Origin: a virus
Reading direction: 5' to 3' (one strand)
Length of the DNA stretch: 25,713 nucleotides
Virus record (IMG/VR): IMGVR_UViG_3300006616_000068
Span: 1-25,713 of that record
Shown here: piece after piece, positions 1 through 25,713 of the stretch
How the letters are laid out: the number at the start of each line of letters is the position of its first letter
How positions within the stretch are numbered: position 1 is the first letter of the stretch
Notes under the pieces: generated by a model
Told to the model about the DNA's origin: nothing
What the model saw: the letters and a program-made list of their open reading frames with translations, nothing else
The model's database searches: none
Position numbers and translations under genes: made by a program

Positions 1-42
1 TAAACAAATAAAATAAAAATATCGTAAAAAAGGATTGAAAAA

Positions 43-222
43 ATGAGCAAACAAAAATGGAATGGTTATGTTAATTGCGAAAAACAGCTGCTTACAAAAC
101 AACATTTAGAAAATATTCTAAATGATGTTTTTAAAAACAAAATTAATGCATTGCAGAAAAAACAACGTGAGGTAATGCCGCCAATAAATAGTGAGGGTAA
201 ATTTGAAAGGTTTGTGGAATAA
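43..222 (+). CDS. Small phage protein of unknown function (59 aa)
   Basis: The ORF runs from ATG 43 to TAA 220-222. An AGGA at 31-34 lies 8 bases upstream of the ATG, a good ribosome-binding site. The protein is short, Lys/Gln/Asn-rich and probably helical in the middle (residues 18-45), with no signal peptide or membrane segment and no motif I recognise. Its stop overlaps an ATG at 222 by one base (TAATG). That ATG opens a long frame which I think starts later, at 435. The gene heads the visible early operon; the real start of the operon lies left of the window. Wobble positions are A/T-rich like its neighbours, which supports real coding. Function is unknown. Confidence 0.6.
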   Translation: MSKQKWNGYVNCEKQLLTKQHLENILNDVFKNKINALQKKQREVMPPINSEGKFERFVE

Positions 223-237
223 TGAATGGAGATAAAA

Positions 238-435
238 ATGAAAGTTTCAGAAGCATATGCAATGACAACAAGAATTCTAAAAATGAACAGGTTGATGATA
301 GAGGATTTGAAAGACCCGACCAGGGATCGGAAGTATTACAAGTGGTTTCTGGAAGAACAACAGGCGATACTGGAGAACTTACAGCGCAAGTTGAAAGACC
401 ACCAAAAAATACCGATCAACTCAAAGAAAGATTGA
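238..435 (+). CDS. Small helical phage protein of unknown function (65 aa)
   Basis: The ATG at 238 is preceded by GGAG (228-231) at a 6-base spacing. An in-frame ATG at 226 would add four residues but has no comparable ribosome-binding site. The product is almost wholly predicted helix, with charged and aromatic residues (RKYYKWFLEEQQ, NLQRKL), and looks like a folded or coiled-coil adaptor. Its stop TGA (433-435) shares its last A with the next ATG (TGATG), a typical coupled junction. The same DNA is also open in the frame starting at ATG 222. I prefer this frame because of its ribosome-binding site, the coupled junction and its protein-like composition. Function is unknown. Confidence 0.6.
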   Translation: MKVSEAYAMTTRILKMNRLMIEDLKDPTRDRKYYKWFLEEQQAILENLQRKLKDHQKIPINSKKD

Positions 436-851
436 TGAACACTGATCGTAAACATTGGGGTGAGATTTGGTATTCTTATAGGCTGCATAAGTTTGAAAAG
501 GAGCAGATAAGGCTAGGATTAAGAATGCCACCTTCCAGGCATGTGCAGAGCCCATTTAAAAATACAGCTAACAGAGCCATTGGTTTTAAATCAACTAACT
601 TTCCAGGCAAACACAGTGCTGTAAAGCAACAGCGTATATTAAAGTCTGTAGGGCGCGGCGGAAGATACACAACGTCAATGATTGCCAGGAATACTGGATT
701 AAGTGTTTCATATGTAGCCCCACAATTAAACATTTTGTTTAAAGAAGGTTTAGTTGACAGGGTTTCTGAGAACCAACCGCCTTTTATTGGGGCGTTGGGT
801 GGTAAGAAAACTGTTAGGCATGTTTATTTTAAAAAGGAGAAAGATGAATGA
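435..851 (+). CDS. Winged-helix-like DNA-binding protein (138 aa)
   Basis: This start gives MNTDRKHWGEIW at the N-terminus and is coupled to the preceding stop (TGATG). The frame is open back to an ATG at 222 (209 aa), but those extra 71 residues overlap a better candidate gene and look low in order. The C-terminal half (about residues 65-130) reads as a winged helix-turn-helix: a basic helix (AVKQQRILKSV), a turn, 'TTSMIARNTGLSVSYVAPQL' as helix-turn-recognition helix, then 'LFKEGLVDRV' and a beta wing ending VYF. Such domains usually bind DNA as regulators. It is the only candidate transcription regulator before the methyltransferase and overlaps that gene by 4 bases (ATGA). Family assignment is from pattern only. 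Confidence 0.6.
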   Translation: MNTDRKHWGEIWYSYRLHKFEKEQIRLGLRMPPSRHVQSPFKNTANRAIGFKSTNFPGKHSAVKQQRILKSVGRGGRYTTSMIARNTGLSVSYVAPQLNILFKEGLVDRVSENQPPFIGALGGKKTVRHVYFKKEKDE

Positions 852-2128
852 AATATGGTTCAGTATGTTCTGGCGTAGAAGCTGCCACAGTTGCTTGGCA
901 CGATTTAGGCTTTGAGCCCCAATGGTTTAGTGAAGTTGATGCATTTCCAAGTGAAGTGTTAAAGCATCACTATCCACATATAACAAATCATGGAGATATG
1001 ACAAAATTTAAGGAATGGAATAATGAAAAAACAATTGAGCTTCTTGTTGGCGGAACACCCTGTCAAAGCTTCAGCGTCGCTGGGCTTAGGAAAGGATTAT
1101 CGGACCCAAGGGGCAACCTCATGCTCACCTATCTTGCAATGGCTGACAGATTTAAGCCCAAATGGCTTGTCTGGGAAAACGTCCCTGGCGTCCTGTCCTC
1201 AAACGGCGGAAGGGATTTTTCAACCTTCCTCACAGCGATGGGGAAAATCGGGTATGGGTTCGCCTACAGAGTGTTGGACGCTCAATACTTCGGAGTTCCA
1301 CAAAGACGCAGACGTGTGTTCGTTGTCGGATGTCTTGGAGACTGGCGAAGTGCCGCAAGTGTTTTATTTGAGCCAGAAAGCTTGTCTGGGGATACTCCAC
1401 CGAGCAGAGAAAAGGGGGAAAGAATTGCCCCAACAGTTACAGTCGGCCCTCCTTTCAGTCGTACAGGAAACTCAAGAGTAGAAACAGATGCTTTAGTTAC
1501 CACAAGAAAAACAGGTTCACATTGGGATGGGGATTTTCCCCACCCAACGCTCACTCAATCTACTAAAAGTTCTGGCGGCATTGGAGCTAGTAACCAGGAG
1601 ATATTTGGTGGGCGCGGTGCAGGTTTAGTACCTGCAAGGATGAGAGGCTTTGGGGATTATATCCAAGATGATACTGCAAGCACAGTTAAAGCAAGAGATC
1701 ATAAAGATGCCACTGATCTTGTAACTTATGCTTTGCCTGGAAATTGGATTGGCAGAAAGCCTGAGAACGGCGGCAACCAAGTAGAGCCCTTTGTAGACTT
1801 ATCACCATGTCAAACCGCAACAGATGTTCATGCTGTAGCCACCACAAAGCAAACGCATGTAAATACCATCACTGCGTCGTATGGTATGGGTGGCGCAGAT
1901 TGGGAAACTAAACCATTAGTTTATGATCATGTAGTAAGAAGACTTACTCCAAGAGAAGTTGAGCGTTTGCAGGGTTTTCCTGATGATTATACAAAAATAG
2001 CTTGGAGAAACAAATCGGCGGAAGATTGCCCAAATGGTCATAGATACAAAGCTATGGGTAATTCAATGGCAGTTCCTGTAATGCGTTGGATAGGTAAACG
2101 AATAAAAATGGTGGAAGATGGTAAATAA
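848..2128 (+). CDS. dcm: DNA (cytosine-5) methyltransferase
   Basis: This enzyme transfers a methyl group from S-adenosylmethionine to C5 of cytosine in a specific DNA site. In a phage this normally protects the genome from host restriction. The motifs are in canonical order: motif I near the N-terminus (CSGVEAATVAW), the catalytic Pro-Cys-Gln of motif IV at residues 71-73 (GGTPCQSFSVAG, Cys72), Glu-Asn-Val of motif VI at 110-112, and motif VIII QRRRR at 152-156. A long target-recognition region (about 185-365) follows, then motif IX (RRLTPREVERLQGFPDDY) and motif X (YKAMGNSMAVPV). At 426 aa it is complete. GGAG lies 8 bases upstream of the ATG. No cognate restriction enzyme is adjacent, so it is probably a solitary protective enzyme. 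Between about 1023 and 1481 its third codon positions are much richer in G/C than elsewhere, exactly where another ORF is nested. Its recognition sequence cannot be read from the sequence. Confidence 0.95.
   Translation: MKYGSVCSGVEAATVAWHDLGFEPQWFSEVDAFPSEVLKHHYPHITNHGDMTKFKEWNNEKTIELLVGGTPCQSFSVAGLRKGLSDPRGNLMLTYLAMADRFKPKWLVWENVPGVLSSNGGRDFSTFLTAMGKIGYGFAYRVLDAQYFGVPQRRRRVFVVGCLGDWRSAASVLFEPESLSGDTPPSREKGERIAPTVTVGPPFSRTGNSRVETDALVTTRKTGSHWDGDFPHPTLTQSTKSSGGIGASNQEIFGGRGAGLVPARMRGFGDYIQDDTASTVKARDHKDATDLVTYALPGNWIGRKPENGGNQVEPFVDLSPCQTATDVHAVATTKQTHVNTITASYGMGGADWETKPLVYDHVVRRLTPREVERLQGFPDDYTKIAWRNKSAEDCPNGHRYKAMGNSMAVPVMRWIGKRIKMVEDGK
1023..1481 (+). CDS. Possible overprinted gene nested in the methyltransferase (152 aa)
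   Basis: A 152-codon ORF lies wholly inside the methyltransferase gene, shifted by one base. It has its own AGGA (1011-1014) 8 bases before ATG 1023, and it stops at TAG 1479-1481. Its frame places its second codon positions on the methyltransferase wobble positions. By hand count, methyltransferase wobble G/C is about half inside this ORF but only about a quarter to 30% before and after it. That pattern is expected if both frames are constrained. The product contains GKTSLASCPQTAEG, SGMGSPTECWTLNTSEF, LSDVLETGEVP and GILHRAEKRGKELP. From memory, similar phrases occur in hypothetical phage proteins near cytosine methyltransferases, but I cannot check this here. Alternatively it is a by-product of a strongly conserved methyltransferase core. 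No function can be assigned. Confidence 0.4.
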   Translation: MKKQLSFLLAEHPVKASASLGLGKDYRTQGATSCSPILQWLTDLSPNGLSGKTSLASCPQTAEGIFQPSSQRWGKSGMGSPTECWTLNTSEFHKDADVCSLSDVLETGEVPQVFYLSQKACLGILHRAEKRGKELPQQLQSALLSVVQETQE

Positions 2129-2151
2129 CATATTGCTAATATGTTATTTAC
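2121..2151. promoter_or_regulatory. Perfect 14-bp inverted repeat, candidate operator
   Basis: GTAAATAACATATT (2121-2134) is exactly inverted at 2138-2151 around the 3-base centre GCT. It overlaps the methyltransferase stop codon and ends 35 bases before the start of the RHH-like gene. No T-run follows on the + strand, so it is not a standard terminator. The position suggests an operator, perhaps for the adjacent RHH protein or the methyltransferase, or an mRNA-end hairpin. The symmetry is seen; the role is inferred. Confidence 0.5.
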
Positions 2152-2185
2152 ATATATAAATAATAATAAATTAATGGAGAGTAAA

Positions 2186-2392
2186 ATGGATAAGAAAAGA
2201 TTAATAAGTTTTAGCGAAGGCCAAGAGGAAGCAATAAGTGAAGCTGCTCATAAAAGTGGTTTATCGTTTTCGGCATATGTTCGTATGTCAGCGTTAATGC
2301 AGGCAACAAAGCAAGGCATTGAGGTAAGCCCACCAGAGAAAGATATTTCTCAAATATATGTGGGGCATGGTTTAGTTTTAGACGTAGACTGA
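2186..2392 (+). CDS. Ribbon-helix-helix-like small DNA-binding protein (68 aa)
   Basis: I chose ATG 2186 because GGAG (2176-2179) lies 6 bases upstream; in-frame ATGs at 2141 and 2174 lie before that site. The N-terminal half matches the ribbon-helix-helix pattern: a short beta strand with basic residues (KKRLISFS), helix 1 (EGQEEAISEAAHKSG), a turn, and helix 2 beginning LSFSAYVRMSALM. The arrangement resembles relaxosome/MobC-type and Arc-type RHH proteins. The C-terminal 25 residues look flexible. RHH proteins bind palindromic DNA as dimers, and a perfect palindrome (2121-2151) sits just upstream, so autoregulation is plausible. A role in recombination accessory binding next to the resolvase is also possible. 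Confidence 0.65.
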   Translation: MDKKRLISFSEGQEEAISEAAHKSGLSFSAYVRMSALMQATKQGIEVSPPEKDISQIYVGHGLVLDVD

Positions 2393-2406
2393 ATAGGAAA
2401 ATTAAT

Positions 2407-2877
2407 ATGCTTTCAATATTTGGTATTGATCCTGGTTACAGCGGAGCTATCGCTATTTACTGGCCGAAGACAAAAAAGCTTGAAATGCATGATATGCCTA
2501 TAATGTTAAACCATGCAGGAAAAAATATTATAGATTGCCATGCTTTGATAGATATACTTGAGCCTGAGACAGCTAATAGATTTGCAGTTGTTGAAAGAGT
2601 TGGGGCAATGCCAGGCCAAGGTGTATCTAGTGTTTTTAGGTTTGGCGAAGGTTATGGAATGTTACAGGCAGCCATAGCATCGCAAAAGACAGCAATACAT
2701 TTTGTTACGCCTGCAAAGTGGAAGAAACATTTTGGTTTAAATCGTGATAAAGGTGTAAGCCGCAGTAAAGCAATGGAAAGATTTCCAAATTATGCGCAAT
2801 TATTTAGTAGAGTAAAAGACGACGGACGTGCAGAAGCCGCGCTGATAGCTCTATATGGAGCAGAAGAACTAAGTTAA
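2407..2877 (+). CDS. RuvC-like Holliday junction resolvase (156 aa)
   Basis: The protein has an RNase H-fold, RuvC-type nuclease pattern. The first acidic residue is Asp8 in FGIDPGYSGA, the second is Glu63 in AVVERVGAMPGQG, and the C-terminal acidic cluster is Asp138/Asp139 and Glu143 in VKDDGRAEAALIALYG. These would bind two metal ions and cut four-way DNA junctions symmetrically. The length matches short phage/bacterial RuvC-like resolvases. In the phage it would debranch recombination and replication intermediates before packaging. It sits directly upstream of the RecE-like exonuclease and SSB genes, giving a coherent recombination set. Its stop overlaps a strong Shine-Dalgarno (TAAGGAG) used by the next small gene. 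Confidence 0.85.
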   Translation: MLSIFGIDPGYSGAIAIYWPKTKKLEMHDMPIMLNHAGKNIIDCHALIDILEPETANRFAVVERVGAMPGQGVSSVFRFGEGYGMLQAAIASQKTAIHFVTPAKWKKHFGLNRDKGVSRSKAMERFPNYAQLFSRVKDDGRAEAALIALYGAEELS

Positions 2878-2881
2878 GGAG

Positions 2882-3037
2882 AGAGAAATCATGATAAGAT
2901 ACTTAATTAAAAAAATCTTTGGTGTAACTATAGTTACTTCATTTGGAAGAGCAGATGATGGAATTGACCATCAAACTCGACATAGACAAAAAGTAACAAA
3001 AATACTTAAAGAACAAAAAAGAAAAGAGAAATCATGA
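2882..3037 (+). repeat. 13-bp direct repeats at the two start codons flanking a small gene
   Basis: AGAGAAATCATGA occurs at 2882-2894 and again at 3025-3037. The spacing is 143 bases, and each copy contains a start codon: that of the 48-aa ORF and that of the exonuclease gene. Recombination between the copies would remove the small ORF exactly and leave the exonuclease start behind the strong GGAG at 2878-2881. Confidence 0.6.
2891..3037 (+). CDS. Small basic protein of unknown function (48 aa)
   Basis: The ORF runs from ATG 2891 to TGA 3035-3037, with a strong TAAGGAG 9-10 bases upstream that overlaps the resolvase stop. The product starts MIRYLIKKIFGVTIVTSFG, a hydrophobic/basic stretch that could form an amphipathic or membrane-associated helix. 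It ends in a very basic tail (KILKEQKRKEK). It overlaps the exonuclease start by 4 bases (ATGA). It is bracketed by 13-bp direct repeats and has the best ribosome-binding site in the area, so it may be a recently inserted small gene. I do not recognise a family. Confidence 0.6.
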   Translation: MIRYLIKKIFGVTIVTSFGRADDGIDHQTRHRQKVTKILKEQKRKEKS

Positions 3038-3825
3038 CAATGATTTTAAGCAATAAGATGAGTAATGAAGAATATCATGCTCATGAAAATATTTCGTCTA
3101 GTGACGTTAAAGATGTTGCAACTAAAACTATGAAGCATTGGAAAGGCAAAATTCGTAAAGAAAGCCATGCTTTTGATTTAGGAACGGCAGTACATGCAAT
3201 GCTTTTAGAGCCTGAGAAAGATTTAGTTCTTAGGGGGCCAGAAACGCGGCGTGGAAAGGAATGGGCTCAGTTTAAAGAAGACGCTCAGAACCTAAATAAG
3301 CTCCCACTCACCTCGGTTGACTTCGATCATGCAAGTGATATGGCGGAAGCATGTTTAGGTAACTCTATGGCGGCTAATTTGCTCACTAATAAGGAGTTAA
3401 TCGCTGAAGCATCGTTCTTTGTCCAATGCCCAGAAACCAAAATTGGCCTCAAGACCAGGCCAGATGGATTTTTAGCATCTGCTGGAATTGTCATAGATGT
3501 CAAAACATGCCAGGATGCTAGTCCAAATGGATTTGAGAAGGCAATAAGGGCGTTTAGGTACGATCTTCAACAAAGTTTTTACAGATACTGTTTAGACATA
3601 GAAAATATTAAAACAACAAACTTTATATTTATTGCAATAGAGAAGGAAAAACCACATGCAGTTGCATGTTATGAATTGTCAGATAAATATGAAAAATTTG
3701 CGCGGCAAGAAATGATGCATACGCTTATGAAGATTAAGAGAGCACAAGAGAATAATGATTATGGCACTGGATGGTCTGATCTTGAAACAATAAGTCTGCC
3801 GCCTTGGTTGGACGGAGACATATAA
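3034..3825 (+). CDS. PD-(D/E)XK exonuclease, RecE/exonuclease VIII-like (263 aa)
   Basis: This is a probable 5'-3' double-strand DNA exonuclease that makes single-strand ends for phage recombination. The motifs are those of the RecE-like PD-(D/E)XK group: FDLGTAVHAMLLEP with His54, an acidic Glu125 (IAEASFF), TRPDG with Asp144, the Asp-x-Lys core VIDVKT (Asp155, Lys157), and the downstream YDLQQSFYR helix (about 177-184). The length fits the single-domain phage versions rather than full E. coli RecE. The ATG at 3034 overlaps the preceding stop; an in-frame ATG two codons later is an alternative. The SSB gene follows after 46 bases, and exonuclease plus SSB next to a resolvase is a typical phage recombination unit. 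No separate annealase (RecT/Erf/Red-beta) is visible; the SSB-like protein may fill that role. Confidence 0.85.
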   Translation: MTMILSNKMSNEEYHAHENISSSDVKDVATKTMKHWKGKIRKESHAFDLGTAVHAMLLEPEKDLVLRGPETRRGKEWAQFKEDAQNLNKLPLTSVDFDHASDMAEACLGNSMAANLLTNKELIAEASFFVQCPETKIGLKTRPDGFLASAGIVIDVKTCQDASPNGFEKAIRAFRYDLQQSFYRYCLDIENIKTTNFIFIAIEKEKPHAVACYELSDKYEKFARQEMMHTLMKIKRAQENNDYGTGWSDLETISLPPWLDGDI

Positions 3826-3864
3826 GAAATCCCGGCGTGAGGGTGTCACGTAATTTTAAAGGAG

Positions 3865-3877
3865 TTGCATTATGCAA
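3865..3877 (+). promoter_or_regulatory. Palindrome over the SSB start codon
   Basis: TTGCATTATGCAA is a perfect palindrome around a central T, and its right arm contains the start codon ATG (3872). The ribosome-binding site AGGAG lies directly in front. It could place the start codon in a small RNA hairpin or be chance in AT-rich DNA. Confidence 0.3.
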
Positions 3878-4540
3878 TATATGATAAGCGGAGTTACCGC
3901 TATGTACCCAAGACTAAATGGTACTTATAAATTTGATACACAGGAGAACAAGAGCGTTAAATGCGACGCACTTGAGGAAGGCGCAGCCTTTGAAATGTCA
4001 TTTAAATTAGATGAAAGCCAAGCTAAAGATTTGCACCAAGTATGCTCTCAAGCATATGCAAATGCGGCAGCTATGGATACCAAAAGAAAGTGGCCAGAAA
4101 AGCCAACTAATTTGCCATATAAGCGCAACCAAGACACTAATGAAATAATTGGTAAGTGTAAGTTAAAAGGATCATATGGTGGCGATAGAACACAGCCGCC
4201 AAAACAAGTGGATGCGGCTCGTAATAAGTTGCCAGATGATTTTATGCTTACAACTAATTCAAAAGTTAACGTTGCGGTTGTAATAGTTCCTTACAATACA
4301 GGAAGCTTAAATGGGGTTTCACTTAGATTAAAGGCAGTACAAGTATTAGAACTTGCTGAACTTGAAGGTGGCGACGATCCATTTGATAAGGTGGATGGTT
4401 TTGTATCTAATGCAGATACATCCTGGAGTAATACTGAACCTGTTAAATCAACAAACGGACAAAGTTATGACCCATTTGCTAGTAGCATTGCGGCGCAAGC
4501 GCCACCAAACAATGAAATAGATGATGATATTCCGTTTTAA
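3872..4540 (+). CDS. ssb: Single-strand DNA-binding protein with bacterial SSB-type acidic tip (222 aa)
   Basis: The protein probably coats single-stranded DNA during replication and recombination. The first ~160 residues look like a beta-rich OB-type core (segments AFEMSFKL, KVNVAVVIVPYN, GVSLRLKAVQVLEL). A Ser/Asn/Gln-rich linker with acidic patches (DDPFDKVD, YDPFASS) follows, and the protein ends NEIDDDIPF. That tip is the same as the last six residues of E. coli SSB (DDDIPF), the known docking peptide for SSB partner proteins. The overall size and acidic tail also resemble T7 gp2.5-type proteins. AGGAG lies 7-8 bases before the ATG. It sits between exonuclease and primase-helicase genes, as expected. 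The exact OB family is uncertain. Confidence 0.75.
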   Translation: MQYMISGVTAMYPRLNGTYKFDTQENKSVKCDALEEGAAFEMSFKLDESQAKDLHQVCSQAYANAAAMDTKRKWPEKPTNLPYKRNQDTNEIIGKCKLKGSYGGDRTQPPKQVDAARNKLPDDFMLTTNSKVNVAVVIVPYNTGSLNGVSLRLKAVQVLELAELEGGDDPFDKVDGFVSNADTSWSNTEPVKSTNGQSYDPFASSIAAQAPPNNEIDDDIPF

Positions 4541-4548
4541 ATAAAAAT

Positions 4549-4589
4549 TGCCTCTCGCTTAAAGTCGTACACAAGTTAAGCGAGAGGCA
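4549..4589 (+). other. Strong intergenic hairpin between SSB and primase genes
   Basis: TGCCTCTCGCTTAA (4549-4562) pairs perfectly with 4576-4589, giving a 14-bp stem with a 13-base loop. On the + strand no T-run follows (it is followed by TAGAAACTACC), so it is not a classical terminator for the operon. On the - strand it is followed by AATTTTTATTT and would act as an antisense terminator. Possible roles are RNase processing, mRNA stabilisation or partial attenuation between SSB and helicase. Confidence 0.6.
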
Positions 4590-4622
4590 TAGAAACTACC
4601 TTAGAACAAAAGGAATATACAA

Positions 4623-6536
4623 ATGATACATAATAATAATGCAGAAAGCAAGTATCCAACGGCGAGTTGGAGAGAGTACAGCCCTAAAATAATACAAACT
4701 TTACAGTTGAAAATGACTGCAAAAGGTGAGTATCATGGCCCTTGTCCAAGTTGCTCTGGCAGAGATAGGTTTTGGATTAAAGAACACAATGGCGAAGTTA
4801 TGGTTCATTGTAGGCAATGTAATGATTACAAAGAGATAAAGGATAGAATGAGGGATATGTCTCTTTGGCCAAACGAAAACACTGATGTTAGTATAAAAAT
4901 TGACAGATCAGAAGATATACAGTGGCCAGACAGAGATATAGCAGTTAATCATCCATATTTAGAATTAAAAAAAATAAACATTAATAATGCAAAAATTGAT
5001 AATAATAATTTATGCATACCAGTAATTGACCTAAAGGGTAAACGTGTAGGCCATCAACTTATTACACCCGAAGGGCGTAAAAAGTTTTCATATCAAATGC
5101 CAGTAACAGGTAACTTTAGCGTTATAGGTGGGCCAATAGTTGATTTTGCTTATGTTGCGGAAGGTTGGGCAACTTCTGCTACTATCCATGAGGCGACAGG
5201 CAAGCCATGTGTATTTGCATTGAACGCAGGCAACATTCCAGCAGTTGTAGATAATCTTTTACAAGCAAAGCCTGACTGCACATTTGTTGTTGCAGGCGAT
5301 AATGATGAGCCAGGGATTAAGGCTTGCGAAAGAGCCCAAGAAGATCACGGCATAGAATATATTTTACCAGAAATGGAAGGTTGGGATTATTCGGATATGT
5401 GGCTTGAGTTGGGGCCAGAAAAAACGGCAGAAGCATTAAAGATTGAAAGTGTTTTAAACCAGGTATTCTTTCCGTATGACGCAAAACCACAATTATCTAG
5501 TAATTACTTGTTAAAGGGTTGGTTTGGTGAAGGGCAAATGTCAGTTATTTATGGGCCTTCTAATGTCGGTAAGTCATTTTTTGTTTTAGATATAGCTTGG
5601 CACATAGGTGCAAACGAAGCTTGGAATAATAACAAGGTTAATGGTGGTAGTGTTCTTTATTTAGCTACAGAAGGCGGTATGGCATTTCATAATAGAGTTG
5701 TGGCTATGCGGCAGCACTATATTAATCACAAAGATGTAAAACTTGCAGTTAGACCTTCACCTGTAAACATGCTCGATGCTGATGTTGATATGAACGTACT
5801 AAGTAAATTATGTAGAGAGGTTTCTAGGTCACATGGGCCAGTAAAGATGATTATTATTGATACATTATCAAGGGCAATGTCTGGTGCGAATGAAAACAGC
5901 CCAGAAGATATGACTAAATTTATTGGTAATTGTGATAAGTTGCGTGAACTTACTGGGGCTCATGTTGCAACAGTACATCATTCTGGCAAAGATAAGGCAG
6001 CAGGTGCAAGAGGTCATAGCTCATTACGAGCCGCAACAGATACAGAAATAGAATTAGATTTTAATGAAGAAACTGGTTTACGATCTGCAAAGGCAACGAA
6101 GCAGAGAGATATGGAAACAGGAGCTATATTTAATTTTAAATTAAAAGTTATTGAGCTCGGTCAAGATGATGATGGCGATGCAGTTACAACATGCGTCATA
6201 GAAAGAGCAACGCCAGAAGAAATAGCTGATGCAAGCAAACCTGCAATTAAAGGTAAAAATCAAACATTACTAAGAACTGTATTCAAGCAATTAAGGGCAG
6301 AAGGCATTGGTCAACCTAATCCTGGTGGCGTTGGTTGGCCAGAATTAGGAGTGTATCACTGCATATCAGAAGAAACTGTTAAAGATCATTTTATTGGCAA
6401 ATGTAGTAGTGCAACAAATCCAAAAACAACTTATAAACAAGCTTTAACATCTTTACTTGGTTCGGGACATATAGCCATTAATGATGGCTATATGTGGTTC
6501 ACTGACAGTTCTGGCAAAGCGAAACAAAGGAATTAA
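4623..6536 (+). CDS. Primase-helicase (zinc ribbon, Toprim, RecA-like ATPase; 637 aa)
   Basis: This is a bifunctional replication protein that makes RNA primers and unwinds DNA at the fork. An N-terminal zinc ribbon is formed by Cys41, Cys44, Cys63 and Cys66 (CPSC...CRQC). The Toprim primase domain follows, with Glu180 (YVAEGWATS) and the acidic triad region GDNDEPG (Asp226, Asp228). The C-terminal ATPase is of the RepA/AAA_25 type: Walker A GPSNVGKS at 311-318, Walker B IIID at about 410-413, and a sensor-like VHHSGKD at 451-457. The last ~80 residues may be a small winged-helix or loader region. AAAGGA lies upstream of the ATG. The order resembles T7 gp4 in function but the ATPase is RepA-like, common in podoviruses and plasmid-type replicons. 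No DNA polymerase is in the window. Confidence 0.9.
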   Translation: MIHNNNAESKYPTASWREYSPKIIQTLQLKMTAKGEYHGPCPSCSGRDRFWIKEHNGEVMVHCRQCNDYKEIKDRMRDMSLWPNENTDVSIKIDRSEDIQWPDRDIAVNHPYLELKKININNAKIDNNNLCIPVIDLKGKRVGHQLITPEGRKKFSYQMPVTGNFSVIGGPIVDFAYVAEGWATSATIHEATGKPCVFALNAGNIPAVVDNLLQAKPDCTFVVAGDNDEPGIKACERAQEDHGIEYILPEMEGWDYSDMWLELGPEKTAEALKIESVLNQVFFPYDAKPQLSSNYLLKGWFGEGQMSVIYGPSNVGKSFFVLDIAWHIGANEAWNNNKVNGGSVLYLATEGGMAFHNRVVAMRQHYINHKDVKLAVRPSPVNMLDADVDMNVLSKLCREVSRSHGPVKMIIIDTLSRAMSGANENSPEDMTKFIGNCDKLRELTGAHVATVHHSGKDKAAGARGHSSLRAATDTEIELDFNEETGLRSAKATKQRDMETGAIFNFKLKVIELGQDDDGDAVTTCVIERATPEEIADASKPAIKGKNQTLLRTVFKQLRAEGIGQPNPGGVGWPELGVYHCISEETVKDHFIGKCSSATNPKTTYKQALTSLLGSGHIAINDGYMWFTDSSGKAKQRN

Positions 6537-6538
6537 TT

Positions 6539-6817
6539 ATGAAGAAATACAAGAACACTAGAACAAATGTATTGATGGAAGCTGTTAATTTAATAAATGG
6601 CGACAGAGAAAAAGATTACGGCACGCCAAGAGAAAATTTTAATAAAATAGCAAAAATGTGGACAATATATATGAACCATGAAGTTACTGAATATGATGTA
6701 TGTAACATGATGGTGTTACTAAAAATTGCTCGATTAAGTCAAAACGCACATACAGACAGTAGTATTGATGCGGCTGGATATGCGGCGCTTGCAGCAGAAA
6801 TGTCAGAACCTTGCTAA
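6539..6817 (+). CDS. DUF6378-like small phage protein (92 aa)
   Basis: The protein contains GDREKDYGTPRENF near residue 20, then KMWTIYMNHEVTEYDVCNMM, LLKIARLSQNAHTDSSIDAAGY and AALAAEM. This pattern (DR..DYG, a central DV..MM..LKIAR, a D..IDxAGYAAL helix) is that of the phage family I know as DUF6378. It is an all-helical protein that recalls MazG-type nucleotide pyrophosphohydrolases in its acidic helices, but no activity is established to my knowledge. It starts only 2 bases after the helicase stop; its ribosome-binding site (AAAGGA) lies within the helicase end, so the two are co-translated. A nucleotide-pool role is a guess. Confidence 0.75.
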   Translation: MKKYKNTRTNVLMEAVNLINGDREKDYGTPRENFNKIAKMWTIYMNHEVTEYDVCNMMVLLKIARLSQNAHTDSSIDAAGYAALAAEMSEPC

Positions 6818-6840
6818 CACAGATACTTTTATAGTATATT
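6811..6840 (+). promoter_or_regulatory. Candidate sigma70-type promoter for the intergenic RNA
   Basis: TTGCTA (6811-6816) and TATATT (6835-6840) are separated by 18 bases and match the -35 and -10 consensus at 4/6 and 5/6 positions. The expected transcription start, about 7 bases downstream of the -10 box, falls at 6846-6847. That is the first base of the structured element that follows. AT-rich DNA gives chance matches, so the evidence is mainly positional. Confidence 0.35.
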
Positions 6841-6845
6841 AAATT

Positions 6846-6944
6846 AAGTGGACCTTTCTCCTCCTCCTTACACTTTGCTCAAGTGTTAGTCCACTTTACT
6901 AGGGCTGCGTCTGTTCTTTCCTTTCTCCCGACGCAGCCCATTTT
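6846..6944 (+). ncRNA. Predicted ~100-nt small RNA with anti-Shine-Dalgarno loops
   Basis: Two stem-loops lie in a 141-base gap between genes. Hairpin 1: AAGTGGAC (6846-6853) pairs with 6889-6896 and encloses an inner stem ACACTT/AAGTGT (6870-6875/6881-6886). This leaves the tract CTTTCTCCTCCTCCTT exposed on its 5' side. Hairpin 2: a perfect 10-bp GC-rich stem (6902-6911/6930-6939) has an 18-base pyrimidine loop ending TTTCTCCC and is followed by ATTTT. CCTCCTCC and CCTCCTT mimic the 3' end of 16S rRNA and are complementary to ribosome-binding sites. This layout recalls the alphaproteobacterial CcsR/'cuckoo' RNAs, whose hairpin loops carry CCUCCUCCC. A promoter-like pair lies exactly upstream. 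Alternatively the element is a leader or attenuator of the gene at 6959. Confidence 0.5.
6902..6944 (+). terminator. Candidate intrinsic terminator
   Basis: A perfect 10-bp stem, GGGCTGCGTC with GACGCAGCCC, has an 18-base loop and is followed by A and four T. The stem is far more GC-rich than its surroundings. The T-run is short and the loop large, so termination may be partial. It would end the predicted small RNA and attenuate the early operon before the 68-aa gene. Confidence 0.5.
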
Positions 6945-6958
6945 AAAAAGGTTAAGAA

Positions 6959-7165
6959 GTGTCTGAATTCCGCATTAAATTAACATTAGACATTACTGGA
7001 GAGCATACAAAAGATGCTGATGAGGAACTTGAGGAGCTTTGTAATTATATTTCTGACAGACTTTTAATAAGCGGCAAAAGAGCCGTAATGCAAGCTTTAG
7101 CAGAATGTATAATAGAATTACATGATGATGAAATATTAGATCAAGCAGGTTTAACTATGCATTGA
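6959..7165 (+). CDS. Small acidic protein of unknown function (68 aa)
   Basis: The start codon is GTG at 6959, with AAAAAGG (6945-6951) 7 bases upstream; there is no suitable ATG nearby. The product has an N-terminal beta strand (FRIKLTLDITGE), then acidic helices (ADEELEELCNYISDRLLI, VMQALAECIIELHDDEIL). It has no membrane segment. The helical part looks well formed and wobble positions are A/T-rich, so coding is likely. It is the last gene of the + strand block, immediately after the structured RNA element, which could control it. I recognise no family. Confidence 0.6.
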   Translation: MSEFRIKLTLDITGEHTKDADEELEELCNYISDRLLISGKRAVMQALAECIIELHDDEILDQAGLTMH

Positions 7166-7242
7166 TTTCGTGTGGACAATTCATGCCCGAAATGCCCACA
7201 ATACTTAATATTAAATATAGCTACAATCAGCAAGAAATATAT

Positions 7243-7632
7243 TTAAGTTTCAAAGCTTTTTATTACTTGATTTAATAATAATTCTTCATTTTCAAACTGA
7301 TGCGGATACAAACGAGTTGATGTTTTTTTAATTATTGGATCATCACCTCTAGCCCAATATATTTTCTTTATATCATACGCCACCAAAGCATAAATATCAG
7401 ACTTTCTATTTCTGACAGGCTGTGTATTCCACCTGTATTGCGTAAGGTTTCCTGATTTCCTACTAGCTGTTTTAACTTGTAAAGTCAGCAATTTTCCGCT
7501 TGGTGTTTTCAAGTATGCATCGTCAATCTCGTGTTGAACTAATATACAAGAAATTCCAGAAAAAGATAATCTTGATAGAGCTAAGAATTCGCCTGCTCTA
7601 CCAATGTTATTATTATGCGTTGAGCCATTCAT
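7243..7632 (-). CDS. PD-(D/E)XK nuclease-like protein (129 aa)
   Basis: I start at ATG 7632 (MNGSTHNNNIGRAGEF). The frame is open to a TTG at 7662 but has no better ribosome-binding site there. The sequence follows the small PD-(D/E)XK/DUF4365-like endonuclease pattern: a GRAGEFLALSRLSFSG helix with Glu15, Asp37-Asp38 at the end of a strand (HEIDDAY), the core LQVKTASRK with Gln52-x-Lys54, and an aromatic YRW segment with IYALVAYD. This resembles archaeal-type Holliday resolvases and PDDEXK_5 proteins. It overlaps the endolysin end by 20 bases and is the last gene of the late operon, facing the early operon. Cleaving host DNA or processing packaged DNA are possible roles; its substrate is unknown. 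Confidence 0.65.
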   Translation of the reverse strand: MNGSTHNNNIGRAGEFLALSRLSFSGISCILVQHEIDDAYLKTPSGKLLTLQVKTASRKSGNLTQYRWNTQPVRNRKSDIYALVAYDIKKIYWARGDDPIIKKTSTRLYPHQFENEELLLNQVIKSFET

Positions 7633-8230
7633 AAATTTTGTTTGTCTCGCCTGTTCTATCAACTAGGCCATGAGTTCCACCATTTACACGTCTTGTTATT
7701 TTTAAAATAGTTTCATCATTAACGCCATCATCAGCTATATCAAACAATTTATTTTTTCTGAAAAACCACAATGCAGTTTCAAATGCATATTCTTCCTCAA
7801 GCAATTGTGGGTCTTCAATGACTTCTGGCACACCCATGTCTGCCGCAAATTCTTTTACGTTTGAAAATCCAGTTAATTGTAAAAATCCTCGGCCTACATA
7901 TAGACTTGCTTTTCTTTTAGTATCATTACCAAGTCTGCCAAAGTATACATTTTCAGCTAATGCTTTTGGATTTCTGGCAAGCCCTTCGGTTGAAGCTAAG
8001 TCAGGGAAACGGCTTGGCCAAACACGCATCATGCTTTCTGCGCTATAGTTTAGGTTTTCCCTGGTATGCCGCCAATGGCCACTTTCGTGACTAGCTTGAC
8101 CTAAAAGATGCGCGGCTCTTTCATTAGATAGCTCGTAAAATTGTGCTATAGCTTTTGCTGTATTCTTGCCAAAATGTCCGTCTGCACCTACTCCAACTTT
8201 ATCCTGGAGTTTTTTCATTGCTTCACTCAT
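7613..8230 (-). CDS. Endolysin, GH19 chitinase/lysozyme-type (205 aa)
   Basis: This is a cell-wall hydrolase that cuts peptidoglycan glycan strands to free progeny. The N-terminal residues 5-33 (KKLQDKVGVGADGHFGKNTAKAI) look like a peptidoglycan-binding helix bundle. The catalytic domain has HESGHW (Glu49) and RENLNYS (Glu58), the two acids expected of GH19, then NVYFGRLGND, GRGFLQLTG (113-121) and a C-terminal FFRKNKLFDIADDG region typical of phage GH19 lysozymes. There is no signal peptide, so export needs the holin. AAGG lies 6 bases before the ATG. The lysine-rich ORF upstream is in the same frame, separated only by TAA CCC. Confidence 0.9.
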   Translation of the reverse strand: MSEAMKKLQDKVGVGADGHFGKNTAKAIAQFYELSNERAAHLLGQASHESGHWRHTRENLNYSAESMMRVWPSRFPDLASTEGLARNPKALAENVYFGRLGNDTKRKASLYVGRGFLQLTGFSNVKEFAADMGVPEVIEDPQLLEEEYAFETALWFFRKNKLFDIADDGVNDETILKITRRVNGGTHGLVDRTGETNKIYEWLNA

Positions 8231-8233
8231 GGG

Positions 8234-8389
8234 TTAGCCTTTTTTCTTTTTTGCAGTTTTTTTCTTTTTTTTGGTTTTTTTCCAACCAGAAGTCATATTT
8301 TTGTATGCACTCTCCGATATTGTAGATTTAGACTTTGGGCGCGATGTGTTATTCTTTTTGCGCCTGTTAATATTTTCAACCAATGACAT
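8234..8389 (-). CDS. Lysine-rich small protein in the lysis group (51 aa)
   Basis: The ORF runs from ATG 8389 to TAA 8234-8236 on the - strand. Its start shares a base with the holin stop (TAATG). GGGGG lies about 10 bases upstream. The N-terminal half (MSLVENINRRKKNNTSRPKS) is polar and basic; the C-terminal third is almost pure lysine (KKTKKKKKTAKKKK). It would bind nucleic acid or anionic membrane/lipid. The A-rich coding end includes two canonical A-AAA-AAG slippery heptamers in register, but a -1 shift ends within a few codons. It is in frame with the endolysin directly downstream. The short, simple composition lowers certainty that it is functional. Confidence 0.6.
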   Translation of the reverse strand: MSLVENINRRKKNNTSRPKSKSTISESAYKNMTSGWKKTKKKKKTAKKKKG

Positions 8390-8751
8390 TATTTTTTGCC
8401 CCCATAATATTTACTTACACCGCGCATACCTATTGATGCACTCACTATACCGCCAAGGCTATATTGATACCAGCTTGGCATGTTTGATAATGCTAAAAAT
8501 CCGTCTTGGACAATTTGGTTTCCCCAATCTCCGCAAAACGCTAAAATTAATGGAATTGAAAACAATAAAGTTATCCATTCGTCTTTCCACGAATTTTCAG
8601 AAGATTTCATTGCAGCTAAATCCCAATCAAGCTCTCCAGTAGCAATTTTCATTTTAGTTTGGGCTTCTGCTTGTTTTAATGCAGTTTTGCCCTCTATCAT
8701 AGTTCCAGCTAAGTCTGCAACTTTTCCAATTAATCCTAATCCAGCTATCAT
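8389..8751 (-). CDS. Holin-like membrane protein, GTA 3-TM holin type (120 aa)
   Basis: This is the likely holin that permeabilises the inner membrane and lets the endolysin out. It begins with a weakly hydrophobic helix (MIAGLGLIGKVADLAGTMI) and a charged amphipathic region. Then comes the hallmark segment SWKDEWITLLFSIPLILAF (about 54-72), followed by a loop and a final hydrophobic segment (YSLGGIVSASIGM) before a short basic tail. This order resembles the 'holin of 3TMs, for gene-transfer release' family of alphaproteobacterial gene transfer agents. The position, one small gene before the endolysin, fits. It overlaps the upstream EF-hand gene by 4 bases. Its family call is from remembered pattern. 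Confidence 0.7.
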   Translation of the reverse strand: MIAGLGLIGKVADLAGTMIEGKTALKQAEAQTKMKIATGELDWDLAAMKSSENSWKDEWITLLFSIPLILAFCGDWGNQIVQDGFLALSNMPSWYQYSLGGIVSASIGMRGVSKYYGGKK

Positions 8752-9065
8752 TCCTTTTTACCTTTCGCCAATGCGTTAGCTCCAAAAAACACAGATACTA
8801 TGCCTGCAACAGACACAAAATATATAGATGCCATCGATCCTAATATTTTTGCGGCTTCATCTAAACTAAAAATTACAGCCCCAATCACAGCAAATGGGTA
8901 GAGTAACATCCCAAACAATGCAAACCACGTCATTGACCTAATAGCGTCACGTTGGGCGTCTTCATCTTGCATTCGTAAACGCCTATCTTCCAGAGCCATT
9001 CGATCCCATTCAGCCTGGTCTATTGATCCATTGCCATCTACATCAAATTTTTTAAACTCATCCAT
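8748..9065 (-). CDS. EF-hand membrane protein next to the holin (105 aa)
   Basis: Residues 8-19 form a textbook EF-hand calcium loop, DVDGNGSIDQAE, with ligands Asp8, Asp10, Asn12, Ser14, Asp16 and Glu19, flanked by helices (MDEFKKF and WDRMALEDRRLRMQDED). After a charged helix come two membrane segments (about 46-67 and 77-97) and a basic tail. A lone EF-hand on the cytoplasmic side of a two-TM protein suggests calcium binding at the membrane, perhaps after dimerising. AGGTGA lies 6 bases before the ATG. It overlaps the holin by 4 bases, so it could modulate lysis (antiholin or second holin). The calcium site is visible; the role is inference. Confidence 0.75.
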   Translation of the reverse strand: MDEFKKFDVDGNGSIDQAEWDRMALEDRRLRMQDEDAQRDAIRSMTWFALFGMLLYPFAVIGAVIFSLDEAAKILGSMASIYFVSVAGIVSVFFGANALAKGKKE

Positions 9066-9073
9066 AATTTCAC

Positions 9074-9574
9074 CTAATCTGCTAATGGGTTATCCAAAGC
9101 TCTTTGCAATTTATCCATCAATCTTTCTTCAAGTTCCTTCATAGAACCGCTTTGTGACACTCTAACACGTTCACGCTGATTTTCAAAGCGCACCTCGGCA
9201 GCATCAATCATTGAGCGTACCTTATCTTCTGTTTCACGCACCATATCTTCTATACGATCTGTTTGTTGCTCTATGCGTAATATATCATCTTTCAAGCCAT
9301 TCTTTATATCTCTGGTGTATTCTACGCTTTCTTCTACTTTTTCAGATATACCGACAATTTTTGCATCCATAACGTCCATGTTTTGTTGGTAAGCATCAAT
9401 ATCTAACCCTGCTACCGCTTCAATCTTTTGATATAGTACAAATCCACCATACAATCCGCCAACTACAGTTGATAGAAAGGCAATAATTGCCATAACAGAG
9501 GCAAATGACATTTTTACGCCACCTGCGCGCACCTCATGATCTGCCAATCCGTCAACTTTAGTTAAATCTACCAT
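9074..9574 (-). CDS. Single-TM coiled-coil protein of the envelope cassette (166 aa)
   Basis: A short N-terminal segment is followed by one membrane helix (about 22-48, FASVMAIIAFLSTVVGGLYG). A long charged coiled-coil (about 65-160) with heptad-like repeats then runs on (KVEESVEYTRDIKNGLKDDI, RIEQQTDRIEDMVRE). The start overlaps the preceding stop (TAATG). The topology recalls Rz-type inner-membrane spanins or membrane-anchored coiled-coil virion proteins, but no spanin partner lipoprotein is evident. Its place between secreted proteins and the lysis genes is compatible with bridging inner and outer membranes. I do not recognise a named family. Confidence 0.65.
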   Translation of the reverse strand: MVDLTKVDGLADHEVRAGGVKMSFASVMAIIAFLSTVVGGLYGGFVLYQKIEAVAGLDIDAYQQNMDVMDAKIVGISEKVEESVEYTRDIKNGLKDDILRIEQQTDRIEDMVRETEDKVRSMIDAAEVRFENQRERVRVSQSGSMKELEERLMDKLQRALDNPLAD

Positions 9575-9993
9575 TAGTTTTCAAATTCCATTTCATTGCC
9601 TTTTTGTTGTAGGCTTTTCAATTGAGCTAATTCATCACGCAACATTTGTATTTCAAGTCTGCGCTGCGTAAGTTCTACTTGATATAAATCATCACAATTT
9701 ATACGTGATTTAGGTTTATCTAAAGGTATAACTATTCTCGTATATATCCCAATATCCTTACCCTGGTTAATACTGCTCAATGAGTTAAAACCACCACCAA
9801 CATTATTTACAACACCAGTTACGCCAAATTCAAGATTAATACCGCCACCAACAGCATTAGCACAATCTAAGTTACCTGCTCTAAATCTGTCGCTTTGGTA
9901 ATTTAATGGTGGGTTCGGAAGCGATAATGAAAGATTATTACTTTCAGCAGATACTGATGTAGCAATTATGGACAAAATAACTGCATATTTCAT
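9574..9993 (-). CDS. Secreted protein of unknown function (139 aa)
   Basis: There is a clear Sec signal peptide (MKYAVILSIIATSVSA, cleavage before ESN). The mature part has a glycine-rich section (NAVGGGINLEFGVTG, NVGGGFNS), beta-like strands (DIGIYTRIVIPLDKP) and a C-terminal coiled coil (VELTQRRLEIQMLRDELAQLK). There are two cysteines in the mature part (near residues 44 and 100) that could pair in the periplasm. The start follows the previous stop directly (TAAATG), with GGAG 8 bases upstream. It is one of five consecutive exported proteins. The pattern of a beta head plus coiled-coil tail suggests a periplasmic oligomer, but I recognise no family. Confidence 0.65.
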   Translation of the reverse strand: MKYAVILSIIATSVSAESNNLSLSLPNPPLNYQSDRFRAGNLDCANAVGGGINLEFGVTGVVNNVGGGFNSLSSINQGKDIGIYTRIVIPLDKPKSRINCDDLYQVELTQRRLEIQMLRDELAQLKSLQQKGNEMEFEN

Positions 9994-10377
9994 TTAGTTT
10001 TCTCCATTAATTTTTGAGCATATTCTTGAAGAAATTAAACTTTTTACACCACGAGATTTAGTAATCTTAGATATTGTGCAAACATATAATGGTTTGTTTA
10101 AATCTGATCTTCGAATATATACCTCAAAGTTCTTTCTTTCTTTATGTTCAACTTTCATAATTCTATATGTAGTTGAAAACGGCAAACTATTAAAGTCTAA
10201 ATCAAAAAGCTCTATTTGGTAATATTTAACGTCTTCTCGTTGGTTAAATAAAGATAACTCGATCTTCATAACGCCAGAAACATGAGAAGGTTTTAATTCT
10301 GGATAGGCTGGCGTCATTTCATGTGAGTGAACTATAGACGCCAAGCCTATGAATAATATAGATAATTTATTTAGCAA
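9994..10377 (-). CDS. Secreted beta-sandwich protein, possibly pilus-chaperone-like (127 aa)
   Basis: The start codon is TTG (10377), the only one that keeps the signal peptide (MLNKLSILFIGLASIVHS, cleavage near HEM); the next ATG would lose it. The mature ~109 residues alternate strand-like segments (GVMKIELSLFNQ, VKYYQIELFDLD, FEVYIRRSDL, PLYVCTISKI) in an order that recalls the N-terminal domain of PapD-type pilus chaperones. The second domain is missing. Cysteines at the C-terminal end could form a disulfide. It overlaps the pilin-like gene upstream by 11 bases, so the two are translated together. The chaperone idea is a pattern-based guess. Confidence 0.55.
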   Translation of the reverse strand: MLNKLSILFIGLASIVHSHEMTPAYPELKPSHVSGVMKIELSLFNQREDVKYYQIELFDLDFNSLPFSTTYRIMKVEHKERKNFEVYIRRSDLNKPLYVCTISKITKSRGVKSLISSRICSKINGEN

Positions 10378-10858
10378 TGCACTCTGCTTGAACTACAGCA
10401 GTATACGTTCCACCTGGGAATGGTTTAGCTGCCCCATATACTGCAACTGATGATGTCGAGAACCATGTAGAGCCTGCTAAAGTTAAATCAAATATTGTTG
10501 TGTCATTAACTAATGTTTTTGCGGCTTCATATCCTGACATTCCAGCATCAGATGTTTGAGTTACGCTTGTACTTCCTGTCCACACAAGAGTGTCAGATAG
10601 TGAAGGCGAAGACGTAAAGGAAGTTGGGTGAGTTATGTTTGCTGTGTAAGAGTCTGCAATTGACACATCAAACCTAATTATAGGCAATACACCACCATCT
10701 GCTGGTGTCGTACTTAATTTACTGGCAATTGGGTTTCCATATACACCAGACTTATCTGTTTGTATCACGCACTTGGCGTCTACATTACCAACAATATCTG
10801 CATTATCTGCAAAAGCAGGGAATGCACATATTGTAAGCATCATTGTAAAATATTTCAT
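10367..10858 (-). CDS. Secreted pilin-like protein (163 aa)
   Basis: The signal peptide MKYFTMMLTICAFPAFA is followed by a Thr/Ser-rich beta protein. One Cys (Cys30, DAKCVI) lies near the mature N-terminus and the other (Cys160, AECIAK) near the C-terminus. Alternating strands (IIRFDVSIADSYTANI, TIFDLTLAGSTW, GTYTAVVQAEC) lie between them. This resembles chaperone-usher pilins and spore-coat-U/DUF4402-type proteins, which end in a GTY...V strand. No usher is present. GAGG lies about 6 bases before the ATG. It could be exported and mask or remodel host surface structures, or decorate the envelope. The similarity is of pattern only. Confidence 0.6.
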   Translation of the reverse strand: MKYFTMMLTICAFPAFADNADIVGNVDAKCVIQTDKSGVYGNPIASKLSTTPADGGVLPIIRFDVSIADSYTANITHPTSFTSSPSLSDTLVWTGSTSVTQTSDAGMSGYEAAKTLVNDTTIFDLTLAGSTWFSTSSVAVYGAAKPFPGGTYTAVVQAECIAK

Positions 10859-10865
10859 TTTAACC

Positions 10866-11738
10866 TCACTTGTTATATTGCATGTCTACCATTTTCTCAT
10901 GCAGAACTTGTTGTGCTAAATTATTTCGTAAACCTTTCTTATTATCAGGAAGGTTTCCATCAACTAATTGAGCCGTATCATTATATATACCACCATTTAG
11001 AGTAGAATTATAGTACATAGCTAAATCTGTTTTTAGGTTCATAGCAGCTATGATTTCAGATTGACCTTGAGTTCTTAGCATAGTTAAAGCATTGGCTGAC
11101 GCTGTTAATCCCATTTCAAGACGTGTTTCTTTTTCTTCATCTTCCTCGTCAGGTATTATATTTCCTTCCTCATCGTACTCATAATCTAAATCTGTATCAA
11201 TTGCTTCTAAAACACTTTCGTCTTCCAATGCCGCGTATACTTCGACTTCGGGTATCTTTGGGACAGGTTTTATGTAACCAGGGCAAGATGGGTTTGACTG
11301 CTCATCGTAACATTCGTCTATTCTAAAGCTATATATAACTACAGGCTCTTCAACGCTTCCTTCACCTTCAACCTCGATTGACCCATCACCCCATAAAACT
11401 GATGGCACATTTCTAAATGAAAAACTTCGCACAATTGTATTCCCTGGGACGCCAGACCAATTATCTGTTTTACGAAACAGATACCCTTCGCCGTTTGCGT
11501 TCTTATTACCTATATGAACTTTAAAATCAGCATCAGTTTCTTTATTAGTAGTATATCTGTAAACCATGCCATTTATATCAACACCAGGAATAGATGGCAA
11601 AATAGAGCCCATGCCCCAATTTAATGTGCTAGACGCCGCATTTTTAGTTACACCATACGAGTATGGGTCACATAGCGAGTAGGAAGGCCAGAGTGCTAAT
11701 GATAACACCAAACCCCATTTTAGTTTCAACATTTTCAT
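10866..11738 (-). CDS. Large secreted protein with acidic middle region (290 aa)
   Basis: I place the start at ATG 11738 (GGA 9 bases upstream). The frame continues to a TTG at 11789, but that would put 17 residues before the signal peptide. The signal is MKMLKLKWGLVLSLALWPSYSLC, with cleavage near DPYSYG. Residues ~30-150 look beta-rich (DFKVHIGNKN, TIVRSFSFRNVPSVLWGDGS, VVIYSFRIDECYDE). A strongly acidic stretch follows (about 190-225, DTDLDYEYDEEG, PDEEDEEKET), then a helical end (SANALTMLRTQGQSEIIAAMN). The start overlaps the preceding gene by 71 bases in another frame. A Cys pair (DECYDEQSNPSCPG) is likely a disulfide. The protein is unknown, in the exported cassette. Confidence 0.65.
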   Translation of the reverse strand: MKMLKLKWGLVLSLALWPSYSLCDPYSYGVTKNAASSTLNWGMGSILPSIPGVDINGMVYRYTTNKETDADFKVHIGNKNANGEGYLFRKTDNWSGVPGNTIVRSFSFRNVPSVLWGDGSIEVEGEGSVEEPVVIYSFRIDECYDEQSNPSCPGYIKPVPKIPEVEVYAALEDESVLEAIDTDLDYEYDEEGNIIPDEEDEEKETRLEMGLTASANALTMLRTQGQSEIIAAMNLKTDLAMYYNSTLNGGIYNDTAQLVDGNLPDNKKGLRNNLAQQVLHEKMVDMQYNK

Positions 11739-12219
11739 TAAAAATTTTCCGCATAGGATTGTTTTGCTCACGTTCAATTTGATCTTCAACAGCTTGCATT
11801 TCCCAAGCTAACCTAGCCTTATCGCCCACCAACCCATCCTTGGGACAGGGCGTCCCTGCGTTGAGCATGGCTTCAAACACGCGAGAATCCTGGCACATTA
11901 CAGACACAGCAGCTACTTTCATGCCCATATCATACATAGTTTTAGCGTTTTTTAGCTTTTCGCAGTTCATATCACGCACAGTTCTTCCAGCAGATATACC
12001 TAGTATTTGGGTTTGCACTGCGCCTGCTACGCCTACAGTACACAGGTCAGAGTTGCTTGCACTTATTTGTGGTGATATTGCAGAAGGCGGTGGGCTGTTG
12101 ATAGTGGTATCCATTGACCCATCAGATGTGACTGTGCTTTCTGATCTAATTACATCATCTTCAGCATAGGCGTTTCCGCCAAGAATGAAGAAAAATATAA
12201 TTATAAGTAAGCGTATCAT
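11668..12219 (-). CDS. Secreted, C-terminally anchored protein (183 aa)
   Basis: The signal peptide MIRLLIIIFFFILGGNAYA is followed by a Ser/Thr/Pro-rich stretch. A Cys-containing domain follows (LCTVGVAGAVQTQILG, RTVRDMNCEKLKNAKTMYD, AAVSVMCQDSRVFEAMLN, GTPCPKDG). A charged helix (EMQAVEDQIEREQNN) and a final hydrophobic segment (FGVIISTLAFLLAM) that could anchor it in a membrane complete the protein. Four cysteines in the exported part suggest two disulfides. GGAG lies 5-6 bases before the ATG. It overlaps the upstream gene by 4 bases and the downstream secreted gene by 71. The helix-cysteine spacing appears in several uncharacterised marine phage proteins as I recall; the function is unknown. 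Confidence 0.65.
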   Translation of the reverse strand: MIRLLIIIFFFILGGNAYAEDDVIRSESTVTSDGSMDTTINSPPPSAISPQISASNSDLCTVGVAGAVQTQILGISAGRTVRDMNCEKLKNAKTMYDMGMKVAAVSVMCQDSRVFEAMLNAGTPCPKDGLVGDKARLAWEMQAVEDQIEREQNNPMRKIFNENVETKMGFGVIISTLAFLLAM

Positions 12220-12440
12220 TTGCGCTCCAGTATTCGATCCATTTTAGCATCTAGTGCGTCTAATCTACTGAACAATCTATTCATTGAGGTACTATTGTCA
12301 ACTTTAGTGATATATTCTTCCCTGGTGCGATTTAATAATATTTGCAATCTATTTAATTCAATAACGTATCCACGCAAAGTAAAGCCAATAAAGCCCAACG
12401 CAAACGTCAATATTCCTGTCCAAAGATCAGCCATTTCCAT
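12216..12440 (-). CDS. Small single-TM coiled-coil protein (74 aa)
   Basis: The N-terminal membrane helix (about 6-25, WTGILTFALGFIGFTLRG) is followed by a coiled coil (ELNRLQILLNRTREEYITK, SRLDALDAKMDRILERK). The start overlaps the previous stop (TAATG); a second ATG two codons later is possible. The topology matches many phage proteins that sit beside lysis genes or act as membrane adaptors. It opens the membrane/secreted cassette right after the head genes. It could partner the similar coiled-coil protein at 9074-9574. No family recognised. Confidence 0.6.
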   Translation of the reverse strand: MEMADLWTGILTFALGFIGFTLRGYVIELNRLQILLNRTREEYITKVDNSTSMNRLFSRLDALDAKMDRILERK

Positions 12441-12742
12441 TAGTATTTACCATCCCATACACGTAGAGCGCTAAATTCATTGCTCATAAGTTTGCTTTTT
12501 ATAACATTTTTTACAGCTTCAGTATCAGTCCACTTTACACCAGCTTCTTTCAGCCAAATTTCTAACATACCCATATCAACATTGCCTACATGCTTATAAT
12601 CTGAACCAAAGCTATTATCAGTAACTTCTCTGGCATAAGCTGCATCACGTTTCGCCTGGTCAGCGTCAAATGTTTTCTTAATAACAATTTGATCGCCTTC
12701 ACGATATATTTTTTCGGATACTTTATTAGATAAATTACTCAT
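12440..12742 (-). CDS. Conserved-looking head-region phage protein (100 aa)
   Basis: This is a soluble, charged protein with an N-terminal beta segment (KIYREGDQIVIKKTFDADQ) and helices (KRDAAYAREVTD). The C-terminal half runs MGMLEIWLKEAGVKWTDTEAVKNV and ends SALRVWDGKY. The second half resembles small proteins found after capsid genes in marine podoviruses as I remember them, but I cannot name a role. It starts 2 bases after the stop of the basic 84-aa gene with only a weak ribosome-binding site, so coupling is likely. A head-completion or internal head role is inferred from position only. Confidence 0.6.
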   Translation of the reverse strand: MSNLSNKVSEKIYREGDQIVIKKTFDADQAKRDAAYAREVTDNSFGSDYKHVGNVDMGMLEIWLKEAGVKWTDTEAVKNVIKSKLMSNEFSALRVWDGKY

Positions 12743-12744
12743 AT

Positions 12745-12999
12745 TTATGCTTTCTTAGATTTCTTACCACTACACTTCCATCTTTTTCTAGATAATCTTA
12801 GTGGACTATTAGGGTCTTTAGCTGCTTTTGGCGATTTTTTCATTTGCCCTGCTGATCTAGCGCAATAAGCATCACCTTTTGATGTACCTGGCCTAACTCT
12901 TGGGCCACCATCTTTTGCTTTGCCTGCTTGACCATAACTAATACGGCGGCCAGATTTAGTGACTTTAACTTTAGCCTTACCTTTAGCTGGCCTAGCCAT
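12745..12999 (-). CDS. Very basic small protein, DUF6321-like (84 aa)
   Basis: It is Lys/Arg/Gly-rich from end to end (MARPAKGKAKVKVTKSGRR...KKSKKA). A conserved-looking core reads GPRVRPGTSKGDAYCARSAG, DPNSPLRLSRKRWKCSGKK. This core matches small basic proteins of cyanophages and other marine phages that I know as DUF6321. It likely binds DNA or RNA, possibly packaged inside the head, since it is in the late operon just behind the capsid gene. Two cysteines (near residues 46 and 76) could bind metal, though no paired ligand pattern is clear. The start overlaps the previous stop (TAATG), with AAGG just upstream. Confidence 0.65.
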   Translation of the reverse strand: MARPAKGKAKVKVTKSGRRISYGQAGKAKDGGPRVRPGTSKGDAYCARSAGQMKKSPKAAKDPNSPLRLSRKRWKCSGKKSKKA

Positions 13000-13256
13000 T
13001 ATTTGCCTTCCCAGGCTTCATTAATATTAGGTGTAGAAGGATCATCAGATTTTAATGTTCCATTTGCGTTTCTTGCACGCTTACGCTTTGTAACGGCTTT
13101 CTTAACTGGAGTTAATACTGTTTTAACTTCAAGTGTGCCTTTTCTTATAGCGTTAATTTCTTTAATTTCTTTGTCAGAAAGTTCAACAACATCGCCTTCA
13201 AAAAACTTGCCCGAAGATGTAAACACATTAGGGGTCATTACTGTTGCTTTTGCCAT
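12999..13256 (-). CDS. Small head-associated protein (85 aa)
   Basis: The first gene after the capsid gene, with AGGAG 6 bases before the ATG. The N-terminal part (TPNVFTSSGKFFEGDVVELSDKEIKEIN) looks like a small beta/helix domain. The middle is basic (KKAVTKRKRARN), and the end is NGTLKSDDPSTPNINEAWEG. Variants of that ending (DDPSTPDVNEAWE) occur in small proteins next to capsid genes in many phages as I recall. The role may be head decoration or head-tail connection; this is inferred from place and the recurring C-terminus. A strong hairpin lies in the leader between it and the capsid gene. Confidence 0.65.
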   Translation of the reverse strand: MAKATVMTPNVFTSSGKFFEGDVVELSDKEIKEINAIRKGTLEVKTVLTPVKKAVTKRKRARNANGTLKSDDPSTPNINEAWEGK

Positions 13257-13275
13257 TATTATCTCCTTTAGAGTT

Positions 13276-13299
13276 GTGGGGGCGGTTGCCCACCCCCAC
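13276..13299 (-). other. GNRA-capped hairpin after the capsid gene
   Basis: In the - strand transcript, GTGGGGGTGG pairs with CCGCCCCCAC around a GCAA tetraloop, a very stable 10-bp stem with one U-G pair. On the opposite strand the same position is a C-A mismatch, so the full stem forms only in late mRNA. No T-run follows on the - strand, so it is not a simple terminator. It may be an mRNA-stabilising or processing element between the capsid gene and the next gene. Confidence 0.65.
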
Positions 13300-13310
13300 T
13301 ATATCTTTTT

Positions 13311-14258
13311 TTATGAAGTAGTACAGTCAGCAATCATGCCGTTTGCAGCTTCATTTTTAGCACAAAGTGTAAGCTCTGTTACAACTTGACGTGTTGAGTT
13401 GTCGCCTGTTTTTGCTAGTGCAACATTTTTTGTTCCACGTAGTGTAGCAACTTCCCACATATCATCCTGCATGATGAATACGTCACGCGATCTGTTTTCG
13501 CGGCTTGGCATAAACTCAACAGAACCCCAAGGTGTTACATATACAGCAAGCGACTTGATAACTTTTTCATCGCCAGCTTGTACTGCTGAACGCTGATTGT
13601 TGTTACCAGTGAAGCCTAATGCAATGTTCATTTGGAACGCAGATAAGTACACTGTGTCTGGTTTACCACCAGCTACCCAGATTGACTGCATTACAGTGTC
13701 AAAGTTAGCTTGTGAGAAAGCAGCTTGTGTACCATCTGTACGTGCGTTTGAGCCTGTACCATTTGCATCTGCACCGCCAGAACCAGCAACAGTGTTTGTT
13801 GTTAGCCATACTGGAGCACCAGCAAGTTCGCGTGCAGCTGTTGAGCTACCTGCTGCTCTTGCATTGTTGTCGAATAGAGCTTTTTCTATATCGAGCTTTT
13901 GCTCCTTTGCAATGCGTAATGTGTGATAACCAATTTCACGACTTCGGCCTGCTTTATTAAGACCTTCATCAGTATCGGGTACAACTACGGCATTTTTAAA
14001 GATTTGAGTATAATTGCCTAATCTTGTTGTTGCTGTACGTGCTTCAGCAGTTGTTGCGTCGCCTTCAATGTGAGCGTTTGCAGCAGATGCACGAAGTGAA
14101 TCTGTTTGCCACTCTGTAAAAGTGTTTGACGCTTTTTTCTTACCACATTTACTGAAAAATGGGGTTTCTGAGGGTGAAATATCATAAATTACGTCAGATA
14201 AATCCTCACGTATACCGACTGCATCATAGCTGTCGAATGTGTTGCTTGGCTGTGCCAT
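13311..14258 (-). CDS. Major capsid protein, SU10/DUF5309-like (315 aa)
   Basis: This is the main shell protein of the head. The N-terminus MAQPSNTFDSYDAVGIREDL and the following DVIYDISPSETPFFS are characteristic of the SU10-type/DUF5309 capsid family, a HK97-fold group. Later come TEWQTDSLRA, a mixed helix/beta middle, GKPDTVYLSAFQMNIALGF and a basic/beta end region (FMPSRENRSRDVFIMQDDMWEVATLRG). The length is normal for the family. The scaffold gene lies directly upstream and AAGGA is 7 bases before the ATG. G/C-richer wobble (for example ACT/GCA alternatives with more C) and a downstream stable hairpin fit a highly expressed gene. Confidence 0.9.
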   Translation of the reverse strand: MAQPSNTFDSYDAVGIREDLSDVIYDISPSETPFFSKCGKKKASNTFTEWQTDSLRASAANAHIEGDATTAEARTATTRLGNYTQIFKNAVVVPDTDEGLNKAGRSREIGYHTLRIAKEQKLDIEKALFDNNARAAGSSTAARELAGAPVWLTTNTVAGSGGADANGTGSNARTDGTQAAFSQANFDTVMQSIWVAGGKPDTVYLSAFQMNIALGFTGNNNQRSAVQAGDEKVIKSLAVYVTPWGSVEFMPSRENRSRDVFIMQDDMWEVATLRGTKNVALAKTGDNSTRQVVTELTLCAKNEAANGMIADCTTS

Positions 14259-14280
14259 TGGATCGTCCTTTCAAGACTAT

Positions 14281-14297
14281 TAGCTAAAAGTTAGCTA
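14281..14297. repeat. Short inverted repeat at the scaffold/capsid junction
   Basis: TAGCTAA and TTAGCTA form a perfect 7-bp inverted repeat around AAG and overlap the scaffold stop codon. It is AT-rich and lacks a T-run. At most it would be a weak RNA hairpin ahead of the capsid ribosome-binding site. Confidence 0.35.
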
Positions 14298-15274
14298 TCG
14301 TTAATAATCAAGCTCAATGCATCATCAATTGAGCCTGTCTTCTGCAAGCGCTGTTGCGCTTTTTTACGAGTTGCATCGTTCCCAACTTGTCTTTTCTTTG
14401 CACCAGGTTTTACTACAGGACGTGCCTTTTGGCCTTTAGTCTTTGCAGATTCCTTCTTAGCCACCAAATCATTCCATTTACGAGCATCGTTTAAAACACG
14501 TACATATCTAGAGTCTGATACATCTTGCATTTCCTTTTCAGTCCAACCATAGTGAACGCCAGTTTTCACTAACGCATCTTTAAGTGGTTGTCCCTTTTCG
14601 GGATGCACAATGTCAGGTATGTATTTAGTTAGAAGCTCTGCCTGTTCAGCCAAATAAACATTATGTTGGTTTAATTGGAATTCCTGGTTTTGCCTCTCTA
14701 AAGCCTGAACTTGTATCATTTGATTGTCATACGCGCTCTTAGCATCATCATATTCAAGTTTTTGCTCCATGTATGATATAGGATCATCTTGGAACAACTC
14801 CTTGGTTGGTGGTACTGGAGCTTGTAAATTACCTTGCTGGTAAGATTGGTGCAATTTAACAACTTGTTCACGTTGCTGTTGCAATACGGCATGTTGCTGT
14901 TCGAGTTGCTTTCGCACTTCGGCAGCCTCTTGAAACCGCTTATTAATTGCCGCTTGTCCCGCAGCAGATTGCTTGAGCTGATCCAGTGTCCAATGCTCCT
15001 CTTTTCCATCAACTTTGATGGGGATGAGCTTGGTGTCTTCAGTAGCCTCTACAGGGTCTTCGTCGTCAATTTCTACATCATCTAGGTCAATTTCTTCACC
15101 TTCATCGGACGTATCTTCGATGTCATCATCGTACTCGCCTGTTTCTTCATCATCGGGACCGTCGTCCTCGATAATTTCTTCTACAGGTTCACTTTGATTA
15201 TTGCCTTCAGTTTCATCTGCTGCAGGCTCAATTATGCTATCTAAAGCATTTTCTAGGCTAGTCGATTCATCCAT
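14291..15274 (-). CDS. Head scaffolding protein (327 aa)
   Basis: This is the likely assembly scaffold that guides capsid subunits and is later lost. The N-terminal ~90 residues are extremely acidic (EEIIEDDGPDDEETGEYDDD, EEIDLDDVEIDDEDP). A small domain (KLIPIKVDGKEEHWTLDQL) and a long Gln-rich coiled coil (about 115-215, KQLEQQHAVLQQQREQVVK) follow. The C-terminus is basic (KKESAKTKGQKARPVVKPGAKKR), as in scaffolds that bind capsid subunits. Its place between portal and capsid genes is the standard scaffold position. The start has GAGGA about 10 bases upstream. No protease domain is visible. Confidence 0.8.
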   Translation of the reverse strand: MDESTSLENALDSIIEPAADETEGNNQSEPVEEIIEDDGPDDEETGEYDDDIEDTSDEGEEIDLDDVEIDDEDPVEATEDTKLIPIKVDGKEEHWTLDQLKQSAAGQAAINKRFQEAAEVRKQLEQQHAVLQQQREQVVKLHQSYQQGNLQAPVPPTKELFQDDPISYMEQKLEYDDAKSAYDNQMIQVQALERQNQEFQLNQHNVYLAEQAELLTKYIPDIVHPEKGQPLKDALVKTGVHYGWTEKEMQDVSDSRYVRVLNDARKWNDLVAKKESAKTKGQKARPVVKPGAKKRQVGNDATRKKAQQRLQKTGSIDDALSLIINDS

Positions 15275-15279
15275 CGGTG

Positions 15280-15522
15280 CTAGTTCCTCTGTTTGCGATC
15301 TAATATTACCTCTGCCGTAATTGCGGCGTCGAGTGTAATTTCGATCTGGTTCACTGCACGCAATATTGCGTGAGCATCTTCACGCGCCTCAACTTCTGAA
15401 GCGCCACTGTTTGCAAAAATCAACATTTGATTTTCGCGCACATTCTCCACAAACTGCTTAAAAGCGGTATCGTTTTTTAAACGCTTCGCCTCATCTGCTG
15501 TTATGCGTATATTAGTTGTCAT
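15280..15522 (-). CDS. Small conserved-position protein between portal and scaffold (80 aa)
   Basis: It is mostly helical: MTTNIRITADEAKRLKNDTAF, FVENVRENQMLIFANSG, EVEAREDAHAILRAVNQIEI, ILDRKQRN. There is no membrane segment or cysteine. Its start overlaps the portal stop (TAATG), so it is translated with the portal. Small genes in this slot are common in podoviruses, but their role is usually unknown. The charged helical composition suggests a head-assembly accessory protein. Confidence 0.6.
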   Translation of the reverse strand: MTTNIRITADEAKRLKNDTAFKQFVENVRENQMLIFANSGASEVEAREDAHAILRAVNQIEITLDAAITAEVILDRKQRN

Positions 15523-17603
15523 TATTGTCCATTACCTTGTGCAATTCCGCCAACCATTCTAACTTTATCTTGTTCTGCTTTAATCTTAGCAATATCAACT
15601 GCTGTACCATATTTACCATACACTTTAGCTGCGTCAACGAGCAAGTCTTGCGCCATTTGATCACGCTTCAGATCGTCTTCAGCCGCCGCCTTTTGTTGCT
15701 CTAACTGTAACTTAGCCATATCTGATTGCATCTTAGCTTGAGCCTTCATTTGTTCCGCCTGCAAGAACGCTGCGTTAGGATCGGGCGCTTGGCCTTGTGC
15801 GGCTTGTGCTTGCTGTTGTTGCTGTAGCATTTGCATTTCAATTTCTTCAGTAATTGGTGCAAAGTATCTGTCTGCATTGCGTATGCCAGATACTGCTAAC
15901 TGATCTGCAAGTGTATTTCTTATATTTGTCATCGATACCAAACCATTCATAGGCCCATATGTTTGATATACCATTGTTTGCATCTGTAACGCCTGATTTA
16001 ATGCAATTGACTTTTCTTCCTCGCGCCCAGTGCCTAAACCAACATTTATAGAAACGTCCATTGACCCATCCCATACTCTAGGGTCAACTGGCACAAATGA
16101 TCCATTCATTCGCATCATTTTTTCTTCGTCTATATTTTTGTGAGAAAGTCTTAGCATAATGCCAAATAAATCGCGCATACCATCAGCAAGGTTTCTAACC
16201 ATAACTTCAACTTGGCCTGCCGCCGCTTGAACAGTAGCTTGCACAGCGGCTTTAGTTGTAGATTGCATAGCATCAGGGTCTAAGCCCATAGAAGCCCTAG
16301 AGACGCCTGTTTTGCTCTCCACAAGCCCATCTAGGTAAGATAAAGCTCCTAAAGTTTGGCCTGCGGTAAATGGAACTGCTAAGTCTTGCACTGAACCTGC
16401 TTGACGCATCCTTACAATAGCGCCAATTTCGTTGTTTAGTACATCGTCAATGTTTACAGCGCCTTCAACAATGCCAATTCTAGGATTATTTGTCATTGCT
16501 ACATTATCCAGGATACCACGTAATATTGACGTTGCCGCGTCCTGATCATCCATTACTATTTCAGCTAATGATCTGCCATAAAAAGTATGTGGCTCTGGGT
16601 CTATTTCAAACTTAGCAAAAGGAAGCTCATCACATGGCTCGTAATCTAACAATTTGTAGTTAGTACCGCCACAAGTTAATTTGTGTAATACAGGTATTCC
16701 AGTCCCATCCACATCAATTCTCATGTAAGCTTCTGTGACACTTATATTTTTCATTGCAGGGTCTGCTCGATCTTCGTCAGATGAGCTTTCATCATATCCA
16801 CGACGCTCGTAAACTTCTGTTTCAGTCATTTCTGAGCCATTGTCTAGGCTATCTAAATCAAGAACAATATCAGGGTCATAACCCATTGCAATTAAATCGC
16901 CTGCACGCATTTCAGTTCTATGCGCCACCAGATAAGCTTCCTCTAAATTTCTTGCTTCCCGATTTACAAAAAATTCTTCTGGCGGAACGCTTTTTATACA
17001 AAGCTCACCTTTTTCGTCTCTATGACTTACCTTTACATCATGTACTGGACTTTCAATTTCCATTCCCATTTCATCAATGGTAATTTCCATTTCTGTAGTT
17101 TGCTCAATAACTTGTGCGTCTTCGTCGTCAGTAACGTATGTAAGCTCTTCGTCATTTAAGCCGCTAAATGTGTAAGTTTTGGCTTCGGGATATGTCATCC
17201 AGTATGCTTTTACTATGCCTTGCTTTTTTACTAACGCATCCTGGAAAGCGTCATTTATAACTCTATATCCATTTAACCTAGTAAATTCATGGTGCATAAA
17301 CTCTGTCGCCTGGTCAGCCATAGCCACATCTTCTGCTCCCTTTGGGACAAACTCAACTGGCTTTGCTGTGCTTAGAAATATACGCATTAAACTTGGTTTT
17401 ACCGCACGTACGGTATCACGTACTTTTGTAGCTACAACCTTGCTTCGACCATCTTCATATCCAAGATCAACCTCGCCATCATAATACCTTTGGGCTTTTA
17501 TTCTATCTTCGCTGATCTCGCTTTCAACAAAGTCTACAGCATCAGATATTGCATCCTGTACTATATTTGCAATTTCTGTTTCAGATTTAGGCTTTAATTC
17601 CAT
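15522..17603 (-). CDS. Portal protein (693 aa)
   Basis: It forms the dodecameric ring through which DNA enters and leaves the head. The N-terminal part (DAVDFVESEISEDRIKAQRYYDGEVD, then VVATKVRDTVRAVKPSLMRIF) and the central NPRIGIVEGAVNIDDVLNN and GVSRASMGLDPDAMQST segments are typical of large podovirus portals. The C-terminal ~100 residues form a Gln/Ala-rich coiled coil (MLQQQQQAQAAQGQ, MKAQAKMQSDMAKLQLEQQKAA), like the barrel of P22-type portals. The length (693 aa) is within that group. AGGA lies 7 bases before the ATG. The terminase genes that would dock on it are not in the window. Confidence 0.9.
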   Translation of the reverse strand: MELKPKSETEIANIVQDAISDAVDFVESEISEDRIKAQRYYDGEVDLGYEDGRSKVVATKVRDTVRAVKPSLMRIFLSTAKPVEFVPKGAEDVAMADQATEFMHHEFTRLNGYRVINDAFQDALVKKQGIVKAYWMTYPEAKTYTFSGLNDEELTYVTDDEDAQVIEQTTEMEITIDEMGMEIESPVHDVKVSHRDEKGELCIKSVPPEEFFVNREARNLEEAYLVAHRTEMRAGDLIAMGYDPDIVLDLDSLDNGSEMTETEVYERRGYDESSSDEDRADPAMKNISVTEAYMRIDVDGTGIPVLHKLTCGGTNYKLLDYEPCDELPFAKFEIDPEPHTFYGRSLAEIVMDDQDAATSILRGILDNVAMTNNPRIGIVEGAVNIDDVLNNEIGAIVRMRQAGSVQDLAVPFTAGQTLGALSYLDGLVESKTGVSRASMGLDPDAMQSTTKAAVQATVQAAAGQVEVMVRNLADGMRDLFGIMLRLSHKNIDEEKMMRMNGSFVPVDPRVWDGSMDVSINVGLGTGREEEKSIALNQALQMQTMVYQTYGPMNGLVSMTNIRNTLADQLAVSGIRNADRYFAPITEEIEMQMLQQQQQAQAAQGQAPDPNAAFLQAEQMKAQAKMQSDMAKLQLEQQKAAAEDDLKRDQMAQDLLVDAAKVYGKYGTAVDIAKIKAEQDKVRMVGGIAQGNGQ

Positions 17604-17606
17604 AAT

Positions 17607-19652
17607 TTAGTCCTCTTTTGCAAATAATGAGCTACTTTGCGACCCAAGTAAACCAGAATAAATTTCTGGACGATTTAGTAGCCTTTGCCTTGATATAGCA
17701 TCAAGGTTTTTTCTTTGATTTAAAGCATCGAGCATCAATCTTTGTCTTGCTGGATCAGTTTCGCTTAATATGTTTAAAACTTCGCCAGAAGTTTCAGCAT
17801 TTAAACCAAGCCCTTTTCTGCTCATGTTTCTAGTCGCTGTACCAACTGCTGTTACTGGATTTGTAAACATTTGCTGTAGTAAGGTAATACCCTCTCTGGC
17901 GTCAAAATCGTCAAAACCTGCCTCAATTGCTTTATCTGTTGTTTGCGAGCCGCCGTACATTTGATTATAAGTTTTAACCTTATCTTGCTCTAATTTAATA
18001 AATCTTTCAAAGTTTTCAAAATCTTTTTTATTTCCAAAAGCTAATCTTATTGCCGCACGTTTTTTTGGACTTCCAAATATAGTTTTAGTAAAATCACTAA
18101 CATCGCCAGTTTTCATTGCTAATTCTTGTATTTGACTTACTAAACCTGTTCTAAAAGCTTCTTTTTCTGGCGGAGACATAGCTGAAACTTTTTTTACAAG
18201 TAAATCTGATTTATATTTTGCAATGTTTGTACCATCGTCAAAAGCAGATTTTAAGTTCATTTTGTCTGAATATTTACTATTAGCAATTTTATATGGCTTG
18301 TTTTGCCTTACTATTTCTTTATTCCACCTATCTTTTAATTTAATTAAGACACGTCCTTTTTGCGTAACTTTACCAGTGACACTGTCTGTTTGCTTTTCTA
18401 TTAAGGAGTCTAAACCAATTTTAATTTGATGAGCCACTTGTGTAGGCATAGAGACAGATTGACCTCTACCAATAGTATCGCCAAAAAATTTGTCTAAATT
18501 TTTAGGCATGTTGGCAAAGTCTGCAACATCTGGGTCTATTTCAGCTAAAGCAACTGCTTCTTTGTATGCATTTTGTATCGCACTGTTTTTTGAAAACGCG
18601 GCAAAAGGTTTAGCATCTAAGTCAATTGAATAAGCCTGCTTGTAAAGTGGAGCAGCTTCTTCTGATGTTCTTCTTGCTAAATCATCAATGTATTCAATTC
18701 CGATTGGCCCATCTACAGATAATTTTTCCGCTGTTTTTTCAGATATATTTTCTGCTTGGTTTAGCCTTCTTTCGTCAAGTTGATCATAAACTCCGCTTCT
18801 TTTATCATTTGGAGTTGTTCCTGCAAGCCAAGCTTGTTTTTGTGTATTTTTACCCAAATCTGCTATAGTCATATCGTCTACACCTAAATCTTTAGCATCT
18901 TGTAGTAATTTTTTTGCTTGGTCTGGTGATATTTGATCTCTTTCTAAAGCATTTGCTATTCGTCTTTCTGCATCAACCAAATTAGCTCCGCCTAGACTGC
19001 TAGGCATAGCGCCTTTATATACAGTTTGTAACCCTCTTTTAACTTGCTGGCCTGCAACTGGTATTGCAGCACCAAATGTTCCACCAAGAGCCGTACCAAC
19101 TGCAGCAGATTTAGCTCTATCCTTAAAACCACCTTCACCTGTACCAAACCCTGCAATACCGCCCTCAATAGCGCCAATCTTTGCGGCTCTTGCTAAAGTT
19201 GGGGCAACTCTCGCCGCCGTTGCTGTGCCGACAGCTGCGCCGCCAGTGCCAAATGTAAATAAACCTGCCCCTAATGCAGGCACAACAGCGCCGCCTAATT
19301 CATAACCTAATGCTTCCATAGGTTTTGCACCTCTATAAGCTTCCAGTTTATCCCTTACCTCATCTAAAGACTCATCATAGCTCTTACCTTCGCCGCCAAA
19401 TAATTGACCAATCTTAGATACGGCGGCTTTACCTGCAGCTTCAATTTCATCGGAAAAACCTAAAGTTAGACCTTGCGCGATTGATCTAAGCTTTTGGTCT
19501 TCTACTGGCTTAGATGTGTCAACACCTTTAGTAATTCCAACGCTTGCGTCCTTTTTAATTTTTTGTAGTATTTTTTGCTGTTGCTCGTTGCTCAAAGTTT
19601 CAAATTTATCATCAACTTGAACCTGACCAACTCCATCTATTTCAATTATCAT
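17607..19652 (-). CDS. Large internal virion/DNA-ejection protein (681 aa)
   Basis: This is a probable protein packaged in the head and injected with the DNA. After an N-terminal polar domain it has a glycine/alanine-rich hydrophobic region (about 115-200: LGGAVVPALGAGLFTFGTGG, IGAIEGGIAGFGTG, VGTALGGTFGAAIPVAG). Such regions can insert into membranes and form a channel, as in other podovirus ejection proteins. The remaining ~480 residues are helical and charged. The start overlaps the preceding gene stop (TAATG), with GGAG 7 bases upstream. It lies directly upstream of the portal gene, next to two other Ala/Gln-rich large proteins, which fits a three-protein ejection set. Confidence 0.7.
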   Translation of the reverse strand: MIIEIDGVGQVQVDDKFETLSNEQQQKILQKIKKDASVGITKGVDTSKPVEDQKLRSIAQGLTLGFSDEIEAAGKAAVSKIGQLFGGEGKSYDESLDEVRDKLEAYRGAKPMEALGYELGGAVVPALGAGLFTFGTGGAAVGTATAARVAPTLARAAKIGAIEGGIAGFGTGEGGFKDRAKSAAVGTALGGTFGAAIPVAGQQVKRGLQTVYKGAMPSSLGGANLVDAERRIANALERDQISPDQAKKLLQDAKDLGVDDMTIADLGKNTQKQAWLAGTTPNDKRSGVYDQLDERRLNQAENISEKTAEKLSVDGPIGIEYIDDLARRTSEEAAPLYKQAYSIDLDAKPFAAFSKNSAIQNAYKEAVALAEIDPDVADFANMPKNLDKFFGDTIGRGQSVSMPTQVAHQIKIGLDSLIEKQTDSVTGKVTQKGRVLIKLKDRWNKEIVRQNKPYKIANSKYSDKMNLKSAFDDGTNIAKYKSDLLVKKVSAMSPPEKEAFRTGLVSQIQELAMKTGDVSDFTKTIFGSPKKRAAIRLAFGNKKDFENFERFIKLEQDKVKTYNQMYGGSQTTDKAIEAGFDDFDAREGITLLQQMFTNPVTAVGTATRNMSRKGLGLNAETSGEVLNILSETDPARQRLMLDALNQRKNLDAISRQRLLNRPEIYSGLLGSQSSSLFAKED

Positions 19653-20752
19653 TAGCCACTCCCAGCAGGTTTTACTATTTTATATTGTATTTGCACGTCG
19701 TCTTCGTCTCTGTACTGGCCACTTAAAGAATCTGGTATCTCTTTTCCTTCTGCCCTAAGTTTTTGTCTTTTTAACGCATTTTGCAATATATCTTTAAAGT
19801 CTTGTATAGCACGCCTATAGTCTTCTGGGCTTTGAACTCTGTCTTTAATTCTAATCATAGCGGCTTCTGCTCTGTCACTTTCGTAATCAGTAATTTGTCC
19901 GCCGCCCTTTAGTTTGTCGCGTGCGGCCATAAATGCTTGACCTAGCAAATAATCAATTCTAGTCATTACCCTTCGCGCCTCAGGAGTTAAAGCAGGAGCT
20001 CTACCGCCAGTAGCACCTAGCATCTCATTTAAGTATGGATCACTTGCTAAATCATCCGCAGCTTTTAACATAGGGCCTATGTCAGATTGCATTTGCTCGT
20101 ATGTGAGTTTTTGTTCAGCTTTGTTTTCGTATAAATCTTTATAATATTTTTTCAAAGACTCGCCAGAACTTGCCATAAATTCTTGGTATTCGGGTGTTCC
20201 TGGTACTAATCCAGAATTTTGTGCTAAAGCATTAAGAGTTTTAGTTTTTGCTGTTTGATCGTCTTTTCCAGATATTTTATCTAATATTTGTGCTGGAGTA
20301 AGTTCTGGAAACGCTTTTGTATATTCATTAACTTGCTGTTGGAACGTGGTTGTACTGCCACCATAGCCTAATTTCTTTAACATTAAATCGCGTGCAAATT
20401 TAGTATTTGCATCCTCAATTGCAAAGCCTCTTTCTTTCGCCTGGTTCTGCCTTTGGAACATTAAGTTTACGGCAGATGCCATTGGTACTGCGCCAGACGC
20501 AACTGCATCGGCTAAATCTTGTTGCCCACTGTCAATAAGCATTTGAATAGTTTTATTTTTATTACCTGCGGCTACACGCCTTTCACCTGCGGCTCGTATG
20601 GAATCGCCTGCACGCATATCCTTCATAATAAGTGGGTCAAGCGCTGCGGCAAAACTTTCTGCTCTGCTTAATCCAGTATTTTCATTAACTTGTTTAGCAT
20701 AATCAAGTAAACCTCGTATGCCGCTTTTAGGTTTATTTGGATCATCAATCAT
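19652..20752 (-). CDS. Internal virion protein (366 aa)
   Basis: This is a helical, charged protein: RGLLDYAKQVNENTGLSRAES, IMKDMRAGDSIRAAGERRVAAG, then a middle part with FARDLMLKKLGYGGS. It carries a C-terminal domain YLLGQAFMAARDKLKGGGQIT, ESDRAEAAMIRI, SPEDYRRAIQDFKDILQNAL. The GGGQ.TDYES..A turn recurs in ejection-type proteins of marine podoviruses as I remember them. No membrane segment is clear. Its start sits one base after the stop of the next gene upstream (TAAATG). It is likely part of the inner head/ejection complex with its neighbours. Confidence 0.65.
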   Translation of the reverse strand: MIDDPNKPKSGIRGLLDYAKQVNENTGLSRAESFAAALDPLIMKDMRAGDSIRAAGERRVAAGNKNKTIQMLIDSGQQDLADAVASGAVPMASAVNLMFQRQNQAKERGFAIEDANTKFARDLMLKKLGYGGSTTTFQQQVNEYTKAFPELTPAQILDKISGKDDQTAKTKTLNALAQNSGLVPGTPEYQEFMASSGESLKKYYKDLYENKAEQKLTYEQMQSDIGPMLKAADDLASDPYLNEMLGATGGRAPALTPEARRVMTRIDYLLGQAFMAARDKLKGGGQITDYESDRAEAAMIRIKDRVQSPEDYRRAIQDFKDILQNALKRQKLRAEGKEIPDSLSGQYRDEDDVQIQYKIVKPAGSG

Positions 20753-21895
20753 TTATCTGTTCCCATACATATTAGCGCCAACTTGCAAGTAATTAAACAA
20801 TCCAGGCTTCATTGAGTCTGTTTGCGTGTTTTGATTAGGAGTGCTTTGCAATGCCGCAATTGGTGCAGATAGCGCGGCTAAAGGCGCTCCCTGGTAACCA
20901 GCATATTGAGCTTTAGCCGCATCAATTAATGCTTGTTGCATACTTTGTTGCAGTAACCCGGCTTGACCTTGCTGTTGTTGTATTGCTTGGCCAGTACCAA
21001 ACGCCTGATTAGCCAAATTTCCCATTTGCGCTGCGGATGCAAGGTTTTGCTGATTAGCACCTGCAAGTGCCGCTTGGTTTGCTAATTGTGCAGACATAGC
21101 TTGCGTTGCGCCAAATTGATTTGCTTGGTTTTGCGCTGCTTGATTTGTAAGTGCCATTTGATTAGACGCGCCCGACCCAAATTGAGCCGCTTGGTTTTGC
21201 GCCGCCATATTAGCCGCCGCAGCTTGATTTGCCGCAGACGCACCAAATTGCCCAGCCTGATTTAATGCGGCTTGGTTTGCTAGATTTGACTGCTGGCCAA
21301 ATCCAGCAGTAGTTGTCCCAGCAGCTAAGTTTGCTTGTTGATTAGCCAATGCCGCCTGTTGCGCTGTGCCAATATCTTGCATGGCCATTTGTTGTGCTTG
21401 TGTATAACCTGCTTGGCGCAAACCAGAAGCAGTTCTAGCCGCCTGGTCAGCGAATGCACGATTTGTTTCAGCTTCAGCAATGCCTTGCCTAGAGCCACCA
21501 AAAGCATTAGCGGCAGTGGCTTGTGCGCCTAATTGATTTTGTGCCATTAACCTTGAGCGCTCTAAATCTCCGAGTGCTTGATCTACAACCTGAGTTTCAA
21601 ATGGATTAGTATATGCGCCTAAGTTGGTATTCGCTAATTGACCAGCTTGCACGTTCTGGGCTGTGACTGTTGGAGATTGGCCAATGGTGGAAGCACCATA
21701 ATTTGCGCTAGTCATTGCGCTTGGATTATATCCAGTGGCCGATGCGTTTGCCGCATTATATGCAGTCGGCCTAATAGCCATCGGAGCGTAATTCATCGCC
21801 TGCTGAGTGCCTTGCATCGCCTGTTGCAATCCACCAGCTGCCGCTTGATTTACGTTAAAACCGCCTTGCGGCTGTATTTGCCCACCACCAGCCAT
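20753..21895 (-). CDS. Ala/Gln/Asn-rich internal virion protein with 22-residue repeats (380 aa)
   Basis: Very low-complexity composition (Ala, Gln, Asn). The segment DQALGDLERSRLMAQNQLGA and AANAFGGSRQGIAEAETNRAF (about 105-150) is a recognisable conserved core of podovirus ejection proteins. Residues 212-277 hold three tandem 22-residue repeats marked by QFG at 217, 239 and 261. Such repeats (two 11-residue turns each) favour long amphipathic helices. AGAGG lies 7 bases before the ATG. It probably works with the neighbouring large proteins as the head's internal core or injected channel. Confidence 0.75.
   Translation of the reverse strand: MAGGGQIQPQGGFNVNQAAAGGLQQAMQGTQQAMNYAPMAIRPTAYNAANASATGYNPSAMTSANYGASTIGQSPTVTAQNVQAGQLANTNLGAYTNPFETQVVDQALGDLERSRLMAQNQLGAQATAANAFGGSRQGIAEAETNRAFADQAARTASGLRQAGYTQAQQMAMQDIGTAQQAALANQQANLAAGTTTAGFGQQSNLANQAALNQAGQFGASAANQAAAANMAAQNQAAQFGSGASNQMALTNQAAQNQANQFGATQAMSAQLANQAALAGANQQNLASAAQMGNLANQAFGTGQAIQQQQGQAGLLQQSMQQALIDAAKAQYAGYQGAPLAALSAPIAALQSTPNQNTQTDSMKPGLFNYLQVGANMYGNR
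21065..21262 (-). repeat. Three tandem 66-bp (22-aa) repeats
   Basis: The repeats encode NQAGQFGASAANQAAAANMA, NQAAQFGSGASNQMALTNQA and NQANQFGATQAMSAQLANQA (plus two residues each). The QFG marker recurs every 22 codons. The copies have diverged at the DNA level, so they are old and maintained at the protein level. Confidence 0.75.
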
Positions 21896-21928
21896 ATTAA
21901 GCCTCTTTTCTTTTAAAATTTGTCATAA

Positions 21929-23320
21929 TTAAAATCCGCCGCCTTTGTAGCTTTCTTTAGTAACTTTACCGCCAGTGCCAGCGTTTTTAGATATTGATGA
22001 AGATGTAAAATTATTAGCCGACGCTTGCGCTTGTCTTTGTTTCTTACGTCTACTTGACGTAGCTGGTGGGCTTATATCCCTTGCAGCTTGAGCTTGAGCT
22101 AAAACTTGCAACTGAGCCGCACGTTCTGCCGCAATTCTTGCCTCTTCTGCCTCTTTTCTTTGTTTTATTGCAAATTCAGTGCTAAAATTAGTTAAGCCAA
22201 GCCCATCACCAATGTCACCTGCAATGTCGCCTGCTACTCCAAGTAATCCTTGGCCATCAACACCCCTACCAGTAAACATTGTATAATCACCTGGTTTGTT
22301 TTCAATCTGATCTGTGTAACCAGCCATCCTTGCTAATGTGGGGTCAACTTCACCAGCATTATAACCAGTAGCAACTACTGATTTAGTATTTGGGTTTTGA
22401 AAACCTCTATCTCCGCTATCTTGAACCTTTGGGTCAAAAATATTTTGAACTATATTGAGAGGGAAAGGTGCTTGAAATCCTTGCGATTCATCGTAAGTCG
22501 CATAATTAGTTCCAGCAAAAGATGACCCTTCGTCAAATGGTGATCTGGATATTACATCTTGCCCACCAATTTGCCTAACGCCTAACTCTTTCTTTGCAAG
22601 ATAATCTTGCATTTGCTCATCCATCATTGCGTCAAGTCTTGCTTTATTTTCATCACTGCGGTTTTTACGCCTCATAGCCACCATATCTTGAACGGCAGGA
22701 TCAATTGCTTCTGGGGCAACTGCTCCGCCAGATGTGTAAGGATTATTTGCCATAATTGGGCTTATCCCAGAGCCATAGCCAGTTACAGTGTTACCTGCGC
22801 CACCAGAACCGCCATAATAATCACTATCTGCACCATAATTAGTGGTATTTGCACTGAAGCTTGGGTTTCTACCCATCATATTAAGAGATACGCCACTTCC
22901 AGGGCTCGCTACATATGGTGAGCTTGGATCAAAACCTATATTTGGATTAACGAAAAAACTATCCATAAGAGCTTTTTGATTTGGCCTAAAGTATCCTAAT
23001 GTGTCAACTGCATCTTGGAACATTGGCGCTGATGAATAACCAGTTACACCATTTGCATATGTTTGCGGCCTACCCATATTGCCCATTATATCTTGTGGGT
23101 TTGTCGGAGTGGCCATGCCAAATGCGTTAGCAACATCTGATGTATTTTGAAACATTGCCTGTTGCATTGGATTAAACGCTGCAACATCTGGCCCGTAATA
23201 TGGGGTGTAACCAACTTCCGATATTCCAGCTGCTTTTGCTAAATTAGCTTTAGCTGCATCTTCAATATACTTTGGTACTGTTACTTCTGATGTGGTTGAA
23301 CCACCTTTGCCGCCTGACAT
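21929..23320 (-). CDS. Virion structural/ejection protein (463 aa)
   Basis: The N-terminus GGKGGSTTSEVTVPKYIEDA and ISEVGYTPYYGPDVAAFNPM is a signature I associate with head-internal proteins of HMO-2011-like and related marine podoviruses. The middle is Gly/Ser/Asn-rich and probably disordered (DYYGGSGGAGNT, GYGSGISPIMANN). The C-terminal region contains a charged Ala-rich helix (KQRKEAEEARIAAERAAQLQVL) and a Ser/Lys-rich tail. AAGGAG lies 9 bases before the ATG, a strong ribosome-binding site. The 33 bases downstream of it before the next gene hold no gene. It likely belongs to the inner-head/ejection set. Confidence 0.7.
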   Translation of the reverse strand: MSGGKGGSTTSEVTVPKYIEDAAKANLAKAAGISEVGYTPYYGPDVAAFNPMQQAMFQNTSDVANAFGMATPTNPQDIMGNMGRPQTYANGVTGYSSAPMFQDAVDTLGYFRPNQKALMDSFFVNPNIGFDPSSPYVASPGSGVSLNMMGRNPSFSANTTNYGADSDYYGGSGGAGNTVTGYGSGISPIMANNPYTSGGAVAPEAIDPAVQDMVAMRRKNRSDENKARLDAMMDEQMQDYLAKKELGVRQIGGQDVISRSPFDEGSSFAGTNYATYDESQGFQAPFPLNIVQNIFDPKVQDSGDRGFQNPNTKSVVATGYNAGEVDPTLARMAGYTDQIENKPGDYTMFTGRGVDGQGLLGVAGDIAGDIGDGLGLTNFSTEFAIKQRKEAEEARIAAERAAQLQVLAQAQAARDISPPATSSRRKKQRQAQASANNFTSSSISKNAGTGGKVTKESYKGGGF

Positions 23321-23682
23321 TATGCAAACTCCTTAATATATGAGGAATGTAGTTGATCCCAACCATGTTCCGAAAGTGGTTTTTTCCATCCAGCACGACC
23401 TGTCATTGTTAATGCTGAACACCCTTGAGCCTTTGCCCAGGTAATTACGTCAGTGTGCATGTCCATTATTTGATCCAATTCGCCGCCGCCAAGAAATATA
23501 TTTAACTGCTTTACCTTTGGGTATACCACAATTTCAGACACGATGCACCCCCTTGACGTAGGCCAAAGTTGCATTGTACCCGACTTAATGCCTTCTACTA
23601 CATGAATAAAATCGTGAGTACCGCCAGAATACTCCAAAGCGGCCTCGATCCATTCCCTGCAATTTTCAATTATTTCATCCAT
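23320..23682 (-). CDS. Small GNAT-fold-like virion assembly protein (120 aa)
   Basis: The fold pattern looks like a truncated acetyltransferase: helix (ENCREWIEAALEYSGG), strand (GTMQLWPTSRGCIVSEIVVYP), strand (QLNIFLGGGELDQIMDM), helix (VITWAKAQGCSALTMTGRAGW). The GRxGW motif and LGGG loop recur in small podovirus proteins that lie between tail and internal-head genes, including T7 gp13-like slots. A real acetyltransferase activity is not implied, since a full acetyl-CoA loop is not obvious. GAGGA lies just 3-4 bases before the ATG. It overlaps the tail gene upstream by 8 bases and shares a stop/start overlap with the 463-aa gene. Confidence 0.65.
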   Translation of the reverse strand: MDEIIENCREWIEAALEYSGGTHDFIHVVEGIKSGTMQLWPTSRGCIVSEIVVYPKVKQLNIFLGGGELDQIMDMHTDVITWAKAQGCSALTMTGRAGWKKPLSEHGWDQLHSSYIKEFA

Positions 23683-24340
23683 GTGTCCTCGTTATAGATA
23701 GTGTAGAGGCTGGTAAAGCAGGCACTGATCCAGACGCCGCAGTGTAATTTAAGAAGCCATTTACGTTATCCGTCATGTAATTTACTTCAAGATAATCTCC
23801 AGCCGCCAATGTAAATATTTGTGTTCGACTTGTCACCATTGTGGCATTATTTTGATGCATCGCAGTGGTCATAGCGCTGTTTGCTACGGCAGTGCCATTG
23901 ACGCTAGGCCAAAAGTAGAAGTGTACTGTGCTTGAGCTTGTCGATGATATTTGTGCAGAAAACGATATGACATATTCTCCAGCTTCCTCAAACACAATTC
24001 TACTTGTTGGTGTGCCTTGCGTAATTCTTGAATTTCCAGATGGTGCGTCATAGGTCAGCTTGTATGCCGTATTTGCCGCAACTGGTGTAACATCTGATGT
24101 TTTAATAAAATTAGCGTGTCCACCCTCAACAACAATTTGCCGAAATTCTCCACCTTTTGACACAACAGGATATTTGTAAATCCTATTCCACATAAGAGTT
24201 GCGTCATCAGATGCGTTTTCTTCGCCGTTCTGCTGAACTAATGCGGATCGAGTTTGTGATAAATGCTGAACAAGCCTGCGACCCCACGTCCGCCAGTCGT
24301 TGCCGATAACGTCTGGGGCTTTTTGTTGCTGTTCGCTCAT
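23675..24340 (-). CDS. Jelly-roll-like tail or receptor-binding protein (221 aa)
   Basis: The N-terminal helical segment (NDWRTWGRRLVQHLSQTRSAL) may attach to the tail. The rest is beta-rich with a C1q/TNF-like rhythm (RIVFEEAGEYVISFSAQIS, VHFYFWPSVNG, RTQIFTLAAGDYLEVNYMTD) and many Ser/Thr/Asn. This looks like a trimeric jelly-roll head, typical for small receptor-binding or fibre proteins. The start overlaps the upstream stop (ATGA), with GGAG 4 bases away. Being next to the P22-type stabilisation protein fits a tail role. A head-decoration role is the alternative. Confidence 0.65.
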   Translation of the reverse strand: MSEQQQKAPDVIGNDWRTWGRRLVQHLSQTRSALVQQNGEENASDDATLMWNRIYKYPVVSKGGEFRQIVVEGGHANFIKTSDVTPVAANTAYKLTYDAPSGNSRITQGTPTSRIVFEEAGEYVISFSAQISSTSSSTVHFYFWPSVNGTAVANSAMTTAMHQNNATMVTSRTQIFTLAAGDYLEVNYMTDNVNGFLNYTAASGSVPALPASTLSITRTHG

Positions 24341-25713
24341 CTCGCTCCACCAGCCGTAACATTAAGTCTATTTATTCCGACACGCCAATCAGCTAGATTA
24401 GCCGCGTCTATTCTTAGCTTAACCTGTCTGCCTGTAAATCTCAGTGACGTTGGATTTGACATAGAGAACGCGCCATATGATCGTTCGACGCCATTCGGGT
24501 AAAACCTCGTCTTAAATGTAACTGTCACGTCGCCCTGCGTCTTCTCATCTGGGATCATTTCTGTGACTGACATTACATTCTCGCCAGTGCCTAACGCAAT
24601 TGATCCACTTTCAGCAAATGGCGTAAGTGAGCCGTAATCAAAGCCAATCTCATGCTCGTATAACTTGTTGTTTTCTGCGCTTGCCCAAATTGGCTGGCGA
24701 TATGTGCCCATATCAAATCCAGCAGTTCTACCTAGCTCACCAATATACCAAGTATTCTCGACGTAATTATAAACGCAATATCTGTCATTTTCTGTGCTTG
24801 ATCCAGATGGGTAGAACCAGAATATCTCGCCGTATGTGCTGTTTGTCACTGCAAAAGTTTTTGATATTTGCGCTCGGTTTATATCGGAGAATACATAGTC
24901 CGATATTTCGCTTTCGATTTGTTGCACTGCGCCGCCTGCATAAGCATAGAATGAATGATTACCCATCCAGAACGCGCCCTTATCAACTGATGCTATGGCC
25001 TTGTTCGCAATTAATCCGCAACTCGCTCCGACACGCTCAATGCCATAAACATATGGCGCACCAATATAATTTGCTACGTGAGCGTCCATACTTGTTAATA
25101 TTAGAGTTTGACCCTGCACACGTATGCCAGCCATAATTCTGCCACTTGTGTTAAGCTCTAAGTCACCAGCTTCATTTGTTGCGGCTGGCGTCCATGTGGA
25201 GCTATCTTCCCTATCACACCACTGCACCTTGCGTTGGTTTCCGCCTGCACCTAGCGCAAACAAAAATCTTTCCTCGGTTACGACAATGCTTTCATTGTTT
25301 GTAGGTGCATTTGATAATACTGCGGCTGGCGTGGAATTGTTTATTTGCCACTCATAAATTTTGCCATCATCTTCATTACAGGCGACAAGGTATTCACCCC
25401 ACGTATCTAATGACCAAGTTGTTGCAGGCTGTATTCTTGCTGTGTCTGGACGAGCTACGCCGTAGGCATACTGCCCAAAGTAACTTCCACCATATCCTGT
25501 AAATGCCTCGGCGTCTTCACGACCAGCAGTCAATCCAACTGGTGTTATGTCGTGGCGCACACCTTGGGATGTCCAAGTATAAAGTTTGTTATATGTGCCG
25601 CCTGCAATGAAACGATCTTGGTCATTTGCAATCCAAGTAATTAATCCACGAATTTTAGCATTAGCCGCCGTGTCTGACCGAGTACGCCAACCACCCATTG
25701 GACGCATCGTGCC
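24337..25713 (-). CDS. P22-type tail stabilisation protein (5' end cut by window edge)
   Basis: The beta-propeller-like protein probably closes the portal/tail channel, as P22 gp10-type packaged-DNA stabilisation proteins do. Segments MRPMGGWRTRS, IANDQDRFIAGGTYNKLYTW, DTWGEYLVACNEDDGKIYEW, FWMGNHSFYAYAGGA and RQVKLRIDAANLADWRVG follow the family pattern. The frame stays open to the window edge: the codons Gly-Thr lie before the Met at 25707. In relatives I recall, the sequence corresponding to MRPMGGW lies about 40 residues into the protein after a VRFYEG-like segment. So this Met is probably internal and the true start lies right of the window. At least 458 residues are present. The next upstream genes, probably including further tail genes or terminase, are missing. 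Confidence 0.8.
   Translation of the reverse strand, partial: GTMRPMGGWRTRSDTAANAKIRGLITWIANDQDRFIAGGTYNKLYTWTSQGVRHDITPVGLTAGREDAEAFTGYGGSYFGQYAYGVARPDTARIQPATTWSLDTWGEYLVACNEDDGKIYEWQINNSTPAAVLSNAPTNNESIVVTEERFLFALGAGGNQRKVQWCDREDSSTWTPAATNEAGDLELNTSGRIMAGIRVQGQTLILTSMDAHVANYIGAPYVYGIERVGASCGLIANKAIASVDKGAFWMGNHSFYAYAGGAVQQIESEISDYVFSDINRAQISKTFAVTNSTYGEIFWFYPSGSSTENDRYCVYNYVENTWYIGELGRTAGFDMGTYRQPIWASAENNKLYEHEIGFDYGSLTPFAESGSIALGTGENVMSVTEMIPDEKTQGDVTVTFKTRFYPNGVERSYGAFSMSNPTSLRFTGRQVKLRIDAANLADWRVGINRLNVTAGGAR

Follow-up and report, generated by a model that had tools for sequence, protein, structure and literature searches.

Organization of the Methyltransferase Locus

The whole stretch of viral DNA analyzed here, 25,713 nucleotides in length and hereafter called the window, carries a C5-cytosine DNA methyltransferase (MTase) gene, read in what is called frame 0 below, which contains a second open reading frame (ORF) shifted by +1 (Table 1). 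The product of positions 848–2128 is a C5-methyltransferase by its full-length match to the PF00145 profile (E 2.6e-57, residues 1–420) and by the fold of its catalytic domain, the AlphaFold model being superimposed on M.HhaI with a Z-score of 25.9 and an rmsd of 2.4 for 222 aligned residues. The model was confident for the catalytic domain. Residues 196–350 had no confident fold, which could fit either a recognition part in need of a partner or simply a variable sequence. The frame 0 segment RRLTPREVERLQGFPDDY, aligned with M.HhaI, is presumably motif IX, as judged by its pattern.

The MTase gene lies in the same block as genes for a RuvC-like resolvase, an exonuclease VIII-like protein, a Gp2.5-like single-stranded DNA-binding protein and a primase-helicase. 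Minus-strand genes further downstream include those for the portal, scaffold and major head proteins. Reading the sequence upstream of the MTase gene, we noticed a 69-aa ORF (226–435) overlapping in a different frame the 209-aa ORF at 222–851. Its stop codon (433–435) shares bases with an ATG at position 435 which is in frame with 222–851, and the winged-helix gene located there may start at this ATG, behind the small gene.

Table 1. Coordinates of the MTase gene and of the features nested in it (positions in the window).
Feature	Position	Strand	Description and basis
C5-cytosine DNA methyltransferase (MTase) gene, host of the overlap	848..2128	+	Frame 0, 426 aa; PF00145, AlphaFold model compared with M.HhaI
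Ribosome-binding site of the candidate nested gene, AGGA within AAGGAA	1011..1014	+	8 bases 5' of the nested ATG; sequence, Lys codon 55
Candidate nested (overprinted) gene, 152 aa	1023..1481	+	+1 frame of the MTase; ORF, constraint, conservation
Conserved C-terminal helical segment of the candidate nested gene, residues 99–148	1317..1466	+	AlphaFold, linker resemblance

The preliminary description of the window had pointed out the 152-codon ORF and its AGGA, and both were found as described, the ORF starting with ATG in the +1 frame. As had also been said, the wobble bases of the MTase are the second codon positions of the nested ORF, and their G+C content rises to 0.464 in the interval from 0.259 before it and 0.278 after it. 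This rise had been taken as a mark of double coding. It is real in the window but is not diagnostic: an increase inside the corresponding interval was seen in 39 of 52 genes similar to that of the window, 49 of 59 genes of the MM1-like set and only 8 of 17 genes of the P1-like set (both sets are defined below), and, of 30 control MTases lacking a nested ORF, 19 showed it as well. From these controls the loci L564, L569 and L572, and other rows of a search with Dcm, had been omitted by eye. These three loci possess a nested-type VLFE segment. The doubt raised beforehand, that relatives lacking the ORF might show the same shift, was therefore partly justified, the shift being unspecific.

The +1 Frame Is Open in Related Methyltransferase Genes

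A tblastn search with the nested protein retrieved the MTase genes of many phages, among which Roseobacter phage CRP-821 showed 57.5% identity to nested residues 1–134. Viral contigs were also scanned by MTase similarity alone, which gave at least 600 loci, and the 80 best were taken. The +1 frame was open over at least 149 codons in all 79 of these loci that covered the region, and the +2 frame was mostly much shorter. Frequent stops in homologues would have spoken against a gene, and none were encountered. Most of the 79 loci had a stop in the nested frame upstream of the nested start. Among 85 loci, the start codon was ATG in 64, TTG in 18 and GTG in 3.

In all 166 loci matching the nested protein, 80 of which had been retrieved through this very similarity, the match corresponded to the +1 frame of an MTase and did not cross a stop. 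In another scan, 79 of 80 matches occupied the +1 frame relative to an MTase, and on inspection the 80th was in +1 relative to the larger MTase frame. Phrases similar to those of the nested product had been said to occur in phage proteins encoded near methyltransferases; the relation is sharper than this, as they belong to the corresponding +1 frame in the MTase genes of other phages. No free-standing copy of the nested gene was seen in the loci examined, which came from scans of best matches only.

Synonymous Variation Is Reduced over the Nested Frame

The main set used to measure constraint comprised 52 dereplicated relatives picked by MTase similarity alone. Since they are related sequences, the counts given here do not represent independent events. 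Four-fold degenerate sites differed in 32.6% of comparisons within codons 59–208, versus 66.5% and 67.8% outside. When the amino acid was the same, the codon was identical with a frequency of 0.663 in codons 59–210, compared to 0.441 before and 0.402 after; the corresponding values for shuffled genes were 0.324, 0.372 and 0.344. In bins of eight codons, the constraint climbed at codons 49–56, which correspond to the ribosome-binding site, and dropped at codons 209–224, at the nested stop. At codon 55, lysine was encoded by AAG in 48 of the 52 genes, versus 232 of 601 lysine codons elsewhere in the same genes, a choice that preserves AAGGAG or AAGGAA. A decrease in synonymous variation over the interval, which a double-coding region ought to show, was thus present and was limited to it.

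The amino acid identity of the +1 frame was 0.589, versus 0.276 in the shuffled genes. It already reached 0.556 (0.297 shuffled) in codons 59–160, and in codons 161–210 the value of 0.662 exceeded that of the MTase itself (0.555). Differences synonymous in frame 0 created 11 stops in the +1 frame, compared to 1614 under random synonymous choice (20,967 comparisons). This comparison and that of the four-fold sites used a fixed interval, unlike the shuffling of the longest open stretch. In the latter, the absence of observed stops in the 52 genes was imposed by construction, the interval being the longest open stretch, and the appropriate statistic is the proportion of shuffles that attained the observed length. 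For the locus L007, used as a stand-in because its MTase is 100% identical to that of the window, none of 1000 shuffles holding the protein and the codon usage reached its 159-codon +1 stretch. Over the 52 genes, the median P was 0.004, with more than 5% of the shuffles reaching the observed length in four genes.

Two further sets were assembled by MTase similarity. The P1-like set contained 17 dereplicated genes from 86 usable loci, six of the 86 being previously known carriers, and the MM1-like (pneumococcal) set contained 59 from 78 usable loci. All genes in both sets had a +1 stretch of at least 141 codons, and the synonymous constraint followed the boundaries of their own ORF, at approximately codons 97–264 in the P1-like and 49–192 in the MM1-like genes. 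In codons 229–240 of the P1-like genes, the +1 identity was 0.84, versus 0.60 for the MTase. As judged from these aligned genes, the +1 frame is under purifying selection between the start and the stop of the ORF in three subfamilies of phage MTases. We consider it almost certain that 1023–1481 is a selected coding gene. The proposal that the anti-restriction gene of the phage also encodes a second protein is, to this extent, borne out by the comparison of sequences.

Distribution and Database Records

The +1 nested gene was also found in the P1 Dmt gene, in P7, CobraSix, Vibrio phage CP-T1 and an Aeromonas phage, as well as in gut Heliusvirales phages and mycobacteriophages. A profile built from 64 of the nested proteins matched the P1 +1 frame (E 1.7e-33, C-terminal part) and ORF14 of phage MM1 (E 1.4e-27). 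A shorter +1 match was present in ZF40 (112 codons, E 7.9e-11). In a scan of bacterial genomes, 374 stretches encoding a nested relative were detected, of which 80 were retained, in proteobacteria, acidobacteria, planctomycetes and others. Escherichia coli K-12 Dcm gave no nested match and has +1 stops in the region. Thirty PF00145 loci were taken from 19 bacterial genomes that had been picked as nested-gene carriers: 17 had a strong nested match (E <1e-69), one a weak match (E 0.02, 43 codons), the other 12 had no match, and all matches on the MTase strand were in +1. In these comparisons, the nested gene is not a general feature of C5-MTases, the ordinary bacterial enzymes, Dcm included, being devoid of it.

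The window nested protein matched the PHROG 16143 profile (E 6.2e-8, residues 49–119), as did all 64 members of the nested alignment A1. PHROG 16143 corresponds to ORF14 of Streptococcus phage MM1 (NC_003050), a whole-length match (E 2.5e-81), which is annotated inside ORF13 under the label "DNA methyltransferase". MM1 ORF14 shares with the window ORF its location within a phage C5-MTase gene, in the +1 frame. The label implies an enzyme, and in PHROGs the nested protein has the name of its neighbor. The nested protein matched neither the PF00145 profile nor the catalytic motifs of C5-methyltransferases. No Pfam family was found, the E-value limit being 1 for the window protein and 0.1 for the 64 members; at the thresholds used, no NCBIfam family was found, a single row having an E-value of 0.16. 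The gene was unannotated in P1 and in most other records examined. Its carriers are phages and prophages from many bacterial groups.

Several loci were unusual in their organization. In Mycobacterium phage Constella (L183, MH399772) and in L472, the frame of an HNH endonuclease is inserted in the MTase gene after motif VIII and before the nested C-terminal part; the latter persists as an ORF of 82–88 codons. In Mycobacterium phage Dove (L006, PQ184790), the annotation divides the MTase into the consecutive genes 107 and 108, and the nested ORF is located in 107. In Pectobacterium phage MA12 (L176, MN692199), both the MTase and the nested frame are unannotated, and two ORFs on the opposite strand are listed instead.

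The C-Terminal Part Resembles a Linker of Ordinary Methyltransferases

The AlphaFold model of the nested protein, made with 137 sequences, had a mean pLDDT of 60.8 and was confident only at the C-terminal helices (101–107, 118–131 and 137–148; pLDDT of 82–94 in blocks 111–150), residues 1–100 being of low confidence. Sequence searches of the PDB with the nested protein returned weak unrelated matches (best E 0.27) or none. The best fold match (VIA, Z 3.8) was to one of the chains in an RNA-polymerase complex and was not believed. In BFVD, the matches of interest were an 81-aa protein of Mycobacterium phage Thibault, at E 0.014, and, at E 0.022, a cytosine-specific methyltransferase, both above 0.001. 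The second, A0A8S5LZA8 of Podoviridae sp. ctDgT26, is 521 aa long and matched the model weakly over 162 columns with 26% identity; it is possibly a form in which the nested part is fused in frame.

The C-terminal stretch of the window nested protein, LSDVLETGEVPQVFYLSQKACLGILHRAEKR, resembles the segment that follows motif VIII in frame in ordinary MTases, for example FGDILEKRVDPKYTISDKLWSGHQRRKEMH in L439. With hhalign, a broad nested profile was placed at this same position among 435 columns of pooled MTases with a P-value of 0.0042 and a probability of only 8.2%, the pool mixing frame 0 proteins of nested-type loci with ordinary enzymes; against 12 ordinary MTases only, the same place was found with a P-value of 0.019. 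An HMM of the linker built from 15 ordinary MTases was run on 271 nested-type genes, which are related to one another, and its best score fell in the nested C-terminus in 187 genes, in frame 0 in one, in +2 in 54 and elsewhere in +1 in 29, single hits being non-significant (best E 0.7). Elements resembling L.DIL/TV.EAI, a pattern defined post hoc, were seen in frame 0 of 4 of 128 nested-type enzymes versus 22 of the 30 nested-negative enzymes, selected by eye as above. Among 30 viral MTase loci, the four with an in-frame linker were all without a nested match, and the 26 others all had one, which was weak in one case. A profile of the C-terminal nested part found none of 337 frame 0 MTase targets, Dcm included, at E up to 10, which argues against an easy detection of the relation. 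The last 50 residues of the nested protein likely correspond to the linker that joins motif VIII to the target-recognition part, displaced from frame 0. We say likely, and not more, because the single alignments are weak. If so, the locus would offer a clean case of an enzyme family in which a conserved segment switched reading frame.

A Proposed Two-Chain Methyltransferase and Alternative Explanations

We propose the following model. The nested product would be initiated independently at its own ribosome-binding site and would end inside the MTase gene. Compensating indels would presumably have moved its linker to the +1 frame. The protein would constitute a small, beta-like second subunit, co-expressed from one message and bound to the MTase chain, to which it would supply in trans the missing linker, helping to build or position the small DNA-recognizing domain. 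The two-chain enzyme, obtained from one stretch of DNA read twice, would methylate the phage DNA against host restriction. Taken as a whole, an overprinted gene containing a displaced linker and encoding the second subunit of a two-chain MTase appears to be the best explanation, and a fairly probable one. For the role of the nested protein as a subunit acting in trans, taken separately, we see about even chances, the argument coming from sequence comparison.

Few overprinted genes are known in double-stranded DNA phages, and the evidence for them usually comes from one or two genomes. The closest precedent for the proposed arrangement, compared here by its description, is M.EcoHK31I, the small chain of which is reportedly encoded within the gene of the large one, in a different frame. 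It is presented in PMC3404938 as one C5-MTase made of two polypeptides, with motif IX in the small chain. In the window, by contrast, motif IX is not restricted to a small chain, as frame 0 possesses it, and it is the linker that would be in the nested chain. The same source cites M.AquI and artificially split C5-MTases as activities obtained from two chains (PMC3404938); their chains are consecutive parts in one frame order, whereas here a single stretch is used in two frames. Overprinting and two-chain MTases are thus already known. A widespread, selected +1 gene in phage MTases appears to be undescribed, no description of this overlap having been found in a literature search with few subscription papers in its scope.

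The MTase gene of phage SpSL1 carries the nested ORF, and this MTase is active in its phage according to PMC6755750, which gives m5C at 102 of 113 RCGRC sites. As given in that source, mass spectrometry of the virion identified eight structural proteins and Cds21 only (PMC6755750); the nested ORF was unannotated and could therefore not have been named. The P1 dmt gene is stated to be non-essential for plaques under CRISPRi (PMC10695390), as we would expect of a counter-restriction enzyme on a permissive host.

A distinctly less probable explanation, yet the most serious competitor of the subunit, is that the nested protein is real but independent of the MTase, for instance a small anti-defense or regulatory protein that arose in the MTase gene and shares its transcript. 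Many overprinted phage genes have a function unrelated to that of the gene they overlap, and no MTase similarity was found in the N-terminal two-thirds of the nested protein by Pfam and PDB sequence searches. Against this, every copy in the best-match scans lay in an MTase gene, and the C-terminus of the nested protein resembles an MTase linker that is absent from frame 0. It is rather improbable that a programmed frameshift near motif VIII switches the ribosome to +1, with no independent initiation, and yields a truncated MTase ending in a canonical-like linker. The linker-like part does come directly after motif VIII, where a +1 shift restores an ordinary-looking order, but the +1 frame is constrained from its start codon onward, the start codon and AAGGA(G/A) are preserved, and a same-frame stop precedes the start in most loci. 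Finally, that an untranslated +1 frame owes its openness and similarity to chance, to the MTase protein, to codon usage or to G+C content is very improbable and was rejected by the synonymous shuffles: the wobble shift is indeed unspecific, and a long +1 stretch is not uncommon in GC-rich relatives (four genes being above 5%), but shuffles preserving protein and codon usage reproduced neither the openness nor the +1 identity, the +1 frame surpasses frame 0 in C-terminal conservation, substitutions avoid +1 stops, and Dcm and 12 of the 30 PF00145 loci are without a nested match.

Should the nested protein be a subunit of the MTase, phage MTases expressed from frame 0 only, or recoded synonymously, may miss half of the enzyme, with consequences for MTase assays, gene synthesis and studies of counter-defense. 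More broadly, and only tentatively, the chances being somewhat short of even, a large class of phage C5-MTases, including P1 Dmt, may be two-chain enzymes with the second chain encoded in the +1 frame. An old double frameshift would have shifted the linker, which would work in trans fused to a new N-terminal part, frame 0 would have gained a segment from the same bases, and the PHROG 1008 subfamily would possess a longer +1 partner.

Longer +1 Frames of the PHROG 1008 Type

PHROG 1008 corresponds to ORF28, the "Mte8-like protein" of Escherichia phage K1ind2, in which both frames are annotated (L436, 1413–2342 and 1501–2298). Like the nested gene, it is a +1 ORF within a phage C5-MTase gene. 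It differs in belonging to another MTase subfamily and in its length of 203–424 codons, which spans most of the MTase gene. In Brucella and Zavarzinella genomes, too, the PHROG 1008 proteins correspond to +1 ORFs inside this other subfamily. The similarity to the nested protein was weak, E ≤0.01 being reached by 12 of 64 members, and could perhaps be due to the related frame 0. We considered whether the nested protein might be a relative of a free-standing PHROG 1008 gene, and rejected this, the PHROG 1008 ORFs examined being also inside MTase genes.

The loci of this type were L436 (K1ind2), L429, L430, L434 and L610–L652. The +1 frame was open over 203–424 codons in 31 of 31 dereplicated genes selected by their MTase. 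Shuffling put 178.5 stops in the +1 stretches, the observed zero being imposed by construction. Codon identity over codons 21–300 was 0.43–0.70, versus 0.29–0.46 in the shuffled genes, and the PHROG 1008-type +1 ORF merits a separate study.

Follow-up and report, generated by a model that had tools for sequence, protein, structure and literature searches.

The window, by which we mean the whole stretch of DNA analysed (25,713 bases, a virus record), contains a plus-strand operon with genes coding for a DNA methyltransferase, a Holliday junction resolvase, an exonuclease, an ssDNA-binding protein, a primase-helicase and a DUF6378 protein. The last of these genes is followed by a gap of 141 bases, and then by the gene for a 68-aa protein (Table 1). 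The initial annotation described this as the only sizeable gap in an early operon. The operon can be presumed early from its gene content, and the remark on the gap looks right, since the interval 2878-3033, equally long on paper, contains, in the sequence of a related locus (L082), a short ORF preceded by a GGAGAG site. The DUF6378 protein bears the name 'phosphofructokinase' in PHROGs (phrog_474, phrog_1167), as it does in phage CRP-811; this label is unlikely to be correct for a 92-aa protein that adjoins replication genes. The 68-aa protein matched no Pfam or PHROGs family. It belongs to a family of acidic proteins of 65-68 aa with a Q-x-LAE motif and a C-terminal His (window, 6959-7165; L095:7660-7860; L211:1041-1238). 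Its AlphaFold model is a two-helix hairpin of moderate confidence (pLDDT 74), a fold for which no meaningful match was found in the PDB.

Table 1. Features of the module in the window and the grounds on which each was assigned.
Feature	Positions	Strand	Grounds
Upstream module gene, DUF6378 protein	6539..6817	+	PF19905, E = 9.1e-31; also upstream in the clades read
Predicted sigma-70-type promoter	6811..6840	+	TTGCTA, 18-nt spacer, TATATT; spacing conserved across clades
Predicted small RNA, ~99 nt, two hairpins	6846..6944	+	Folding z = -5.36; covariation; G-U versus A-C
Hairpin 1	6846..6896	+	Folding and covariation
Anti-Shine-Dalgarno (aSD) tract CTCCTCCTCCTT, putative base-pairing seed	6858..6869	+	Rarity, exposure, core kept in every clade
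Single-stranded linker TACTA	6897..6901	+	Alignments
Hairpin 2, pyrimidine-rich loop TGTTCTTTCCTTTCTCCC	6902..6939	+	Covariation in 10/10 pairs; pairing in 100% of cells
Short T tract following hairpin 2, like that of an intrinsic terminator	6940..6944	+	ATTTT in the window
Downstream module gene, 68-aa acidic protein, GTG start	6959..7165	+	RNA directly upstream in 76/76 loci found with the protein

The promoter-like boxes noted initially are present, the -35 box at 6811-6816 and the -10 box at 6835-6840. Taken alone they are at chance level (37 such sites in 12 kb versus 38.8 expected), yet a TTG and a TA core (TAnnnT) at a spacing of 18-19 nt was found in 24 of 24 representatives of all clades. 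The transcription start predicted from the boxes lies at ~6847 and hairpin 1 begins at 6846, in agreement with the expectation that transcription would start at the beginning of this hairpin. Computed folding of the 134-nt region gave -35.8 kcal/mol (z = -5.36), a value as good as which was obtained in none of 200 shuffles. Hairpin 1 has an outer stem (6846-6853 with 6889-6896) and an inner one (6870-6875 with 6881-6886) separated by an asymmetric internal loop, the 5′ side of which carries the pyrimidine tract; the junction between the two hairpins reads ACTAG, ACTG or ACTAC across clades. Two hairpins and a terminator-like end had been proposed. The hairpins stand, while the end is not a separate terminator element: it consists of hairpin 2 itself, followed by ATTTT.

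Conservation of the RNA extends to at least five groups of uncultured marine viruses. Clade A comprises loci L002-L031, the primase-helicases of which are 77-99% identical, with L028/L030 as an outlying branch; here the RNA lies at the same place wherever the sequence reaches the gap. Clade B was found by a pattern scan and gave E = 1e-7 to 1e-10 with model R1, and clades D and E were found by a scan with the downstream protein. In genomes with a primase-helicase about 70% identical, the gap after that gene contained no RNA; several of these genomes (clade C) carry the whole module of DUF6378 gene, RNA and small gene elsewhere, reversed with respect to the primase in the loci read. One contig of 61,867 bases (IMGVR_UViG_3300025570_000015; loci L180 and L183) holds two copies of the module ~36 kb apart, perhaps because two related phages were concatenated or fused into a chimera during assembly.

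The stems proposed in the initial annotation are conserved in these relatives, with strong compensatory changes. A MAFFT alignment of all clades was structurally unsuitable; in the model-guided alignment used instead, which is biased towards the structure, 20 divergent sequences from all clades showed 19 of the 21 base pairs changed on both sides yet still paired (82 double-changed cells; 0 of 500 shuffles), with 98% of cells paired versus 31-51% in shifted controls. A structure-free MAFFT alignment of 13 sequences (A4) showed changes on both sides in 10 of the 21 pairs, again with 0 of 500 shuffles. There were 20 G-U cells and no A-C cells, which indicates that selection acts on the plus-strand RNA, and the lengths of the members (74-116 nt) argue against a conserved reading frame.

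The window contains a single copy of the decamer CTCCTCCTCC (6858-6867; 0.02 expected), which is unpaired with a probability of 0.91-1.0 in computed folding. The exposed pyrimidine tracts reported initially are thus real; those reading CCTCCTCC and CCTCCTT share a single loop, however, that of hairpin 1 (6858-6869), rather than lying in two, and the hairpin 2 loop of the window holds CTTTCCTTTCTCCC, with no CCTCC. Although the stems change, a CTCC or CCTCC core is kept in hairpin 1 of every clade: CTCCTCC in clades A, B and D, CCTCCTCCC in L028, CCTCCC in clade C and TTTCTCCC in clade E. A second tract, in hairpin 2, is found in clades A, B and D in varied wording (CTTTCTCCC, CTCCCTCCC, TTTCCTCAC, TCCTCCTC); this motif is lost in L028 and in clades C and E. 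Four clade D loci (L186, L187, L195, L204) have a clear aSD tract in the hairpin 2 loop too (TTCCTCCTC or CTCCTCCTTTC), and are for this reason the nearest to a two-motif cuckoo design. The T tract 3′ of hairpin 2 occurs in clades A, C, E and L028, and is absent from clade B and most of clade D. Two-hairpin antiterminators such as HK022 put are known, and hairpin 2 with its T tract resembles an intrinsic terminator; the region might therefore be a transcription element only, that is, a promoter combined with either a terminator or an antitermination RNA of the put type where the early operon ends. We consider this very improbable, since it leaves unexplained why the pyrimidine core of hairpin 1 is conserved and exposed and why this core recurs in hairpin 2 loops in several clades, and since clade B has no T tract.

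The RNA lay directly upstream of the small gene in all 76 loci found via the 65-68-aa protein (model R2); these are loci and not independent events, as some contigs are near-duplicates and two loci lie on one contig. The RNA was never found without this gene behind it, and the protein family was met only beside the RNA. Such strict coupling keeps alive the main alternative explanation, in which the RNA would be a cis-acting 5′ leader of the small gene: the promoter would drive both RNA and gene, and the hairpins would tune termination or translation, for example by pairing of the hairpin 1 tract with the gene's own Shine-Dalgarno (SD) sequence. About 11-25 nt separate the 3′ end of the RNA from the start codon, and the lack of a U tract in clade B and most of clade D is likewise in keeping with a leader. 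We nevertheless regard it as rather unlikely. Other ribosome-binding sites (RBSs) that pair with the hairpin 1 loop at least as well as that of the small gene amount to 82% in the window, 89% in L014, 100% in L195 and 64% in L070; the gene's own RBS ranks better in L119, L191 and L213 (20-29% of the others as good). Pairing in cis with the downstream RBS was thus rejected as a preferred interaction, energies not favouring it in most clades. Further, the loop remains rich in CUCC despite variation in the neighbouring SD (AAGG, GGAG, GAAGG), transcription would tend to end at the U tracts that precede the gene in clades A, C, E and L028, and an alternative antiterminator pairing was not apparent by eye.

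The resemblance to the small RNAs (sRNAs) of the host group was analysed with covariance models in both directions. The alpha-r14 model of Rfam (RF02344, NfeR1 family) was recurrently the best family for the phage RNAs, which it matched over its full length but always below the cutoff: it gave 18.3 bits in the window and at best 34.8 bits (E = 0.0077, in L013), the gathering score being 58.8. It was not among the matches in the scan of clade B, D, E and L028-type loci. The CcsR model (RF02791; gathering score 65.3 bits) matched none of the phage loci scanned. Its cutoff is strict: of 100 genomes of Rhodobacteraceae, the host family, 81 had a match at E ≤ 0.001 and five passed, so cutoff-based annotation misses most CcsR loci in this family.

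In the opposite direction, model R2, built from the phage RNAs only, was run over 296 Rhodobacteraceae genomes and 385 Alphaproteobacteria. In the former, the matches at E ≤ 0.1 were two phage contigs in one MAG and loci in eight genomes; these loci have CCTCCTCC hairpins, mostly in tandem arrays (E = 0.001 to 0.08 for one genome). A DUF1127 gene, confirmed by Pfam, adjoined all five of the host loci tested, and both RF02791 (CcsR1) and RF02344 matched all six of those scanned. In the 385 Alphaproteobacteria, eight of ten further loci corresponded to mmgR/alpha-r8 (RF00519) or to SorX/BjrC1505. Two R2 matches, L278 (G682:C263) and L279 (G658:C27), had no Rfam family at E ≤ 0.1; they are possibly undescribed aSD sRNAs, or else false matches. 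The matches outside phages are individually weak, and R2 responds to a CTCC tract combined with GC-rich hairpins; the searches therefore demonstrate likeness of design, which falls short of proof of common descent. Homology to CcsR by way of the ACTAG linker was rejected, this linker being present in only 13 of 157 host hairpin pairs. The covariance check called for at the outset was thus mixed, with a best family that stays below its cutoff and a phage-only model that lands on CcsR/cuckoo arrays and on other alphaproteobacterial aSD sRNAs. The term 'cuckoo'-like finds support, and membership in the family does not.

The cuckoo family, as reportedly defined by Reinkensmeier and Giegerich (2015), has 2-4 adjacent hairpins with variable stems and CCUCCUCCC in each loop. 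The phage RNA has two adjacent hairpins with variable stems. Some of its members (L019, L028, clade B) have the exact CCUCCUCCC motif in hairpin 1, but in none was it seen in both loops, so that a single loop at most carries it. Alpha-r14/NfeR1 shares with the phage RNA the adjacent hairpins, the variable stems and the CUCCUCC-type loop tracts. NfeR1 has three hairpins, the CCUCCUCCC motif of each lying in unpaired regions (PMC10746234), whereas the phage-borne RNA has two hairpins (CUCCUCCUCCU in hairpin 1 and CUUUCUCCC in hairpin 2 of the window), an asymmetric inner stem in hairpin 1 and a score below the cutoff. The alpha-r8/MmgR/SisA-D RNAs (RF00519) combine the aSD decamer UUUCCUCCCU with a terminator hairpin (PMC12559287), and the clade C phage L070 carries the comparable TTTCCTCCC; in alpha-r8 this motif follows a weak hairpin, whereas the phage RNA has it within hairpin 1.

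The CcsR/cuckoo RNAs of the DUF1127 (CIN1) locus (RF02791) resemble the phage RNA in their two-hairpin units and CCUCCUCCC-type loops. In the host, however, they form tandem arrays behind a DUF1127 gene and are cut from a precursor (PMC10253847), while the phage RNA stands singly behind a DUF6378 gene, with a predicted promoter of its own, and precedes an unrelated small gene whose product has no Pfam family. CcsR and ccaF1 are cotranscribed, and the CcaF1 protein affects CcsR (PMC10253847, PMC8307010); the similar architecture would fit a decoy that soaks up host RNA-binding factors, namely Hfq, RNase E or the DUF1127 protein CcaF1, the handlers of CcsR-type hairpins. Little credence is given to such a decoy, for which the exact aSD tract is not obviously needed. 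The 65-68-aa protein, for its part, may be a partner of the RNA.

The tract also matches CCUCC, the core of the 3′ end of 16S rRNA. The RNA could on this account be a general competitor of translation initiation, a mimic of the 16S rRNA tail that broadly masks host SD sites while phage mRNAs escape. The SD 4-mer core was present in 55% of the genes of the window and in 50% of related phage genes versus 35% of host genes; phage SD signals are thus at least as strong as those of the host, and no escape is visible. Very strong partners of the loop were less frequent in phage (6%) than in host (13%), a difference paralleled in shuffled controls (3-4% versus 8%). As no avoidance of SD signals was apparent in the phages, the general titration of ribosomes suggested initially finds no support, and a role of this kind is scarcely probable.

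The host is likely to be a marine member of the Rhodobacterales, to judge from one phage contig binned in a Rhodobacteraceae MAG and from similarity to roseophage proteins: the primase-helicase is similar to that of Roseobacter phages CRP-8xx and a virion protein is 56% identical to that of Octadecabacter DB virus 2. The module itself was absent from those roseophage isolates and from the other cultured phages examined (CRP-831/823/811/406, Octadecabacter DB virus 2, phiM5 and MW202879 in all). The downstream protein was absent from 50,697 phage records, and DNA searches for carriers among cultured phages gave no matches. Among 395 Rhodobacteraceae genomes, the MAG with the phage contigs was the only one in which the small protein was found, apart from one weak partial match in an 812-residue frame.

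The features common to alphaproteobacterial aSD sRNAs are found in the phage RNA, namely an exposed aSD tract, a structured RNA and a predicted promoter and terminator (the T tract being absent from clade B and most of clade D). NfeR1 silences mRNAs by base pairing between its aSD motifs and their translation start regions (PMC10746234), SisA silences mRNAs through an aSD motif at translation start regions (PMC12559287), and CcsR1-4 target the flhR mRNA (PMC8307010). Since the phage RNA agrees with these RNAs in its exposed element and its polarity, silencing in trans of messages with purine-rich RBSs is the most economical reading. We consider it fairly probable that the gap encodes a trans-acting phage sRNA of the alphaproteobacterial aSD type that occludes the RBSs of mRNAs. 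Its own promoter inside the replication-gene operon would drive the RNA, which would end at hairpin 2 where a U tract follows, and the two hairpins would expose pyrimidines in their loops, with CUCCUCCUCC in hairpin 1 and frequently another tract in hairpin 2. The loop would pair in trans, probably with Hfq, with the purine-rich RBSs of selected mRNAs; the targets are most likely host transport, metabolic or stress messages under the control of host CcsR, alpha-r14 or alpha-r8, so that the host aSD regulon would be augmented or hijacked during infection. Regulation of the phage's own methyltransferase was also considered; pairing with this RBS is strong in the window (-13.8 kcal/mol) but not clearly conserved, and this candidate was rejected.

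The phage sRNAs that we found described are mostly sponges or antisense RNAs, many of them from enterobacterial prophages, and no phage aSD sRNA of this type was found in the literature, coverage of which was thin for subscription journals. Host aSD sRNAs are already known; what appears new is a phage-borne one whose architecture and module are its own. Two phage-encoded RNAs of E. coli prophages, AgvB and AsxR, rewire host riboregulation (PMC12559287, PMC12197685), as proposed here, but they antagonise a host sRNA; the phage RNA has the polarity of host aSD sRNAs, and should therefore imitate rather than antagonise them.

The covariance model, seed and module define an exact RNA family that can be searched for in infection transcriptomes. 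More tentatively, divergent marine phage groups could possibly be using an RNA that imitates host aSD sRNAs, in an obligate module with a possible partner protein (compare CcaF1 and CcsR), to switch the post-transcriptional stress and nutrient network of the host during infection. As the RNA resembles the silencing sRNAs of their probable hosts, a host tool for gene silencing may have been copied or captured by these viruses. A structured aSD sRNA shared by several groups of marine phages would imply that the riboregulatory layer through which marine Alphaproteobacteria control stress and nutrient responses is also manipulated by their viruses.
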